A stretch of DNA of 64,000 bases, from NCBI RefSeq assembly GCF_947489565.1, contig NZ_CANLEA010000002.1, forward strand, positions 124,001 to 188,000, given 5' to 3'. Position numbers and translations under genes: made by a program. Shown piece by piece: positions 1 to 64,000 of the stretch; the stretch's first letter is position 1; each line of letters opens with the position of its first letter. The stretch comes from an uncultured Kordia sp. GTDB taxonomy: Bacteria > Bacteroidota > Bacteroidia > Flavobacteriales > Flavobacteriaceae. The notes below the pieces were generated by a model. It was not told the DNA's origin and made no database searches. It worked only from the letters and a program-made list of their open reading frames with translations.

Positions 1-97
1 GAATGGCTATTATTTTAGATGGAAAAAATTAGAACATACAACAAAAAAACCATTACCACAACAACAATTAATATTAGATGGAAAAAGATCGAATTAA
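1..97 (+). CDS. 3' end of an upstream gene (partial)
   Basis: Of the three forward frames at the left edge only the one starting at base 2 stays open; it gives about 31 residues (NGYYFRWKKLEHTT...) and stops with TAA at 95-97. Its end overlaps the ATG of the next gene by 20 bases, as often seen in co-transcribed pairs. The product cannot be identified from this tail, and a chance open frame is possible. Confidence 0.35.
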   Translation, partial: NGYYFRWKKLEHTTKKPLPQQQLILDGKRSN

Positions 98-692
98 AAA
101 AATAATCGTAGTACTAACATGCTTCTTTTTTTTACAATGCGTAAAAAAAGATAATGTTAAAGACGTTTTGGAAGGAATAAATCTAAAAGAATGGGATAAA
201 TCTACATCAGATTTTGTATTAAATCAATGTAATTTAGATGATGCAACACTTAATTATAAAGATGGAGATATATCGTTATCAACTAAAATTGAAGGCGTAG
301 AGATAACTAATCTTCAAGATCATATAAACTATTATTTATCAAAAAGAAAAAATCTTATAGATTATCTTAAATCTTCTGAGCCTCTATTAAAAAGACTGAA
401 AGGAGAAGAATTAACTATTATAGAAATATATGGGAATGATTTTCAATTCATAATCTATAGTGATGAAATGGAAAAAATGTTTCGTTATGAATATGATAAA
501 CAGAAAAAAGTTTTCTTTTTTGAATTATTAGATAAAGCTACTTCTGGTGATTATTATCTAGGAAAAAGTTTTGAAGAAACATCATGTACAGGAAAGATTA
601 ATAGCATGCTCAAATATTTAACAATCTTCTCAACAATGAAGGTAAACGATGAAAATATTGAGTATCAAATAAAAAACGTACACTTAGAGTAA
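78..692 (+). CDS. Putative lipoprotein of unknown function
   Basis: A 204-residue protein with a charged N-terminus, a short hydrophobic stretch (VVLTCFFFLQC) and a lipobox-like FLQC, so it is probably exported and lipid-anchored at the Cys near residue 21. The rest is hydrophilic, rich in Lys, Glu and Asp, and matches no family I recognise. It is probably co-transcribed with the gene running in from the left, with which it overlaps. A strong hairpin terminator follows 16 bases after the stop. It lies outside the mobile gene block that starts at 777 and may be ordinary host DNA. Confidence 0.6.
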   Translation: MEKDRIKKIIVVLTCFFFLQCVKKDNVKDVLEGINLKEWDKSTSDFVLNQCNLDDATLNYKDGDISLSTKIEGVEITNLQDHINYYLSKRKNLIDYLKSSEPLLKRLKGEELTIIEIYGNDFQFIIYSDEMEKMFRYEYDKQKKVFFFELLDKATSGDYYLGKSFEETSCTGKINSMLKYLTIFSTMKVNDENIEYQIKNVHLE

Positions 693-707
693 ATATTATT
701 TATTAAT

Positions 708-733
708 AAAAGGTGGGATTATCCCACCTTTTT
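708..733. terminator. Bidirectional intrinsic terminator
   Basis: Perfect stem GGTGGGA (712-718) / TCCCACC (722-728) with a 3-base loop, flanked by AAAA on the left and TTTTT on the right. It sits between convergent genes ending at 692 and 777 and would work on both strands. Confidence 0.85.
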
Positions 734-776
734 CATTTTATGAAGTAACATATTTTTATTACTTATTCAATTATTT

Positions 777-1253
777 TCAACTCTTATTTTTCATAATAAT
801 ACTGGTACGTGACGATTTCGGATCACTTCCTTCTTTACGTAACAATCGCTGATTGTTAAATAACGGACGACATTTGATATTGAATGCTGTATAACTAACT
901 GCTTTCTCTTTATCATCCAATGTATCAATATACGCTTTGTAAAGTTCCTCGTTAGTCATGCTCTTTTTCTTGCTATTAAGCATAATATCAAAAGCTGTTG
1001 TAGCTACTGAATTCAATCCTTGTTTGGATTCTGACAAATCTAAATCAAGTGCTTCAAGTTTTTGAATTTGCTCATCACTTGCATATTTCATCATAGCAGT
1101 AGCATCTTTCTGATACTCTTTGATACGATTGGTAATTGTTCGTTTTTCTTCTTTGGCTTGTTCAATTTTTTCATCTGCTGTTTCTAGCAGTTTTTGATCA
1201 TCGCTAATATTCTGTATTAGCGTGTCGATAATGTTGTGATTACTCATAATCAT
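777..1253 (-). CDS. Coiled-coil hypothetical protein of the mobile region
   Basis: A 158-residue protein. Residues 1 to about 60 are charged and heptad-like (DDQKLLETADEKIEQAKEEK), suggesting a coiled coil. The C-terminal half (TNEELYKAYIDTLDDKEKAVSYTAFNIKCRPLF) looks like a small helical or winged-helix module. It is the last gene of the minus-strand block 3760-777, with 27 bases to the methylase upstream. The layout (coiled-coil head, small basic tail, about 160 residues) resembles the 165-residue protein at 15389, but I see no alignable identity. No function can be assigned. An internal ATG two codons downstream is an equally good start. Confidence 0.55.
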   Translation of the reverse strand: MIMSNHNIIDTLIQNISDDQKLLETADEKIEQAKEEKRTITNRIKEYQKDATAMMKYASDEQIQKLEALDLDLSESKQGLNSVATTAFDIMLNSKKKSMTNEELYKAYIDTLDDKEKAVSYTAFNIKCRPLFNNQRLLRKEGSDPKSSRTSIIMKNKS

Positions 1254-1280
1254 TAATTTTTAAAGGTTTATGTTTATTTT

Positions 1281-2066
1281 TTAAATAGGATAATTAGCCG
1301 TCAAGACTTCAATCTTGCGTTTCCGCTTTTTCTCATGTGCGCCATTACTTGCAACAAGTGGTTTATCAACCATCATCGTATGCCAACCATACTTCTTACT
1401 ATATTCTTCAAGTATTTCAGAAGGGTATGAACTCAAAAGAAATTTTCCTTTGATGGCAGAAAGTGTGTCAAGAAGTTTGATAAAATCAGCTTTACTATAT
1501 CCATCATAATGTCCCATGTCAGCGTTGTAATACGGTGGATCAACATAATGGAATGCATCATCGGTATCATAGGTTTCAATCACTTTACACGCATCGTTAT
1601 TTTCAATTTGTGTATGCTCCAAGCGTTTGGAAATAGTTTCATCAAATCGAAGTTTCTTGTTCCGTACTGTTTTCAATCGCTTCCCATACTTATCAAATCC
1701 CCAACTTCCGATCTTGCACGCGAATCCCATATTCGTAGCGATATAGAATGCCCATGCTTGTTGTAATTTTTTAAACAAGTGTGGCATTCGATAGATCGTA
1801 TGTGCTACGGTATAAGTTGCACGTGAGAAGAGTGTAGCTTCTACTTTTGCTTTGAGATTATCAAAATCAGATTTACACACTTCGAAGAAGTTGATGACCA
1901 TATTATTGGTATCATTAATGATTTCTGATTGAGCAGGCTCTTTCGCAAAGAAAACGGCTCCACCACCGAAAAAACTTTCGGTATAAATAGTATGTTCGGG
2001 TATTAAAGGAAGTATTTTAGACAGCAACGTGATTTTGCCACCGTAATATGATATTGGGGTTTTCAT
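1281..2066 (-). CDS. D12-class adenine-N6 DNA methyltransferase
   Basis: A 261-residue protein of the Dam/D12 class, which transfers a methyl group from S-adenosylmethionine to adenine N6 in a short recognition site. The N-terminal SYYGGK (residues 6-11) and SFFGGGAVFF (31-40) form the SAM-binding motif and DPPYY (176-180) is the catalytic DPPY motif. The length fits a complete enzyme. No restriction endonuclease is adjacent, so it is probably an orphan methylase of the mobile element, used for protection against host restriction or for regulation. Neighbours are the RadC-like protein upstream and the coiled-coil protein downstream on the same strand. The recognition sequence cannot be predicted. 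Confidence 0.88.
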   Translation of the reverse strand: MKTPISYYGGKITLLSKILPLIPEHTIYTESFFGGGAVFFAKEPAQSEIINDTNNMVINFFEVCKSDFDNLKAKVEATLFSRATYTVAHTIYRMPHLFKKLQQAWAFYIATNMGFACKIGSWGFDKYGKRLKTVRNKKLRFDETISKRLEHTQIENNDACKVIETYDTDDAFHYVDPPYYNADMGHYDGYSKADFIKLLDTLSAIKGKFLLSSYPSEILEEYSKKYGWHTMMVDKPLVASNGAHEKKRKRKIEVLTANYPI

Positions 2067-2099
2067 AAAGGTTGATAGGGAAGGGCGAATAATAAGAGA

Positions 2100-2570
2100 C
2101 TACATCAAGTTCTCGTCAGCGAGTGACACATAATCTTCTGATGTGATAATGATATGATCTAAGACTTTGATATCCATGATTTCGCCAGCAGAACAGAGCT
2201 TTTTCGTAATTGCTTTGTCTGCACTTGAAACTTTAAGTGTTCCCGACGGATGATTGTGTGCAACAATTATTGCTGTTGCATTTACTAAAAGGGCTAATTG
2301 AAAGATATTCTTTTTATCTACAGTTACCGAGGTAACACCTCCTTTTGCAATTTCTGCAAAAGCAAGTACACGATTCGCATTGGTTAAATAGATCGCCCAA
2401 AAGTGTTCTTGAAGATCAAGTATATTTGTATCAATAACGGAGCGTAAATAATCACTAGCATCTTTTGATTTCTTGATGGTAAACATATTGTTAAACGCTT
2501 GCCGTTTATAGACAACTCCTACGATAGCACTACTAAGTACTACCGTAGATGGTAAACTGTTTGGTTTCAT
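2100..2570 (-). CDS. RadC-like JAB/JAMM domain protein
   Basis: A 156-residue protein with an intact JAMM metal-binding motif: HNHPSG at 105-110 followed by SSAD ending at Asp118. It belongs to the short RadC-like family that is very common on Bacteroidota mobile elements. It lacks the helix-hairpin-helix N-terminus of full-length RadC. The biochemical role of RadC proteins is unsettled; the old DNA-repair label is not well supported. It lies between the methylase and the VirD4-like ATPase in one minus-strand block. A degenerate relative is found at 14566. Confidence 0.85.
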   Translation of the reverse strand: MKPNSLPSTVVLSSAIVGVVYKRQAFNNMFTIKKSKDASDYLRSVIDTNILDLQEHFWAIYLTNANRVLAFAEIAKGGVTSVTVDKKNIFQLALLVNATAIIVAHNHPSGTLKVSSADKAITKKLCSAGEIMDIKVLDHIIITSEDYVSLADENLM

Positions 2571-2590
2571 ATATGGAATTGTTTTGTGGA

Positions 2591-3760
2591 TTACAAAATG
2601 GTGTCTGCACTAAAGGGAACTGATGGTTTACCGTCAATCATTAATCGCAGGTAAATAGAATAGTTAGCAAGGGAAGTGAAATCGGTAGTACTAAAGACAG
2701 GATAAAATTCTTTTGCCATTAAATTGGCATCAGTAATTCCTAGTCTAAAGCAAACTATTGTTCCAACATTTCCAAGCACACTATTACGTACTTCAATATT
2801 GAGTTGATGGAGAAATTGATTGGCAAGAATAAGTCCTATTTTGAATTTTCGGATTTGTGCGAGCATTTCTGCAATAAGTTCGGTACTCGATAGAATTTGA
2901 AACTCATCGATATACAGAAAATAGGGAACTCGTTGATGCTCTGGAATATCAATTCTAGAGAAGCAAGCAGATGCTAGGGAAGTCAGAAGTAATCCGCCAA
3001 GAATATTGGCAACATCGCTTCCAACGTGTCCTTTAGCCAGATTGATAATCAAAATTTGATTTGTATCTATGATTTTTCTGAGCGAAATCTGTTCATCATT
3101 TTCAACAAGAACTTTTTTGATGATTCGATGCGATAGTAATGCACCAATCTTATTCATGATTGGAAGCAGATCGTTTGGTTTGTATTTCGGAAATTCTTTT
3201 TCCCAAAACAGGAGAATCTCCTCTGATGTTATATGTTTAAGACATGAATTACGATATGACGTATCGTGTATGATTCTTAAAATATCTGATAGATTTGCTT
3301 TTGGCTGTTCGAGTAGAGAAAGTAAAATCATTCTTAGAATATGTTCCATTTTCATTCCCCAAGCGGATTTCCAATTGCGTTGGAATATTTCCAAAATATT
3401 AGAGGCAACAAGTGAACGTTTTGTAGCACTTACTTTCCTTAGCGGATTATATCCAAACAGAATTTCAGGATCAGTCACATCAAAATAGATGAGCTTTCTA
3501 TCTGGAAAACGATCTTGAATACTGGCTACAATTTCTGTGGACGCATCGCCATGTAAATCTAAGAATGCAAAACCACGATGTGCTTCTGCATCTTGTACCA
3601 TAAGTGTTTTTAGTAATGTCGTTTTTCCACTCCCACTTTTTCCAAAGCAGTAAAAATGTAACATTCTATCAGCTTGTCTGATGCCAAATAACTTTCCATC
3701 ACTTCTAAAATTAGTTCTTGCGAAATAGCTGACACTGTTCAGTTCATTGAAAAAAGACAT
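2591..3760 (-). CDS. VirD4/TraG-like DNA-translocation ATPase
   Basis: A 389-residue P-loop ATPase with Walker A GKSGSGKTT (40-48) and Walker B YFLYIDEFQ (about residue 275), followed by conserved AEMLAQIRKFKIGLILANQ typical of type IV coupling proteins and HerA-type translocases. Such proteins hand DNA to a conjugation channel. It is short, lacks an N-terminal membrane anchor, and no relaxase or other transfer genes are visible, so it may act with machinery encoded elsewhere or be a domesticated or mobilisation remnant. It is the first gene of the minus-strand block. Confidence 0.75.
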   Translation of the reverse strand: MSFFNELNSVSYFARTNFRSDGKLFGIRQADRMLHFYCFGKSGSGKTTLLKTLMVQDAEAHRGFAFLDLHGDASTEIVASIQDRFPDRKLIYFDVTDPEILFGYNPLRKVSATKRSLVASNILEIFQRNWKSAWGMKMEHILRMILLSLLEQPKANLSDILRIIHDTSYRNSCLKHITSEEILLFWEKEFPKYKPNDLLPIMNKIGALLSHRIIKKVLVENDEQISLRKIIDTNQILIINLAKGHVGSDVANILGGLLLTSLASACFSRIDIPEHQRVPYFLYIDEFQILSSTELIAEMLAQIRKFKIGLILANQFLHQLNIEVRNSVLGNVGTIVCFRLGITDANLMAKEFYPVFSTTDFTSLANYSIYLRLMIDGKPSVPFSADTIL

Positions 3761-4119
3761 GAATTTGAAAAGAAGAATGAGTAATATATTGAATTGTGTT
3801 TGTCAATTTTCATGGACAAAAAAAGGAACTACTTGCTTTTTTTAAATGCTATGGTAATTTTTAGAAATGCTTGAAGGGCTTTTTTGCGTGCTAACTTATA
3901 CCTATTATACCATATTTAGAATGCAGCAAAGTCCTCAGCGAAATTCTGTAGGGGGAGCATACAGTCCTTGCAAAAAAATCATTTATGAAATACACTATTA
4001 ACCGTAACTTAAATACAAAGAAACCTCGTTGCCCGAAAGGGTCGTTTAAACTTTTTTAGTTTGAACTAAAGCAACAGCGCGTGTTTATTTATATTCTCTA
4101 AATCATAATCGGTTTAGGT
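3761..4119. other. Intergenic region between ATPase and recombinase
   Basis: About 360 bases without a convincing ORF. It lies between divergent genes, so it should hold promoters for both, and it is the natural place to look for an attachment site or transfer origin. I see a weak TTAGTT-TG-AACTAA inverted repeat near 4056 but no unambiguous att core. Confidence 0.4.
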
Positions 4120-4164
4120 TATATAAAAGACCCGCTAGATTGCTTTTGGCGGGTCTTTTATATA
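4120..4164. repeat. 16-bp perfect inverted repeat ending at the integrase start codon
   Basis: The left arm TATATAAAAGACCCGC (4120-4135) and right arm (4149-4164) are perfectly complementary with a 13-base loop. The right arm ends at the A of the recombinase ATG, so the hairpin covers the translation start region. It may act as a terminator, a translation block or a recombinase-binding site. Confidence 0.75.
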
Positions 4165-5126
4165 TGAAGATTCAAAAATCAATAGAGATTCAAAATGCTA
4201 TCTATTCTTATCTTGAGTGGAAACAAACTCACACAAGTGCAGCTTATACCTGTTATAAAATTAGACTAGAGCAATTTGCAGAATTTATACAACCAAAAAC
4301 AAAACTCTCCGAAGTCAATGGAGATGACATTATTGCTTTTCATCGCAGTTTAGAAAATCATTACAGCTTAAACACCATTGCTTATTCCGCAAGAGTATTA
4401 AAAAACTTTTTCTGGTTTTGGCATGGTAGAGGATTTACAGCTTTCAATCCTAAAGAAATTATTCCAATACGATTTGTGAGTGCCGATAAAGATATTGTAA
4501 CTCGTGAAGACTTAGAAGATATGAATAGTTTATTAGAATTAAATAATTTACCTGATTTACAAAAGAAGCTTGTATTGCATTTACTATGGGATACAGGAAT
4601 GAGATTGAGCGAATTATTGGATATTAAAATTTCGGACATTAACAAACAGGGAAGCGATGGACTTCGAACGGCTAAAGTTCGGACAAGAAAAAGTATGCGC
4701 TATAACTTAGTAATTTGGGGAGCAGATACCAATGAACTTATCAACCGATATTTAGGAATTCGCTTGTGTATGGAAACCGATCATCAAAATTTACTGATCA
4801 ATCCAAAAACTAAAAAATCTTTTACCCCTAGAAGCATTCAACGTTGGATTACTGAACTGTCAGACATGGCAATGCTTGATAAAACAATCACACCACATAG
4901 TTTTAGACATGGAAAAGCAAACTACATACTCGATCAAGGTGGAAGCGTAAGAGATGTTAGCGCATTGCTTCGCCATGTAAAACCTGAATCTAGTTTTCAA
5001 TACATGCAACTCTCACAAAAACGATATGAAGATGTGGCTAGGAAATACCTCAATACGTTTAAAAACACATCGGAAATATCAACTTATTTTGAATCTGATA
5101 ATCAACTGAAATTTCAGTTTTCATAA
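4164..5126 (+). CDS. Tyrosine recombinase / integrase
   Basis: A 320-residue XerC/XerD-like recombinase that cuts and rejoins DNA through a covalent Tyr intermediate. Residues 1 to about 90 form a SAM-like core-binding domain. Catalytic residues are visible: Arg147 (DTGMRLSELL), His245 and Arg248 (HSFRHG), His271 (LLRHVK) and Tyr280. I chose the ATG at 4164; an upstream in-frame TTG at 4140 lies in the hairpin loop and is less likely. It is the probable integration enzyme of the element. It sits in the middle of the accessory block rather than at an edge, so the element may be circular-permuted relative to this view or composite. Confidence 0.88.
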   Translation: MKIQKSIEIQNAIYSYLEWKQTHTSAAYTCYKIRLEQFAEFIQPKTKLSEVNGDDIIAFHRSLENHYSLNTIAYSARVLKNFFWFWHGRGFTAFNPKEIIPIRFVSADKDIVTREDLEDMNSLLELNNLPDLQKKLVLHLLWDTGMRLSELLDIKISDINKQGSDGLRTAKVRTRKSMRYNLVIWGADTNELINRYLGIRLCMETDHQNLLINPKTKKSFTPRSIQRWITELSDMAMLDKTITPHSFRHGKANYILDQGGSVRDVSALLRHVKPESSFQYMQLSQKRYEDVARKYLNTFKNTSEISTYFESDNQLKFQFS

Positions 5127-5422
5127 AAACAATCTTCACGATTGTTTTTTACTTGAACTTAGTTTATAATTAGGCTCAGTACTTTCAACTATGAATACAA
5201 TACTTGCTTGATAAATGTTTTTACAAAGATTAATACTTTGTATTTAAGTTACATCTGTTATGTACTCGGTATTAGTTGACTCTCCACACAAGGGCACATA
5301 GCCCTTTAAAAAATAAAGATTTAACGTCGTAAAATACCGTTTATGCGACAGCCGTTTTGAATAGAAAAGTACTGTATGGGTTTATTCCCTAAGGTTGAGA
5401 GTACGTTAAAATTTAATTTAAA
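5127..5422. other. Intergenic region after the integrase
   Basis: About 300 bases with no coding frame. It contains a weak hairpin AAGGGC/GCCCTT at 5290-5306 without a T-run. It probably holds the promoter for the next two genes. No clear attachment site is seen. Confidence 0.4.
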
Positions 5423-5629
5423 ATGTCAAAATTTTATAATGTAGTCGTTAAAAAGGTAATTCCTAATAGCGCAGAAAAAGCTATTTATCACAAGGTAGGA
5501 ACAGTAAAAATCACCAAAAACGGTGGTTGGTTTTTACAAATGTATCATCAGCCTCATACGGAGTTTATGATTTTCCCAAATCATAATGAAACCTTACCAG
5601 TGATTGAATTTACCGATCATGAAGCTTAA
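5423..5629 (+). CDS. Small hypothetical protein upstream of the Rep-like gene
   Basis: A 68-residue soluble protein (MSKFYNVVVKKVIPNSAEKA...) with alternating hydrophobic residues suggesting a small beta-rich fold. Its last 11 bases overlap the ATG of the replication-like gene, so the two are probably translationally coupled. I do not recognise the family; position suggests a role in replication or copy control of the element. Confidence 0.55.
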   Translation: MSKFYNVVVKKVIPNSAEKAIYHKVGTVKITKNGGWFLQMYHQPHTEFMIFPNHNETLPVIEFTDHEA

Positions 5630-6131
5630 CAATACTACCGCAGTTCCGAATGTGTTTTTCGATTTGCAAATGAGTCAGTTAAGTGGTTCTGCTATTCGTG
5701 TGTATTTAAAAATAGTTCGTAATACGATTGGTTGGCGTGATCCAAGTGGACGTATCAAAGGGCGTGATTGGATTGCACATTCTCAGTTTGAAAAAGTTGG
5801 ACTATCCAATCGTAGCGTTACAAGCGCTATTGAAGAACTCCTTCAAAAACAACTCATTACCGTTACTGACTATATCGGCAATTCACTGAACAACCCTACA
5901 GAGCGTAAAAAATCAAAAAGAGTCTACTACTCCATTGTAGTGGATAACGTTGAAAAAATTGCGTTTCAGACCGAAAAAAATGACCAAAACAAACCGCAAG
6001 AATTGCGGACTACAAAAGAAACTTTTTTACAAAATTACAACGCAGAAAATGCAAACCCAGACCAAAGAAGAATTAAAGAAATACTAGAGCAAGAACAGCG
6101 TAAACAAATTCAAAGAGATAGCTGGGTATAA
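5619..6131 (+). CDS. Phage O-like / plasmid replication initiator (winged helix)
   Basis: A protein of about 170 residues. Its N-terminus (AVPNVFFDLQM...LSGSAIRVYLKIVRNTIGWRD...SVTSAIEELLQKQLI) has the pattern of the bacteriophage replication protein O N-terminal domain, a winged helix that binds the origin and recruits host replication proteins. The C-terminal 40 residues are charged and helical. I chose the ATG at 5619, which overlaps the preceding stop by 11 bases; the frame extends to 5604. With the integrase it suggests an element able to replicate after excision. Confidence 0.65.
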   Translation: MKLNNTTAVPNVFFDLQMSQLSGSAIRVYLKIVRNTIGWRDPSGRIKGRDWIAHSQFEKVGLSNRSVTSAIEELLQKQLITVTDYIGNSLNNPTERKKSKRVYYSIVVDNVEKIAFQTEKNDQNKPQELRTTKETFLQNYNAENANPDQRRIKEILEQEQRKQIQRDSWV

Positions 6132-6228
6132 TTTTATTTTTTGAGGTAGATAATTTCCTAAAGGAAATTATAAAAGCTTTCATCTATAAACCAGTAAAAA
6201 ATCAAATAGACTTTCATAATTTATAAGA

Positions 6229-8109
6229 TTATATATCTCTATAAATTGGACTTATATATTTCCAATCTCTTAGATATTTTAATTTACACAATATGTTTAA
6301 GTGATATGGATTCTCTGGTACATTTATTTTATCAGGCACAAGAGTTACTATCATTTGATCCAGATCCAACTCATTAATATTCTTTAAATAGTTGAATCCA
6401 AAAACTTTTTTAATGTCTATTTTTGACAACTTATAATACTTCTCTAAATTATAGATAGATTCAGGAATTATTTTGTTACTTGAAATTAATTTCTCTAATG
6501 ATTCTATACAATTATCTACAAATATATTTTCCTCTTGCTTTGTTTTTCTTTTCTGATTAATTAAATTATTAAAAATAGATATGAAATTAAACCCTAAGTT
6601 TGGATCAATTGAAAAGTCTGGGTTTTCTAATCTAATCCTGTTTAAAAAACTTTCTAAAAAATCTGCATCAAAGTTCTCTTTCTTTGCAATATTCAAAATC
6701 AATTCAAAATAATCATTAGCCTCTGTTGAAAGAGCTACAAGTATAGCTAGTTCATTAGGTATCTTTTTAAGAGAAATATGATCATTAGTAATAACTGGTA
6801 CTCCTTTTAGATACTCTGCGGTAAAATATTCTTGAATTGATTTATGTGCAAACTCATATTTATCCCTTCCTGATTTAATAAACAAGCCATTATGACTTTC
6901 TAATTCTTGTATTACTATGTCTCCTTCTTCCCTTGGCAAATTAAACCTGAGACATAAATCTAGATATGTTGAGCGAATTGTTGTAGATGAAAAGGAAGAA
7001 GAATAGTATTTCCTTGTTAAATAAAACGAAAGTTTACACAAAAATGATTTTTTCCTAGAGGGTAAAAATTTACTATATTTTGATTTCCTCTCAATATTTC
7101 TTTCGGTGTCCCACTCAAGTATAAGTAAGTCAACCACTTTACTGTATATTAAATTAGGAGTATCTGGAATGTGTTTAGGTAGCGATTTATCAAAAATTAT
7201 AAGTAAATGACTTAATGTCAATGGTCTACGTGCTGTATCTAAATATGTTGACAGAAATAGTTGACTTAGAAATATCTTACTTTCATCTTCATCTCTTAAC
7301 CAAGAATGTGTAAACTCTTTTATTTGCTCATCATCAAGTTCTGAAATTTCAAATTTTTTAGAATTAGTAACCGTATAGGGAAACTCTACAGTTCTTGAAG
7401 TGAGAATAAATCTAGTATTTTTTAATTTTCTAGATAAACTTTCGATCTCATTTACAATTTTATCCTTATCAGAGTATGGGTACTCATCAAAACCATCAAG
7501 TATAAGTAAGGCTTCTAGAGTATCTAACGCTTCAGCTATTTTATTTTCAAGTATATAATTATTCCTTTCGTTAAAATTTTCAGCTCCATTAAAACCTAGT
7601 ATTTTGTATAATTTTTCATAGATACCCTCCGTTTTTTTGAGAAAATTATCTCCATATAATTTAAGTTCTCTAAATCTAATAACTATTGGAATGCTAAATT
7701 TATGTGGACAAAACTTTTCATCAGTCATTAACTTAAAAGCGATATACTTAATTGATGTCGTTTTTCCTGCTCCTGGTTGCCCCAATATTATAATATTCTT
7801 ATCTGTTTCATTTAAGTGATCTTTGAATAATATTTTTAATGGAGATTCAGAATGTCCTTCCATTTGTTCCCTTCTAGGAGTCAAATAGTAATTTAAATGT
7901 ACATAAGAGTTTTCAATTTTTTTTGATGATTCAATTGTATTAATATTGATTTCTCTTGACCACTTTGTAGTCTCTTCCACATGTATATTTAATGATTTTA
8001 AAAGACTTTTTCTTGTAAACTTAACTTTAATATTTTCTTCTGAAAATGCTTTCGCCACTTTCTTATAAATTTCGTCTAAGGCTTTGGTTATAAAGTATTC
8101 TTTTAACAT
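6229..8109 (-). CDS. NACHT-domain STAND NTPase (bNACHT-like, probable defence)
   Basis: A 626-residue protein. A short N-terminal region of about 100 residues precedes a NACHT NTPase: Walker A GQPGAGKTT (110-118), Walker B LLILDGFDEYP (201-211) with the extra acidic residue typical of NACHT, and sensor FILTSR (234-239). The remaining 350 residues are helical, including ...YEFAHKSIQEYFTAEYL, a conserved NACHT-associated helical motif. Bacterial NACHT proteins are known anti-phage sensors related to animal NLRs. No recognisable N-terminal effector (nuclease, TIR, protease) is seen, so the executing domain is unclear. It is transcribed away from the three-gene operon starting at 8343, separated by 233 bases. 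Confidence 0.8.
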   Translation of the reverse strand: MLKEYFITKALDEIYKKVAKAFSEENIKVKFTRKSLLKSLNIHVEETTKWSREININTIESSKKIENSYVHLNYYLTPRREQMEGHSESPLKILFKDHLNETDKNIIILGQPGAGKTTSIKYIAFKLMTDEKFCPHKFSIPIVIRFRELKLYGDNFLKKTEGIYEKLYKILGFNGAENFNERNNYILENKIAEALDTLEALLILDGFDEYPYSDKDKIVNEIESLSRKLKNTRFILTSRTVEFPYTVTNSKKFEISELDDEQIKEFTHSWLRDEDESKIFLSQLFLSTYLDTARRPLTLSHLLIIFDKSLPKHIPDTPNLIYSKVVDLLILEWDTERNIERKSKYSKFLPSRKKSFLCKLSFYLTRKYYSSSFSSTTIRSTYLDLCLRFNLPREEGDIVIQELESHNGLFIKSGRDKYEFAHKSIQEYFTAEYLKGVPVITNDHISLKKIPNELAILVALSTEANDYFELILNIAKKENFDADFLESFLNRIRLENPDFSIDPNLGFNFISIFNNLINQKRKTKQEENIFVDNCIESLEKLISSNKIIPESIYNLEKYYKLSKIDIKKVFGFNYLKNINELDLDQMIVTLVPDKINVPENPYHLNILCKLKYLRDWKYISPIYRDI

Positions 8110-8201
8110 AAATTGAAATATTGAAAGTTATTACCCCTAAATATAATAAAATTACTTCTTTACAATTACGGGAAACCACATTGATTATAAGAAAGTATAT
8201 T

Positions 8202-8224
8202 CTTATATTTATGAAAAATATAAG
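8202..8224. repeat. Inverted repeat between divergent defence genes
   Basis: CTTATATTT (8202-8210) and AAATATAAG (8216-8224) form a 9-bp perfect stem with a 5-base loop. It lies in the 233-base gap between the NACHT gene and the three-gene operon, where both promoters must be, and could be an operator. AT-rich hairpins arise by chance in such DNA. Confidence 0.45.
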
Positions 8225-8342
8225 TAAGTGATCAAAAATAAAAAGAGATTACTACTCATCTTTTCACCTCTCTTATTCCAACTTATTTTAGAAAAGGATA
8301 AAAATTAGAGTTTCAAAAAAATATAAATCCAAAAGTAAGATT

Positions 8343-9371
8343 ATGAATATTTTATTTTCTTCATTACATCATGTTGACAATTCAAATAGCTCTGTAAGAT
8401 CAATCAGTATAACTTTAAGTAGTACACTTATAGATTATACCAATAAACTATTCAAACAAATAAATGAAAGTGAAAATAAAAAGATATATACTTTCAAAAG
8501 TGATAAAACTGAAGTTAGACAGGTTATTGAAAATGTTATTAACAATAAAGAGAGAAATGACTCTGTCGAATTGAGTGCTAGTAGATTACTTGAAAAAGAA
8601 ACCAAAGCACAAGAATGGATGGATAGTAGAAAAATGAAAGTAAAGATTCTTAAGGGTAGTTTATTTCAAACCCTGATAGAGATTGATGGTGAAAAAAAGG
8701 TGATAATTTGTAAAGCAGATCATAATCAATACTTAGATGAAAACTCTTTGTCATTAAGAAGTGGCTTACCTTGGGACAAGAAAATATTTAAAGCCGCATT
8801 AATTCATATTAATAATGATAATAGCATATTTGAGGAAGTCGATATATTAGATGTTAATCATTCTAAATATTGGTATGATGATTTTCTTGAGTTAAGAGAA
8901 AAGCACAATAGCAGCTATAATACTCAACAATCAATGAACAAGATAGATATTAGAGTTTTTAATAATATCAAAAAAAAATATCCATCTGATTATTGGATTC
9001 TGAGAAACAGTTTTATTGGCTTTTTTAGATCAAAATCTAATTTCGAGATAGAAGATTTCATATCAACACTCTTAGATGATTACTACCCAGTTGATATTGA
9101 ATTCCCAAAAGATTCAATTGTAAATAAAATAAGAGCTTTACCTAAACAATTTGATTTTGATAGCTCTTTTTCAATTTCTAAAAAAGATATAAAGAAAAGA
9201 GCTTCTAGAAAAGTCAAAATAGCAGAGAATATTGATTTACACTTGAAAAACCATATTAAAAACTTTAAAGGAATTATACATTCTGGTAAAACAGATAGTG
9301 GTCAAATGTTTATTCAGGTTTTTACTGAGGAAGAATCCGTTTATGAACAATTCAAAAGAAGAGCAGATTGA
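8343..9371 (+). CDS. NdpA-like (nucleoid-associated) protein, first gene of candidate defence operon
   Basis: A 342-residue soluble protein. The order of features resembles the NdpA/YejK family: an early helix-rich region, a central sheet (GSLFQTLIEIDGEKKVIICKADH), the LDVNHSKYW segment comparable to LDINHAD in YejK, and a C-terminal part (FSISKKDIKKRA...IHSGKTDSGQMFIQVF...EQFKRRAD) comparable to the YejK end with its final Q-x-x-RR. YejK binds nucleoid DNA. The resemblance is by eye and remote. Its stop overlaps the start of the next gene by 4 bases (TTGA), so the two are co-translated. It may mark or recognise DNA for the helicase-nuclease two genes downstream. Confidence 0.6.
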   Translation: MNILFSSLHHVDNSNSSVRSISITLSSTLIDYTNKLFKQINESENKKIYTFKSDKTEVRQVIENVINNKERNDSVELSASRLLEKETKAQEWMDSRKMKVKILKGSLFQTLIEIDGEKKVIICKADHNQYLDENSLSLRSGLPWDKKIFKAALIHINNDNSIFEEVDILDVNHSKYWYDDFLELREKHNSSYNTQQSMNKIDIRVFNNIKKKYPSDYWILRNSFIGFFRSKSNFEIEDFISTLLDDYYPVDIEFPKDSIVNKIRALPKQFDFDSSFSISKKDIKKRASRKVKIAENIDLHLKNHIKNFKGIIHSGKTDSGQMFIQVFTEEESVYEQFKRRAD

Positions 9372-10807
9372 AAAATATTGTCAATATAATAAATGATTTT
9401 TTTTCAGATCAAGCAGAAAATATTGAAATAGTAGAGAGGTTTGAAAAATTTATTATAAAAGGAATTTTAAAATCTAATAAACCCATTTTAGAAGAAAATG
9501 AAAAATGTCTTCTAAATTATCTTATTCCAAAAAATGATCGATGGGTGTTAATGATTTTCTTAAATGATGAAGATCCTTTGTTTGAAACTCATAATGAAAT
9601 CTCTGATGACTTCAAATTTCATTATAAAGATGTGTACCCAATTGAAGATGATAAATTAGCTTTTAAATTAATTATACAAAAAGAAAATAATAATGGTAAT
9701 TACAATATCTATAGCCTAAAACATTTTGAAAGCTGGTTAAATAATTTATCATCAATATCTTTTTTAAAAGTAATTAACCCAATTATAAAGAAAAATTTAT
9801 TTGTCAATTTTATTTTTTTAGAAAGGTCTGACATAACTATTATTTCAGAGAGAGTTAGAGTTAATGACTCCATATTTAAACGTCAAAAATTGTCGAATAA
9901 TTGGGAATATTTTCATTTTGATAATAATAAAGATTACCCATATAGAGGGAATGATTTTATAAGTATTCAAAAAAACACTAAAGATTTTCCTCCCTTAACT
10001 TCAAAACTGATAAATCTAAGCAATCTATTTTCTATAACCAGTCTATTTGATGTTACATACATAGATAATGATGAATTAGTTTTTCAGTTACATGGATTTA
10101 AGCATCTAAAAGGGAGTGTGAAAATTGGCACCTTAGATGAAACATATTCTTTGTATACAAAGATCAATAATTGGATATACTCAACCAATAGTAATATTTC
10201 AGATAAAATAGGATTAGCAAGAAATATTATTTCTCTTTATAAAAGAGATAATTCTCTTGAAATTGATGATAATGTCTATGAGTCTATACTTTCTGGTTAT
10301 AAAATTTATTTAAAAGATAATATATCTAAATATATTGAAATCAGAACTAAGCTAAGTGATGATATTAATAAAATTTTGTTAGAGACAAGAGAGTCTCTCA
10401 ATGAACTCTCATCCAATTATCAAAAAAGCAACTTTTTATATATTTCATTTTTTATGTCAGTATTTATATTACGTATGTTAAATAAAAATGATTTTCAAAA
10501 TATTTTCACGAAAGATGCCACTGTCATGTTTCTATCTTTACTCGCAATCTCCTTTATATACCTTATATATTCTATTTGGTTAGTTTTTTCTAAAAGAAAT
10601 AGAATTGAAAAAAGATATGAGTTGTTAAAAACAAAGAATACTGATTTATTAACCAAAACAGATATTTCAAAAATCTTAAATAATGATAGTGAATTTAATG
10701 ATGAACTTAAATATACTGACATTAGAATAGTTGTATTTATAATCTTATGGATAGTAACCATGATAGTTTTTTATATAGCTGTCTCACAATTATCTAACTA
10801 TATATAA
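9368..10807 (+). CDS. Unknown protein with C-terminal membrane anchor, second gene of candidate defence operon
   Basis: A 479-residue protein read from a TTG start that overlaps the upstream stop (TTGA); no ATG occurs until about residue 62. Residues 1 to about 345 look soluble and mixed alpha/beta, with a predicted helical coil (about 315-350, ISKYIEIRTKLSDDINKILLETRESL). Three hydrophobic segments follow at about 353-371, 384-406 and 454-474, with a charged coil between the second and third. I recognise no family. The layout (cytosolic sensor-like head, membrane anchor) is common among defence effectors that disturb the membrane, which is inference only. It is AT-rich like its operon partners. 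Confidence 0.65.
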   Translation: MKNIVNIINDFFSDQAENIEIVERFEKFIIKGILKSNKPILEENEKCLLNYLIPKNDRWVLMIFLNDEDPLFETHNEISDDFKFHYKDVYPIEDDKLAFKLIIQKENNNGNYNIYSLKHFESWLNNLSSISFLKVINPIIKKNLFVNFIFLERSDITIISERVRVNDSIFKRQKLSNNWEYFHFDNNKDYPYRGNDFISIQKNTKDFPPLTSKLINLSNLFSITSLFDVTYIDNDELVFQLHGFKHLKGSVKIGTLDETYSLYTKINNWIYSTNSNISDKIGLARNIISLYKRDNSLEIDDNVYESILSGYKIYLKDNISKYIEIRTKLSDDINKILLETRESLNELSSNYQKSNFLYISFFMSVFILRMLNKNDFQNIFTKDATVMFLSLLAISFIYLIYSIWLVFSKRNRIEKRYELLKTKNTDLLTKTDISKILNNDSEFNDELKYTDIRIVVFIILWIVTMIVFYIAVSQLSNYI

Positions 10808-10867
10808 TAAGATAAAGATGCTCTTTTATTTACAATAACTATTAAATTTTTTAATACTATAAATTAC

Positions 10868-13417
10868 ATGATCAATTTTCAAAAACGAATAAAAAAGTCT
10901 AAAAAACCTAAAGAATTACATCCAGTAAAAATTTATGATACTCTTGATCGCGCCAGTGATAAAGGTCCTCTGAGACCCTCTCAACTTGAAGTATTAAATA
11001 AATGGAATGATACATACAAAAGTTTAGGGGATTGCGTAATCAAATTACATACTGGTCAAGGAAAAACTATAATTGGATTATTAATACTTCAATCAAAATT
11101 AAATGAGGTTAATGAACCTTCATTATATATCTGTCCCAATATATATCTTGTAAAACAAACATGTGCTCAAGCAAAACAATTTGGTGTTGAATATTGTGTA
11201 ATTGAACCCGATGGAAATATTCCTGATGACTTCATTAATGCTAAAAAAATATTAATAACACATACTCAAAAAGTATTTAATGGATTAACTAAATTTGGAT
11301 TTAAAGGAAAAGCTATACCCGTTGGAACTATAGTTTTAGATGATTCTCACTCCTGTATTGATAGTATTGAAGATAGCTTCACAATAAAAATAAAATCTGA
11401 AACTCCTGTATATGATAAAATTTTTGCATTATTTGAAGCTAATTTAGAAGATCAAGGTTATGCGAAATTACAAGAAGTTAAAGAGGGAAGTAGTGAAAAC
11501 GTTATCAGTGTTCCCTATTGGGTTTGGAATGAAAGATATACAGACGTTACAGAGATTTTAGTAAGTCACAAAAATGATCTAGATCAAAATGGTAGTAATA
11601 TGTATTATTACTTCTTTCCGTGGCGACTAATTAAAGATCAGATAGAAAATTGCTATTGTACTTTTACAGGATCAAGTTTAGAAATTAAACCTTATCATAA
11701 TCCAATAGAAAAATATGGTAGTTTTTTTAATGCAAAGCATCGAGTTTTTATGTCAGCCACTACTAATAATGATTCTTTTTTTATAAAAGGATTAAGTCTA
11801 GCTAAAGAAACTATTGAAAATCCATTAGTCTATAATGATAAACTTTGGTCTGGTGAAAAAATGATTCTTTCACCATATAAAATAGATAGTGATCTAAGTA
11901 GATTTGGTATTGTTAATTTTTTTGCTCCTTCTGATGAAAAAAGAAAATATGGGATTGTTGTATTGACATCTGGATTTAAAAAGAGCAATTATTGGGAAGA
12001 ATTGGGTTCTATAAAAATAAATACACATAATATTTTTGACGAAATAGGTAAACTTAAAAATGGAAATTATGAAAATACTTTAGTTATTGCAAATAGATAT
12101 GATGGAATTGACCTGCCTGATAATAGTTGCAGAGTTTTAATTATTGATTCAAAACCTTATGCAGAAAATCTATATGAGAGATACCAAGAAGATGTGCGAA
12201 TGGATAGTGATCTAATAGATATCAAAATTGCTCAAAAGATTGAACAAGGATTAGGTCGCGGTGTAAGAGGTGAAAAAGATTATTGTGTAATTATTTTAAC
12301 TGGTAATGATATTATTCGTGTTATTTCAGATCCAAGATATAAACGGTTTTTCTCTGAAGAAACAAAAAAGCAAATTGATATTGGAACTCAAGTTACTAAA
12401 TTTGCAGTTGAAGATGCTGATTCTGCCGATTCATTAAAAGTTTTACAAAAAGTAATAGATCAATGTTTAGAACGAAATGATGGATGGAAAGAATACTACA
12501 AAAGTGAAATGAATGAAATAAAACCTCGAATAAAAGTTGATAACATTTTAGATATTCTAGAGAAAGAGAGGAGAGCTGAAGAAAAATATAGTCAAGGTGA
12601 ATACGAAGAAGCTGTAAAAGAAATCCAGTTCATACTAGACAACTATATTGACCCTTCTAATAGAACTGAAAGAGGGTGGTATTTACAACAAATGGCTAGA
12701 TTCAAATACAATATTAGTGTCTCTAAATCGAATAAATTTCAAATACAAGCTCATAAGAATAATAAGTACTTGTATAAACCGAGCCAAGGAATGGATTTCA
12801 AGAGGTTAGAAATACATGAAAATAGGGTGCAAAAAATAATTGAATGGATTAAAAAATATGAAAATTATGAAGAATTATCAATTAGTCTTAATACTATTTT
12901 AAATGATATTTCTTTCGGTGTTAAAGCTGATACATTTGAACATGCATTAGAGCAACTTGGTAAGATTCTAGGGTTTAATAGTGAACGCCCAGAAAAATAT
13001 TGGAAAGAAGGACCTGATAATTTATGGTGTATAGAACATGGTAAATACATTCTTTTTGAATGCAAAAATGATGTAAAAGAAAATCGTGCAGAAATATACA
13101 AAAAAGAGACTGGGCAAATGAACAACTCACAAGTATGGTTTAGAAGAAAATATGAAGAATCTGAATGTTTATCAGTGATGATAATCAACACTAGAATGGT
13201 TTCTAATGATGCATCTCTTGATCCAGAAACAGTTGTTATGAGAAAATCAAAATTAAAGTTTTTGAAAAAAAATATTGAAAAGTTTTTTAAAGAATTTATT
13301 AATTCAAATTTAGAAAGCATTGATCATACTAATGTATCAATACTGCTAGAGCAACATAAATTATCTAATAAACACTTGTTTGAAGAATATTATCAAAAGG
13401 TTTTGCATAAAAACTAG
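10868..13417 (+). CDS. DinG/XPD-like SF2 helicase fused to a PD-(D/E)XK nuclease
   Basis: An 849-residue two-part enzyme. Helicase motifs are visible in order: RPSQLEVLNKW (Q-motif-like, 36-46), HTGQGKT (I, 61-67), LDDSH (II, 157-161), FMSATT (III), RYDGIDLPDN...IIDSKPY (V region, like DinG) and QGLGRGVRG (VI). A helical linker follows (about 550-690). The C-terminal domain has GPDNLW (Asp717) and LFECKND (Glu731, Lys733), the D...ExK signature of PD-(D/E)XK nucleases. The protein should unwind and cut DNA. The gap of 60 bases to the preceding gene and a strong terminator after it make it the last gene of the operon. A C-terminal nuclease on a DinG-like helicase is unusual and supports a defence role. 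Confidence 0.82.
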   Translation: MINFQKRIKKSKKPKELHPVKIYDTLDRASDKGPLRPSQLEVLNKWNDTYKSLGDCVIKLHTGQGKTIIGLLILQSKLNEVNEPSLYICPNIYLVKQTCAQAKQFGVEYCVIEPDGNIPDDFINAKKILITHTQKVFNGLTKFGFKGKAIPVGTIVLDDSHSCIDSIEDSFTIKIKSETPVYDKIFALFEANLEDQGYAKLQEVKEGSSENVISVPYWVWNERYTDVTEILVSHKNDLDQNGSNMYYYFFPWRLIKDQIENCYCTFTGSSLEIKPYHNPIEKYGSFFNAKHRVFMSATTNNDSFFIKGLSLAKETIENPLVYNDKLWSGEKMILSPYKIDSDLSRFGIVNFFAPSDEKRKYGIVVLTSGFKKSNYWEELGSIKINTHNIFDEIGKLKNGNYENTLVIANRYDGIDLPDNSCRVLIIDSKPYAENLYERYQEDVRMDSDLIDIKIAQKIEQGLGRGVRGEKDYCVIILTGNDIIRVISDPRYKRFFSEETKKQIDIGTQVTKFAVEDADSADSLKVLQKVIDQCLERNDGWKEYYKSEMNEIKPRIKVDNILDILEKERRAEEKYSQGEYEEAVKEIQFILDNYIDPSNRTERGWYLQQMARFKYNISVSKSNKFQIQAHKNNKYLYKPSQGMDFKRLEIHENRVQKIIEWIKKYENYEELSISLNTILNDISFGVKADTFEHALEQLGKILGFNSERPEKYWKEGPDNLWCIEHGKYILFECKNDVKENRAEIYKKETGQMNNSQVWFRRKYEESECLSVMIINTRMVSNDASLDPETVVMRKSKLKFLKKNIEKFFKEFINSNLESIDHTNVSILLEQHKLSNKHLFEEYYQKVLHKN

Positions 13418-13426
13418 TATGAATTA

Positions 13427-13460
13427 GGAGAGCAAATACAATCAATATTTGCTCTCCTTT
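13427..13460 (+). terminator. Terminator of the candidate defence operon
   Basis: A perfect 12-bp stem, GGAGAGCAAATA (13427-13438) with TATTTGCTCTCC (13446-13457), 7-base loop, then TTT. It separates the operon from the convergent ssb gene. Confidence 0.85.
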
Positions 13461-13481
13461 ATAATAGCAAAGTGTAATTAT

Positions 13482-13814
13482 CTATCTCCCCAACATCAAA
13501 ATCTCATTCACCAATACCTCAGTCACATATTTAGTTTCTCCATCTTCAGTTTCATAAGATCGGTTTGTTAGTTTTCCTTCAATAGCAATTTCTTTTCCTT
13601 TCAATAAATACTTCTCTACAATTTCTGCTGTTTTGTTCCAGGCAATCAACGAATGCCAGTAGGTGTTTTCAATCTTATCTCCCTGTGCATTTTTGTATGT
13701 TTCGTTTGTTGCAATAGAAAATTTTGCAATCTTTTTACCATCTTCTAAATTGATAATTTCTGGGTCATTTCCTAAATTTCCGATTAACTGTACTTTGTTT
13801 CTTAATGTGTTCAT
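13482..13814 (-). CDS. ssb: Single-stranded DNA-binding protein
   Basis: A 110-residue OB-fold SSB: MNTLRNKVQLIGNLGNDPEI, KFSIATNETY, NTYWHSLIAWNKTAE and KGKEIAIEGKL are the usual core blocks. It ends after the core (EILMLGR) without the acidic C-terminal tail that housekeeping SSBs use to recruit partners, which is typical of plasmid- and ICE-borne copies. It probably protects single-stranded intermediates of the mobile element. A truncated second copy lies just upstream at 14046-14258. Confidence 0.9.
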   Translation of the reverse strand: MNTLRNKVQLIGNLGNDPEIINLEDGKKIAKFSIATNETYKNAQGDKIENTYWHSLIAWNKTAEIVEKYLLKGKEIAIEGKLTNRSYETEDGETKYVTEVLVNEILMLGR

Positions 13815-13825
13815 AATGTTATGTT

Positions 13826-14185
13826 TTAAATTGTTATTGTTTCTGTTACTGGATCAAATCCAAAGAATGTTTTTATTTTTTGTTTGTTTATATAATTCGG
13901 TATTGTTGCGTTTCGCTCCCATTTGTCTATCGTAGACTTATATACTTCTAGTTCCATCGCAAGTTCTACTTGTGTGTATCCATAATCCATTCGCGCTTGC
14001 TTGAAGTAGTCGCCGTAAGTAACTGGAGCAATTGGATAGCCTTTTTTAGGCGGCGCTTTGGCAGTTAATTCGAGGGTACAAATGGTCAACGCAGTTGTGC
14101 CAATACGTATTTTCAATTTTATCGCCTTCTGCATTTTTATATGTTTCGTTGGTTGCGATAGAAAACTTTGCAATTTTTTTACCAT
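13826..14185 (-). CDS. HTH (XRE-type) regulator with an ssb-derived 5' end, probably truncated
   Basis: The C-terminal part from about residue 45 (KGYPIAPVTYGDYFKQARMDYGYTQVELAMELEVYKSTIDKWERN...TFFGFDP) is a recognisable helix-turn-helix of the type common in Bacteroidota. The frame is open back to 14185, but bases upstream of about 14096 are the truncated ssb read in another frame, so the first 30 or so residues are probably not native. The gene seems to have lost its own 5' end in the same event that truncated the second ssb copy. Whether a functional protein is made is uncertain. Confidence 0.55.
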   Translation of the reverse strand: MVKKLQSFLSQPTKHIKMQKAIKLKIRIGTTALTICTLELTAKAPPKKGYPIAPVTYGDYFKQARMDYGYTQVELAMELEVYKSTIDKWERNATIPNYINKQKIKTFFGFDPVTETITI

Positions 14186-14258
14186 CTTCCAAATTGATAA
14201 TTTCTGGATCGTTTCCTAAATTTCCGATTAACTGTACTCTGTTTCTAAGCGTGTTCAT
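14046..14258 (-). pseudogene. ssb: Truncated second ssb copy
   Basis: Residues 1-54 match the ssb at 13482-13814 almost perfectly (differences Lys7/Arg7 and Gln44/Glu44; DNA about 90% identical by eye). After NTYWH the frame leaves the SSB sequence (NCVDHLYPRINCQSAA) and stops. The break at about 14096 is joined to the HTH gene. The OB-fold is cut in half, so this is a pseudogene. Confidence 0.8.
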
Positions 14259-14355
14259 AACTATGATGATGTTTTAAATTATTATTTTGTTTTGTGACGG
14301 AATCGTTATTGTGATTCAACAGTGCAAATATGAAACGACACGCAAATTTTATTCG

Positions 14356-14363
14356 GTTACAAC
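14356..14363. repeat. Target-site duplication, left copy (GTTACAAC)
   Basis: Identical to 18275-18282, directly abutting the left transposon end. Eight bases is the length expected for IS1595-family insertion. Confidence 0.85.
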
Positions 14364-14390
14364 GGCATCTATATACCAAATGGGACAAGA
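14364..14390 (+). repeat. Left terminal inverted repeat of the transposon
   Basis: 27 bases, perfectly complementary to 18248-18274; begins GGCATC and ends GGGACAAGA. Confidence 0.9.
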
Positions 14391-14540
14391 ACCGAATATT
14401 AACTAAAATTTGAAATTCATATTTGCGGTTGACAAAGTTAGTTTTGGAGAGTGAAGAACCTTGAAAAAACGTGCGTTTTCTACTGCAACTATAGAAATAA
14501 GTAAACATTAACCAACTCGTAAGATATTTCATTATATTGT

Positions 14541-14548
14541 TATCTTTG
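14541..14548 (+). promoter_or_regulatory. Candidate -7 box of the RadC-like passenger
   Basis: TATCTTTG matches the Bacteroidota -7 consensus TAnnTTTG and lies 17 bases before the ATG at 14566. I see no convincing -33 TTTG at the right spacing, so this is tentative. Confidence 0.4.
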
Positions 14549-14565
14549 AATCAAAGACCAATACC

Positions 14566-15006
14566 ATGAACATACGCTTACCAAAAGACGAGAATATAAA
14601 TATCGCAAACGGAGAAGACATAGCGCGAATCATGCGCAAGATACTTTTACGCCAAAACAGGTTGCACCCAAAGAAAGATTATTTTTGGGCGATCGGTTTG
14701 AGTGCGGAAAATGATATTGAATACATCGAACTCATATCTTTCGGAAAAATAAGCCTTGATAAAATAGAACCTGTAGATGTTCTAAGCTTCGCAGTATCAA
14801 AAAAGTGTACTAAGATCGTAATTTGTCACAATAAGCCAGTAGGCAAGATTAAACCAAGCAGAAGCGCGCAGAAACTCACCTATAAAATTCTACAAGGCGC
14901 AAAGACTCTCAATATATTACTACTCGATCACATCATTATATGTGAAGAAAAAGAATATTTCAGCTTCGGGGATAGTAAAAGCTTTCCTAAAGATGGGGAT
15001 TTTTAG
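14566..15006 (+). CDS. RadC-like protein with degenerate JAMM motif (transposon passenger)
   Basis: A 146-residue protein. The overall pattern matches RadC-like proteins (DYFWAIGLSAENDIEYIELISFGKISLDKIEPVDV, KIVICHNKPVGKIKPS, LNILLLDHIIICEEKEYFSF). The metal site is broken: the second His of HNHPSG is Lys90 (HNKPVG) and the motif Asp is Ala at about residue 101. It should not bind zinc in the usual way and is probably non-catalytic, perhaps keeping a binding role. It is the first gene inside the transposon, unlike the intact relative at 2100. Confidence 0.75.
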   Translation: MNIRLPKDENINIANGEDIARIMRKILLRQNRLHPKKDYFWAIGLSAENDIEYIELISFGKISLDKIEPVDVLSFAVSKKCTKIVICHNKPVGKIKPSRSAQKLTYKILQGAKTLNILLLDHIIICEEKEYFSFGDSKSFPKDGDF

Positions 15007-15388
15007 TAGTAATATAAAACTACCTCTTATTTTCTTAAGCATCTATTTTAGTAACTAACAGCAAGGCGGGCTTATTAAGATAAGTACTACACAATAATGC
15101 ATTACAACGATTAAATAATGAATTTTAACGATAAGTTGTATTTCTGTTTTTTTAAAGACAACCTAGACACCGCAAGAGGTTATATCATGTTTGTACAAGT
15201 AGCTTATGTGTTTACCTCTAATATGCCTCGATTTATCTTTGTGTAATTCGATTTTTAGTTCTATATTTGTATAAATAAAAAAAGGACACTTCCATCACCA
15301 AACAGAGAGTATCCAATTTTATCGAAAAAGACTTATTAAGCAAAAGCTTAATCGCCTTATTGTATAACAAATATAAAGAAAAAAAGTC
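15007..15388. other. Intergenic region inside the transposon
   Basis: About 380 bases without a gene. It contains the promoter described at 15238-15269 and a hairpin ATTAAGC-AAAA-GCTTAAT (15335-15352) in the leader of the next gene. Confidence 0.5.
15238..15269 (+). promoter_or_regulatory. Bacteroidota-type promoter
   Basis: TTTG (15238-15241), a 20-base spacer and TATATTTG (15262-15269) match the -33 TTTG / -7 TAnnTTTG pattern at the right spacing. Transcription would begin near 15276, leaving a leader of about 110 bases with a small hairpin before the gene at 15389. Confidence 0.65.
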
Positions 15389-15886
15389 ATGTCAACAAAT
15401 TCTAACAAAATAATAATTGACGCCCTTATCGAAAAGAAAGAGCGACTTTTAGCTGATATTAAAACTATAGACGAAACTTTAAAATCTTTAGATTCTAATA
15501 GTGTAAAATCAGAAGTAGCACCTGTTAAAAATATATCTAAAACTGAATATAATTCTAAATGGAGTTATTCAAAGAAATTCGTGTTCTTATTAAAGGAGAA
15601 CAATAGATTTTTACATTTTAGAGAAGCTGGTAATATGATAAACAGTTTAGAGAATACAGGATTAACAGATGCAGAATTAGCATCTAAGCTGTCTTCGGGA
15701 ACTCAAACTTTAAAGACTTCAAATACTATTGTAAAGCATCAAGTAGGCACAAATCAAAAGAATTGTTTTTGGGGAAGACCAAATTGGCTAAATGAAGACG
15801 GTTCGATTAAAAAAGAGCATTTATATAATTCTGACTACTTATCGACTAAGATTTCGACGGGTTCAGAACTATTTGATGATATGTAA
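15389..15886 (+). CDS. Coiled-coil hypothetical protein (transposon passenger)
   Basis: A 165-residue protein. Residues 5-40 (IIIDALIEKKERLLADIKTIDETLKSL) form a likely coiled coil. The C-terminal part (YSKKFVFLLKENNRFLHFREAGNMI...KLSSGTQTLKTSNTIVKHQVGTNQKNCFWGRPNWL) looks like a small winged-helix or DNA-binding module. It has its own promoter and is followed by hairpins. I recognise no named family. It lies inside the IS1595 transposon, as a passenger. Confidence 0.6.
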   Translation: MSTNSNKIIIDALIEKKERLLADIKTIDETLKSLDSNSVKSEVAPVKNISKTEYNSKWSYSKKFVFLLKENNRFLHFREAGNMINSLENTGLTDAELASKLSSGTQTLKTSNTIVKHQVGTNQKNCFWGRPNWLNEDGSIKKEHLYNSDYLSTKISTGSELFDDM

Positions 15887-15895
15887 AAAAAAATA

Positions 15896-15916
15896 AAGCA
15901 CTCGAATCGAGTGCTT
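15896..15916 (-). terminator. Hairpin with T-run on the minus strand
   Basis: AAGCACTCGA / TCGAGTGCTT is a near-perfect palindrome. Read on the minus strand it is followed by TTATTTTTTTTT, a good intrinsic terminator; on the plus strand no T-run follows. Confidence 0.6.
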
Positions 15917-16035
15917 AAATATACTATCAAGGCTTGCACCATTAGCAAGTATCAGACGGGACAGCACCAACATATATGTTTTCTCAATGTAAGCATTCTC
16001 ATTAAGGCACACTTTAGAGGATTACCGTCGACAAT
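15917..16035. other. Non-coding stretch with short stems
   Basis: About 120 bases between two hairpins, with a CTTGC...GCAAG stem (15933-15949) and an ACATATATGT palindrome. No coding frame. It could be an RNA leader or small RNA, or only spacer. Confidence 0.3.
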
Positions 16036-16073
16036 AAAAGGGGAGTAAGTTTTGAAAGGCTGCTCCCTTTTTT
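16036..16073. terminator. Terminator between convergent passenger genes
   Basis: AAAAGGGGAG (16036-16045) and CTCCCTTTTTT (16063-16073) enclose a 17-base loop. T-runs on both strands would let it end transcripts from both directions. Confidence 0.6.
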
Positions 16074-16085
16074 CATTTGACAAAG

Positions 16086-16298
16086 TTACAAAAGTTTTTG
16101 TAAATAGTACTTTTTATCATCGTTATTTGACAATAATACAATATTTTTCAGCTTAAACTGCCTATAATAATAGTCGTAATTCCTTGCTTCTTTTTCAATC
16201 TTAGCCAGTTCTTCTACAAACAATTTTAAATTCGTTTCAAAAACTACCACTTTGTTATCCACGATAGCAACATACAGACTCTTTAAATCTCTAATCAT
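16086..16298 (-). CDS. Small hypothetical protein divergent from the transposase
   Basis: A 70-residue protein (MIRDLKSLYVAIVDNKVVVFETNLKLFVEELAKIEKEAR...) with a beta-beta-helix pattern and a basic, Tyr-rich end. It shares the 92-base divergent promoter region with the transposase, which holds two 20-base repeats 40 bases apart, so it could regulate transposase expression. No family is recognised. Confidence 0.55.
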   Translation of the reverse strand: MIRDLKSLYVAIVDNKVVVFETNLKLFVEELAKIEKEARNYDYYYRQFKLKNIVLLSNNDDKKYYLQKLL

Positions 16299-16310
16299 TC
16301 AACAAATATA

Positions 16311-16370
16311 AAATAATACGTACATATTTGCAAATTTATTTGTTTTTACAAAATAATACGTATATATTTG
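16311..16370. repeat. Two 20-bp direct repeats exactly 40 bp apart in a divergent promoter
   Basis: AAATAATACGTACATATTTG (16311-16330) and AAATAATACGTATATATTTG (16351-16370) match at 19 of 20 positions. The second ends in TATATTTG, a -7 box candidate for the transposase. The phased copies look like operators or transposase-binding repeats. Confidence 0.65.
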
Positions 16371-16390
16371 TATATATAAATCAATAAGCC

Positions 16391-17332
16391 ATGAATTTCA
16401 AATCATTACCACAGTTACTAGACTATTTCCGAGAAGAAAAAACGTGTATTGAGTACTACGAAAAAATTCGATGGAACGGCAAGCCAGTGTGTCCGCATTG
16501 CGATAGTGAGAAAGTATACAAGACAAATAGAGGGTACAGATGTGCAAATAAAGAATGTCAAAAGAAATTCACGGTAAAAGTTGGTACTATCTTTGAAAAC
16601 TCTAAATTACCTTTTAGAATTTGGTTTGCGGCTATCTACTTGGCAACCACACACAAAAAAGGTATCAGCTCTGTACAATTAGCAATTGATTTAGGAATTA
16701 CACAGAAAACAGCTTGGTTTGTATTACACCGCATCCGCGAAATGCTAAAAGATAAATCTCCGCAAATGTTAGGCGAAAACAATATGGTAGAAGTTGACGA
16801 AGCGTATATCGGTGGTAAGGAAAAGAATAAACATATTAGTAAAAGACGATCTTTAGAGGATAAAAACGTTACAAACGAGGGTAAACCATATAAAGAGAAG
16901 AAAATAATAGTAGGACTTATTGAGCGTAACGGAAACGTAGTTTTAAAACACGTTCCGAAAGCAGATGCAAATAATATGGTAGCATTTATAAATAAACACG
17001 TTCCCGCAGGTTCTACGGTTTATTCAGATGAAGCAAAGGTTTATAGTAAATTGCATAAAACCTATACACACGACAACGTTAAGCATTCACTTAATATTTA
17101 TGTTGATGGAAATGTACACACCAACACGATAGAAAACTTTTGGAGTGTTTTAAAGCGCGGTTTATACGGAATCTATCACCAAGTAAGTGATAAACACGTA
17201 AGCCGTTATTTAGATGAATACGCGGCACGTTTCAATACGAGAACATTATCAAGTCAAGAAAGATTCGATAAGTTTCTAGTAGATAGCGAAAGTGTGTTGA
17301 CTTATAATGAATTGACACAGGCAGACTTGTAA
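16391..17332 (+). CDS. IS1595-family (ISXO2-like) transposase
   Basis: A 313-residue complete transposase. The N-terminus carries a zinc ribbon (Cys34, Cys37, Cys51, Cys56: CPHC...CANKEC) followed by a helix-turn-helix (SSVQLAIDLGITQKTAWFVLHRIREML). The C-terminal half is the ISXO2-like DDE domain, with EVDEAYIGG, VYSDEAKVY and NTIENFWSVLKRGLYGIYH supplying the catalytic acidic positions. It sits in the middle of the 3.9-kb transposon bounded at 14364 and 18274 and is presumably the enzyme that moves it. No frameshift is seen, so the element may still be active. Confidence 0.92.
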   Translation: MNFKSLPQLLDYFREEKTCIEYYEKIRWNGKPVCPHCDSEKVYKTNRGYRCANKECQKKFTVKVGTIFENSKLPFRIWFAAIYLATTHKKGISSVQLAIDLGITQKTAWFVLHRIREMLKDKSPQMLGENNMVEVDEAYIGGKEKNKHISKRRSLEDKNVTNEGKPYKEKKIIVGLIERNGNVVLKHVPKADANNMVAFINKHVPAGSTVYSDEAKVYSKLHKTYTHDNVKHSLNIYVDGNVHTNTIENFWSVLKRGLYGIYHQVSDKHVSRYLDEYAARFNTRTLSSQERFDKFLVDSESVLTYNELTQADL

Positions 17333-17349
17333 AAGGTCTGCTTTGTGTT

Positions 17350-17529
17350 TTAATCTTTGTGGTCTTTTGGTTCTGCTGGGTCGTCAACTTCTTCTCCTGT
17401 TGTTTCACTTGGTGGAGGGTCTAATGAAGCGTGTTCGTTTTCGGGTTCATTTACTTCTAACCTTGTACAGGAAACAAAAAATAAGGATATAACAAACAGT
17501 AAGATCGTAATTTTGTAATTTAATTTCAT
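17350..17529 (-). CDS. Small acidic lipoprotein (transposon passenger)
   Basis: A 59-residue ORF (MKLNYKITILLFVISLFFVSC then TRLEVNEPENEH...) with a clear lipoprotein signal and lipobox FVSC (Cys21), followed by a short Pro/Glu/Asp-rich tail. It is convergent with the transposase, 17 bases from its stop. It is probably a short surface or periplasmic lipopeptide; function unknown. Confidence 0.6.
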   Translation of the reverse strand: MKLNYKITILLFVISLFFVSCTRLEVNEPENEHASLDPPPSETTGEEVDDPAEPKDHKD

Positions 17530-17565
17530 AATAATAGTTTTATGAGTCAGTAAGTTAGTGAATAT

Positions 17566-17593
17566 TCAAAAAAAAAGTCCCCATTTCTGGGGA
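17566..17593 (-). terminator. Intrinsic terminator of the small membrane peptide gene
   Basis: TCCCC (17578-17582) and GGGGA (17589-17593) form the stem; on the minus strand the hairpin is followed by a run of about ten T (17567-17576). It ends transcription coming from 17719. Confidence 0.75.
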
Positions 17594-17617
17594 ACGTTTT
17601 GATTCTATTTAGATATT

Positions 17618-17719
17618 TTAATTGTCCTTTTTATTCATAAGCTCTCGTATTAACAATATTAACGCAATCAATGCGCATAAAAAATTCATAATTTGTACTA
17701 ACGCGTCTATAGTTTTCAT
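17618..17719 (-). CDS. 33-residue single-span membrane peptide
   Basis: MKTIDALVQIMNFLCALIAL followed by ILLIRELMNKKDN: one hydrophobic helix with a basic C-terminus, 24 bases upstream of its own terminator. The compact layout argues for a real small gene, possibly a toxin-like or regulatory membrane peptide. No family is recognised. Confidence 0.5.
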   Translation of the reverse strand: MKTIDALVQIMNFLCALIALILLIRELMNKKDN

Positions 17720-17923
17720 TTGTGTTTAGAGTTTTGATTAATATTCAATAGTGAGTTTTTCACTTCAATTTTGAACATTTACTCTTTTGTTTACGCGCCT
17801 ATAATTTAATTCACTTCATACATTTGATTTAATGATTTGAACTATATGTATGTCGAAAACACAAAATGTTACAGTTTTTGCTTACAAATATTTAATTTCA
17901 GTTGAATTTACTAACTTTGAACC

Positions 17924-18043
17924 ATGAACAAAGACAAAGAAAAAAACAAGGAAGTCGAAAAGAACGACGAGCCTTTAAAAATAGATGGAACTTTTGACGA
18001 TGTACTAAAAGTTTCAGTTCCGAAGCCTAAAAGCAAGGAATAA
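17924..18043 (+). CDS. 39-residue charged peptide (transposon passenger)
   Basis: A Lys/Glu-rich head followed by LKIDGTFDDVLKVSVPKPKSKE. Short proteins with the pattern KIDGxFxDVLKVSV recur in Bacteroidota, so I take it as real. Function is unknown. Confidence 0.5.
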   Translation: MNKDKEKNKEVEKNDEPLKIDGTFDDVLKVSVPKPKSKE

Positions 18044-18247
18044 ACTCTTACATATCAGTTTTGGCTGTATAGTTAGGATGGCTGTTTTGGAATCAATAAA
18101 CAGGTATTAACGTATGTAATACGATCTTTAACATTAAAATTTACTTTGAATTTATCCGCTACGGTGTATAGGATTTTGAGCCTATGAAGTAAATATATTT
18201 CTATTCAAAAAAAGCGAATTCCCGCTTAATATTATCACTCTTTTTTA

Positions 18248-18274
18248 TCTTGTCCCATTTGGTATATAGATGCC
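18248..18274 (-). repeat. Right terminal inverted repeat of the transposon
   Basis: Reverse complement of 14364-14390 over all 27 bases. Confidence 0.9.
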
Positions 18275-18282
18275 GTTACAAC
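18275..18282. repeat. Target-site duplication, right copy (GTTACAAC)
   Basis: Same 8 bases as 14356-14363, directly outside the right transposon end. Confidence 0.85.
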
Positions 18283-18293
18283 GCGCTTACTTT

Positions 18294-18325
18294 CGTTTAC
18301 AAATATTTGTAGTCGTTTGTAAACG
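18294..18325. repeat. Inverted repeat upstream of the GNAT gene
   Basis: CGTTTACAAA (18294-18303) and TTTGTAAACG (18316-18325) are perfectly complementary around a 12-base loop, 36 bases before the ATG at 18362. It could be an operator or leader hairpin; it lies outside the transposon. Confidence 0.6.
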
Positions 18326-18361
18326 AATATTTTTTGTACCTTGTCTCTTCATTTATTTCAT

Positions 18362-18898
18362 ATGAACATACACTTAGAAACCGAACGACTCATTATCCGA
18401 GACCTTACAGAACAAGACCTTGACGGCATGTTTGCCCTTGATTCCGATCCGGAAGTACACAAGTATTTAGGCAATAAACCCATCAAACATAAAGAGGAAG
18501 CATTGAAATATATTAAAGATGTAAATACCCAATATGCAGAACGCGGTATTGGACGATGGGCAGTTGAAATTAAAGAAACAGGCGAATTCATAGGTTGGTG
18601 CGGCCTACGATTGTATACTGATTACACCTTTAACAATCGCACAAATTTCCACGATATTGGCTACCGATTGCGACGCGAATTTTGGGGAAAAGGATATGCC
18701 ACAGAAGCTTCCGTTGCCTGTCTACAATATGCCTGGAATGTTATGAAACTTGAAAACGTATACGGAATTACCGAAAAAGGGAACGCAGCTTCTCACAATG
18801 TTTTGTTGAAAATTGGGTTAAACTATATAGAAGATTTCTATTATGAACCCGAAGATATGATGCTACGTTGGTATGATATCAAAAATCCAAACCACTAA
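18362..18898 (+). CDS. GNAT-family N-acetyltransferase (RimJ/RimL-like)
   Basis: A 178-residue acetyltransferase that would transfer acetyl from acetyl-CoA to an amine. LETERLIIRDLTEQDL at the start and YRLRREFWGKGYATEASVACLQYAW carry the family pattern, with the CoA-binding loop R/Q-x-x-G-x-G/A represented by REFWGKGYATE; ENVYGITEKGNAASHNVLLKIGL follows as in RimJ/RimL relatives. The frame opens at a TTG at 18341, but the ATG at 18362 starts the conserved sequence. The substrate is unknown. Its stop overlaps the next ATG by one base (TAATG). Confidence 0.85.
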   Translation: MNIHLETERLIIRDLTEQDLDGMFALDSDPEVHKYLGNKPIKHKEEALKYIKDVNTQYAERGIGRWAVEIKETGEFIGWCGLRLYTDYTFNNRTNFHDIGYRLRREFWGKGYATEASVACLQYAWNVMKLENVYGITEKGNAASHNVLLKIGLNYIEDFYYEPEDMMLRWYDIKNPNH

Positions 18899-20172
18899 TG
18901 ATCACCAAAAAAAACATTACCATACTAAGTTTTTTACTTCCATTGTTTTTACTTGCAAATGGCGGACCAATTGATGAATCTACGATTAAAACTGTGGGCG
19001 ATTTAAAGTTTATAAATACAGCAAGTATAAGTATTATCAATGAAGATTTAGCCATCAAAATTGAGGGAGATTATGCCGAAGTAAAAGTCATTTATACACT
19101 AAAAAATCATTACAATATTGATGAACATATTTTTTATGCCTTTCCGATAGATTTTGGATTTTCAAATATAGAAGAAGAACCAGGTTGGAAAGAAGAATAT
19201 GTAAACTTTATTACCTTCAAAAAAAACGGCGAAGTTTTACAGAAAGAATCACAAATTGATTTGCAAACCAACGAAGGTAGAACCCGAAAGCATTGGTATT
19301 TTGTAAAATTTGATATCGGCAAAAATGAAAAAGAAGTAATGCTAGAAGTACACTACAAGTTCAAAGTCGGTTTTGTAGATTTTGCTTATTCTAAATCTTT
19401 TTATCCCGTATTTAATGAACGAACTTTTGTCTATGACTTTTCTCCTGCACAATATTGGGGCAATGGAAAAGGAACACGTTTAAATATTTCGTTTGACATC
19501 TCTTCTATCAAGCAACTTCATGGAAAAGTTTTAAAAATGAATGGCATTGATTTTAAAGAGGAAAATGGACTTTACACATTCCAAACAACAGATTTTGATT
19601 TTAAAGAAGCTCCAAATCTTGAAGTAGAATATGAACTAAAAACACACAAAGCTTCAGCATATCTCTTAAAAAAATCAGCTAAAAAAGAACGAATAAAAAA
19701 GATTGTTGCTTCTTCCCGATTGGAAAAAAAGTATACAAAAGATAATTTAGTAGATCTCAATTTTTCTAACTGCTGGTGTGCGAAACCAAAAGACAAAAAT
19801 CCAACGCTAACGTTTACATTCAAAGATAGTGTCGAAGTTTCTTCAATCGTTTTTACGCCAGGATATCTGAAATCTAAAGAAACTTATTATAATAACAATC
19901 GACTGAAAAAAGTAGCAATTACACAGTATTATGCGTCTTATGAAGGATCAAATAAAGAATTTACATATCAGTTAGACCTAGAAGATATTCCTTATCAAGA
20001 AGTAGATATCAATACCTTTTATGATATGGTAAAACATACCGATTCGGGTGATATGATCAAATATACTTCAAAAATTGAATTTAAAGTTCTAGAAACCTAT
20101 AAAGGCAAAAAATACAATGACACATGTATTTCAGAAATACTATTTGCAGGTTATAAGCCTCGTACTGATTAG
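18898..20172 (+). CDS. Secreted protein with NADase-type/discoidin-like glycan-binding C-terminus
   Basis: A 424-residue exported protein with a signal peptide (ITILSFLLPLFLLANGG). The N-terminal 230 residues are beta-rich. The C-terminal part (DNLVDLNFSNCWCAKPKD...LTFTFKDSVEVSSIVFTPGYLKSKETYYNNNRLKKVAITQY) has the pattern of the NADase-type glycan-binding, discoidin-like domain: a W/C-x-A segment, then GYxKSxxxYxxNxRxKK. It may bind a cell-surface glycan. It is coupled to the GNAT gene, and its 3' end overlaps the next gene by 56 bases. Confidence 0.6.
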   Translation: MITKKNITILSFLLPLFLLANGGPIDESTIKTVGDLKFINTASISIINEDLAIKIEGDYAEVKVIYTLKNHYNIDEHIFYAFPIDFGFSNIEEEPGWKEEYVNFITFKKNGEVLQKESQIDLQTNEGRTRKHWYFVKFDIGKNEKEVMLEVHYKFKVGFVDFAYSKSFYPVFNERTFVYDFSPAQYWGNGKGTRLNISFDISSIKQLHGKVLKMNGIDFKEENGLYTFQTTDFDFKEAPNLEVEYELKTHKASAYLLKKSAKKERIKKIVASSRLEKKYTKDNLVDLNFSNCWCAKPKDKNPTLTFTFKDSVEVSSIVFTPGYLKSKETYYNNNRLKKVAITQYYASYEGSNKEFTYQLDLEDIPYQEVDINTFYDMVKHTDSGDMIKYTSKIEFKVLETYKGKKYNDTCISEILFAGYKPRTD

Positions 20173-20875
20173 TTGTTTTTCTGCCGAAGTCTTAGCGCAG
20201 AATCACCGAAAAACCATCCGTATACATTCGTTGGCTAATTTTCCATTCAGCACAAACGATTCTATTTACGAAATTACGCCTGTATATAAAAAGTATGCTT
20301 ACGATACTACTCAAGAAATTGCATACACTTCAAAGCATGTGGCAACAAAAGATATGCTTGAAAATTTTTCTGTGGGAACGTATTTATTCAGCCTTTCCAA
20401 ACCAAACCATCTGCCCGAAACAAAATTGCCTTTGCATATTATTCATGATGAAATATATCAAATTGTATACACAAAAAACACAGGATATTTAGGACATTTA
20501 GAAGAATTGTTGAATATTCCTTTTGTGCTTTCGCCCGAATTTTTAAGCGAATATGGACATCAAACTGACTTGCGTGTTGCAACCGATTGTGCCGAACTTG
20601 CCATTTACGGAAAACGCAAACAAGGCATGAAAGTTCCGTATTGTGGACTAAGAGGAATTACGAAATACATGCAAAAAACATCTGTTATTAAAAAAGGAAT
20701 TATTCTGCACTTTGGGCATCAGGTTTCGGTTTTATATGAAGATCGAGGCATTCCAAATGTAATTGATGGCGATGACTTGCTCATACACGCTTATAAACTA
20801 AAAGCAGAAATCATTCCGCTAAAAGAAACCAATTTACACAATACTCCTTATATTACATACCAATGGAAACAGTAG
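20117..20875 (+). CDS. Exported protein of unknown function, cysteine-peptidase-like pattern
   Basis: A 252-residue protein with a signal peptide (LQVISLVLISCFSAEVLAQ). The ATG used lies 56 bases inside the previous gene; an in-frame TTG at 20144 would shorten the overlap and still keep most of the signal. ATDCAELAIYGKRKQGMKVPYCGLRG, LHFGHQVSVLYEDRG and VIDGDDLLIHAY give a Cys-His-Asp order like NlpC/transglutaminase-type enzymes. This is a by-eye inference. It overlaps the next gene by 13 bases, so the cluster is an operon. Confidence 0.5.
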   Translation: MTHVFQKYYLQVISLVLISCFSAEVLAQNHRKTIRIHSLANFPFSTNDSIYEITPVYKKYAYDTTQEIAYTSKHVATKDMLENFSVGTYLFSLSKPNHLPETKLPLHIIHDEIYQIVYTKNTGYLGHLEELLNIPFVLSPEFLSEYGHQTDLRVATDCAELAIYGKRKQGMKVPYCGLRGITKYMQKTSVIKKGIILHFGHQVSVLYEDRGIPNVIDGDDLLIHAYKLKAEIIPLKETNLHNTPYITYQWKQ

Positions 20876-21225
20876 ATCAAAAAAAATGTTTAGAATGTGG
20901 CGATTCATTTAAAGGTCGTGTCGATAAAAAGTTTTGCAGCGATTATTGCCGAAATGCCTATAACAATCGACTGAATAAGGATGGAAAAAATCTCATTCGA
21001 AATATCAACAATCGCTTGCGCAAAAATTGGCGAATTCTAGAAGATTTAAATGTAAATGGTAAAACAAAAACTACGAAAACCAGACTCTTAGAAAAAGGAT
21101 TCGATTTTACTTATTTTACCTCCATTTATGTAACAAAATCCAATTCTACCTACTATTATGTATATGATCAGGGTTATTTACCATTAGAAAATGAGTATTA
21201 TTTATTAGTAAAAAAGAATTCTTAA
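20863..21225 (+). CDS. Zinc-ribbon hypothetical protein
   Basis: A 120-residue cytosolic protein. Its N-terminus has CLECGDSFKGRVDKKFCSDYCRNAY, a C-x2-C...C-x3-C zinc-binding knuckle, followed by a basic region rich in Arg/Asn (NNRLNKDGKNLIRNINNRLRKNW) that may contact nucleic acid, and a Tyr-rich C-terminus. Such small zinc proteins are widespread in flavobacteria without known role. It overlaps the upstream gene by 13 bases and the next gene follows after one base. Confidence 0.6.
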   Translation: METVDQKKCLECGDSFKGRVDKKFCSDYCRNAYNNRLNKDGKNLIRNINNRLRKNWRILEDLNVNGKTKTTKTRLLEKGFDFTYFTSIYVTKSNSTYYYVYDQGYLPLENEYYLLVKKNS

Positions 21226-21226
21226 T

Positions 21227-21421
21227 ATGGATAAAAAAAATAGTATCATCGTACTTATTATTGTGGTGGCTACAGTAACTATCGCGCTATTTCTTCATAA
21301 AAACTATGCAGTACATAGTGAAGAATATGAAGCGCTAAAAAAGTTTGAAAATTTTCTTTTAGAATTGGATGAAGGAGTTAAAAATATAGAACTAGACTCT
21401 ATAGAATTCCTAAAGGAATAA
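21227..21421 (+). CDS. Small single-span membrane protein
   Basis: 64 residues with one N-terminal membrane helix (SIIVLIIVVATVTIALFL) and an acidic helical tail. It begins one base after the zinc-ribbon gene. The gene at 21485 has the same layout and is in the same frame after the stop, which suggests an old tandem pair. Confidence 0.55.
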   Translation: MDKKNSIIVLIIVVATVTIALFLHKNYAVHSEEYEALKKFENFLLELDEGVKNIELDSIEFLKE

Positions 21422-21484
21422 CGATTTTCTCAACGAATATTCATTGGTAAAACGCTCGATATCACTAAGAAAAAAGCAGGTTTT

Positions 21485-21685
21485 ATGTTGGCAGCCATTG
21501 TAGTTTTAGCAGTTTCTGGATCATTATTCTACAGAAATTATAAAAAGCAGCAAAAAAATGAAGTGTTTATTGAAGCAGTTCAAAAGGCATTTTTAAAGTT
21601 GAAAGAACGCCAAAAAGAATATGAACAAAGCATACTGCAACAAGTTGAAAAAACAAAACAAGATTCTATCTATAATACACCATAA
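21485..21685 (+). CDS. Small single-span membrane protein (possible paralogue)
   Basis: 66 residues: a membrane helix (MLAAIVVLAVSGSLFY) followed by a charged helix with coiled-coil character (EAVQKAFLKLKERQKEYEQSILQQVEKTK). The same frame is open from the previous stop at 21421, so a non-ATG start further upstream (around IGKTLDITKKKAGF) is possible. Confidence 0.5.
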   Translation: MLAAIVVLAVSGSLFYRNYKKQQKNEVFIEAVQKAFLKLKERQKEYEQSILQQVEKTKQDSIYNTP

Positions 21686-21738
21686 AAAGAGCTAGAAAAA
21701 GAAATTAGGAAACACCAATCATTTAAATAACGATTCAC

Positions 21739-22422
21739 ATGACACCAATTATTCTTATTCCGATTTTTATATTGAGTGTTGGCGCACTTGTTTTTATCTG
21801 GATTTACTACAGTAAAAAAAATAAGATTCTTCGTCAATTAAAAAAAATTCGTAGAAAGGCAATTCATAGTGTTCGTAAAAATGAATATGTCAAAATTGTT
21901 GGGAAAGCAAAATATGCTGGAGAACCTTTAATTGCACCGTTAAGCAAACGCAAATGCGTGTATTATGATGTAAAAATCAAGGAAAAAAGAGGAAAACATT
22001 GGCACAGAGTTGTAAATGATGTGCAGTTTCAAGATTTCTTTATTCAAGCAGGAACCGAAAGCGCCGTAATTCACCTAAACTCTCGAAACGAAGTAGAAAA
22101 ACAAATTCACTTAGTTGCCGATCATGCGTTTAGTTCTGGTTTTTTAAAGAATCTTGATGAAGAAACAAAACGATATTTAGCACAATACGGAAAAAATAGC
22201 ACAGGGGCTTTTGGCTTTAATAAAACCATGCGTTTTACCGAACGAATCATTGAAGTCGATGAAGAAATCGCCGTAATGGGCATTGGAAAATGGACCACAA
22301 TTGACACACCAATTGATGGTTATTCCGATTCAAGAGTATTAGCTTTGACTGGTACCAAAGAACAAAAGTTACTCATTACGGACGAACCCAAAGCTATGGA
22401 ACGTGTAAAACAAAAATTATAA
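21739..22422 (+). CDS. GIDE-domain membrane protein
   Basis: A 227-residue protein with an N-terminal membrane helix (about 3-24) and a conserved core EYVKIVGKAKYAGEPLIAPLSKRKCVYYDVKIKEK, the hallmark of the GIDE domain found in mitochondrial MULAN/MAPL ligases and many bacterial membrane proteins. The bacterial function is unknown; there is no RING domain here, so no ligase activity is implied. It follows two small membrane proteins on the same strand. It ends 5 bases from the convergent CBS gene. Confidence 0.7.
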   Translation: MTPIILIPIFILSVGALVFIWIYYSKKNKILRQLKKIRRKAIHSVRKNEYVKIVGKAKYAGEPLIAPLSKRKCVYYDVKIKEKRGKHWHRVVNDVQFQDFFIQAGTESAVIHLNSRNEVEKQIHLVADHAFSSGFLKNLDEETKRYLAQYGKNSTGAFGFNKTMRFTERIIEVDEEIAVMGIGKWTTIDTPIDGYSDSRVLALTGTKEQKLLITDEPKAMERVKQKL

Positions 22423-22427
22423 ACCAA

Positions 22428-22898
22428 CTATTTCCAGTTCTGCCCTTTTAAATTCATAGCAGCTTTTAAGATGTCTTTTTGACTAATTTGCCCTACCAAC
22501 TTTCCGTTTTCTACAATAGGAAAACGTCTTCTTTTCGATTGAATAAATTTATTGGCTGCATCAAAAATATTGAGGTTTCCATCAATAGTTTCCACATTTT
22601 TTGCCATATGTGCTTCTATTTTATTATGCTCAAACGGCATATTATAATAACGGCTGTCCGAAATTTGCTTGATGCAATCTCCTTCCGAAATAATACCCAC
22701 TAATTCATTTTTATCGTTCACAACAGGTCCACCAGATATTTTATGTTGAATCAGTTTTTGAATCACTTCTTCTACGGTTTGCTCTGGTTTGAATGTAATT
22801 AAGTTTCGCGACATATAATCGCTTACCTTAAGAGCTTCTGCTTTGTTCGTGTTCGTTGTTTGTGACTTTCGCGCTCCTTGAAAACTTTTTATTGCCAT
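22428..22898 (-). CDS. CBS-domain pair protein
   Basis: A 156-residue protein with two CBS domains: DYMSRNLITFKPEQTVEEVIQKLIQHKISGGPVVNDKNELVGIISEGDCIKQ and NVETIDGNLNIFDAANKFIQSKRRRFPIVENGKLVGQISQKDILKA. CBS pairs bind adenine nucleotides and act as energy or ligand sensors. With no other domain it would act by binding partner proteins. The basic 25-residue N-terminus is not part of the domain. It is convergent with the GIDE gene, with no obvious terminator between. Confidence 0.88.
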   Translation of the reverse strand: MAIKSFQGARKSQTTNTNKAEALKVSDYMSRNLITFKPEQTVEEVIQKLIQHKISGGPVVNDKNELVGIISEGDCIKQISDSRYYNMPFEHNKIEAHMAKNVETIDGNLNIFDAANKFIQSKRRRFPIVENGKLVGQISQKDILKAAMNLKGQNWK

Positions 22899-23331
22899 GA
22901 CTTTAGGGTTTAGGTTTTCTTAAAGTTACTCATTTTTAATTAGTTAATATCAGTTCTTCATAAAAATTACACACAACATTTTTCTTTTCCGCAGTGTAGC
23001 AAGAATTTTTCGTTAAGAATTTTTGAAACCTTGGAGAAAATTTAGAAAAATTATTGCGGTTCTAGTTTTTCTCAAAAAGAAAACTAGAAACACCTCTGGA
23101 AAAGCGCCTTTTCTTTTGTGGAAGCTTGTGCTGAACTTGATTTAGTATTCTTTGGGCGAGCAAAGAAAACAAAAATAAAACACTGAATTTCAATATGAAA
23201 TAAAATTTTCTCTAGACATTCGGAAAGTTTTTCATTTAAGAAAAATTATGAATGTTAACCTAAAACATCAGTTACTTCTCCATTTCTGTATACTTTTTTA
23301 GTATTTTTAAGCAACCATTCAATCAATCTAT
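22899..23331. other. Intergenic region with an inverted repeat
   Basis: About 430 bases between divergent genes. It contains a 10-bp inverted repeat, TTCTAGTTTT (23060-23069) / AAAACTAGAA (23080-23089). No ORF or RNA gene was seen; it should hold promoters for both neighbours. Confidence 0.5.
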
Positions 23332-25611
23332 ATGACGACACCAAGAGCACGTTACACATTTTTATCTTTTATACTGATTGCTTGCGCTGTATACTACAGT
23401 TTTAAAAGCGTAATGCCACAAAGTCTTACGGAAGAAAATGTACCCAAAGAAGAATTTTCAACCGTTCGTGCCTTTGCTCATGTGAACGAAATGGCGAAAG
23501 AACCACATTATGTAGGTTCTAAAGCACATGCTGAGGTTCGCAATTATATCATTGCCGAATTGAAAAAGCTAGGTTTAAATCCAACAGTACAAGAAGGTTT
23601 TACACTAGATGCTTCCGGAAATATATCAAAACCTAAAAATGTACTAGCGCGCATTAAAGGGAAAAATTCAGCGAAAGCTTTATTATTATTGTCACATTAC
23701 GATAGTGATCCACATTCTGCTGTTGGAGCCAGCGATGCTGCAAGTGGTGTTGCCACAATTATAGAAGGAACACGTGCTTTTTTAGCCAAAGGGGAACAAC
23801 CTGAAAATGATATTATTTTATTACTTTCTGACGGAGAAGAATTAGGATTGAATGGTGCCGATTTGTTTGTAAATAAACATCCTTGGGCAAAAGATGTCGG
23901 ATTGGTACTCAACTTTGAAGCGCGCGGAAGTGGCGGACCAAGCATCATGCTATTGGAAACCAATAACGGAAACGCCAAACTTATCAAAGCATTTCAAGAG
24001 GCTGGTTTGCGATATCCTGTTGGAAATTCGCTTGCCTATAGTATTTATAAAATGCTTCCTAATGATACCGATTTGACGGTTTTTAGAGAAGATGGAAATA
24101 TTCAAGGATTCAATTTTGCTTTTATTGACGATCATTACGATTATCACACCGAAAACGATACTTCAGAAAATTTAGATTTCAATACGTTAACGCATCAAGG
24201 AACGTATTTAATGCCATTACTTGACTATTTTTCGAAGCAAGATTTAACTCAAATTACTTCAGATGAAGATTTAATTTATTTCAATAGTCCGCTAGGTTTT
24301 CATGCATATCCATTTAGCTGGATTTTCCCAATTTTAATTATAATTATTGTATTATTTATTGGTTTGATTTGGTACGGATTTCGTCAGCGAATGCTTTCTA
24401 CTAAAGGAATTTTAAAAGGGTTTTTACCATTTTTAATTGGTTTAACTGCTAGTTGCGGACTTACTATTTTACTTTGGATTATTTTCAAATGGCTCTATCC
24501 ACAATACGCGGAAATTCAACACGGATTCACCTATAACGGATATGTTTACATTTCATTATTTGCCTTTTTCGCTTTGGGAATTATCTTTTATTCATATCAT
24601 AAATTTGGTAAAAAAATAACCGCCGTCAATTTATCTATTGCGCCTTTATTCTTTTGGATTGTGATTACGGCATTGGCCGCTTTCTATTTAGATGGCGCTA
24701 GTTTTATTGCAATTCCAGTACTATTTACCATCATTTCATTGTTCATTTTAATCAAGCAAAAAGATGAACCAATGACATTGTTATATACAGTGTTAGCATT
24801 TCCTGCTGTATTTATTTTAGTGCCATTTATAAAGCTATTTCCCGTTGGTTTAGGATTAAAAATCATTGTGGTAGTTCCATTATTAGTTACCTTGATTTAC
24901 GGTGCATTAATGCCTGTTTTCGGATTGTATAAACGCCCAAAATGGACTGCAAATTTATTTTTCTTATTGACGATTATCGCCTTTTTTGTTGCGCACTCGC
25001 GATCTGACTTTACGGAAGAACGACAAAAACCAAATAGTCTGGTATATATTTTAGATTCAGACACCAACAAAGCCAATTGGAATACGTATGATGGCATTTT
25101 AGACGATTGGACAAAGAATTATATCAAAGATGAAACCAATGTGTCTAAATCGAAAGATGTGATGGACAGCAAATACAAATCAGGATTTACGTATACGCAA
25201 GATGCGCCTGTAAAGCAGATTCCGATGCCATTGATAGAAACTTTAAAAGATACTACGTATAACAATCTTCGTCATATTGATGTGAAAATTACGCCGCAAC
25301 GAACTGTAAATCGTATGGAAGTTTTTACCAATGACACCAAGTTTACTGCTGCAAAAGTGAATGGACTTGATGTAAAATATCCAAATAATGATTGGAAGCG
25401 TTTGACGAGTTATTATGTCTCTGATAATGATCCGTTGGAATTGTCATTTACGGTACAACCGAATGCAACTCCTGAGCTGATTTTGTATGAAGCGTCTTTT
25501 GATTTGATGGAGAATCCATTATTTTCAATTCCTGCACGTGCTAAAAATATGATGCCGCGACCTTTTGTATTGAATGATGCCATTATTGTGAAGAAAACGA
25601 TTCGGTTTTGA
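23332..25611 (+). CDS. M28-family zinc aminopeptidase with multi-span membrane domain
   Basis: A 759-residue protein. It has an N-terminal signal anchor, then an M28 peptidase domain with the metal ligands visible: LLSHYDSDPHS (His122), GASDAASGV (Asp135), LLSDGEELGLNGA (Glu169-170), NFEARG and DHYDYHTENDT. From about residue 330 to 560 come roughly eight membrane helices, and the last 200 residues are a periplasmic beta-rich domain. This is the layout of the Fxna/vacuolar-membrane-protease-like group. It probably trims peptides in the periplasm. It appears monocistronic. Confidence 0.85.
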   Translation: MTTPRARYTFLSFILIACAVYYSFKSVMPQSLTEENVPKEEFSTVRAFAHVNEMAKEPHYVGSKAHAEVRNYIIAELKKLGLNPTVQEGFTLDASGNISKPKNVLARIKGKNSAKALLLLSHYDSDPHSAVGASDAASGVATIIEGTRAFLAKGEQPENDIILLLSDGEELGLNGADLFVNKHPWAKDVGLVLNFEARGSGGPSIMLLETNNGNAKLIKAFQEAGLRYPVGNSLAYSIYKMLPNDTDLTVFREDGNIQGFNFAFIDDHYDYHTENDTSENLDFNTLTHQGTYLMPLLDYFSKQDLTQITSDEDLIYFNSPLGFHAYPFSWIFPILIIIIVLFIGLIWYGFRQRMLSTKGILKGFLPFLIGLTASCGLTILLWIIFKWLYPQYAEIQHGFTYNGYVYISLFAFFALGIIFYSYHKFGKKITAVNLSIAPLFFWIVITALAAFYLDGASFIAIPVLFTIISLFILIKQKDEPMTLLYTVLAFPAVFILVPFIKLFPVGLGLKIIVVVPLLVTLIYGALMPVFGLYKRPKWTANLFFLLTIIAFFVAHSRSDFTEERQKPNSLVYILDSDTNKANWNTYDGILDDWTKNYIKDETNVSKSKDVMDSKYKSGFTYTQDAPVKQIPMPLIETLKDTTYNNLRHIDVKITPQRTVNRMEVFTNDTKFTAAKVNGLDVKYPNNDWKRLTSYYVSDNDPLELSFTVQPNATPELILYEASFDLMENPLFSIPARAKNMMPRPFVLNDAIIVKKTIRF

Positions 25612-25955
25612 TTGTTTAGGAGCTTCTCGTGAGCTATGAGAATGCTTGAAGTGACAAAAGAAGTGCTAAAAAGAAGATTTTGAGTATTGAATGTTTGACC
25701 ACGAATTCACGAATATTTTTAAAGTGTATTTGTTAGTATGCAGTATATAACTAAACTTTTATCATTTTTTTTGCTTTTGTCATAGAAATTGAACTGACGT
25801 TTTAATTGTATGCGAAAGATCGTTCGTGGATATAATTAAATAATACGTAATTAGAGATTTTTTATTTGCGAATTCGTGACAGGAAAAGTGCTAAAAAAAA
25901 GATTTTGAGTATTGAATATTTAACCACGAATGCACGAATATTTTTAAAGCTTTTG
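25612..25955. other. Intergenic region made largely of repeats
   Basis: About 340 bases between convergent genes. Two direct repeat copies surround a 140-base spacer, with CACGAATTC motifs in both orientations. It looks like a small repetitive (REP/MITE-like) element; no gene is seen. Confidence 0.5.
25661..25746. repeat. Direct repeat, copy 1
   Basis: About 86 bases (AAGTGCTAAAAAGAAGATTT ... CAGTAT) nearly matching 25886-25966 with small indels. It includes CCACGAATTCACGAATATTT, which is partly repeated inverted near 25868-25880 (GCGAATTCGTGAC). Confidence 0.7.
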
Positions 25956-25966
25956 TTAGTCAGTAT
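25886..25966. repeat. Direct repeat, copy 2, overlapping a gene end
   Basis: About 81 bases nearly matching 25661-25746. Its last 11 bases lie inside the stop-codon end of the lipoprotein gene at 25956. Confidence 0.7.
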
Positions 25967-26708
25967 TATAGCTATACTTAAAAGTCATTTTTTTATAAGG
26001 TGATTTTAAACCATTAATCACTAAAGAATCGATCAATTGATTTTCATTGTAATAATAGTGCAGACTGTTTTTTCCGGGCATCAATTCGCCACAGCAAAAC
26101 ACAAGATCGTTTCCATAACTTAACATGATACGTTTTGCACGATTGATTTTAAAGGGTTCTTTCGTAATGATACCTCCAGAATAAGGAATATTCTCTTTTG
26201 CCAATTCTTTTTGGTCAGTAATGATATTTTCTGTTTTTTGTTTCGTTTCTCGATCGTAGCGAATTTCAACTGCCTTTCGAATGCTGCCATCTTTTTTATA
26301 AAACCATTCTTTACTATAGTGTGTGTATGCTGGCGTATGTACTTTGTTAGCAATAAATTTTAATAATCCATCTTTTGTATACTTGTATTCACTATAATTA
26401 TTGCTAATGTCATATCGCGCAGTAATTAATCCTTGGTCATTTATATGAAATAAACCGTATCCTTCAAGATGAAGATTTTGAATTTTTTCTTTTTTAAAAT
26501 CTTCACTTCTCCCTATCAATAATTGCGCTGATAGATATTCAGAAGCATCAAACGGTTCAAAACCTGTTTCATCTACCGTAATTATTGCTTCTTTTTGGGG
26601 AATGCTATCCAATTCCTGAGAAGTTTCAATTGCTTTCTTAGGTTGCTTTTCTTGTTTGCAACTTATCAAACACAAAACACAGAAAAGAAAACTTATTTTT
26701 TGTAGCAT
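25956..26708 (-). CDS. Putative lipoprotein
   Basis: A 250-residue protein with a lipoprotein signal (FLFCVLCLISC, Cys17) followed by a Lys/Glu linker. The mature part has repeated beta segments such as YGLFHINDQGLITARYDISNNYSEYKYTKDG and EWFYKKDGSIRKAVEIRYDRE, like MORN/toxin-antidote-type beta repeats, which suggests a surface or periplasmic repeat protein. I do not recognise the family. The stop codon lies in a repeat element shared with the intergenic region, so its final residues may derive from that repeat. Confidence 0.6.
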   Translation of the reverse strand: MLQKISFLFCVLCLISCKQEKQPKKAIETSQELDSIPQKEAIITVDETGFEPFDASEYLSAQLLIGRSEDFKKEKIQNLHLEGYGLFHINDQGLITARYDISNNYSEYKYTKDGLLKFIANKVHTPAYTHYSKEWFYKKDGSIRKAVEIRYDRETKQKTENIITDQKELAKENIPYSGGIITKEPFKINRAKRIMLSYGNDLVFCCGELMPGKNSLHYYYNENQLIDSLVINGLKSPYKKMTFKYSYNTD

Positions 26709-26780
26709 ATCATCTTTTTTTAAAGATAGTATTATTTTTTATTCAACCTGCAATTAAACATTTTAACATATAAGAGCACA

Positions 26781-26812
26781 AAAAAAGCCCGAACGTTAAA
26801 CATTCAGGCTTT
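26781..26812 (-). terminator. Terminator of the M13 peptidase gene
   Basis: On the minus strand AAAGCC pairs with GGCTTT around an inner TTC/GAA stem and is followed by a T-run (complement of 26779-26786). It lies 25 bases after the peptidase stop. Confidence 0.7.
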
Positions 26813-26836
26813 CTCAATTTTATAATGATTTGGTGT

Positions 26837-28909
26837 TTACCAAATTCGTACTCTATCTTCTGGAGCAATGTACATTTTGTCTCCTTCTTTGATATTGAAT
26901 GCTTCATAGAAAGCGTCAATATTTTGTAAAGGAACATACGCTCTGTATTGTCCTGGCGAGTGTGTATCTGTTTTGATACGTGTACGCAATGCTTCTTCTC
27001 TCATTTTTGTTCTCCAAACGGTTGCCCAAGAAAGGAAGAAACGTTGTTCTGCAGTAAATCCGTCAATTTTATCTGGTCTACCGTTTTCTTTAATGTGGCG
27101 TTGTAATCCATCATATGCACCTAAAACACCACCTAAATCTCCAATATTTTCACCTAAGGTAAATTTACCGTTAATGAATACGTCTGGTAATACTTCAATA
27201 GCACTGTATTGTGCAGCTAAAGCATTTCCTCTTTCCGTAAATTGCTTTAAGTCTTCGTCTGTCCACCAGTTTGTTAAGTTTCCGTTTGCATCAAAACGTG
27301 CTCCAGAATCATCAAATGCATGTGAAATTTCGTGTCCAATTACAGCTCCAATTCCACCATAATTTACAGCATCATCAGCTTGGTAGTTATAGAAAGGTGG
27401 TTGTAAAATTGCCGCAGGGAAAACAATCTCATTATTTAATGGATTAAAGTATGCGTTTACCGTTTGTGGAGACATTCCCCATTCTGTTTTATCTACTGGC
27501 TGATCAATATCATCTAAGTTCTTTCTGAATGCCCATTTTCCAACAGCCACCATATTGTCATAGTATGAATTTCCTTCTTTCACTTCTAATTCAGAATAGT
27601 CTTCCCATTTGTCAGGATATCCAATTTTCACCGTGAATTTATCTAATTTCTCTACTGCTTTTTCTTTCGTTTCTGGACTCATCCAGTCTAACGCCATAAT
27701 TCTATCTTTGTACGCAGCAATTACATTAGCAATCATTTTTTCTGCTTTTTCTTTCGCTTCTGGCGGAAATTTAGCATCTACATATAATTGTCCAATGGCT
27801 TCTCCAACTGTTCCATTCACTGTTGCTAAAGCTCTTTCTTTAGCATCACGTTGCTTTTTAGCTCCGTTTAATTCTTTCGAATAGAATTCCCAGTTAGCTT
27901 TGTTCAATTCAGTTGTCAACATTCCTGCTGCACCATCTAAAGTAGACCAACGCATTAAGGTTTTAATATCTTCAATGCTTTCATTTTTTAATACATCTTG
28001 TAAAGCAGTCATATATTTTGGTTGCATTACAATAACCGTATCTAATTCTTTAACTTCTAAATCACTAATTAGCTTTTTCCAATCAATTACAGGAGTCATT
28101 TCACTCAATTCAGCTACTGTACGTGGATTGTTAAAGTTACGCATGTCTCTACTTTGTACTTTGTCCAAACGTGGTGCTGCTAATTTTGTTTCTAAAGCCA
28201 ATACTGTTTCAGCATCTTTCTTCGCTTTTGCTTCATCGTCACCTAAATATTGCAACATACGCGTAACGTGTGCTACATATTTAGCTCTGATTTCTTTTGC
28301 TTTGTCATCTTCATCTAAATAATAATCTCTTTCTGGCAAACCTAATCCACCTGGCACTACATACGCAGCGTTTATACTACTATCACTTAAGTTTGCAAAA
28401 GCAGTTAGTCCTAAAAATGGAGCCGTGATCGTTGCTGGATTTTTTGCCAATACTGTTTGCATATCTGCAATTGACTGAATGCTAGCAATCGCGTCTAAAG
28501 CTGGTTGTAATGGTTTGATACCATCTTTGTTTCTTGCAACCGTATCTAAAATAGAATTGTATATAAATAATGCTTTTGCCTGATCGGTATTTGCAGCATA
28601 TTTTCCACTTTTGTTCGCTTTTTCAAGGATTTCAATGACATCATTATCTGTGTCTTTACGCAACACTCCAAATCCTCCCCAAGATGTTCTATCAGCTGGA
28701 ATCTCGGTAACTTCCATCCACTTTCCGTTTACAAAGTTGTAAAAGTCATCATTTGGACGCACAGATTTGTCCATATATTCTAGGTTGATTCCGGGAACTT
28801 CAACCTGAGCTACCTCCTTTTCTTTTACTTCCTTTTTCTCACCTTCACACGAGAAAAGAAGCGCGCTTGCCGTAAAGCAAAGTGCTATTTTTAAGCTATT
28901 TGTCTTCAT
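26837..28909 (-). CDS. M13-family (neprilysin-like) metallopeptidase lipoprotein
   Basis: A 690-residue zinc endopeptidase. Lipoprotein signal TASALLFSC (Cys21). The N-terminal M13 domain begins at NDDFYNFVNGKWMEVTEIPADRTSWGGFG. The catalytic zinc site is GHEISHAFDDSGARFD (His526, Glu527, His530) with the third ligand in GENIGDLGGVLGAYDGL (about residue 585); a substrate motif NAYFNPLNNEIVFPAAILQPPFY precedes it. It ends correctly (APEDRVRIW). All active-site residues are intact. It would degrade small peptides at the cell surface or periplasm. The last gene on its strand before a terminator; two lipoproteins lie upstream. Confidence 0.93.
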   Translation of the reverse strand: MKTNSLKIALCFTASALLFSCEGEKKEVKEKEVAQVEVPGINLEYMDKSVRPNDDFYNFVNGKWMEVTEIPADRTSWGGFGVLRKDTDNDVIEILEKANKSGKYAANTDQAKALFIYNSILDTVARNKDGIKPLQPALDAIASIQSIADMQTVLAKNPATITAPFLGLTAFANLSDSSINAAYVVPGGLGLPERDYYLDEDDKAKEIRAKYVAHVTRMLQYLGDDEAKAKKDAETVLALETKLAAPRLDKVQSRDMRNFNNPRTVAELSEMTPVIDWKKLISDLEVKELDTVIVMQPKYMTALQDVLKNESIEDIKTLMRWSTLDGAAGMLTTELNKANWEFYSKELNGAKKQRDAKERALATVNGTVGEAIGQLYVDAKFPPEAKEKAEKMIANVIAAYKDRIMALDWMSPETKEKAVEKLDKFTVKIGYPDKWEDYSELEVKEGNSYYDNMVAVGKWAFRKNLDDIDQPVDKTEWGMSPQTVNAYFNPLNNEIVFPAAILQPPFYNYQADDAVNYGGIGAVIGHEISHAFDDSGARFDANGNLTNWWTDEDLKQFTERGNALAAQYSAIEVLPDVFINGKFTLGENIGDLGGVLGAYDGLQRHIKENGRPDKIDGFTAEQRFFLSWATVWRTKMREEALRTRIKTDTHSPGQYRAYVPLQNIDAFYEAFNIKEGDKMYIAPEDRVRIW

Positions 28910-29006
28910 TTTTTGGTTCTGTTTAATTTAGTTTTATGTAGTTTAGTATAAATTGAGGGATTAATGTTACGAATACAGTACACATTAACATTTTTTTATG
29001 ATAATT

Positions 29007-29525
29007 TTATAATTTGGTCTTCACAATAGAGTCAAATTCTTTCTTCAACGCAACGACTTCCTTTACATTATCATTTGGAACTGCAATAGAAAGTACATAA
29101 TGTGCAATTTTCCATTGGTCTCCTACTTTTTTGACAATACCAGATCCTCTGCACAATTCCATTTGTGTATCTAATAATTCATCAAACCAAGCAATATCGC
29201 CATATTCTGACATAAATACATTGCGTTCAAGCGCTATAAAACTCCATGCTTTTCCTTTATCGAAATAAGGTTTTGAAAATTCTTTAAACGCTGAGTTTTG
29301 CCAATTTTCAGTCGGATCAGTTCCTATAAAAATGGCATCGTCCGTCATTTTAGAAAAGTAATCGTCAAATTTTGCATCAGCCGCAGCTTTATGCCAAGCA
29401 TCGAGTACTGTGTTGATTTCTGTTTTACTTTGCGCTAAACGAAACTCTTCTACTTTTTGGCGTGCTTTTTCAGTATTACATGAAACACATGCAATTACAA
29501 CAACCCATAGAATGATTTTTTTCAA
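29007..29525 (-). CDS. NTF2-like (SnoaL/DUF4440-type) lipoprotein
   Basis: A 172-residue lipoprotein (VVVIACVSC, Cys16). The mature sequence (TEINTVLDAWHKAAADAKFDDYFSKMTDDAIFIGTDPTENW...ALERNVFMSEYGDIAWFDELLDTQ...RGSGIVKKVGDQWKIAHYVLSIAVPND) has the SnoaL_3 pattern of the NTF2-like fold, a cone-shaped pocket. The ligand is unknown. It starts 3 bases after the upstream lipoprotein gene, so the two are co-transcribed. Confidence 0.8.
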   Translation of the reverse strand: MKKIILWVVVIACVSCNTEKARQKVEEFRLAQSKTEINTVLDAWHKAAADAKFDDYFSKMTDDAIFIGTDPTENWQNSAFKEFSKPYFDKGKAWSFIALERNVFMSEYGDIAWFDELLDTQMELCRGSGIVKKVGDQWKIAHYVLSIAVPNDNVKEVVALKKEFDSIVKTKL

Positions 29526-29528
29526 GAC

Positions 29529-30209
29529 TTAATTATTTTTTGGTTTTACTTCTTTGAATGCTTTTTTGGGTGATTTCTGCTTTGGAGCCATATATTTTGG
29601 AGATTTTTTTAGTGGCAATTGCTCTTTTTGAGAAACTTTCTTTTCAGCATTTGTGCTGTCTGTTGCCTTAAATACATCTCCTAGTATTTCTTCGGCTGCA
29701 ATATCAAGTATTGATGCTTGTTGTATTTGATAACAAACTGCATGAAACACTTTGTTCATTTCTACAATTTCTTTTTCTATAAAATTATTTGGAATGCTAT
29801 CATCTGTGGCATCATCTTGTAATTTTAAGGCTTTGGTTTTGAGCACTAAGAAACGACTGCGTATTTGCATAACGTCTAGTTTTTTGGGCAGTTTCTTTTT
29901 CTCAATCTCGTCAATATTATTTGCCAATTGCCCCAAATCTTCTATGATAGCAAAACGCGTACTCTCATTGATGAGTTTCATATTTTCATGAACCGTATTG
30001 AACTCTAACCAATCTTGCACTAACTCTTTTTGAGCTGGTGTTAAGGTTTTTAATTGTCCTTTTCTAGGAATGTTTAATTTATTCTTGGCAAGATATTCTT
30101 CTTGGCTCTGTGTCTGCTGAACACGCGTGGTTTGCTGTTCTTTTTCACATGCAAAAAGGGTAATACAAACAAGAACCGATGCAATGATTTTTTTCATTAA
30201 TTTTTTCAA
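29529..30209 (-). CDS. Helical lipoprotein of unknown function
   Basis: A 226-residue protein with lipoprotein signal (IIASVLVCITLFAC, Cys21), a Gln/Thr-rich linker, a helical middle (LTPAQKELVQDWLEFNTVHENMKLINESTRFAIIEDLGQLANNID) and a very basic Lys/Pro-rich tail (PKYMAPKQKSPKKAFKEVKPK). No family is recognised. It is the first gene of a pair with the NTF2-like lipoprotein. Confidence 0.6.
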   Translation of the reverse strand: MKKLMKKIIASVLVCITLFACEKEQQTTRVQQTQSQEEYLAKNKLNIPRKGQLKTLTPAQKELVQDWLEFNTVHENMKLINESTRFAIIEDLGQLANNIDEIEKKKLPKKLDVMQIRSRFLVLKTKALKLQDDATDDSIPNNFIEKEIVEMNKVFHAVCYQIQQASILDIAAEEILGDVFKATDSTNAEKKVSQKEQLPLKKSPKYMAPKQKSPKKAFKEVKPKNN

Positions 30210-30371
30210 CTGTCTACTTTGGTATAAAAAACAGAAACAAATATAGCTAGTTTTTTAAGTTTGCCTGTGTTTTTAACAAAGTTTACCACTCTAAGGCATT
30301 GTATTTTATGAATTTATCAAAATTTAAGCCTTTTTATTTCATTTTTCGCATTCACTCGAATTAGATTTTTT

Positions 30372-30379
30372 TATCTTTG
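30372..30379 (+). promoter_or_regulatory. Candidate -7 box upstream of tdh
   Basis: TATCTTTG fits TAnnTTTG and lies 118 bases before the ATG at 30498; a T-rich -33 region (ATTTTTCG, near 30341) is about 24 bases upstream, slightly too far. Leader of about 110 bases follows. Confidence 0.4.
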
Positions 30380-30497
30380 TAATTCTCTTTTACTCGATAA
30401 TTGAGATTTTTAACGCTAGAGGCTTGCCTCCATATTTTATTGTGAATTTTATGTATATGTCTCTAGGGTTTTCCCTGAGCAATTTTACTAATTTTTG

Positions 30498-31448
30498 ATG
30501 AGTACAAAAGTTTTAATTATTGGCGCCTGCGGGCAGATAGGCACAGAGTTGACAACTGCTTTGCGAAATACGTATGGTTTTTCAAATGTAGTAGCCTCTG
30601 ATATTCGAAAAAGTGATAGTGAAGTCTTCAATCAAGGTGCTTTTGAACTCTTGGATGCTCGCGATAAAGATGCTATTAAGTCTTGTATAGAAAAACATGA
30701 GATTACCGATGTGTATTTAATGGCTGCATTGCTTTCTGCAACGGCTGAGAAAAATCCTGATTTTGCTTGGGATTTGAATATGAATTCCCTGTTTCATGTA
30801 CTTAATTTGGCAAAAGAGAAAGTTATACAAAAAGTATTTTGGCCAAGTTCTATTGCTGTTTTTGGTGAAAATTCTCCGAAGAAAAATACACCTCAACATA
30901 CCATTATGGAGCCGTCTACGGTGTACGGAATTAGCAAATTATCTGGGGAACGTTGGTGTGAATATTACCATAAAAATTACGGTGTAGACGTACGAAGTAT
31001 TCGGTATCCTGGTATTATTAGCTGGAAAGCAAATCCTGGTGGAGGAACAACAGATTATGCTGTAGAGATTTTTCACGAAGCTGTTCAAAAAGGTTCTTAT
31101 ACTTGTTTTTTACAGGAAGATACTGCGCTTCCAATGATGTTTATGGACGATGCTGTTCGTGCTACTATTAATATTATGAATGCCGATGCCGCTTCTGTAA
31201 AGGTTCGATCATCTTATAATATTGCAGCTATTAGTTTTACACCTGCTGAGTTGGCAACTGCTATTCAGGAATTGATTCCGGAGTTTACGATTGCTTATGA
31301 GCCAGATTCTAGACAGAAAATTGCAGATACATGGCCAGAAAGCATTGATGATACTACCGCTACGAACGATTGGAATTGGTCACATGATTTTGACATGAAA
31401 GCCATTGTTTCGGAAATGATTTCAAATTTGCAACGCGTGCTGGTCTAA
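30498..31448 (+). CDS. tdh: L-threonine 3-dehydrogenase, SDR type
   Basis: A 316-residue NAD-dependent enzyme that oxidises L-threonine to 2-amino-3-ketobutyrate. The Rossmann motif GACGQIGTEL is at the start; the active-site pattern includes Ser (PSSIAVFG) and YGISKLSGE (Tyr-x3-Lys). WKANPGGGTTDYAVEIFHEA and YTCFLQEDTALPMMFMDDAVRA are specific for the SDR-type (non-zinc) threonine dehydrogenase common in Bacteroidota. The preceding TTG at 30495 is in frame but the ATG at 30498 is preferred. It is monocistronic. Confidence 0.93.
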   Translation: MSTKVLIIGACGQIGTELTTALRNTYGFSNVVASDIRKSDSEVFNQGAFELLDARDKDAIKSCIEKHEITDVYLMAALLSATAEKNPDFAWDLNMNSLFHVLNLAKEKVIQKVFWPSSIAVFGENSPKKNTPQHTIMEPSTVYGISKLSGERWCEYYHKNYGVDVRSIRYPGIISWKANPGGGTTDYAVEIFHEAVQKGSYTCFLQEDTALPMMFMDDAVRATINIMNADAASVKVRSSYNIAAISFTPAELATAIQELIPEFTIAYEPDSRQKIADTWPESIDDTTATNDWNWSHDFDMKAIVSEMISNLQRVLV

Positions 31449-31480
31449 TATAATTGTAAATGCTAAATTATGAATTGAGT

Positions 31481-34234
31481 TTACGCTGCTTCTTTTTTGT
31501 TTCTTTTTCGGCGAATGTATACTACGATCCCTGTGAGTAATATTCCTCCAAAAATATAGTATAAGTATATGTTTCCTGATAAATTTATTGGATTTGCATC
31601 GCCTGTTAATGTGAAGGCACTCCAATAATAAGGCGAAGCTTCACTTGTGTTTTCATTGTTTTGAATGTACGTGAGTTTTGCTTTTTGCAAGGCTTTCGAT
31701 TTGGTATCGCCGGCAATAATATTTTTATAGAATTCTTGTATGATTTCATTGCTTGCTTTTTCATTAATATCCCATAAGGAAGAAATGACACTTTTAGCAC
31801 CAGCATTGAAAAACCCTCTTGCCAAACTCATAACACCTTCTCCTTTTTTCAATTCCCCATCAGAGGTTTTACAAGCACTCAATACGACCAATTCAGATTG
31901 GTTTTTGGTAAAATACAATTCGTCCAACGTAATTTTCTCATCATAAAATGCCAACCACGGAATTGTATTTTCGAGTCCGCCATGCGTAGATAAATGCACA
32001 ATTTTATAATTTCCGTAGGCTTCTGTAAATCGTACTTTGGTCGCGTTTTCATATTGAAAATGATTGGCACCAAAAATACTTGCCAATTTTTCCAATTCGG
32101 CAGAACTTGTTGTTAAGGTTGCATATTGTTCATCTTTGAATTTTGTAGGCGCAATGGCAATAAATGACTTTCCTGAGGACATTTTGTTTTGTTGCGACTG
32201 TGCAGCAGATGATAGCGAATAGTTATAATGAATCTGTGTGTTTTCAATTAAGTATTGATGTGCAGGTGTACGCAATGCTTCAAAAGGAATGTATTGTAAA
32301 ATGCCATCTGGAATGATGGTGATTCGTTTTTGAGAAAACGTTTCTGCAAATGGAAAAAGTTGTTCGTATAATACTGTTGCAACTTCTTCATATGCGTTTT
32401 TATCTTCTAAATTTACAAATGGTTTTGAAACGGCATTTTTATACTTAGCAACGGTTTTCGTGAGTTCTTTTGTATTAGGTAATTCTTTCAGTTGAATGGT
32501 TTCTGGTGAAATTAACGTCACAAAACCTTTTTCTTTTCCAACAATATATTGCAGCACCAATTCATCTTTTTGCAGATTTTTTTGAACATCATGCAACGTA
32601 AGTACATTGATATTCTTTTTGTATTTGAAATATTTTGGGTAGTTTATTTCTAATGAATCGATGAAGGCATTCAACTCTTTTTTATAGTTAAACATATCAT
32701 CTTTTAGTGAATCTATATGGCTTTCCGTATATGCAGATATTTGTATTTCTCCTTCAAGCTTTTTGATTTTTTTGATCAAATGCTGCTCACGTTTTAGAAT
32801 GTTTTTTGGAAGTTTTGACAAGCGTTTTGCATTAGCATCCGTCATATTTTCCAATAATAAAATAGCTTTATTTTTTTCCATGAAGAAAAATGCTTTTTCA
32901 GGTTGTTGCAAACGGTAACACACCTCAACTGCCTTTGGATAGAATGTAGCACTTTTTTTTCGCCAAAATAACTTTGATAAATCTTCACGACTTTCCACAT
33001 AAATGACATCAACCAAGCTATCAGCAAGTGCAAAAGTTTCTAATGCATTCTCAAGATATTCCGTATTATTTTCCGCTTTATCATAGGCAATCCATCCGTT
33101 GGCTTTGTCAATTAAATATCCTAGGATATCTATTTTATTCGGTGACAGTTCCATGTCTTTAAAACTAGGTAGCGTTTGATATGGAAGCTCTTTGGATTGC
33201 AATGCTTGCGTGATTGCTTTATGGTAGTATTTTAATGCTTGTTGGTGATTATTCTCTAGTTGATATATATCTGCCTGATTATTATATATTTTTGAGCTCT
33301 TCAAGTGATTATTTAGACTATATCTACTGGCTTTTTTTAAATATTCTTTCGCCTGCTCTAAATTTTTCTCTTTTTTACTTACGATGGCAAGATTTAAGCA
33401 ACTTCTATAGATTTTTACTGTATCCTCTTTTTGAATAGAAATAGTTAATGCTTTTTCATATTTAATCTTGGCTGTAGAATAATCTTCTAGAAAATAATCA
33501 TAAAAATAACCTTCATTATGAGCTTTTGCAATCTGGTTTACAGAATCAAACTTACAAACCTTATTATCAATAACTTCCAACTCTCTTATAACTTTTGCTA
33601 TTTTATTAGAATAGAGTTTATCTTCTGATAAGACATAGGTTGCAAATTTACTTATCAAAGTATTCGTTAATTCTTCACATTCATTGAGAGATTTAAATAT
33701 AAAGATCGATTTATCTAGATTTTCAATCGATTTCTGTAAATCCCCTAAAACACTATAAACATTTCCTCTTAAACGAAATAATTTCCCCAACCTAGTGTCT
33801 TCTGTCTTATACAAATTCAGATATTGCTGACTTGCCTTTAACGCTTTATATGGTTGGTTATCTTCTGCCAAAAAAAGTACCTTATTACAATACGTTTTCA
33901 TAAATACCTCTTCTCGATGATTCTTTAATTCATCCGAAATTTTCAATATTTTATTAGCATACGTTATGGAACGTTTTAAATTAGATTTCCAATTTTTTCC
34001 AGATAATTTATAATAAATTTGAGCCAACTCCATTTTATCAACTTTGATATTAGGAATTTGCAGCAAGCTATCAATTAATTTTCCTTTGGCATTAACTGAC
34101 AACTCTTTAGCCTCAGTTATAGCATTATAGTAAGTTACTAAATCTAGTTGTTCCTGTGCATTAACTACTCCAAAACAGTAAAGAGAAAAAGAAACCATAA
34201 AAAACATTCGGATTCTTAAAGACACTATAATCAT
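31481..34234 (-). CDS. Exported TPR-CHAT protein (caspase-like putative protease)
   Basis: A 917-residue protein. N-terminal signal peptide (FFMVSFSLYCFGVVNAQ), then about 400 residues of TPR-type helical repeats, a helical linker with coiled coil, and a CHAT domain (about 600-860). The CHAT catalytic dyad is visible: VHLSTHGG (His751) and LVVLSACKTSDGE (Cys788), with GVMSLARGFFNAGAKSVISSLWDIND-like sequence after it. A C-terminal membrane helix (IYLYYIFGGILLTGIVVYI) and RRKRNKK stop-transfer anchor it, placing the CHAT domain in the periplasm. CHAT enzymes are caspase-related proteases. It lies near a sigma/anti-sigma pair and a subtilase. Confidence 0.88.
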   Translation of the reverse strand: MIIVSLRIRMFFMVSFSLYCFGVVNAQEQLDLVTYYNAITEAKELSVNAKGKLIDSLLQIPNIKVDKMELAQIYYKLSGKNWKSNLKRSITYANKILKISDELKNHREEVFMKTYCNKVLFLAEDNQPYKALKASQQYLNLYKTEDTRLGKLFRLRGNVYSVLGDLQKSIENLDKSIFIFKSLNECEELTNTLISKFATYVLSEDKLYSNKIAKVIRELEVIDNKVCKFDSVNQIAKAHNEGYFYDYFLEDYSTAKIKYEKALTISIQKEDTVKIYRSCLNLAIVSKKEKNLEQAKEYLKKASRYSLNNHLKSSKIYNNQADIYQLENNHQQALKYYHKAITQALQSKELPYQTLPSFKDMELSPNKIDILGYLIDKANGWIAYDKAENNTEYLENALETFALADSLVDVIYVESREDLSKLFWRKKSATFYPKAVEVCYRLQQPEKAFFFMEKNKAILLLENMTDANAKRLSKLPKNILKREQHLIKKIKKLEGEIQISAYTESHIDSLKDDMFNYKKELNAFIDSLEINYPKYFKYKKNINVLTLHDVQKNLQKDELVLQYIVGKEKGFVTLISPETIQLKELPNTKELTKTVAKYKNAVSKPFVNLEDKNAYEEVATVLYEQLFPFAETFSQKRITIIPDGILQYIPFEALRTPAHQYLIENTQIHYNYSLSSAAQSQQNKMSSGKSFIAIAPTKFKDEQYATLTTSSAELEKLASIFGANHFQYENATKVRFTEAYGNYKIVHLSTHGGLENTIPWLAFYDEKITLDELYFTKNQSELVVLSACKTSDGELKKGEGVMSLARGFFNAGAKSVISSLWDINEKASNEIIQEFYKNIIAGDTKSKALQKAKLTYIQNNENTSEASPYYWSAFTLTGDANPINLSGNIYLYYIFGGILLTGIVVYIRRKRNKKEAA

Positions 34235-34327
34235 AAGTAATTGAATATTAGATTTTTAAGCACTATCTGTAAATTTACACAATAAATACTCTTTTTTCAG
34301 AGTTGTTTATAAATAAAATTTTACATT

Positions 34328-34456
34328 ATGAAAATTCAACAAAACATTACACAATTTAATCAATTTCAAATTTCAACCAATCTTCTCTCCAAAATTAATG
34401 GTGGTGAAAAAAAAGCTAGAGCAACATCAGATGAAGAAATTGAGTTAGGAGGTTAA
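34328..34456 (+). CDS. 42-residue double-glycine leader-type peptide
   Basis: MKIQQNITQFNQFQISTNLL then SKINGG, followed by 16 polar residues ending ELGG. The first 26 residues look like the GG leaders of Bacteroidota natural-product precursors (compare the peptides at 48092 and 48422), but the remaining part (EKKARATSDEEIELGG) has no Cys. It is followed by a strong terminator and faces the subtilase gene. It may be a small exported signal peptide. Confidence 0.6.
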   Translation: MKIQQNITQFNQFQISTNLLSKINGGEKKARATSDEEIELGG

Positions 34457-34466
34457 AAATAGTATG

Positions 34467-34498
34467 TAAAAGAGGAGTTTTTGAGGCTCCTCTTTTTT
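34467..34498. terminator. Terminator after the small GG peptide
   Basis: AGAGGAG (34471-34477) pairs with CTCCTCT (34487-34493), flanked by AAAA and a run of T. It can act on both strands; the subtilase gene converges from the right. Confidence 0.8.
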
Positions 34499-34543
34499 AA
34501 TAGTCTAAATGCAAGATTACCTAAACCTAATTTAAACTATATA

Positions 34544-35872
34544 CTAGTCATCAAATAATGGCAAAAATGATGAATGTTCTAAATCATCCAAATAAGGACT
34601 GAAGATACAATTTTGTATTACCGCAGTTTTTAATACTATGCCTGACATTCCATCAACATGAATACTTCCACTATATCCTGAGGTTAAAGCTGCAGAATAC
34701 GAGGTTCCATCTACATAAAATATTTCATTATTATAAGCAAAAGGGATTTGTTCTCCAGGTGCAGCAATATCTACAGAGGTTACACCTCTATTTGAAAAAT
34801 CGGCCAAAGCAGAAATGCCTCCTACAGATGGATTTGAAAATGATCCGCTTGCGTAAGAGTTTGAATTATATCCTGGCACTTGATGATTTGCAAGTGCTGC
34901 TATAGCTAATATGTTTTCGGAGTCATATGAAGATGGATAATGTGGTATTTCATCGTTATTAAGCCCTTCATTTCCTGCGGATGTTATAACTAATTTATCT
35001 GGAGCTTCAAGAATAAACCTTTCTAATAATTCTCGTTCTTGATGATACCAACCAAAACTCATATTAATAATATCTACATCAGGTTTGTTTGCTGCATATT
35101 GAAAACCACATAAAGCATCAAAATAACTTATATTTCCTCCACTATTTGCTACTTTTACAGGTAATATTTGATAATCAACATTAGCTGATTCTAATTCAGA
35201 TATAATCAAACTGGCAACAATGGTTCCGTGTCTTCCATAATGATCATCATATGGGTTATTGTTCTCATTTACAAAGTTCCAACCAAATATCTCATCATAT
35301 CCATTATCTGTACAACCTGTATCAGCACTGTTGTATAAAAATGCTTCTGGAAAACCTGTATGATTATAATCAATTCCCGTATCCAATACTGCAATAGTTA
35401 CACCCTGGTTTAAAATTACTTGTTTTTGCATGGCATCATTTACAAAACCAATTCCTCCAGTTTCCACAAATACATTATCTAATATTTTTATCTCAGGGTT
35501 GTATTCGGCACCTTCAATTTCTTCATCAGATCTTGCTGCTTCTCTTTTTTCTTCTAAGCCACCATCATTGTTAGGTCCTTTTCTTTCTTGTATAGTCCAT
35601 AGTTCTAAATTTGGATCGGCACATTCACATTTTTTATGGGATTGAATATCATATTCTGCTCTCTTTAATATTTTTTCGGCTTCTGTTGTACCATCAGGAT
35701 ACAGAATTATAAGTTCATTATTTTGAATATTGGAAGCATTTGCATAACCTCCTTTTTGTGTGATTTCAGTTTCTTTAGCAATATCTGCTTCTTCAAGATT
35801 TAAGCTTTCTTTTTGACAGCCTACTGTCGTTATTAACAACAATGCAAAACAATATACTATTACTTTTTTCAT
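34544..35872 (-). CDS. Subtilisin-like (S8) peptidase lipoprotein
   Basis: A 442-residue serine protease. Lipoprotein signal LLLITTVGC (Cys19). Catalytic triad visible: Asp164 (IAVLDTGIDYNH), His215 (HYGRHGTIVASLI) and Ser391 (VDGTSYSAALTSG); the oxyanion Asn is in ITSAGNEG. A pro-region of about 130 residues precedes the domain, so it is probably made as an inactive precursor. It is surface- or periplasm-anchored. Between the TPR-CHAT gene and a T9SS protein it belongs to a protease-rich block. A terminator-separated small GG peptide faces it. Confidence 0.9.
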   Translation of the reverse strand: MKKVIVYCFALLLITTVGCQKESLNLEEADIAKETEITQKGGYANASNIQNNELIILYPDGTTEAEKILKRAEYDIQSHKKCECADPNLELWTIQERKGPNNDGGLEEKREAARSDEEIEGAEYNPEIKILDNVFVETGGIGFVNDAMQKQVILNQGVTIAVLDTGIDYNHTGFPEAFLYNSADTGCTDNGYDEIFGWNFVNENNNPYDDHYGRHGTIVASLIISELESANVDYQILPVKVANSGGNISYFDALCGFQYAANKPDVDIINMSFGWYHQERELLERFILEAPDKLVITSAGNEGLNNDEIPHYPSSYDSENILAIAALANHQVPGYNSNSYASGSFSNPSVGGISALADFSNRGVTSVDIAAPGEQIPFAYNNEIFYVDGTSYSAALTSGYSGSIHVDGMSGIVLKTAVIQNCIFSPYLDDLEHSSFLPLFDD

Positions 35873-35949
35873 GTTTCTTTTAGTTTAAATTAATACTACT
35901 AGTTGTATACAAAGCATGTATACTTAGGGTTGGTTTAGGTATGATAAAA

Positions 35950-35977
35950 ATTCCAGCCAACCGAAATTGGCTGGAAT
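35950..35977 (-). terminator. Terminator of the large T9SS protein gene
   Basis: ATTCCAGCCAA (35950-35960) and TTGGCTGGAAT (35967-35977) form a perfect 11-bp stem; on the minus strand a T-run (complement of 35946-35950) follows. Confidence 0.85.
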
Positions 35978-35995
35978 CCTCTTGCATTATAAAAA

Positions 35996-38900
35996 TTATT
36001 TTATAATTACTTTCTTGGTAATTGTTTCTGTATCAGTAGTAATGACAAGGAAGTAAATTCCTGGCGTTAATACTGACTTACCATTCCAAGTTATGGTAGT
36101 TAAGTTATTTTCTATATGATTTTTATCGAATGATTTGATTAAGATTCCGTCAAAACGATATACTTTGATATCAAAGTTTGTTTTGTTGGCTCCTGAAATT
36201 TCGATATTCATATTACCGTCGTTCGGGTTTGGTGAAATCTTAGCAACAGTTTTCACATCTGATGGTGTTGGCTCATGTGGTCTTGTGTAACAGCTTACAC
36301 ATTGTGATGCTGACCATAATACAGTACCATCTTTACATTTTGTTCCAACTCGCCAGCTAAAGCATCCCGATCTATCAATATAAGGCAATGAGAAAGATGT
36401 TCCTTGAACGTCCCATCTCATTTGAGTAGGTCTCGTTCCTTTACAATCGCGACAATATGGATCGTCCCAAGTAACTTCAACAACATAAGCTTGTAAAGGA
36501 TCTCCTGTCCAACTCATACTTGCGCGTCTACAATCGAATCGTAAATTTGTAGCTTCTACACATGGATCTGGATCGTCTACACATTCTATTTTTACAGTCT
36601 CAGAAATAGATACCGTAGTTTCACATCCTTCAACATCTGTTATTGTCCATGTCATTGTGATATCATACATTCCGTTTGCTGTAAATGTATGATAGATACC
36701 ATTTCCTGAAGACGTAATTGGTGGATCATTGTTAATTGTGAATGAATACACTTCATCTACGATTTGATCTGGGAAACAGTTTACTGATGAACTAGCTCCA
36801 ATTGAGTACAGACATTCATTAACTTGTGATACATTTAAATCTCCAAGAACCAAATCATCACATACACATTCTTCTTCACATTCGTAGAAGAAACAATCTT
36901 GATACACACATTCTTTTCCGTATTCTGTGTTTGTTGCAGTAAAGCAGATTGGTCCATTTTCCATTGGTAAATCTACTAAAACATTTGTTGCTTGCGAACC
37001 ATTGTGATCCCAACTAAAGGTATCATAATCATCAATATCTATTGGATCTCCATTGACATCAACCAACTCTATAAGTATACTTCCTAGTATACAAGGATCA
37101 CAATCATCACCACTACTAGCACGAAGCTCCATATAAGCCCTTAACCTGTCTAGTTCTGCTTGAATTTGCGCTTGTGCTGAACTTTGTGCATCATTTTCTG
37201 CTGAAGCAGATTGAGTTGCTACTGCAGCTGCCATTGCTTTTTCTAGCGATGTTTGATATGCTTGCAATTGAGCAGTTGTTGGACATTCTATTGCGTTTAT
37301 GTAAATATCTTCATCACAACAATCTTCTAAGTATGTTATAACATATTCACATCCGTTTGGATAGGTAATTGTTGCTTGCCAGTTTTCTAATGCTGACACA
37401 TAAATCCAATCTTGAATATCGTTTTCATCTACTGCAGTATCTAAGTTATCCCAAACAATAGTAATTCCGTTTCCATTCTCTATTGTTGATCCGTCACTAC
37501 TTAATACATGAATTGGCCATTGATCAGCAGTACATACTACTTCTGGGCAGTTTGGATGATCCCAATATGGTGAAATGTAAGGATCATCAGTACAACAATC
37601 TGGTACATGAATAAATTCGTCTTTTAAACAATCTGAATAATCAGTCAAGCCTATCCAAAGTGTCCAATCACCATCACTTACATCAATTGGACCGAGTTGA
37701 TAGTCTGTTACATCTCCGGTAACATTATCAAGTACAAATTCTGCATTATTACTTTCTAACTTTTGTTTCGCCATCCATGGTAATCCATTCGTTCCTGTAA
37801 CAGTTACTGTTACATAATAGAAATCATCTGAATAATCGGATGGTGTTCCATTATCGTTACATTCACCTACAGTAAACGTATATTCTAAATCACATGGTGG
37901 TGAACATGGTTTTGGAACTTCAATAGAAACATCTGTGGTACAACTTGGATCTGCGTCATCAAAGACTGAAAAAGTATATATTCCAGAATTAGCAGAAATA
38001 TCTCCCATGTCTATGGTTGTTGGATTTCCATAACCTCCAGAGTCACCATTTGGAGTTGTAGCGGTCCAAGTAGATCCTGCCGAATTTGTTACTGTTAAAT
38101 CAAAAGTCCACGTATCATCACTTGGATCAGTAGAACCTTGATCATAACATACAATATTTGATATCGTAGCAGCAATATCACAACAGTCAGGATTGTTAAA
38201 AATATAATCATTGTTTTGTCCTGGAATTGTATGTACATCATCTGCATTTTGTGTTTCTCCTGCGATGCCAAAAATTGCATTTACTTGAAAATCATAACCT
38301 CCACTTTGACCTGGGAAATCAGCTGGATTTACAGTAAAGCAAACAGTATTTCCTGTAATTACTCCATTTGTTAATGTTTGTACAACCTGTCCATTTTGTA
38401 AAATATCTAAAGAAGTATTGTTTGCTGTAAGTGTTCCTGTTTCTCCATTCAATTCTGGCAATGTAAAGTCTGCACATACATCAAATGGCAATGTTACTTC
38501 ACAAGGATCAAATTCATTTAAACGAATATTTCCTTGAAAGTTTGATCCTGGCACACATTCTTCTGCGCATATATCATCAATATAAGCATATCCAAAATGT
38601 GCTCCAGCTCCGCAATCGGCCATGATGAATTCTAAATTAATAACATCTCCAGCATTTCCAGAAACTTTTAACTCTGCACAGGTCCAATCTTGCCATAAAA
38701 CTGGAGCTAATGGACATCCATCATTTGTTAATCCGTCTAATTGGTTAAAAAATGGATTTCCGGCTGGGTTAGATATAACACATAATCTATCTAATTCTGC
38801 ATTATTACCATCTAAGGCTCTTGCTACAAAAATTGGATTTGCGTTGTTATGATTTGGAAACTCAGATACTAATGCATAATAAAAACGAACCGTTTGAATA

Positions 38901-39670
38901 CCGCTTTCATCTAATGTAATTGGTTTAATTAATCTATTAATTCCATGATCTGGTCTACAAACACCTAAAGTACTTGTTGGATTTACCAAAGGTTTTGGGC
39001 TATTAATTCTTGCCGCAAATTGGTTACTTGTCATTGGATCATTATCATTGTCTAGTGGACTATTAGGATTAATCATACTTAATGTATCTCCACCGCTAGC
39101 AACTATAGGATCATTTCCTGCGCTTACAATATCAAAATTATCTACACTTGTTGTAAACAGATTGTTAGGCGTCCAACCAAAGTTTCCAAAGCCCATCGTT
39201 GGAATAGCGTTACACTCTCCTCCACCAGAACCTATATAACCCGCAGGATTTCCACCTGTAGGAAAGCCAAAAGCGGTTTGTCCTTGATAATTGTTAAAAT
39301 TTCCATCTTCAAAACTTCCATTAAGGCAAATAGGTGCCATTTCTGCTTGATATGGTATCCAAGCTTTGGGATTTTTTTGAAAATATTCATATCTGAGATA
39401 TGCTTCTCTAAAAAACTGTATTTGTAATTTTTGCTCTTCAACAGAAAGTTGATTGAACTTTAATTGACCTTCAGAATGATTAAAACCTTTTATGAAGTTC
39501 TGTTTTACATTCTCAGGAAGTACTTTTTTCAAGTTCTCTGCAATGTAAGCAGCTACCTTTTGTTCTTCTTGTTGAATTTGCTGTTGCTGCAAAACATTAT
39601 TTTGCGCAAAAATTCCCATAAAGGAACTTGCCAAGAATAAACAAAACATACTTAGTATAACTTTTTTCAT
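35996..39670 (-). CDS. Large secreted protein with T9SS sorting domain
   Basis: A 1224-residue cargo protein: signal peptide (VILSMFCLFLASSFMGIFAQ), several beta-sandwich/Ig-like Cys-rich domains with repeated CxDD and CExxC patterns, an unusual Ala/Gln-rich helical segment (about 830-880, SLEKAMAAAVATQSASAEND), and a C-terminal type A sorting domain (KISPNPNDGNMNIEISG...PGIYFLVITTDTETITKKVIIK) that sends it through the type IX system to the surface. It is probably an adhesin or surface structure; no enzyme motif was seen. The strand is divergent from the sigma factor gene, so the two may share a control region. Confidence 0.8.
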   Translation of the reverse strand: MKKVILSMFCLFLASSFMGIFAQNNVLQQQQIQQEEQKVAAYIAENLKKVLPENVKQNFIKGFNHSEGQLKFNQLSVEEQKLQIQFFREAYLRYEYFQKNPKAWIPYQAEMAPICLNGSFEDGNFNNYQGQTAFGFPTGGNPAGYIGSGGGECNAIPTMGFGNFGWTPNNLFTTSVDNFDIVSAGNDPIVASGGDTLSMINPNSPLDNDNDPMTSNQFAARINSPKPLVNPTSTLGVCRPDHGINRLIKPITLDESGIQTVRFYYALVSEFPNHNNANPIFVARALDGNNAELDRLCVISNPAGNPFFNQLDGLTNDGCPLAPVLWQDWTCAELKVSGNAGDVINLEFIMADCGAGAHFGYAYIDDICAEECVPGSNFQGNIRLNEFDPCEVTLPFDVCADFTLPELNGETGTLTANNTSLDILQNGQVVQTLTNGVITGNTVCFTVNPADFPGQSGGYDFQVNAIFGIAGETQNADDVHTIPGQNNDYIFNNPDCCDIAATISNIVCYDQGSTDPSDDTWTFDLTVTNSAGSTWTATTPNGDSGGYGNPTTIDMGDISANSGIYTFSVFDDADPSCTTDVSIEVPKPCSPPCDLEYTFTVGECNDNGTPSDYSDDFYYVTVTVTGTNGLPWMAKQKLESNNAEFVLDNVTGDVTDYQLGPIDVSDGDWTLWIGLTDYSDCLKDEFIHVPDCCTDDPYISPYWDHPNCPEVVCTADQWPIHVLSSDGSTIENGNGITIVWDNLDTAVDENDIQDWIYVSALENWQATITYPNGCEYVITYLEDCCDEDIYINAIECPTTAQLQAYQTSLEKAMAAAVATQSASAENDAQSSAQAQIQAELDRLRAYMELRASSGDDCDPCILGSILIELVDVNGDPIDIDDYDTFSWDHNGSQATNVLVDLPMENGPICFTATNTEYGKECVYQDCFFYECEEECVCDDLVLGDLNVSQVNECLYSIGASSSVNCFPDQIVDEVYSFTINNDPPITSSGNGIYHTFTANGMYDITMTWTITDVEGCETTVSISETVKIECVDDPDPCVEATNLRFDCRRASMSWTGDPLQAYVVEVTWDDPYCRDCKGTRPTQMRWDVQGTSFSLPYIDRSGCFSWRVGTKCKDGTVLWSASQCVSCYTRPHEPTPSDVKTVAKISPNPNDGNMNIEISGANKTNFDIKVYRFDGILIKSFDKNHIENNLTTITWNGKSVLTPGIYFLVITTDTETITKKVIIK

Positions 39671-39838
39671 AATTAAAATATGTTGGTTATTGGTTATTTC
39701 CTACTCTGTTTTAGTTGAAGGTTTTTCGGATTCCACCTTATTGAATGAATCGATTCATGAGATAGTTACACGTAAGAAATTTTGTTACCCAATTTATTTC
39801 CTTATTTTTAGTACCACTTTTTTAGTCATCCCTATTTT

Positions 39839-40396
39839 ATGTCAAATGATACTTATTTTATTGAAGGACTTTGCACTGGAGAAAAAACTGTTTTGAAAGA
39901 AATTTATGATCAGTTTTTTACGAAAGTAAAGACATTTGTCTTGCAAAATAAAGGCGCTGTTACTGATGCAGAAGATGTTTTTCATAATGCATTAATCCAA
40001 ATATACATTCGACTCAAAAACAGACAGTTAGTCATAAAATCTTCTTTTGAAGCCTATCTTTTTACAACCTGTAAAAATCTTTGGCGACGAGAATTAAATA
40101 AAAAACGGGTAACAAAACATAAGGTTATTGAACTTGAGGACAAAGAAACAGAAAATGCTTATGCATTACTTGAACAAGAACAGTGGGAATTGTATATAGA
40201 AAAGTTTCAATTGCTTTCTGAAAATTGTAGAAAAGTATTAACGCTGTTGTTTAATGGAACTTCGTATGATGAAATTGTAAAAATATTTTCATACTCATCA
40301 AAAGTAGTTGCCAGACAACGAGTTTTTAAATGCAAAGCTAAATTAACCAAGCTAATTCAGGGAGACGATAAGTTTTCCAAAATAAAGAAATTATGA
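39839..40396 (+). CDS. ECF-type sigma-70 factor
   Basis: A 185-residue sigma factor. Region 2 (VLKEIYDQFFTKVKTFVLQNKGAVTDAEDVFHNALIQIYIRLKNRQ...FEAYLFTTCKNLWRRELNKKR) binds the core RNA polymerase and the -10 element; region 4 (LSENCRKVLTLLFNGTSYDEIVKIFSYSSKVVARQRVFKCKAKL) is the -35-binding helix-turn-helix. The stop overlaps the start of the next gene by 4 bases (ATGA), and that gene looks like its anti-sigma. It is one of the candidate controllers of the nearby protease and T9SS genes. Confidence 0.9.
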   Translation: MSNDTYFIEGLCTGEKTVLKEIYDQFFTKVKTFVLQNKGAVTDAEDVFHNALIQIYIRLKNRQLVIKSSFEAYLFTTCKNLWRRELNKKRVTKHKVIELEDKETENAYALLEQEQWELYIEKFQLLSENCRKVLTLLFNGTSYDEIVKIFSYSSKVVARQRVFKCKAKLTKLIQGDDKFSKIKKL

Positions 40397-41205
40397 GTTT
40401 TGATGATAACCAATATGAACAAATTGCTTCATATATAAATAATCAGATGAATGAAGCTGAAAAAACAGCATTTGAAGCTTTACTAAAAAATGATACAGAA
40501 CTTGCATCGTTTGTAGCAACGTTTGCATCGCTGGACAATGTATACGATGAAAACTTGTGGGCGGTAGAGAGTCATGCCTCCATTGAAGAAGTAAAAGCAT
40601 TAGCAGCAGAATTTAGAGCCGCTGATGTAATGTCATTATCTAACAAGATACGAGATATTCAAAGCGAAGCACATCAAACACAAACTCCTAAAAACAGAAA
40701 GTCATATTTCTATATTATTTCTTCAGCCGTAGCAATAGCTGCTGTAATGACGCTGTTTTATTTTTCATTCATGCAATCGCTCACTGCCACCGAAGCTTTT
40801 GAGCAATATCATGATTGGAACTCATTACCATCTTTGGTAGAAAAAAGTAGTTCAAAAGACATCGCTGCCGAAGCACAAGAACTCTTTCAACAAGAAAAAT
40901 ACCAAGAAGCACTAACGACTTTCAAACAATATGAACAAAAAAGTGAGACATTCGATCAAAATGTGCTATTGTATATTGGTGTGTGTTATTTAGAACTTGG
41001 AAACTATCATGAAGCTCATCAAACATTTGACGAATTACGCAATAGTGATACACTCGATAATCATAAAGCATATTGGTATACTGTGTTGACTCATTTAAAG
41101 CAAAATAATATCGAAACTGCCAAAAAAGTACTCAACACTTTGATTCAAAATTCTAGCAACTTCAATTACAAAAAAGCTAAAGAATTGCTAAAAAAATTAA
41201 AATAA
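40393..41205 (+). CDS. Membrane anti-sigma-like protein with periplasmic TPR domain
   Basis: A 270-residue protein coupled to the sigma factor. Residues 1-100 are cytosolic (YINNQMNEAEKTAFEALLKNDTELAS is the zinc-less anti-sigma-type helix pattern), residues about 104-127 (YFYIISSAVAIAAVMTLFYFSF) span the membrane, and the rest is a periplasmic TPR-like domain (EAQELFQQEKYQEALTTFKQYEQ, IGVCYLELGNYHEAHQTFDELRN). It would hold the sigma factor at the membrane and release it upon a periplasmic event. A protease could trigger this; the TPR-CHAT protein is also periplasmic. Confidence 0.8.
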   Translation: MSFDDNQYEQIASYINNQMNEAEKTAFEALLKNDTELASFVATFASLDNVYDENLWAVESHASIEEVKALAAEFRAADVMSLSNKIRDIQSEAHQTQTPKNRKSYFYIISSAVAIAAVMTLFYFSFMQSLTATEAFEQYHDWNSLPSLVEKSSSKDIAAEAQELFQQEKYQEALTTFKQYEQKSETFDQNVLLYIGVCYLELGNYHEAHQTFDELRNSDTLDNHKAYWYTVLTHLKQNNIETAKKVLNTLIQNSSNFNYKKAKELLKKLK

Positions 41206-41344
41206 TTCATAATTCTTCCTGTTTTTTATAAATTTCGATAAGATATTTCCGTTTTTATCGGTGAATACTCCTGTTTATGCTTGTAATAAAATAAAAAAAG
41301 CCTTTAATTTGAGGTAGACCAAAACTTGAATCATTTGAAAAATT

Positions 41345-42562
41345 ATGAATAAGGAACTATTAGAAAAAAAGTTAAAAGAAATTGACCAAATTATTAAATC
41401 AAAATATAAAGAAGAAACTCAAATTGGAGTATTAGCTGGACTAGCTGGAATCTCTTTATTTGAGTTTTACTATTCTAAATATCTTGATATTGATGATCAC
41501 GCCGATATTGGTGTTGAAATGCTGACTGATTGTATTGATAAAATCAATGAAGGATATAGTTATCCTACTTTTTGTACTGGTATTGCAGGTGCAGGTTGGG
41601 TTTTAGATCACTTGGAGCAAGAAGAATTCATGGATGCTGATAATGACGAATTATTGCCTGAGCTTGACCAATATATTCATACTTTTATGGTCACTGATAT
41701 GAAAAACGGAAACTATGATTTCCTTCATGGAGCTATAGGATACGCTTTTTACTTCTTAAATCGTTACAGAAATACCAAATCGGACGAATTAAAGCAAAAA
41801 TATGTAGGCTTCATCAATGAGTTTTTAGATTTATTAGAAGATTTATCTGAAGATGCTGGAGACGGTAAAATACGTTGGGAATCTGAATTGAGTATTGAAA
41901 CCAAAGAAAGAGGTTACAACTTAAGTTTATCTCACGGAATGTCTAGTATTGTAGGTATCTTAACCAAATTACACGAGCAAGATGTTTTCAAAGAAAAATC
42001 TGAGTCCATGTTAAAAGGTGCCATCAAATATATTTTAAGCTTCAAAACTAAAAAAGACGATCCTTTTTCTATTTTCCCAAGTTGGGTAACTGACAAAAAA
42101 GACGATGAAGATGGACAAAGTCGTTTGGCTTGGTGTTACGGAGATTTAGGTGTTGCCATGCGTTTTTGGTTTGCATCCAAAACCTTAAACGATGAAGCAT
42201 TAGGAAAAACAGCTTTAGAAGTATTAAAACATGCCGCTAAAAGAACGGCAGTAGAAGATAGTTTGGTACGTGATGCTGGTGTGTGCCATGGTTCTTACGG
42301 AAATGCACAAATGTTCTTTAGAATGTACAAAGAAACTGGTGATCAGGAATTTAAAGATGCTTTTGAATTCTGGATGCAAGACGGAATTGACAGAGGTACA
42401 TTTGAAGATGGATACGCTGGTTACAAACAGTGGAAAGGAATGGACAAAAGTTGGGCTCCAGAAGTGTCTGTTCTTGAAGGAATTGCTGGAATTGGATTAA
42501 CAATTCTTGATTACTTGGCAGATTACGATACCAATTGGGATGAATGTTTAATGATAAGCTAA
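41345..42562 (+). CDS. lanC: LanC-like lanthionine cyclase
   Basis: A 405-residue LanC-family enzyme that joins Cys thiols to dehydrated Ser/Thr to close lanthionine rings. Zinc ligands are visible: LAWCYGDLG (Cys264) and AGVCHGSYG (Cys314, His315). The barrel repeats YPTFCTGIAGAGWVL, DFLHGAIGYAFY, LSLSHGMSSIVGIL and VLEGIAGIGLTILDY are typical. First gene of the lanthipeptide operon; it is followed by LanB with 5 bases between them. Intact. Confidence 0.9.
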   Translation: MNKELLEKKLKEIDQIIKSKYKEETQIGVLAGLAGISLFEFYYSKYLDIDDHADIGVEMLTDCIDKINEGYSYPTFCTGIAGAGWVLDHLEQEEFMDADNDELLPELDQYIHTFMVTDMKNGNYDFLHGAIGYAFYFLNRYRNTKSDELKQKYVGFINEFLDLLEDLSEDAGDGKIRWESELSIETKERGYNLSLSHGMSSIVGILTKLHEQDVFKEKSESMLKGAIKYILSFKTKKDDPFSIFPSWVTDKKDDEDGQSRLAWCYGDLGVAMRFWFASKTLNDEALGKTALEVLKHAAKRTAVEDSLVRDAGVCHGSYGNAQMFFRMYKETGDQEFKDAFEFWMQDGIDRGTFEDGYAGYKQWKGMDKSWAPEVSVLEGIAGIGLTILDYLADYDTNWDECLMIS

Positions 42563-42567
42563 CAATA

Positions 42568-44823
42568 ATGAGTAAAAACCCATATAAGAATTTTTCGAAA
42601 TATATATTACGAACACCGCTTTTCTCATTCACTTCTTATCAAGAATTGACCAAAAAACAAGAAATCTCAGATGAGGATTTTAAAGTTGTTTGTGAAAACC
42701 CTGTCGTGAGAGAAGCCCTATTTTTGGCATCTCCATCTTTATTTGAAGAGATGAATCGTTGGCTTGCTGGCGAAATGGACGATGCTAAAAAAGAAGAGAA
42801 ACTACGCTATTCTATCTTAAAATATATCTCCAGAATGTCTTCTAGATGTACTCCATTTGGACTTTTTGCAGGATGTTCGGTAGGAGAATTTGGTGAAGAA
42901 ACAGATATTCAGCTCAAAGGTTCCGATCAAAATAAACGCCATACGCGACTCGATATGAATTATCTGGTAGCACTTTCGCAAGATTTGGTTACCAATAAAA
43001 AAATTCGCGAGCAATTACTTTTCTTTCCAAACTCTAGTATTTATAAAGCCGGACCGCAGTTACGCTATATAGAATATAAATATTTCAACAGTAGAAGACA
43101 TCACCATATTGTAGCGGTAGATGATACCGAATATTTAGCCGTTGTATTAGAAAAAGCTTCGCATGGAGCTTCTTTATCTGATTTGGCTAATTTATTGGTA
43201 GATGATGAAATTACGATTGAAGAAGCAACAGAATTCATAGAAGAATTAGTGTCAAGTCAGTTACTAATTAGTGAACTAGAACCATCGGTTTCTGGTCCTG
43301 AATTCCTTGAGCAAATATGTTCTGTACTAGAACGCTTGCAAGGAGTTGAAGGTATTTTGGCTGCACTAAAAGAAGCAGATAAAAAAATCAACGCGATTGA
43401 CCAATCTATTGGAAACAATCCGAAAGTATACTTAGAACTCAGTGAGTTTTTACAACAATTGGACACCGACTTTGAATTAAAGTTCATGTTCCAAACTGAT
43501 ATGGTACTACAAAACACCAAAAATGTATTGAGTACAAAGGTTGTAGAAGATATTCAAAAAGGATTTGCACTATTAAATCGTTTGACATTTCCACAAAATA
43601 CAACAACACTAACCAAGTTTAGAGATGCATTTCACGAACGTTTCGAAGAACGTGAAGTACCACTTTCTACTGCCTTAGACGTTGAAATTGGAATTGGATA
43701 CAAGCAAGATCAAGGTGCAGGAGATGTAAATCCACTTGTAGATAATATTGTTATTCCAGGAAGACAAGCAAAACATCCAATGATGGAAGTGCGTTGGTCT
43801 TCTATCAATAGCTTCTTTCAAGACAAGCTGATTCAAGCGTTTAAAAATGATGATTATGTCATCAAAATTGACGAAAAAGATTTTGAAGGGTACGATCTTA
43901 ACTGGAATGATCTTCCAGATACATTATCATGTATGATTGAAATCTTAGAAGATGAAAACGGCGAACACAAAATTAAATACAGTGGCGGTGGTGGATCGAG
44001 TGCGGCTAATTTACTAGGACGTTTTTGTCATGGTGATGAAGCATTATTCGCATACACACAAGAAATGACCGACATGGAAGCTGAGATGAACAAAGACAAA
44101 ATCTTAGCCGAAATTGTGCATCTTCCAGAATCGAGAGTAGGAAACATTTTAATGCGTCCAGACTTACGTAAACACGAAATTCCATACTTGGCAAAATCGA
44201 TCAAAGAAGAAGAAGATCAATTGCCAATTGACGATTTAATGGTTTCTGTAAAAGGAATGAGCAAAGTATTACTACGTTCTAAAAAGAACAACAAAGAAGT
44301 AGTACCACATTTAACCAATGCACATAACTACTCGCACAATTCCTTACCAATCTATCACTTCTTAGCCGATATGCAAACACAAGGTATTCGTAGTGGAGTT
44401 GGATTCGGATTAGGACCATTTGCCAATGACTTTCCGTTTTTACCTCGTGTAGAGTTCAACAACTTAATCTTCCATGATGCTACATGGAACTTAAAGAAAA
44501 GTCATATAGAACCTTTACTAAAAAGTAAAAACGACAACGATAAATTAACGGAAGTGATCCAAACATTGCGCGATAGTTTAAAAATTCCGCAATATGTCAT
44601 GCTTGCCGATGGTGATAATGAATTGCTTGTAAACTTTGGCAATCTTACTTCAGTTCGTATGTTACTGAACACAGTGAGTAAACGAGGTTCATTCAAACTT
44701 ACCGAATTCCTATTCAGCGAACGCGGTATTGTAAAAGAAGGAAGTGAATATTATACAAATCAAGTTGTAATATCATTTTATAACGAACAAAAATTAACGC
44801 AAAGCAAGCAGAGCAATGAGTAA
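42568..44823 (+). CDS. lanB: Lantibiotic dehydratase, glutamylation half (split LanB)
   Basis: A protein of about 751 residues that activates Ser/Thr with glutamyl-tRNA. MSKNPYKNFSKYILRTPLFSF starts the domain and YISRMSSRCTPFGLFAGCSVGEFG is the signature of class I LanB N-terminal domains. The C-terminal elimination domain is absent and is encoded by the next gene. The frame extends 8 codons upstream to 42544 inside lanC; ATG at 42568 is preferred, as it begins the conserved sequence. Split LanB pairs are typical of pinensin-like clusters in Bacteroidota. Confidence 0.88.
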   Translation: MSKNPYKNFSKYILRTPLFSFTSYQELTKKQEISDEDFKVVCENPVVREALFLASPSLFEEMNRWLAGEMDDAKKEEKLRYSILKYISRMSSRCTPFGLFAGCSVGEFGEETDIQLKGSDQNKRHTRLDMNYLVALSQDLVTNKKIREQLLFFPNSSIYKAGPQLRYIEYKYFNSRRHHHIVAVDDTEYLAVVLEKASHGASLSDLANLLVDDEITIEEATEFIEELVSSQLLISELEPSVSGPEFLEQICSVLERLQGVEGILAALKEADKKINAIDQSIGNNPKVYLELSEFLQQLDTDFELKFMFQTDMVLQNTKNVLSTKVVEDIQKGFALLNRLTFPQNTTTLTKFRDAFHERFEEREVPLSTALDVEIGIGYKQDQGAGDVNPLVDNIVIPGRQAKHPMMEVRWSSINSFFQDKLIQAFKNDDYVIKIDEKDFEGYDLNWNDLPDTLSCMIEILEDENGEHKIKYSGGGGSSAANLLGRFCHGDEALFAYTQEMTDMEAEMNKDKILAEIVHLPESRVGNILMRPDLRKHEIPYLAKSIKEEEDQLPIDDLMVSVKGMSKVLLRSKKNNKEVVPHLTNAHNYSHNSLPIYHFLADMQTQGIRSGVGFGLGPFANDFPFLPRVEFNNLIFHDATWNLKKSHIEPLLKSKNDNDKLTEVIQTLRDSLKIPQYVMLADGDNELLVNFGNLTSVRMLLNTVSKRGSFKLTEFLFSERGIVKEGSEYYTNQVVISFYNEQKLTQSKQSNE

Positions 44824-45724
44824 CGATATACAAAGAAATTTTATCCTAGGAGACAGTTGGCTGTATTACAAAATTTATACAGGACCAAAAACCTGCGATG
44901 CTGTGCTAACGGAAATCATAAAGCCTGTTGCAGAGCAACTAATTGAACACGGAATTATTGACAAATGGTTTTTTATCAGATATGCCGATCCAAAACACCA
45001 TGTGCGTGTCCGTTTTCACTATACAAGACCTGAAAATGTTGGATTTATTATCAATGGATTGTATCCAAAATTTAAAGAATTTATTGATCAGGACTTAATT
45101 TATAAGATTCAAATAGACACCTATCAGCGCGAAATAGAGCGTTACGGAGCCAATACAATGGATTTAGCAGAAGCCATGTTTTACCATGATAGTAAAATGA
45201 TTGTGGACTTTGTGGACATGATTGAAGGTGACGAAGGTGAAGAATTACGTTGGTTATTCTCTATCAGAGCCATGGATTCGCATTTAACGAGTTATGGCTA
45301 CAATGATGATGAAAAACTTGTCATTATGGAACGTTTAAAAACTGGATTTGGAAACGAATTTGGAATGGGACGACCGTTAAAAAAACAATTAGACGACAAG
45401 TTTAGAGCCGAACGTAAAAAGATTGAAGAATTTATGGTATTTACCGCTGAGGAAAATCCAGATTATTCGCCAATTTTAGATGTGTTAAAACAAAAAGAAG
45501 ATGGAATTGCAGAAATAGCAGCTGCCATTATCAAACACAAAGACGACGAAACGCTTATAATGCCTATTGATGATTTAATGGGAAGTTATTTGCACATGTT
45601 GATGAATCGTTTGTTCAAGTCAAAAAACCGTATTCACGAGATGGTATGTTACGATTTCTTATATCGTTACTACAAATCAATGATTGCGCGTAAAAAGCAC
45701 ATGAACAAAAACAAGAAGAAGTAA
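44816..45724 (+). CDS. lanB: LanB elimination half (thiopeptide-type bacteriocin biosynthesis domain)
   Basis: A 302-residue protein. DSWLYYKIYTGPKTCDAVLTEIIKPVAEQLIEHGIIDKWFFIRYADPKHHVRVRFH is the SpaB C-terminal domain signature; QIDTYQREIERYGANTMDLAEAMFYHDSK continues it. This half removes the glutamyl ester to leave dehydroalanine or dehydrobutyrine. It overlaps the upstream LanB gene by 8 bases and ends in a strong terminator, closing the modification operon. Confidence 0.9.
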   Translation: MSNDIQRNFILGDSWLYYKIYTGPKTCDAVLTEIIKPVAEQLIEHGIIDKWFFIRYADPKHHVRVRFHYTRPENVGFIINGLYPKFKEFIDQDLIYKIQIDTYQREIERYGANTMDLAEAMFYHDSKMIVDFVDMIEGDEGEELRWLFSIRAMDSHLTSYGYNDDEKLVIMERLKTGFGNEFGMGRPLKKQLDDKFRAERKKIEEFMVFTAEENPDYSPILDVLKQKEDGIAEIAAAIIKHKDDETLIMPIDDLMGSYLHMLMNRLFKSKNRIHEMVCYDFLYRYYKSMIARKKHMNKNKKK

Positions 45725-45746
45725 TATTCTACATTATAAATCACAC

Positions 45747-45778
45747 AAAAAGCCTAGTATTTAACTAGGCTTTTTTTT
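45747..45778 (+). terminator. Terminator of the lanthipeptide modification operon
   Basis: AGCCTAGT (45751-45758) with ACTAGGCT (45764-45771), extended by AAAA/TTTT and followed by eight T. A textbook intrinsic terminator. Confidence 0.92.
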
Positions 45779-45885
45779 ATTACAATCCTTTGACAGTGAA
45801 GGAAACGTCTTTTAACTACCTTATTTTTTTTCCTGCTAAAAAAGGGCTATTATTGTAAGGATTGATTGCCATTAATTTCCAACAC

Positions 45886-47580
45886 ATGCATTTAAAAAAA
45901 TCGCTTCTCTTTGTCATCAGTTTTCTTTTTTTCTGTTCGCTTTCGCTGAATGCACAAACCGACTCACTACAAGGAAAATCGTATGAGGAATTGATTGGAT
46001 TGTATGAAAATGCATTGTTTAAGAATCCGCATACTGCAAAAACCTATGCCTTAGCTGCGAACAAAATAGCAAAAAAAGAAAATAACTCTAAAAAATTAGG
46101 TTGGTCAACATTCCATATAGCGTATGCTAATAGTTTTATTCCATTGCATGAAGAAGCTATGGAAGGAATTGAAAAATCAATTGTCATTGCCAAAAAAATA
46201 GAGGACAACTTTCTCTTATTTAAAAATCATAATCTAAGAGGAAATGTACTCTCAGAAACTGAGAAAGAATTTAAAGCTCTTGATGAATATAAAATTGCCA
46301 AAAAATATGCTGATTTAACAGGTGATCCATTAAATAAGATTGTAGTGTCTGTGAATATAGCCTACATAAAAAAAATCCATAAAGATCATGATGAAGCTAT
46401 AGAAATCTATAAAGAAAATTTAATAACTCTAGACAACTTAAAAACCTCAGACCCAAAAAAAGAAACCTACAAAAAGCAAATCCTTTTTAATCTTTCAGAT
46501 TGTTATTTGCGAATTAATAAACCTAAAATAGCTAATAAATACAATGATTTAGCTTTAAAAATATGTAGTAAAAAAGACGCTCCTGCATTGTATCACTTAT
46601 TATTAATGAACAAAGCAATTGCATATTGTCAAAGTAAAGAACATGATTCCTCGATAACTATCGCAAAAAAAGCTGTAAAATATTATACAAATATCAATCA
46701 AGAAGAAAGATTAGTAGTTCCTTATTTTTATTTGGGGAAAAATTATTATAAAAAGAACAATTTTAAAGAAGCAATATATTATCTGGAAAAGGCAAATAAT
46801 ATTATCAAAAGGAATAAAATTGTATATAGTGACCAAAAAGATGGATATGAAATATTATATAAATGTTATGATACACTAGGTAATTCTAAAAAGGCTACTA
46901 AAAGTTTTGATTTATATCTAAAATTAGATAAAAAAGCTGATAGTATTAATTTAGATGTAAACGATTTGATGCATGATCATGAACTTGCGCCTCTTCAAGA
47001 CGAAATAAATTCTTTAGGCACATATACAAAGTATTTATATGGAGCATCTGCCATTCTATTACTTTCTCTTTTTGGGTTTTTCATTTGGTATAAACGAAAG
47101 CAACAACAAAATAAAATCCGTTTTCAAGAATTATTAGTCACAATTGAACAACTGGAAAAAGACAAAGAAAATACAACACCTGAAGTCGTCGCAAAAGAGG
47201 TTTCCAATACAGTTACGGACGAAAACGCATTGCAAATCTTAAAAAATTTAGCGGTATTTGAAGAAAAAGAATTGTATTTACGACAAGATTGTAATTTAAG
47301 CTATGTGGCTAAAAAGTTAAAAACAAATACCACCTACTTGTCAAATGTCATCAATACGTATAAAGAAAAATCATTTAAATCCTACCTTTCCGAATTGCGA
47401 ATCAATGCTGCTTTGATCAAACTTAAAAATGACGACAAATTACGCTCGTATACTATCAAAGCCATTGCAGAAGAATTTGGGTTTAAACGTTCCGAAACCT
47501 TCTCCAGAGCCTTTAAAGCACAGACTAACATGTATCCATCGAATTATATAAAAAACCTTGAAAATCAATCAAATACATAA
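45886..47580 (+). CDS. TPR sensor with membrane span and AraC-type DNA-binding domain
   Basis: A 564-residue one-component regulator. Signal sequence (SLLFVISFLFFCSLSLNAQ), TPR-like helical repeats in the periplasm, one membrane helix (about 383-403, YLYGASAILLLSLFGFFIWY), then cytosolic linker and AraC-type helix-turn-helix (TYLSNVINTYKEKSFKSYLSELRI...IKAIAEEFGFKRSETFSRAFKAQTN). Start ATG at 45886 is preferred over 45862 because it begins the signal. It lies between the modification operon and the precursor genes, so it likely controls them. Such hybrid TPR/AraC regulators are common in flavobacteria. Confidence 0.85.
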   Translation: MHLKKSLLFVISFLFFCSLSLNAQTDSLQGKSYEELIGLYENALFKNPHTAKTYALAANKIAKKENNSKKLGWSTFHIAYANSFIPLHEEAMEGIEKSIVIAKKIEDNFLLFKNHNLRGNVLSETEKEFKALDEYKIAKKYADLTGDPLNKIVVSVNIAYIKKIHKDHDEAIEIYKENLITLDNLKTSDPKKETYKKQILFNLSDCYLRINKPKIANKYNDLALKICSKKDAPALYHLLLMNKAIAYCQSKEHDSSITIAKKAVKYYTNINQEERLVVPYFYLGKNYYKKNNFKEAIYYLEKANNIIKRNKIVYSDQKDGYEILYKCYDTLGNSKKATKSFDLYLKLDKKADSINLDVNDLMHDHELAPLQDEINSLGTYTKYLYGASAILLLSLFGFFIWYKRKQQQNKIRFQELLVTIEQLEKDKENTTPEVVAKEVSNTVTDENALQILKNLAVFEEKELYLRQDCNLSYVAKKLKTNTTYLSNVINTYKEKSFKSYLSELRINAALIKLKNDDKLRSYTIKAIAEEFGFKRSETFSRAFKAQTNMYPSNYIKNLENQSNT

Positions 47581-47667
47581 GTGACATTTTATAAAACATC
47601 ACTACAAATCTTTATTATACTGATATATTTTTTAGATATTGAACTTGTTAACTAAACAAAAAATAAT

Positions 47668-47910
47668 ATGAAACGTCTACAATTAAAAAAAGTAAAAATT
47701 TCTAGAATAACAAATCCTCATTTAATCATAGCGGGAGGAAATCCACCTTCTGGCAATGATGACAAAAATACTTCAGAGCGTAGAGATTGTCGTCATACTA
47801 AGGATGATAATGATGTAGCATGCAACGACCAAACTAATAACGGAGGAACACTGGGAAGAACGGGTTTACCTGGATCAGGTAGTAATCCATCTAATTCCCA
47901 GCAAGTTTAA
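47668..47910 (+). CDS. Precursor-like peptide with GG site (atypical)
   Basis: An 80-residue peptide starting MKRLQLKKVKISRITNPHLI followed by IAGG, a basic leader with a double-Gly site as in Bacteroidota natural-product precursors. The core (about 56 residues) has two Cys, several Ser/Thr and is rich in Asn, Asp and Gly, unlike the two Cys-rich peptides downstream. It is followed by its own terminator (47946-47981). It may be a substrate of the same exporter, perhaps modified differently or unmodified. Confidence 0.6.
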   Translation: MKRLQLKKVKISRITNPHLIIAGGNPPSGNDDKNTSERRDCRHTKDDNDVACNDQTNNGGTLGRTGLPGSGSNPSNSQQV

Positions 47911-47945
47911 ACACTTAAAAACAACCTAACCAATTCATTTCTTAC

Positions 47946-47981
47946 AAGCCTTCATTATATAAAATGGAGGCTCTTTTTTTT
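47946..47981 (+). terminator. Terminator between precursor-like genes
   Basis: AAGCCTTCAT pairs with ATGGAGGCTC-type sequence (one G-T/mismatch in the stem) and a run of eight T follows (47974-47981). It separates the atypical peptide from the two lanthipeptide precursors. Confidence 0.75.
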
Positions 47982-48091
47982 GTTAATTAACAATTATGAA
48001 ACATGATTTCTTTGATTTGTTCGTTATCTTTAATATGTATTTCCCAAAATACCTAATGGTGTATTTTTTTGTTAATTAAAAAAATTAGATC

Positions 48092-48358
48092 ATGAAAAAA
48101 CACAAATTAGGACTTAACAAATTGGCATTATCCAAGTCAAGAATCGCCGAATTAAATCGTGAAAATGTAAAAGGTGGTTGGAATACCGCTTCTACCAATC
48201 CTTTTTGTTTTGCAACAGGTTATTATGACGATGGATGTAATGTAACCGAAAATTGCAACACAGCAAACCATTGCGGAGGAACTAACAATTGTCCAAGTGC
48301 AGCTTGTCCGCCTCCAACACAAACGCTACAACTCATATCATGTTATGAAGATTGTTAA
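48092..48358 (+). CDS. lanA: Class I lanthipeptide precursor 1
   Basis: An 88-residue precursor. Residues 1-29 are the leader (MKKHKLGLNKLALSKSRIAE then LNRENVKGG) ending at a double Gly. The 59-residue core has 8 Cys and 11 Ser/Thr, arranged in spaced NC and TxxC patterns, suited to several lanthionine rings. Its leader matches precursor 2 at about 23 of 29 positions. Modified by the LanB/LanC set at 41345-45724 and cleaved by the C39 exporter at 50236-52443. The core differs strongly between the paralogues while the leader is conserved. Confidence 0.9.
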   Translation: MKKHKLGLNKLALSKSRIAELNRENVKGGWNTASTNPFCFATGYYDDGCNVTENCNTANHCGGTNNCPSAACPPPTQTLQLISCYEDC

Positions 48359-48421
48359 AAAAGTATAGTGTTCCCAAAAAGTCTTATAACTGTATTTTTT
48401 ATTAACCATAAAATTTTAATC

Positions 48422-48667
48422 ATGAAAAAACAAAAGTTAGGATTAAACAAATTAAGCTTGACAAAATCAAGAATTGCTGAATTAAACAAGTCAAATGTAA
48501 AAGGTGGTGGTGCATCTACAGCGCCGCATTGTATTTTTACAGGACCACCAACAGGATGTATCATCACAGAAAATTGTCCTGGAGGAGGAACTGGTACTCG
48601 CAACTGTGAAACAAATGATCCAACATGTAACACGCAGGCTATTTTATCATGTCTTTTTTCTTGTTAA
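48422..48667 (+). CDS. lanA: Class I lanthipeptide precursor 2
   Basis: An 81-residue precursor with leader MKKQKLGLNKLSLTKSRIAE then LNKSNVKGG, and a 52-residue core with 7 Cys and 12 Ser/Thr ending SCLFSC. The start ATG at 48422 is chosen over an in-frame start at 48368, because it matches precursor 1 and lies at the same spot after a similar T-rich leader. The two genes are a tandem duplication covering the upstream region too. Confidence 0.9.
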   Translation: MKKQKLGLNKLSLTKSRIAELNKSNVKGGGASTAPHCIFTGPPTGCIITENCPGGGTGTRNCETNDPTCNTQAILSCLFSC

Positions 48668-48798
48668 AGTGAGGAAACTAAAAGATAGCTAAAATCAGTT
48701 ATTTGTCACTTCGAGGCAGTAGAGAAGTTATTTAATATTTCAGTATCTAATGAATCTCGACTGTGCTCAATTTGACAATTGTATTAAAACAGTAAAAG

Positions 48799-48831
48799 AA
48801 AAGCCTCAAAGTGTCCATCTTTGAGGCTTTT
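48799..48831. terminator. Bidirectional terminator at the precursor/exporter junction
   Basis: AAAAGCCTCAAAG (48799-48811) with CTTTGAGGCTTTT (48819-48831) forms a perfect 13-bp stem around a 7-base loop. It separates the plus-strand precursors from the convergent minus-strand exporter genes. Confidence 0.9.
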
Positions 48832-48872
48832 ATCATGAAAAAAAGAAATATCTACTTATTTCTTATGTGTTT

Positions 48873-50234
48873 TTACTTTCTACTAAATACTTCGCGTAGT
48901 TGATAAAAGATACGCTGCATCACAGTCAATTCTTCTACCACAATTTCAGCGGTTCCTTCCATTTCTTGTTTAAAATCTATATCCTTTTCAAAAGAACTAT
49001 TTAAAGAATCTACTTTTAAATAAGCGACATACATTGCAGCCCCACCTTGCGGACTTAGTTGCGGAACACCTGAAATATTAATGATTTCTCCTGATAAACT
49101 TCCCCATTCTTGGTACGGATAGCTATCTAATTTGATAATCACTCTTTGTCCAACTTTAATCTTCCCTGAATTCGCTACAGGAAACGAAACTCTTCCTATA
49201 ATACCTTCCATTTTATCTGGAATTACGGTAAACAAATCTTGTCCTACAGTCACATTTTGGTATTTTGACCAAATATCAAATACGGTAACTTCTCCTTTTA
49301 TAGGTGATTTCAACACAAATTGCTGTTCCCATTGTAAAATTTGATTCTCTAAATCCTGCTTGGCTTGCTCTAAATTTTGATCGGTAGAAATTTCCGAACT
49401 TTTATCACCAACCGAAGCTTGACGTAGATTATTTTGTAAGTTTAAAATAGAATTTTCATCATTCTCAATAGCAGATAACAATCCTTGATACGAACGCTGG
49501 TTCGCTAAGTACATATTCTCTCTATCTTTATATTCACGTTCAGAAGCACTTCCTTTTGCTAACAAACGCTTATATATTTCATAATCATCTTTAGCGTTTT
49601 CTAGCTCTTTTTCTTGCAAAGCGAGCTGATTTTTACTGTTACGCAACCTGTTTCGAACTCTAATGAGCTGTGAACGTATATTATTCGCTTGATTTCTATC
49701 TTCACTGAAAATAGTATAGTTTAAATACGTTAAATACTGTGCTCTAAACTGATTATAAGCAGGCTGTGCTGAACCCAATTTCAATTTTGTTGGAAGTATA
49801 TAGGCTAGCGAATCAAAGTGACTCTCCTTAGGTACAAAATCCTTCAATACTTTCTTTAACAACTGTACATCTTCATAGCTTGCTGTATTTTCAATAACAG
49901 CCAGTACTTCATCGGCTTCTACCTTTTGTCCAGCTTCTACAAAAATACTTGTCAATTTTCCAGAAGCTTTTGCCGTTAAATGTGCAGGCGGATTCTCAGA
50001 AGTAATAGTAACTCTTGCCGGAATAATATCATTATAACTCAGCAAAGAAGATCCAACTATAAACATGATAATAATGATAAACACTACCGAAATTCCCCAT
50101 TGAATTACCCAATTAGGTGCTTGGCCAAGGATTTCCTTGACCTGATCGGAACGTTCGTCAAGATCATTAATTTTCTTGCGTCTCTCTTCCTTTTTTTCCT
50201 TTTCTTCCTTTTTTTCGTCTTTCTTCTTAGCCAT
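48873..50234 (-). CDS. HlyD-family periplasmic adaptor of the peptide exporter
   Basis: A 453-residue membrane-fusion protein. A charged N-terminal stretch (AKKKDEKKEEKEKKEERRKK) precedes the membrane helix (about 42-67, WVIQWGISVVFIIIIMFIVGS), followed by a lipoyl-like half-motif (AKASGKLTSIFVEAGQKVEADEVLAVIEN), a long coiled coil (about 170-300) and the second half (LKSPIKGEVTVFD...VGQDLFTVI). It links the inner-membrane transporter to the outer membrane. Its gene starts one base after the transporter gene ends, so both are in one operon. Confidence 0.92.
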   Translation of the reverse strand: MAKKKDEKKEEKEKKEERRKKINDLDERSDQVKEILGQAPNWVIQWGISVVFIIIIMFIVGSSLLSYNDIIPARVTITSENPPAHLTAKASGKLTSIFVEAGQKVEADEVLAVIENTASYEDVQLLKKVLKDFVPKESHFDSLAYILPTKLKLGSAQPAYNQFRAQYLTYLNYTIFSEDRNQANNIRSQLIRVRNRLRNSKNQLALQEKELENAKDDYEIYKRLLAKGSASEREYKDRENMYLANQRSYQGLLSAIENDENSILNLQNNLRQASVGDKSSEISTDQNLEQAKQDLENQILQWEQQFVLKSPIKGEVTVFDIWSKYQNVTVGQDLFTVIPDKMEGIIGRVSFPVANSGKIKVGQRVIIKLDSYPYQEWGSLSGEIINISGVPQLSPQGGAAMYVAYLKVDSLNSSFEKDIDFKQEMEGTAEIVVEELTVMQRIFYQLREVFSRK

Positions 50235-50235
50235 A

Positions 50236-52443
50236 TTAATTTCCTAGCTCTAATTGATTTTTTACTAATGTGTAATATGCTCCGCGTTTTGCGGTTAATT
50301 CTTCGTGATTTCCTAGTTCTATGATTTTTCCTTTATCTAGTACTATAATCTGATCTGCATTTTTTACGGTACTCAAACGATGCGCTACCACAACTACTGT
50401 TTTTCCTTTGTAGAATTCTTGAAGATTTTCCATAATAACTTTCTCGTTATTCGCATCTAAAGCACTGGTTGCTTCGTCAAAGAAAATATACTTCGGATCT
50501 TTGTATACAGAACGTGCAATTAAAATACGTTGCTTTTGTCCTCCAGAAACATTCACACCACTCGATCCAATTTTAGTATTGTATCCTGATGGCAATTCTT
50601 CGATAAAGTCTTCAATATTGGCAACTTTTACAGCATGAATCAAACGTTGCTTGTCTATAATTCCTTCTGAATCTGATTCTGTAATGTTTCTCGCAATCGT
50701 ATCTCCAAATAAGAAACCATCTTGCATTACCGAACCACACGCTTTACGCCAGTATTTTGTACTAATGTCACCTAACTTATGCGGACCAATATGAATTGAA
50801 CCTTCATTAAAATCATAAAATTTAAGCAACAATTTAATCAAGGTTGTTTTTCCACTACCACTGGCTCCAACAATAGCTGTTACTTTCCCTTGTGGAATGT
50901 CTACTGTTAAATCGTCTAAGATTAATGGCGAACTTTTTCCACCATAACGGAAACTTGCATTCGTAAGTTTGATTGTTTTATCTTCTGGTAATTCTTTGAT
51001 ATTTTCTTCAAAACGATCTTCTTCATCATCTTTATTGTGAATCTCAGACAAACGCTCTAAACTAATTTTTGCATCCTGTCCAGATTGAATGAACGTAATG
51101 AAATTGTTGATTGGTAAGTTTAACTGTCCAATGATATACTGTACCGAAAGCATCATACCTAAGGTAAACATTGGATCGTCAATTACGGAAGTCGCCGCAA
51201 TATAGGTAATGATAATATTTTTAAGCTCGTTGATAAATCGTCCACCTGTATTTTGTGTCTGCGAAAGTGCTAATCCTTTAATAGAAATTTTAAATAAACG
51301 CACCTGAATTGCTTCCCATTCCCAACGTCTTCTTCGTTCAGAACCGTTCAGTTTAATTTCTTGCATTCCCGAAATTAGCTGATACAAACTACTTTGGTTG
51401 TCTGAAGATTGATCGAATCGTTTGTAATCGAGTTCCGCTCTTTTCTTCATAAATAACAGTGTCCAACCAATGTACAACGCAGAACCTACAAAGAATACGA
51501 TAAATATTTGCATATTATAGTACGCTAATACACCTCCAAAAATGAACATGTTAAAAGCAGAAAACAAAGTATTCAAGGTTGTAGACGATAAGAAACTCTG
51601 AATTCTGTTATGGTCATAAATACGCTGAATAATATCTCCCGTATTTTTAGAATCGAAAAAGGCAATTGGCAAACGCATCAACTTGATTAAGAAATCGGAA
51701 ATCAGGTTGATGTTAATCCGGCTTGTCATATGTAATAAAATCCAACCTCGAATCAGTTCTACGGTAGTTTGCGAAATAAACAACGTTAATTGCGCAATTA
51801 ATATCAGGAAGACAAAATTCTTATTCTGATAATTAATACCATAATCCACCACGGATTGGGTTAAAAACGGAAATATCAACTGCAGCAAACTCCCGACCAG
51901 TAGTCCTAAAATTAACTGAGCAATATATTTTTTATAAGGTTTAAAATACCAGAATAAGAACTTAAAGCCATATTCTTTCTTTTCTTCCTTCTCCATTTCA
52001 TAAAACTCTGGAGTTGGCTCTAACAACAACAAATATCCTTCGGCATTATCCGGATCAGCATTGCTTCCTATCCAACCTTTTATGAAATCTTCTTTTGAGT
52101 ATTTTACCAAACCATGTGCAGGATCGGCAACATATACTGTATTTCTTTTTATCTTATAAACCACTACAAAATGACGCTGTCTCCAGTGTGCAATACACGG
52201 ATACGGAACTTCATCTACTAAGGTTTTATAATCAACACTAACGGCTAAAGTATGCAAGCCAATTTCTTCAGCAGCTTCGGCAATTCCACCAAGGGAAACA
52301 CCTTCTCTGGTAATATTTGCTTTCTTTCTCAGAAAGTCAATTGTATAGGCACGTCCAAAATGCTTTGCTACCATACGTAAACACGTTGGTCCACAATCCA
52401 TCTGATCTAACTGTCGGTAAAAAGGAAATTCTCTCTTTATCAT
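50236..52443 (-). CDS. Peptidase-containing ABC exporter (C39 PCAT)
   Basis: A 735-residue bacteriocin-type transporter. N-terminal C39 peptidase: Cys17 (QMDCGPTCLRM), His91 (AHWRQRHFVVVYK), Asp107 (ADPAHG), which cuts after double Gly. A six-helix transmembrane domain follows (LILGLLVGSLLQLIF ...), then the ATPase with Walker A GASGSGKTTLIKLLL, signature SGGQKQRILIAR and Walker B YIFFDEATSALD. It would remove the leader of the LanA peptides while exporting the core. Promoter and operon with the adaptor downstream. The orientation is convergent with the precursors. Confidence 0.95.
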   Translation of the reverse strand: MIKREFPFYRQLDQMDCGPTCLRMVAKHFGRAYTIDFLRKKANITREGVSLGGIAEAAEEIGLHTLAVSVDYKTLVDEVPYPCIAHWRQRHFVVVYKIKRNTVYVADPAHGLVKYSKEDFIKGWIGSNADPDNAEGYLLLLEPTPEFYEMEKEEKKEYGFKFLFWYFKPYKKYIAQLILGLLVGSLLQLIFPFLTQSVVDYGINYQNKNFVFLILIAQLTLFISQTTVELIRGWILLHMTSRININLISDFLIKLMRLPIAFFDSKNTGDIIQRIYDHNRIQSFLSSTTLNTLFSAFNMFIFGGVLAYYNMQIFIVFFVGSALYIGWTLLFMKKRAELDYKRFDQSSDNQSSLYQLISGMQEIKLNGSERRRRWEWEAIQVRLFKISIKGLALSQTQNTGGRFINELKNIIITYIAATSVIDDPMFTLGMMLSVQYIIGQLNLPINNFITFIQSGQDAKISLERLSEIHNKDDEEDRFEENIKELPEDKTIKLTNASFRYGGKSSPLILDDLTVDIPQGKVTAIVGASGSGKTTLIKLLLKFYDFNEGSIHIGPHKLGDISTKYWRKACGSVMQDGFLFGDTIARNITESDSEGIIDKQRLIHAVKVANIEDFIEELPSGYNTKIGSSGVNVSGGQKQRILIARSVYKDPKYIFFDEATSALDANNEKVIMENLQEFYKGKTVVVVAHRLSTVKNADQIIVLDKGKIIELGNHEELTAKRGAYYTLVKNQLELGN

Positions 52444-52645
52444 TAACTTTCTTTCTTGTGTAATTTATAGTTTGGTTTCTGTTTTTATGGAATTTTTTCG
52501 ATCACTTTCTTATTTTTAATAGTTCACACGACATTTGCGACGATTCCATAAATAACTTTGGTTTTTTCTTAAAAAAATTGTCTTTTATGAGAAAAACACG
52601 TACAAATATATATTTTTATTTGATTTTCACCAAACAAAAAATGAC

Positions 52646-52682
52646 TTTTTGTACGATATTTTCGTATAAATTGATATATTTG
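52646..52682 (+). promoter_or_regulatory. Bacteroidota-type promoter upstream of the AAA ATPase
   Basis: TTTTTG (52646-52651) and TATATTTG (52675-52682) resemble the -33 and -7 boxes, with a 23-base spacer (slightly long). The -7 box lies 28 bases before the ATG at 52711. Confidence 0.55.
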
Positions 52683-52710
52683 TAGTGTAAGAACCTAAAA
52701 AATAACCCAG

Positions 52711-53997
52711 ATGCTCGTAAAATTCACAGTAGAAAACTATTTATCTTTCAAAAATAGAACCTCTATTGATTTCACAGCGACTTCCCTTACCGAACTGCGA
52801 GATGCAAATCTTTATCAATCACCATTAAAAAATGTGACCTTGTTAAAGAGCATGATTATTTACGGAGCAAATTCCAATGGAAAGAGTAATTTGTTTAAAG
52901 CAATTAGCTTTGCGCGAAAGTTTATCATCAATTCTTCGAAAGATTCACAATCAGACGAAGCTATAGAAGTTCAACCGTTTTGCCTATCTACTGAAACGAT
53001 AGAAAATCCGAGTCTTTTTGAATTGGTATTTATTCATGATGCTGTAAAATATCGCTATGGTTTTCAAGTTGATGAAACCGAAATTCATAAGGAATGGTTA
53101 TATATGACTACCAAAAACAAGGAACAACTCTTGTTTGAAAGAGACTTTCAAGACATTACCATTACTAAAAAATACGATGCTGCCAGTAATAACTTAACGT
53201 CTATTACACGAAAAAATGCTTTATTTATTTCTGTATGTGCGCAATTTAATATTCCCACAGCAATGGCCATTTTAAAAGCATTGAGCAATGTACAATACAT
53301 TTCAGGAATGCAAGATCGTTATACGGTCAACTTTACCATTGATATGATGGACGATCCTACCAAGAAGAAATATATAGACAATTTTATTGCCAGTGCCGAT
53401 TTAGGATTTACCGAGACCAAAGTAGAACGTTTCAAGCTTACGGAAGAAATTTTAGAAAAAGGAAACGTTCCAAAAGAGATTCGAAAAATGATTTTAGAAT
53501 CTGATGAGGAAAATGTTGTAGTCAGCACAAAACACCCAATTTACGATGAAAATAATGAGGAAGTAGACAATATTTATTTCAACCTATTTGTCAACGAATC
53601 ATTGGGAACAGGAAAATATGTAGCACTTTCAGGTCCAATCATAGATACGTTAATGAATGGAAAAACCTTAATTATTGACGAATTTGACGCACAATTGCAC
53701 CCGCATTTAAGCAAAGCGATTGTAGAGTTGTTCAATTCTAAAGAAAATAATCCGCACGGTGCACAATTAATTTTTGCTTCACACAATCCGGCGTTGATCA
53801 ATCCGAAACGTAAACTTTTCCGCCGTGATCAAATCATTATCACCGAAAAAGATCAATTTGGCGTGACCAATATGGAATCTTTATACGATAAGAAAATCCG
53901 AAAAGATGCTTCTTTCGAAAAAGACTATCTCGAAGGAAAATATAGTGGAATTCCAGATATTAAAATTGACGATGACTTCCGCTTGTTTGATGAGTAA
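52711..53997 (+). CDS. OLD/AAA15-type ATPase (RloA-like)
   Basis: A 428-residue ABC-type ATPase. VKFTVENYLSFKNRTSIDF starts the domain; Walker A IYGANSNGKSNLF, a middle helical insert, and Walker B LIIDEFDAQLHPHLSKAIVELF with ASHNPALINP follow. These are the family marks of AAA15/RloA and abortive-infection AbiLii-like proteins, many of which work with a partner nuclease (RloB). No partner is adjacent here: the next gene is a secreted protein. It might be a solitary defence or DNA-end-sensing ATPase. The protein seems intact. Confidence 0.8.
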   Translation: MLVKFTVENYLSFKNRTSIDFTATSLTELRDANLYQSPLKNVTLLKSMIIYGANSNGKSNLFKAISFARKFIINSSKDSQSDEAIEVQPFCLSTETIENPSLFELVFIHDAVKYRYGFQVDETEIHKEWLYMTTKNKEQLLFERDFQDITITKKYDAASNNLTSITRKNALFISVCAQFNIPTAMAILKALSNVQYISGMQDRYTVNFTIDMMDDPTKKKYIDNFIASADLGFTETKVERFKLTEEILEKGNVPKEIRKMILESDEENVVVSTKHPIYDENNEEVDNIYFNLFVNESLGTGKYVALSGPIIDTLMNGKTLIIDEFDAQLHPHLSKAIVELFNSKENNPHGAQLIFASHNPALINPKRKLFRRDQIIITEKDQFGVTNMESLYDKKIRKDASFEKDYLEGKYSGIPDIKIDDDFRLFDE

Positions 53998-54084
53998 TTC
54001 ATATCAAACTTTACAAAAAACAAAAGCCTTAGCAATAATATTACTATCTATCATGTTTTAGTATAAAAGCAACTGTCTTCGAAC

Positions 54085-54648
54085 ATGAAATACATAGCAA
54101 CTTTACTACTCATCATTTGTTGTCAGAACATACGAAGTCAGTCTGTTAATATTGAACAGCTTTTCTTTGATATCGTTGATCTTGAATCTTCCGATGAAAA
54201 CAGTAAAGTTGGATACTTAAAAAAAGTGCATTTCGGAATGCTTTCTTTCGACTTGAAAAATTTTGAAGGTCACAAATCATTAACCTATTCTACATATCAA
54301 AGAAACACAAAACGTACTGATAGCATTACATTAAGTTCTACAGAAAAAAAATACTTAATTACCGAATTGAGAGCTTCTAAAAATTTTGAGTGGAATTTGA
54401 ACAGAAAAAACAAATTACTTGTTGTTGAAAATAATGAGTCACTCGCTGTCCACTTCCTTGCAAAAAACAAAAACAGCCTCTTAAAAATTGTTTCCAAACC
54501 AATCTTCATACGAAACAATACCATTGCTTGTGTGTACAGTGCAGATTTGTGCTGTGGTCACATTTACGGGCATACAAGTTTATCTTTTTACAAGCGTATT
54601 AATGGAAAATGGACCGAATGGATTGTCATTTGTCAAGGTGATTTTTAA
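54085..54648 (+). CDS. Secreted hypothetical protein
   Basis: A 187-residue protein with a signal peptide (MKYIATLLLIICCQNIRSQ). The mature region is beta-rich with a C-terminal ACVYSADLCCGHIYGHTSLSFYKRINGKWTEWIVICQGDF; a Cys-Cys pair (LCCGH) stands out. No family is recognised. It follows the ATPase gene after 87 bases on the same strand, but the functional link is unclear. Confidence 0.55.
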   Translation: MKYIATLLLIICCQNIRSQSVNIEQLFFDIVDLESSDENSKVGYLKKVHFGMLSFDLKNFEGHKSLTYSTYQRNTKRTDSITLSSTEKKYLITELRASKNFEWNLNRKNKLLVVENNESLAVHFLAKNKNSLLKIVSKPIFIRNNTIACVYSADLCCGHIYGHTSLSFYKRINGKWTEWIVICQGDF

Positions 54649-54876
54649 ATTGGTTTTTTCCGCTTTCGCGAGAATAATTCATACCAAAATCCTGCTCCTC
54701 TACTACACTTTTACCTAAACGGCAAAAGTGACCTATTGCACCTCAAAGGACTAAGTATAACTACCTATTTTTAAAATTTAGAGGTTTTACGCTTACAAGA
54801 CTAGGTTTATTATTACATATTTACGAGCGTACCCGAAAGCGGTATTTGTATACAACTAACCTAAATCCATAACAGC

Positions 54877-56136
54877 ATGAAATCTCCAAAAAATGATGCG
54901 CACATGCCAGTAACCAACAGAATGGGAAATTGGCTTCCAACCAAAAAAGACGCAGCAGCTTGGCTCGAAAAGACTAAAAAAGAAGCAAAGAAGAAGAAGC
55001 TTAAACTTGATCCTACGATTAAGAGTTTTAAAAAGTTGATAGAAACCGATCCTATCATCAATATGTACTTCACACAAATGTTTCAGCAACAACCAAAATT
55101 TGCGCCGCCACCAAATAGTGGTGATGTAAAAATTAAGAATTATCAGGAAATGTTGCTCATCATGAATCATGTGCTAAAAACAGCTCCAGAATACAATACC
55201 ACAGGAATGGTCGGTTTTCCAATCAACGCTATTCTCGATTTCCCAATGATTACTCCCGCAGGTTTAGCAGCCTTTGCCGATGCAAAAGTGAACAAAGCTT
55301 TGATGAGAATCTTAAAGAAATGGCAAAAATATTTAGACACTCCAGATTCGTTATATGTACTCAATACAGGACCAAATGGCTGGATGAGCAAAAGCGCTTA
55401 CAAAGCGTTGAGCATGCAAGATTTTATTCATGAACCAGACAAACCTTTTTGGGGATTTAAATCGTGGAATGATTTCTTTATTCGTCAATTCAAAAAAGGA
55501 AAAAGACCTATTGCATCTCCTAAAAACAAAAAAGTAATTGTAAGTGCCTGTGAAGCGGCTCCATTACGCATTAGCAGCAATGTTCAGCGTACGAGCGAGT
55601 TTTGGATTAAAGGGCAACCGTATTCACTAGAACACATGCTCGATGGTCACAATGTCGATTATTATGTGGGCGGAACAGTCTATCAAGCGTATTTAAGTGC
55701 TGAAAATTATCACCGTTGGCATGCTCCAATTGATGGGAAAATTGTTGAAGTTCGTCATGTAAAAGGAACGTACTACTCCGAAGCAGCTTCTGAAGGTTTT
55801 GATCCTGCAGGACCGAACAATTCGCAAGCATACTTAGCACAAGTCGCAGCAAGAGCTTTAATCTTTATTGATAGTGGCGATAAAAACTTAGGAACTGTTT
55901 GTGTCATGCCAATCGGAATGGCAGAAGTTTCTTCCTGCTTAGTCACCGTAAAAGTTGGAGATAAAGTGAAAAAAGGAGAACAAATTGGGTATTTCCAGTT
56001 TGGAGGTTCTACGCATTGTGTATTGTTCCAAAAAGGAGCCATTGCCAATTTTACATTGCCTGCTATTCCACAAGGAGAACAAGGAGCAGATTCTAAAATT
56101 GTTCCTGTAAACTCTGCCATCGCTGTAGCGAATTAA
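54877..56136 (+). CDS. Phosphatidylserine decarboxylase-like protein
   Basis: A 419-residue protein. The first 140 residues resemble the PSDC-associated N-terminal domain; the C-terminal part is the decarboxylase fold, with GFKSWNDFFIRQFKKGKRPI, HRWHAPIDGKIVEVRHVKGTYYSEA, IGMAEVSSCLVTVKVGDKVKKGEQIGYFQFGGST. The Gly-Gly-Ser-Thr site (375-379, Ser378) is the autocleavage point that makes the pyruvoyl cofactor. It therefore should be an active decarboxylase, but the substrate may not be phosphatidylserine, since such fused forms occur in secondary metabolism. Operon with the two exported proteins downstream. Confidence 0.85.
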   Translation: MKSPKNDAHMPVTNRMGNWLPTKKDAAAWLEKTKKEAKKKKLKLDPTIKSFKKLIETDPIINMYFTQMFQQQPKFAPPPNSGDVKIKNYQEMLLIMNHVLKTAPEYNTTGMVGFPINAILDFPMITPAGLAAFADAKVNKALMRILKKWQKYLDTPDSLYVLNTGPNGWMSKSAYKALSMQDFIHEPDKPFWGFKSWNDFFIRQFKKGKRPIASPKNKKVIVSACEAAPLRISSNVQRTSEFWIKGQPYSLEHMLDGHNVDYYVGGTVYQAYLSAENYHRWHAPIDGKIVEVRHVKGTYYSEAASEGFDPAGPNNSQAYLAQVAARALIFIDSGDKNLGTVCVMPIGMAEVSSCLVTVKVGDKVKKGEQIGYFQFGGSTHCVLFQKGAIANFTLPAIPQGEQGADSKIVPVNSAIAVAN

Positions 56137-56168
56137 ACCAAAACTAACGAACCATAATAACCATCATA

Positions 56169-57998
56169 ATGAAAAGAATAATCGTAATAGTACTGCTATT
56201 AGCTGTTTTTGGTGTGTTGCTGATGAATATGTCAGAATCGCAAACAAGCACTAGCAGTTTTGTATTTGACACACCAGCGTATCAAGGAAACAAGGATTTT
56301 CAAGATCCTGATAAAAGAGCTGCTTTTGCAGATGCTTGGGACAAATATGTAAATCGGTACACAGTTAATGCTGCAACTTATAATTTAAGTGGAGGCTACG
56401 AATACACAGTGCCAGGAAAAACATACGTAAATCCAAAAGAATATCCCGATTTCTTTAAAGATGCAGCACAAATTCCTGTACGTTGGGAAGCCTTCCCAGG
56501 ACGTGTTTTATACTATTTAAAACAGAAGTTTATTGACACCTACGGATTTGTCGAAGGAACCGACAGAATGTATAAAATGGTTGATATGGGACCTGTAGCG
56601 TATCAAGCGGAATACAAAGACAGTATTGTATATATTCCCAAAAGTCCTTGCAATCCAAATCCAGATAATTTAAAATTATTCGATCCACTTGGACCGAGAG
56701 GTTGGCTCGATGAATATTGCGAAATGGGTATCATGCGAAATTCAGCCAAAAAAATTAAAAAGCTTCACTTTACCTGTGAAAATCCAGAGTATTACTGGAC
56801 CATGTGGAAAGTAGATCCAAATAAAGTATTGGACATCTATCAAAAAACATTAGGCAATACAAATATCCAGTTAGAAGATTTGTACCTCACAGATGCTAAA
56901 GGAAATGCTGTAATTGACAGAACTACGCAGTTACCTGCTTATAATCCTATCAACAAATGGAATAGCGGAACTGAAATGACCGATACTAAAGGTGGCGCTA
57001 TGCATTTAACGAGTCCGCCAAATGAATTGCAAGCTGAAATTGTCTTGGCTGGTGGCGGTGCTGTGTTACGCAGCTATAATGTGGAAGAAAACGCTGATGC
57101 AAACACATTAATTTGTTGTAGTAAATACGGAAGACGCTTTAGACATAGCGATCCGCATATTGGACAAAACGTATATCAGGCAGTACAAGAAGGCTTGGAA
57201 GTTACACTTTTAAATCCTGTTGGATTGTATTTGCAAGAACCATTATACCAATATTTTGAACTTCCTGCAAACGCGCCAAAATATGCTAAAATACAGGATT
57301 GCTTCAAGTTTGTACGTGGAGAAGTTCATAACAAAGAAGATCAATTGCCATATCCAAACAATATGATTTTGCATATGATTATGGAAATTCCTGAAAGTTG
57401 GGATGACAGTATTACTTTGGAAGATATTAAAGTGTTTGGTAAGAACATAAAATATGGTTCTCAAGTGATGGAAACCATCAAAGTACAACTAGCGGCCGCT
57501 GGAAAACCTGCTTCTGTAGAAACCAAAGCCCTAGAACTTGACTGTACAGCAGATAATGGAATTGTTGGAGTCGATTATTTTGTAGATGCCAACATCTTAA
57601 AAACGAGTATTGACAGTTATAATAAATTGAATATATACGCGAATGTAACAAGTAATATTACGCAAGTAGCGCAAGGAAGTACCGTAGATAATCTTGCCGT
57701 AGTTATTAGCAATGTAGTGGATAAATTTGGCAATGGAATTCCTCCGAATAAGTTTCAACCAGAAAACTTTAAAATCAGTTTTCCAGATACTAACATAGAA
57801 GTTACATCGAGCTATGTTGGAAACGATCCTGCATACGCTACGTTGACCAAAAACGAAGAATATACGTTTAATATTAGCGTAAAAGTCCCTGCAGATGTAT
57901 CTGTTGGACAATACAGTATTCTGGTAACAAACAACAATTTTGGTTTGGCAGTTCCGCACATGATTGAAGTAGTGGCTGCCGATGCATTAGCCAAATAA
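56169..57998 (+). CDS. Large exported protein, operon with decarboxylase
   Basis: A 609-residue protein with a signal sequence/anchor (IIVIVLLLAVFGVLLMNM). The body has few Cys (for example TLICCSKYGRRFRHSDPHIGQNVYQAV) and mixed alpha/beta content, ending in an Ig-like beta domain (KFKISFP...VSVGQYSILVTNNNFGLAV). Segments such as DPHIGQNVYQAVQEGLEVTLLNPVGLYLQEP are conserved-looking, but I know no name for the family. It lies 32 bases after the decarboxylase and 20 before the c-heme gene, so the three act together. Confidence 0.6.
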   Translation: MKRIIVIVLLLAVFGVLLMNMSESQTSTSSFVFDTPAYQGNKDFQDPDKRAAFADAWDKYVNRYTVNAATYNLSGGYEYTVPGKTYVNPKEYPDFFKDAAQIPVRWEAFPGRVLYYLKQKFIDTYGFVEGTDRMYKMVDMGPVAYQAEYKDSIVYIPKSPCNPNPDNLKLFDPLGPRGWLDEYCEMGIMRNSAKKIKKLHFTCENPEYYWTMWKVDPNKVLDIYQKTLGNTNIQLEDLYLTDAKGNAVIDRTTQLPAYNPINKWNSGTEMTDTKGGAMHLTSPPNELQAEIVLAGGGAVLRSYNVEENADANTLICCSKYGRRFRHSDPHIGQNVYQAVQEGLEVTLLNPVGLYLQEPLYQYFELPANAPKYAKIQDCFKFVRGEVHNKEDQLPYPNNMILHMIMEIPESWDDSITLEDIKVFGKNIKYGSQVMETIKVQLAAAGKPASVETKALELDCTADNGIVGVDYFVDANILKTSIDSYNKLNIYANVTSNITQVAQGSTVDNLAVVISNVVDKFGNGIPPNKFQPENFKISFPDTNIEVTSSYVGNDPAYATLTKNEEYTFNISVKVPADVSVGQYSILVTNNNFGLAVPHMIEVVAADALAK

Positions 57999-58018
57999 TA
58001 ACCATTTAAAATTATACA

Positions 58019-59422
58019 ATGAAAACAAAAATTATCAGTTTCGTAACAGTTGTAGCAATCCTTATGGTTATTGGCTGCAAGAATAATAAAAAAGCAACCT
58101 ATGTAGACATGTCTGCCGCAAATGCCTGTGGCGTAGGATGCGATACTTTGGTGTTTTTACCAAACAATCCAATTGATGTTAAAATATTGAATCAACAGTG
58201 TGCCAATACCTTTGCTTGGCAGTCGTTTATTGCGTTGACATGGCCATCGAGTCCAGTAGAAGCAGGACAACCAGATCGTTCTAAAACTGTTGAAGATTGG
58301 GGGAAACCAGGCGATTTAACACCAATGGCTTTAGGAACCTATAAAAGTGCCGAAAATATCTTTACCAAGCACAAGCCAACACGTTGGGGAAGCAATTTAG
58401 ATCAAATTATGAATACCGATCCTAACGATAATATTTCACATAGAGAAGTAGCCGATTTTAGTAAGTTTGATGATGATAAAGAAGTAGTAAACGAGTTGTT
58501 TCAAGCTTCTGGTGGAACTTCGTGGTTAACGGATCAAAATGGAAAGTTGATTTGGTATGAAATTAAAGTGAATCATACTGAGTTCGATTATATTTCTACG
58601 AACGAATTATACAATCCTGTAAAGCAAAATGCAATGGCAGAAAATGGTGGAATTTGGTTGCCAAATGGTTCTATTGAGATTAAAGCAGCTTGGCGCGAAA
58701 TTGCAGATGCAGATTACGAAAAGCTGAAAGATCGCTATAAAATTATTACCGCTTGGGTTCCGCAGAAAGTAGTCGTAAAAAGCAGAGACTCTGTGAAAAT
58801 GAGTGATTATAAAGAAACAAAACTAGGCTTGGTAGGATTACACATTATTCAAAAAACGCCAACCATGCCACAATTCCACTGGGCAACCTTTGAACATGCG
58901 GATTTAGCTCCTGAAAAGCAAATTAAAGAGTCTAAAATAGATTGGTTGTTATACAATCCGGAGAAATACAATGAAACACCAAATCAAACACCAACTGTTG
59001 GAAAAGATCCAATTGATCAGCCTGTTCAAGTAATTAAAGAACACGAAGCTACTGTGGGATTGGATGCCAAAGTACTGAATGAATTTGTGCATGAACGCAT
59101 CAAAGAACTAAGTCCAAATAGTGTCTTTAAATATTATCATTTAGTAGACAGTCAATGGCCTTCGAGTGCCGTCTCTGATAATGACAACGAAACATTCACT
59201 CCGCTAAAAGATGGTGGAAAAACACCAATGATTATGACCAATGTAACCATGGAAACTTATGTACAAACGATTTCTTGTTTAGATTGTCATGTTGGTGCTG
59301 GAATTAATCATAAAAAAGATGGACAAGAATATGCTTCTGACTATAGTTTTATATTCGGAATGGCGCAAGAGCAAGTTCCTACAGCTACAGTAGCAAACAA
59401 AAAAGAGAAAACTATGAAATAG
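58019..59422 (+). CDS. c-type heme lipoprotein
   Basis: A 467-residue lipoprotein (VVAILMVIGC, Cys20). It carries a c-type heme motif CLDCH at residues 420-424 near the C-terminus and a conserved body with CANTFAWQSFIALTWPSS, LDQIMNTDP and a WATFEHAD segment. A single C-terminal heme fits an electron-transfer subunit or a redox-dependent oxygenase. Third gene of the operon with the decarboxylase-like protein. A terminator follows (59471-59500). Confidence 0.75.
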   Translation: MKTKIISFVTVVAILMVIGCKNNKKATYVDMSAANACGVGCDTLVFLPNNPIDVKILNQQCANTFAWQSFIALTWPSSPVEAGQPDRSKTVEDWGKPGDLTPMALGTYKSAENIFTKHKPTRWGSNLDQIMNTDPNDNISHREVADFSKFDDDKEVVNELFQASGGTSWLTDQNGKLIWYEIKVNHTEFDYISTNELYNPVKQNAMAENGGIWLPNGSIEIKAAWREIADADYEKLKDRYKIITAWVPQKVVVKSRDSVKMSDYKETKLGLVGLHIIQKTPTMPQFHWATFEHADLAPEKQIKESKIDWLLYNPEKYNETPNQTPTVGKDPIDQPVQVIKEHEATVGLDAKVLNEFVHERIKELSPNSVFKYYHLVDSQWPSSAVSDNDNETFTPLKDGGKTPMIMTNVTMETYVQTISCLDCHVGAGINHKKDGQEYASDYSFIFGMAQEQVPTATVANKKEKTMK

Positions 59423-59424
59423 TG

Positions 59425-59500
59425 TAATATCAGTCAACTATAACAACTTGTTATCAAACGATAACTACACAAAAAGGTCGCTAAAATTAGTGACCTTTTT
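59425..59500 (+). repeat. Duplicated 3' block, copy 1
   Basis: 76 bases that match 61175-61250 with 5 mismatches and no gaps. It contains GTTATC-AAAC-GATAAC (59450-59465) and a terminator at its end. Both copies directly follow a gene end. Confidence 0.85.
59471..59500 (+). terminator. Terminator of the decarboxylase/heme operon
   Basis: GGTCGCTAA / TTAGTGACC stem (one G-T wobble) flanked by AAAAA and TTTTT. Confidence 0.85.
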
Positions 59501-59617
59501 ACTCCTTTTTCTACTATATTTTAAAGTTGAAATAACGCATTAACTACAAAAATTGAGGAAGCATTAAAAATTGTTTAATAGCCAAAATTATTCATTTTTA
59601 ACTAATCCAAAATTTTT

Positions 59618-61177
59618 ATGAAACGTTTATTAGTAGTATCCAGTTTTTTTTTAATCTTATTAACCTCTACCAACAGTGCTTTTGCACAACAAACCATTCC
59701 TAAAGGTACTCAAATTGCCTTAGTCACAGACTTGAATCGATGGGCAACCGTTTGCAAGGACTGTCAAAGATTAAAGTATTCATCTATCAACTTAACAGTA
59801 ACGTCTAACACAGACGCATCAAGCAGAAATCCTAACAAAGAATCCATTTACACAGTAGAATACCAAGATGGAAAAATACGATTGCTCACCTATGCTGGCA
59901 CGTATCTTTCTGTATGTGGTGACTGTAGAAAAAAAGGTCCTAATTCCCTTTTAGTTGCTACAATGAAGAAAAAGTCTAACAGAAAAGTATCGCGCGAAGC
60001 ATTATTTGATTTTATTCCTGTTAAGAATAGTGACTTTTACATGATTAAAGCTTTCAATGGCAAATATGTAACTCGTTACCATCCTGGAAACGATCGTCCC
60101 GATATGTTAAAAGGCAAATCACAAGTATTGGCAGCCTACTATGGAAAAACAGACAGAAGAGCTGGAAAATTTAATGTGATTCCTGTTAATGGAAATTTTT
60201 CTAGAGGATTTGTTGCAGGAAAAAAGATTCCGAAAGCTGTAAAACATCCTAATATTATAGGAAATCAATGGATGACAAATACATCTACACTTAATAAAGG
60301 TGTTGCGTATAGAAGAAAGAGTCAGGTGAATCAACAAAATTATGCTCCGGGAATTCCTTGTACAAGTAGTATATGTTGGGTATATACAACAGGTAATTAT
60401 TCAGGGTTAAATGAACGTGATGACTTTGCTCAAGATTATATATATAAAATTGAATATCTAGGAGCTAGCAAAGGGTACAAAATTACAGGGAAGAGTCAGA
60501 GAGTATTGAGTCCTATAAAAGTTTCTAACACAAAACCTTACTATGACAATATCCTTGGTCAATTAGTTGTATTTGAAAAGACTAGCGGTTCATCTCTAGG
60601 AGATCAATATTGGAACATTGAGAAAGTAACAGATGATTTTTACATTCTTCAAAATAGAGCTTCTGGTCTGTATCTGGGTAATGTTTGGAATGGTAAAGTT
60701 AATTTTTATCAAGATGCGCTTGTGGAGAAAAAAGACGCACTTCCTATCGCTTTTGAAACTTATAATTCATCTCAAGGGCTGCCAAAAACTCATAAAAATG
60801 GGTATACTTTTAATACGATTGATGTGCCTAATTCTAATGAAATGGTTGTGAACCCTATGAAGCTAACTTCTCAAACATGGAGAAAACATGCGACTGCTAT
60901 TGGAGGAAATAATTATAGTTATTTAGGATATAATGATTGGCAATTGGCTACTAAAAAGAAAGCGGAAGAGATTACCAAAAAGTTTCAAAACACATTGTGC
61001 GAAAACTATTTAGACCTTTTTTCTCTAAGTCCAATTTTTTATAGTGTTGATCCTAGTTGGGATGCAAATAGTAATTTTGATGGAATATTATCAATCAACA
61101 GAAAAGGAGTTTCTAGATATCCTACGACAAGAAACTCTTCTAGTAATGGAAAAGTGATGCTTTGGCGAAAAAAGTAA
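59618..61177 (+). CDS. Secreted Cys-rich protein, beta-trefoil-like
   Basis: A 519-residue exported protein: signal MKRLLVVSSFFLILLTSTNS then AFAQ. It begins with two CxxC pairs (CKDCQ, CGDCRK) and repeated LTVTS...YTVEYQDGKIRLLTYAGTYLSVC, FYMIKAFNGKYVTRYH and FYILQNRASGLYLGNVW, a pattern like beta-trefoil (fascin/ricin-type) repeats. It may bind a glycan or membrane. The gene is flanked by the two 76-base terminator blocks, suggesting it was inserted or duplicated next to the heme operon. Confidence 0.6.
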   Translation: MKRLLVVSSFFLILLTSTNSAFAQQTIPKGTQIALVTDLNRWATVCKDCQRLKYSSINLTVTSNTDASSRNPNKESIYTVEYQDGKIRLLTYAGTYLSVCGDCRKKGPNSLLVATMKKKSNRKVSREALFDFIPVKNSDFYMIKAFNGKYVTRYHPGNDRPDMLKGKSQVLAAYYGKTDRRAGKFNVIPVNGNFSRGFVAGKKIPKAVKHPNIIGNQWMTNTSTLNKGVAYRRKSQVNQQNYAPGIPCTSSICWVYTTGNYSGLNERDDFAQDYIYKIEYLGASKGYKITGKSQRVLSPIKVSNTKPYYDNILGQLVVFEKTSGSSLGDQYWNIEKVTDDFYILQNRASGLYLGNVWNGKVNFYQDALVEKKDALPIAFETYNSSQGLPKTHKNGYTFNTIDVPNSNEMVVNPMKLTSQTWRKHATAIGGNNYSYLGYNDWQLATKKKAEEITKKFQNTLCENYLDLFSLSPIFYSVDPSWDANSNFDGILSINRKGVSRYPTTRNSSSNGKVMLWRKK

Positions 61178-61250
61178 TATCAGTTAACTATAACAATTCG
61201 TTATCAAACGATAACTATACAAAAAGGTCGCTAAAATTAGCGACCTTTTT
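61175..61250 (+). repeat. Duplicated 3' block, copy 2
   Basis: Matches 59425-59500 at 71 of 76 positions. The first three bases are the TAA stop of the preceding gene. Confidence 0.85.
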
Positions 61251-61251
61251 T
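61221..61251 (+). terminator. Terminator after the Cys-rich protein gene
   Basis: GGTCGCTAA / TTAGCGACC perfect 9-bp stem with AAAAA and T-run on both sides; close copy of the one at 59471-59500. Confidence 0.88.
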
Positions 61252-61353
61252 AAACATTTTCTTCTATATTTTTAATTATAATAACACTAGCTACGAACAA
61301 GTTTAGTCAAAATAATGATATATATAGCCGATTCATTTGATTAGAAAAAAATG

Positions 61354-64000
61354 TTAGTTTATTACGATTCTTTTTGTGGTGGTTCCTTTATCAGAAACTA
61401 CTTTTACTAAATATAACGCTCTGGTTAATTCAGAAACATCAAAAGAATATCCTGCAGTAAAACCACCTTTAAAGGTTTTGATTTGTTTTCCTGTAATATC
61501 ATAAATCTGTACTTCTTCTACTTTTTTGTCTAGTTTAAAGCTGTCGGAAGCAGGATTTGGATATAAGGAAAGTATGTTTGTTGTGTTTTGAAATTCTTGG
61601 GTACTTAAGATGGATTGTTGATTTCCAAAGATTCTAAACTGTCCCGCAGGAATAGAAATCGGATCCGCCGTATTGGTTACATTGATGCTTGTTGCACCCG
61701 TATCGTCCATTAAATCGTACCAAGTTCCTGTGTATGGGAAATCTGGAACAATCGTTAAATCTGCCACAGAGAAATTACACAAAATCACTACATTCTTTAA
61801 TTCAGACGCAGGAATGTTATCATCCCAAATGTAAATACGTTGTCTGATATCGTTAATGTATGGACTGATGGAGTAGTTTCCTTCAAATACAGGTTCTTCT
61901 ACTTTTAAGTCAATAATGCGTGCCCAATCGTCATAGATTTTAGCTCTGTTAGCATCTGCCAACCAATTGTTCGTCCATTGTGGTTGTGGTTTCGTATCCA
62001 ATTTACAATCGCCTGGTGTTGGATCGCTTGGTAAATTGACACTTCCATTTCCACAGGTAAAGATAGAATTCTCCATTCCTAACGCTCCAAAATGCCAAAT
62101 CATTTTTGGTCCAGGAATCGTTAAAGAAGCTGCTCCTAAAGCAGACATTCTGGATAATGACGTATTCAAATCTTGTACATTATGCGTTGCTAATGCTGTA
62201 TTTCCAAACTGCAAGTTTTTATACATTAAGCGCTCTTCATCATGACTTTCAGCATATCCCATCAATCTTGGTCCATTAAAACCTCTACTGTTGTGTCCCA
62301 TTCTGGAAATATCTGCATTAGAAGCAAATCCCATCGTCAATTGATTGTATTGATCGGTCATTTTTCCCCACATCATAATTCCTTTTCCTTCACCCAAACG
62401 GTAATCTGCCCATTCTTTTTCTTCATTGTCTTGTCCCAAATGCTCAAAAATCACATAATGATCGTCATCCAAACTCCAAGAATAATCTGCATATTGCTTT
62501 AATATTGCTACACGATCATTTCTATAACCGTTGGTACAACCTTCGTCACTTGCCGTACATTCTTGTGTGAATCCTTTGGTTAAATCCCAACGGAAACCAT
62601 CAATTTTATATTCTTCAATCCAATGTTTTACCACACGTTCTGTGTAATACTGGGTTCGTGTTTGTTGATGATTAAAGTCAGATCCAACACTGTAACTGTG
62701 TGTTGCTACCTGATTGAAATATGGATTTTCGGAACTTGGTTCGCCCCAACCATCGTTATCTGGATCGTTCATCCACATACGCACCATTGGATTTCTTCCA
62801 AAAGCATGGTTTAACGCGACATCTAAAATCACGGCAATTCCGTTTTGATGACATAAGTCTACGAATTCTTTAAACTTATCTGCGGTTCCGTAATATTTGT
62901 CTAATGCTAAGTGAAAAGAAGTATTGTATCCCCAACTTTCATTGCCTTCAAACTCCATGATTGGCATTAATTGAATGGCGTTTACGTTTAAGTTTTTAAA
63001 GTAATCAATACGATCTATTAGGTTTTGATAGTTTCTATCGGCATCAAAATCACGAATTAATACTTCATATACAATTAAGTCTTCCTTTTTTGGCTTTGTA
63101 AAGTTTTGCACTTGCCAGTTGTAAGGTGTCTGTCCCGTTTGCAATACCGTAACTTCACGTTCTTGTCCCGCAGGATATGTTGGAAGGTTTGGATAAGTTG
63201 CTGCCGGAATAAATGGATCGTCAAAAGGCGATAATACTAATGTAGAATATGGATCTGCTGTTTTGACTAATGCTGGCGAATTTGCAATTGGCGTTTCGTC
63301 AATCACCCAATATTGATAAGTGTAGTTTTGTCCTGGAGTTAATCCTGTGATTTCCAACCAAAATTTTCCTGTCGTACCATCTTTTTTCATGGCATAACTT
63401 CCATCTGGTTGCCAATTGTTGAAGCTTCCTGCAATGTATACAAAGTCTTTGTTTGGCGCATCTAATACCAATGTAGCTTTTGACGTATCGGCATCATAGT
63501 TAATTCCATCTTCTAAACCTGCCGCTAATGATTCTGTTACGGTTCCAGGATTGATAATTACATTAAAAGTTTTTGTAATGGTAGTTCCGCCTAAAGTTAC
63601 TTCTAAAGCATAACTTTTATTTTCGGTAATATTTGTATCTGTATACGAATACGAAGCGCCATTATTTGAGTTAATCGTACTTCCATTTGCTTTTAAAACA
63701 TACGCAGCGCTTCCGCCTGTATTATTTGCTGTAATGGTAAAGTTTGAACCTGATGCTAAGATGGTAGTACTTCCATCGTTTGGCGTTACTAAAGTAGATT
63801 GAAACGCTCCTACATCAAAGAAGAAATCAGAACAACCTGTTGCCTTCAGTTCTTGTCCTCCATTTTCGTTTCTAAAAACCATTCCCATTTTGGTAATCGT
63901 TTCTGCTTGTGCTGTTGTGAGTCCGTAATAGGTTTCTGGCACAATGGTAATTTGCCATAATCCGCCACCCATATCGGTCATTTCTCCAACACCATCATCT
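61354..64000 (-). CDS. T9SS-secreted GH13 alpha-amylase family enzyme (5' end beyond window)
   Basis: The visible 880 or so residues contain an N-terminal beta region, a CBM48-like domain (FVYIAGSFNNWQPDGSYAMKKDGTTGKFWLEITGLTPG), then the GH13 barrel: LDVALNHAFG, DGFRWDLTKGF (nucleophile Asp), YVIFEHLGQD (Glu acid/base) and YAESHDEERLM (transition-state Asp). The end is a type A T9SS sorting domain (LSLYPNPASDSFKLDKK...ALYLVKVVSDKGTTTKRIVIN). It degrades alpha-glucans such as starch or glycogen outside the cell. The frame remains open at the right edge, so the start lies beyond 64000; the ATG at 63981 is internal. Confidence 0.9.
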   Translation of the reverse strand, partial: DDGVGEMTDMGGGLWQITIVPETYYGLTTAQAETITKMGMVFRNENGGQELKATGCSDFFFDVGAFQSTLVTPNDGSTTILASGSNFTITANNTGGSAAYVLKANGSTINSNNGASYSYTDTNITENKSYALEVTLGGTTITKTFNVIINPGTVTESLAAGLEDGINYDADTSKATLVLDAPNKDFVYIAGSFNNWQPDGSYAMKKDGTTGKFWLEITGLTPGQNYTYQYWVIDETPIANSPALVKTADPYSTLVLSPFDDPFIPAATYPNLPTYPAGQEREVTVLQTGQTPYNWQVQNFTKPKKEDLIVYEVLIRDFDADRNYQNLIDRIDYFKNLNVNAIQLMPIMEFEGNESWGYNTSFHLALDKYYGTADKFKEFVDLCHQNGIAVILDVALNHAFGRNPMVRMWMNDPDNDGWGEPSSENPYFNQVATHSYSVGSDFNHQQTRTQYYTERVVKHWIEEYKIDGFRWDLTKGFTQECTASDEGCTNGYRNDRVAILKQYADYSWSLDDDHYVIFEHLGQDNEEKEWADYRLGEGKGIMMWGKMTDQYNQLTMGFASNADISRMGHNSRGFNGPRLMGYAESHDEERLMYKNLQFGNTALATHNVQDLNTSLSRMSALGAASLTIPGPKMIWHFGALGMENSIFTCGNGSVNLPSDPTPGDCKLDTKPQPQWTNNWLADANRAKIYDDWARIIDLKVEEPVFEGNYSISPYINDIRQRIYIWDDNIPASELKNVVILCNFSVADLTIVPDFPYTGTWYDLMDDTGATSINVTNTADPISIPAGQFRIFGNQQSILSTQEFQNTTNILSLYPNPASDSFKLDKKVEEVQIYDITGKQIKTFKGGFTAGYSFDVSELTRALYLVKVVSDKGTTTKRIVIN

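What the first reader, a model, noticed from the sequence alone, without database searches (positions are those of the whole stretch)
8343..13417. Three-gene operon: NdpA-like protein, membrane-anchored unknown, DinG-like helicase with PD-(D/E)XK nuclease
The genes are tightly coupled (4-base overlap, then 60 bases, then a strong terminator), AT-rich, and lie beside a NACHT gene inside accessory DNA. The helicase has a DinG/XPD-like core and a C-terminal D717...E731-x-K733 nuclease site; the first gene shows a by-eye match to nucleoid protein YejK/NdpA; the second has a soluble head and three C-terminal membrane helices. I know of no named defence system with this set. Proposal: DNA-binding sensor, helicase-nuclease effector and membrane component acting against phage or plasmid DNA.
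Basis: partly seen in the sequence, partly recalled or inferred. Interest (0 to 1): 0.88.

Follow-up and report, generated by a model that had tools for sequence, protein, structure and literature searches.

The report
Hna beside a YejK-membrane gene pair
The three neighbouring genes are not one new system: the third is a known single-gene anti-phage protein called Hna, and the first two form a separate, widely scattered and so far unnamed gene pair that probably also defends bacteria against phages.

Summary
The three genes exist as described, but they are two modules. Gene 3 (10868-13417) is an ortholog of Hna, a published single-gene abortive-infection helicase-nuclease: 1e-231 full-length match to the solved Hna structure and 1016.7 bits to PADLOC PDC-S28.

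Genes 1 and 2 are an independent pair. A scan for gene 1 gave 16 other loci (Bacteroidota, Verrucomicrobia, Campylobacterota, two proteobacterial classes): gene 2 is in 16 of 16, Hna in 0 of 16, and the pair is in 0 of 5 other Hna loci examined. Their distances correlate at r = 0.968. Gene 1 is a divergent YejK/NA37 protein (Foldseek 9.6e-7, hhalign 96.6%), not KwaB (0.3%). Gene 2 is an unnamed C-terminal membrane protein. Beside the pair, 6 of 11 loci partly annotated have restriction-modification or other defence-type genes, two of them type I S and R genes on either side.

Best reading: a candidate two-gene defence system, YejK-like DNA binder plus membrane anchor, working somewhat like Kiwa, parked next to Hna in a mobile element. 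Function is inferred, not shown.

The parts
8343..9371 (+). Gene 1: divergent YejK/NdpA (NA37)-fold protein, 342 aa; first gene of the conserved pair
   Evidence: Foldseek of the AlphaFold2 model (pLDDT 84): only PDB hit with E<=0.001 is E. coli YejK 9be2, 9.6e-7; hhalign to NA37 proteins 96.6%, E 5.9e-10; to KwaB proteins 0.3%
9368..10807 (+). Gene 2: soluble N-terminal domain plus C-terminal membrane helices, 479 aa, TTG start overlapping the gene 1 stop by 4 bases; second gene of the pair
   Evidence: Homolog behind gene 1 in 16 of 16 other loci; no PADLOC or PDB match and no convincing Pfam match
10868..13417 (+). Gene 3: Hna (DinG-like SF2 helicase core plus C-terminal PD-(D/E)XK nuclease), 849 aa
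   Evidence: PDB 10UJ/9YKJ, phmmer 1e-231 over residues 1-845; PADLOC PDC-S28 1016.7 bits; the paper names 10UJ and 9YKJ as Hna
13426..13458 (.). 13-pair hairpin between Hna and the convergent SSB gene, possible bidirectional terminator
   Evidence: -19 kcal/mol, z -5.3; not listed by the consensus scan
6229..8109 (-). Divergent NACHT-domain NTPase gene, separate neighbour in the same island
   Evidence: Pfam NACHT 2e-12; NCBIfam antiphage_EruA 38.9 bits, far below its cut-off of 1000; found in 0 of 16 pair loci and 0 of 5 Hna loci

Best explanation
The stretch holds two neighbouring, independent anti-phage modules in mobile DNA of what is probably a Kordia genome. Module A (10868-13417) is Hna. 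Under ATP it is a nuclease-inhibited dimer; a phage SSB releases it, and its 3'-5' ssDNA exonuclease leads to abortive infection (published for the S. meliloti protein; inferred here from the full-length match and conserved residues). Module B (8343-10807) is an unnamed two-gene unit: a YejK-fold protein and a membrane protein with a large, probably cytosolic N-terminal domain. Most likely mechanism, inferred: the membrane protein holds the YejK-like protein at the inner membrane, where it binds entering or replicating phage DNA and blocks its use, as is described for KwaA and KwaB. Probabilities: Hna identity about 0.97; modules independent about 0.9; pair is a defence system about 0.65; this membrane-tethered DNA-binding mechanism about 0.35.
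For: Hna; R36, Q39, P716, D717, E731 and K733 are invariant in all 5 Hna-like proteins aligned, window included. Independence: gene 1 and gene 2 in 16 of 16 other loci, Hna in 0 of 16; pair in 0 of 5 other Hna loci. Kordia aestuariivivens (G005) has the pair at one place and Hna homologs at two others. Plasmids: 254 records match gene 3, 191 over at least 80% of it; none matches the window's gene 2 at E 0.01. Pair as a unit: junction of -8 to +5 bases in 13 loci, -4 in 7 of them; mirror-tree r = 0.968 over 14 loci, 0 of 5000 shuffles as high, and 0.961 in the 10 Bacteroidota loci left after dropping four. Fold of gene 1. Defence setting: HsdM-HsdS-[pair]-HsdR (Arcobacter), HsdS-[pair]-one unannotated ORF-HsdR (Sulfurimonas), Eco57I/TaqI_C methylase gene whose ORF overlaps that of gene 1 (F. 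branchiophilum), C5 methylase + MvaI/BcnI endonuclease (Bacteroidales), deaminase and YhcG nuclease (F. cheongpyeongense), Eco57I/SNF2 protein and HipA_C (Flagellimonas). A YejK-domain unit has been validated as anti-phage in E. coli (PMC13092281).
Against: No phage data for the pair. In 4 of the 11 loci partly annotated (L030, L032, L034, L040) no defence gene was seen, one (L033) is ambiguous; neighbours were chosen by me, 1-4 per locus, and no baseline for random loci was measured. The profile search of PDB sequences did not list YejK, and Pfam gave chance-level families for some members (CBF_beta in 3 of 15, best 7.8e-4). The YejK fold match has TM-score 0.45 and rmsd 12.2. Gene 1 homologs vary in pI from 4.9 to 9.1 (7 measured), so DNA binding by net charge is not a conserved trait. 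Topology is weak evidence: the TM2-TM3 loop holds 6-11 K/R against 0-1 in the much shorter TM1-TM2 loop, but also 9-12 D/E (14 sequences). The same strand and 60-base gap leave co-transcription with Hna possible. Gene 2 has no recognisable fold.
Confidence: 0.72

Rival explanations
1. The three genes form one three-part system in this genome: YejK-like sensor, membrane part and Hna effector acting together.
For: Same strand, 4-base overlap then a 60-base gap, one hairpin after gene 3; shared low G+C.
Against: Hna in 0 of 16 other pair loci; pair in 0 of 5 other Hna loci; Hna works alone in published work; two Hna homologs and the pair lie on three separate contigs in Kordia aestuariivivens.
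Confidence: 0.07
2. The pair is an abortive-infection system: the YejK-like protein senses phage DNA or a phage protein and gene 2 is the effector that damages the membrane.
For: Gene 2 has C-terminal membrane helices (two or three by hydropathy in 16 of 16 homologs) right after a conserved segment (K316, N318, Y322 invariant in 16 of 16 aligned); membrane effectors paired with a sensor are a common Abi design (recalled).
Against: The N-terminal part of gene 2 is as large as an independent domain and has no known effector fold; membrane-bound DNA-acting systems are known (Kiwa, SNIPE).
Confidence: 0.25
3. The pair is a nucleoid-membrane tether with a housekeeping or mobile-element role (partition, supercoiling), carried in islands by hitchhiking.
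For: Gene 1 belongs with YejK, a nucleoid-associated protein; the surroundings in the window hold SSB, RadC and integrase genes; 4 of 11 loci showed no defence neighbour.
Against: Patchy: gene 2 homolog in 2 of 149 relatives, one being the window genome itself, and in 0 of 394 other genomes drawn from the phylum; set between type I S and R genes in two Campylobacterota; the window genome keeps a separate ordinary NA37 protein.
Confidence: 0.2

Closest known systems
Hna (helicase-nuclease abortive infection; PADLOC PDC-S28; PDB 10UJ, 9YKJ)
   Same: Gene 3: full length, same domain order, all published catalytic and ATP-site residues, dimer-loop D31 and P34 kept
   Different: Residue 30 is S instead of T; lies beside the pair; trigger untested here
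YejK/NdpA (Pfam NA37, PF04245; PDB 9be2)
   Same: Gene 1: same fold by Foldseek and hhalign; shared D-x-N...KYW...FL...T stretch
   Different: Not found by Pfam NA37 in 14 of 15 members; followed by gene 2 in 16 of 16 loci found; patchy; the window genome has a separate NA37 protein
Kiwa (KwaA + KwaB)
   Same: Two genes, one membrane protein and one soluble, proposed DNA-binding protein
   Different: Gene order reversed; gene 1 is not detectably KwaB (0.3%); gene 2 is about 480 aa with a large soluble domain, while the gene before KwaB in the 10 loci aligned here has 185-280 aa in nine and 144 aa in one
YejK-domain system among the DefensePredictor validated units (Science 2026, PMC13092281)
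   Same: YejK domain in an anti-phage unit
   Different: Its gene content is in a figure and supplementary tables that I could not read; may or may not be the same pair
Hachiman (HamA + HamB)
   Same: Helicase plus nuclease logic of gene 3
   Different: Hna carries both in one chain; genes 1-3 gave no Pfam match to DUF1837/HamA

Membership tests
Hna | Full-length homology to the characterised S. meliloti protein | tested here: met
   phmmer 1e-231, query 1-845 to chain 1-841
Hna | PD-(D/E)XK residues P712, D713, E727, K729 | tested here: met
   Align with P716, D717, E731, K733 (residues); invariant in 5 of 5
Hna | ATP-site residues R36 and Q39 | tested here: met
   R36 and Q39, same numbers; invariant in 5 of 5
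Hna | Dimer loop T30, D31, P34 | tested here: inconclusive
   D31 and P34 kept, T30 is S in the window protein; none of the three is invariant among the 5 aligned
Hna | Works as a single gene, triggered by phage SSB | not testable with these tools
   Bench test needed; published for S. meliloti
YejK/NA37 | NA37 profile over Pfam cut-off | tested here: not met
   P0001 has no Pfam hit; 1 of 15 members matches at 1.2e-7
YejK/NA37 | YejK fold and profile-level homology | tested here: met
   Foldseek 9.6e-7, hhalign 96.6% against 6 NA37 proteins; a profile search of PDB sequences did not list YejK
YejK/NA37 | DNA binding | not testable with these tools
   no assay
Kiwa | KwaB domain (PF16162) | tested here: not met
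   No PF16162 hit in gene 1; hhalign 0.3% against 10 KwaB proteins
Kiwa | KwaA-type membrane partner | tested here: not met
   Gene 2 is a membrane protein in the same operon but longer, behind and not in front of gene 1, and compared with KwaA only by size and order
Hachiman | HamA (DUF1837) beside HamB helicase | tested here: not met
   No DUF1837 hit in genes 1-3

The most novel reading that the evidence does not exclude
Genes 1 and 2 are a new two-gene anti-phage system in which a repurposed YejK-type nucleoid protein is held at the membrane by an unrelated membrane protein and arrests incoming phage DNA: a second, independent invention of the Kiwa principle, sometimes built into type I restriction operons. 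In Kordia it may have been placed in front of Hna so that DNA stalled by the pair feeds the Hna exonuclease.
Probability: 0.25. Interest if true: 0.72.

Novelty: new variant of a known kind. Interest (0 to 1): 0.5.

Why it matters
It removes one false lead (the trio) and gives gene 3 a published mechanism. It leaves a sharper lead: a tightly co-evolving, cross-phylum pair that the PADLOC 2.0 models miss, that would link a housekeeping nucleoid protein fold to membrane-based defence, and that is small enough to clone and test in one experiment.

Tried and rejected
Trio as one system: rejected. KwaB/DUF4868 for gene 1: rejected by profile comparison with 10 KwaB proteins. DUF1837/HamA: no hit. 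CD28- or Hsp90-like fold for gene 2: best E 0.067, not significant; no viral fold match with E<=0.001. PADLOC for the gene 1 family: one Cas2 match at 0.019 in 15 members, taken as chance. Relatives of the pair in viral contigs, by a few short patterns, of gene 1 in phages and of the Photobacterium pair in E. coli genomes by DNA: none confirmed. A first scan of genome contigs with gene 3 alone also confirmed none. Own promoter for Hna: no TANNTTTG site in 10808-10867, but the motif is at chance level in the window, and a 9-of-12 sigma-70-like site lies at 10829-10858, such sites being near chance too; so this settles nothing. Literature on a YejK-plus-membrane pair: in searches (all hits listed), and in the listed part of searches (10 of 53; 20 of 174; 20 of 740), no title or start of abstract described such a pair; PMC13092281 is the one listed paper in which I saw YejK tied to defence. 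Papers seen: PMC13381803 (abstract, introduction, parts 1-2 of 3 of the results, discussion, one passage), PMC12445080 (passages), PMC13092281 (section 5 and passages), PMC12904381 (passages); all others only in listings. Sather 2023 was not read and is known through those papers.
Full report
What is there. The three ORFs, the 4-base overlap, the 60-base gap and a hairpin after gene 3 are as described; the hairpin lacks a T run. Gene 2 begins with TTG inside TTGA; in 7 of 13 other loci measured the junction is also a 4-base overlap, which supports that start. The window is contig C2:124001-188000 of a 6.42 Mb genome. A relative of the same genus, G005, has a contig of 385,295 bases with the pair, the same length and locus as Kordia aestuariivivens NZ_JACGWS010000004.1, so the host is probably a Kordia; this is an inference.

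Gene 3 is Hna. It matches PADLOC PDC-S28 at 1016.7 bits and PDB chain 10uj_A at 1e-231 from end to end. PMC13381803 states that 10UJ and 9YKJ are the Hna monomer and dimer. In that paper K729A abolishes and P712A/D713A/E727A lowers nuclease activity, R36A/Q39A abolishes ATPase activity and raises cleavage, and T30A/D31A/P34A breaks the inhibited dimer. On the printed alignment these are K733, P716/D717/E731, R36/Q39 and S30/D31/P34 of the window protein. Published Hna acts alone, is a 3'-5' ssDNA exonuclease with no unwinding detected, and is released by a phage SSB.

Genes 1 and 2 are a unit without Hna. First sign: in G005 the two lie together on C34 while Hna homologs lie on C15 and C42. 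Second: a 2.1-Mb plasmid record of Photobacterium sp. DA100 has both genes 5 bases apart. A scan of genome contigs with a three-row gene 1 alignment then gave 15 loci (one is the Kordia locus again), which with Photobacterium makes 16. By tblastn gene 1 is found in 16 of 16, gene 2 in 16 of 16, Hna in 0 of 16 and the NACHT gene in 0 of 16; the held DNA is 4.3-17 kb per locus, only 4.3 kb for L033 and L043. In 5 Hna loci (four in three relatives, one in Spirosoma) the pair is found in 0 of 5. The scan selected for gene 1, not for gene 2 or for absence of Hna. By record titles the loci are 11 Bacteroidota, one Verrucomicrobia, Sulfurimonas and Arcobacter (Campylobacterota), Ghiorsea (Zetaproteobacteria) and Photobacterium; ranks other than those of Photobacterium and Verrucomicrobia are recalled. 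Distances of the two proteins correlate at r = 0.968 over 14 loci, none of 5000 label shuffles reaching it, and at 0.961 after dropping the four loci outside Bacteroidota; shared species history contributes to such a correlation.

What gene 1 is. The AlphaFold2 model (pLDDT 84) has one PDB match with E<=0.001: E. coli YejK, 9.6e-7, probability 1.00, over 376 columns at 12% identity; the TM-score is only 0.45 and the rmsd 12.2, so the domains are probably placed differently. hhalign of 14 members against 6 NA37 proteins (three of them over 90% alike) gives 96.6% and 5.9e-10 over 301 columns; against 10 KwaB proteins 0.3%. One of 15 members reaches NA37 in Pfam. A profile search of PDB sequences did not list YejK; its best hit was adenylate kinase at 0.019. 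The window genome also has an NA37 protein elsewhere.

What gene 2 is. 446-514 aa in the intact members, C-terminal membrane helices, model pLDDT 74. No PADLOC match in 16 members, no convincing Pfam match, no solved or viral fold match with E<=0.001. The TM2-TM3 loop holds 6-11 K/R against 0-1 in the TM1-TM2 loop in 14 of 14 sequences, which suggests a cytosolic N-terminal domain that could meet gene 1; the longer loop holds 9-12 D/E as well, so this is weak.

Setting. I annotated 21 neighbours of the pair in 11 loci, 1-4 per locus and chosen by me, besides one transposase. Six loci have RM or other defence-type genes: L031, L035, L038, L039, L042, L044. L033 has an SMC/AAA ATPase (ambiguous). 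L030, L032, L034 and L040 show none. In L044 the order is HsdM-HsdS-gene 1-gene 2-HsdR; in L042 HsdS-gene 1-gene 2-one unannotated ORF-HsdR (for the order). In the window the pair sits between a NACHT gene and Hna.

Mechanism. Computed: co-occurrence, YejK fold by prediction, membrane helices by prediction. Inferred: DNA binding, membrane tethering and defence. I favour a membrane-held DNA-binding block as in Kiwa, described in PMC12904381, over a membrane-damaging effector, because the only recognisable domain is that of a nucleoid protein; the margin is small. The variable pI of gene 1 homologs (4.9-9.1 in 7 measured) is a mark against simple electrostatic DNA binding.

Known or new. Hna is known. 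A YejK domain has been validated in E. coli defence by DefensePredictor, but that unit's gene content is not in the text I could read, so I cannot say whether this pair is the same. My literature searches, several of them seen only as capped lists, showed no description of the pair.

Noticed in passing
window 13482-13814 (-): An SSB gene lies tail to tail with Hna, 64 bases away. Hna is triggered by phage SSB in the literature, so an element-borne SSB next to it is worth testing for an effect on Hna.
   Followed up: partly
window 6229-8109 (-): Divergent NACHT NTPase, weakly like antiphage EruA; possibly a third defence gene of the island.
   Followed up: partly
window 1281-6131 and 16391-17332: Mobile-element genes: D12 DNA methylase, RadC, type IV coupling-protein ATPase, tyrosine integrase, a protein weakly like Phage_rep_O (below cut-off), IS1595 transposase.
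   Followed up: partly
L041:7935-10062: Gene 1 of Dyadobacter luteus is split by an integrase-core transposase gene (8704-9690); gene 2 behind it is still open.
   Followed up: no
L042 and L044: The pair sits between the S and R genes of type I restriction loci in Sulfurimonas and Arcobacter MAGs.
   Followed up: partly
L024, L026 (G005:C15 and C42): Kordia aestuariivivens carries two Hna homologs, 45% and 30% identical to the window protein.
   Followed up: no
G000:C14:88685-88993 (L052): A sub-threshold KwaB-like match (17.1 bits, E 0.014) in the window's own genome.
   Followed up: no
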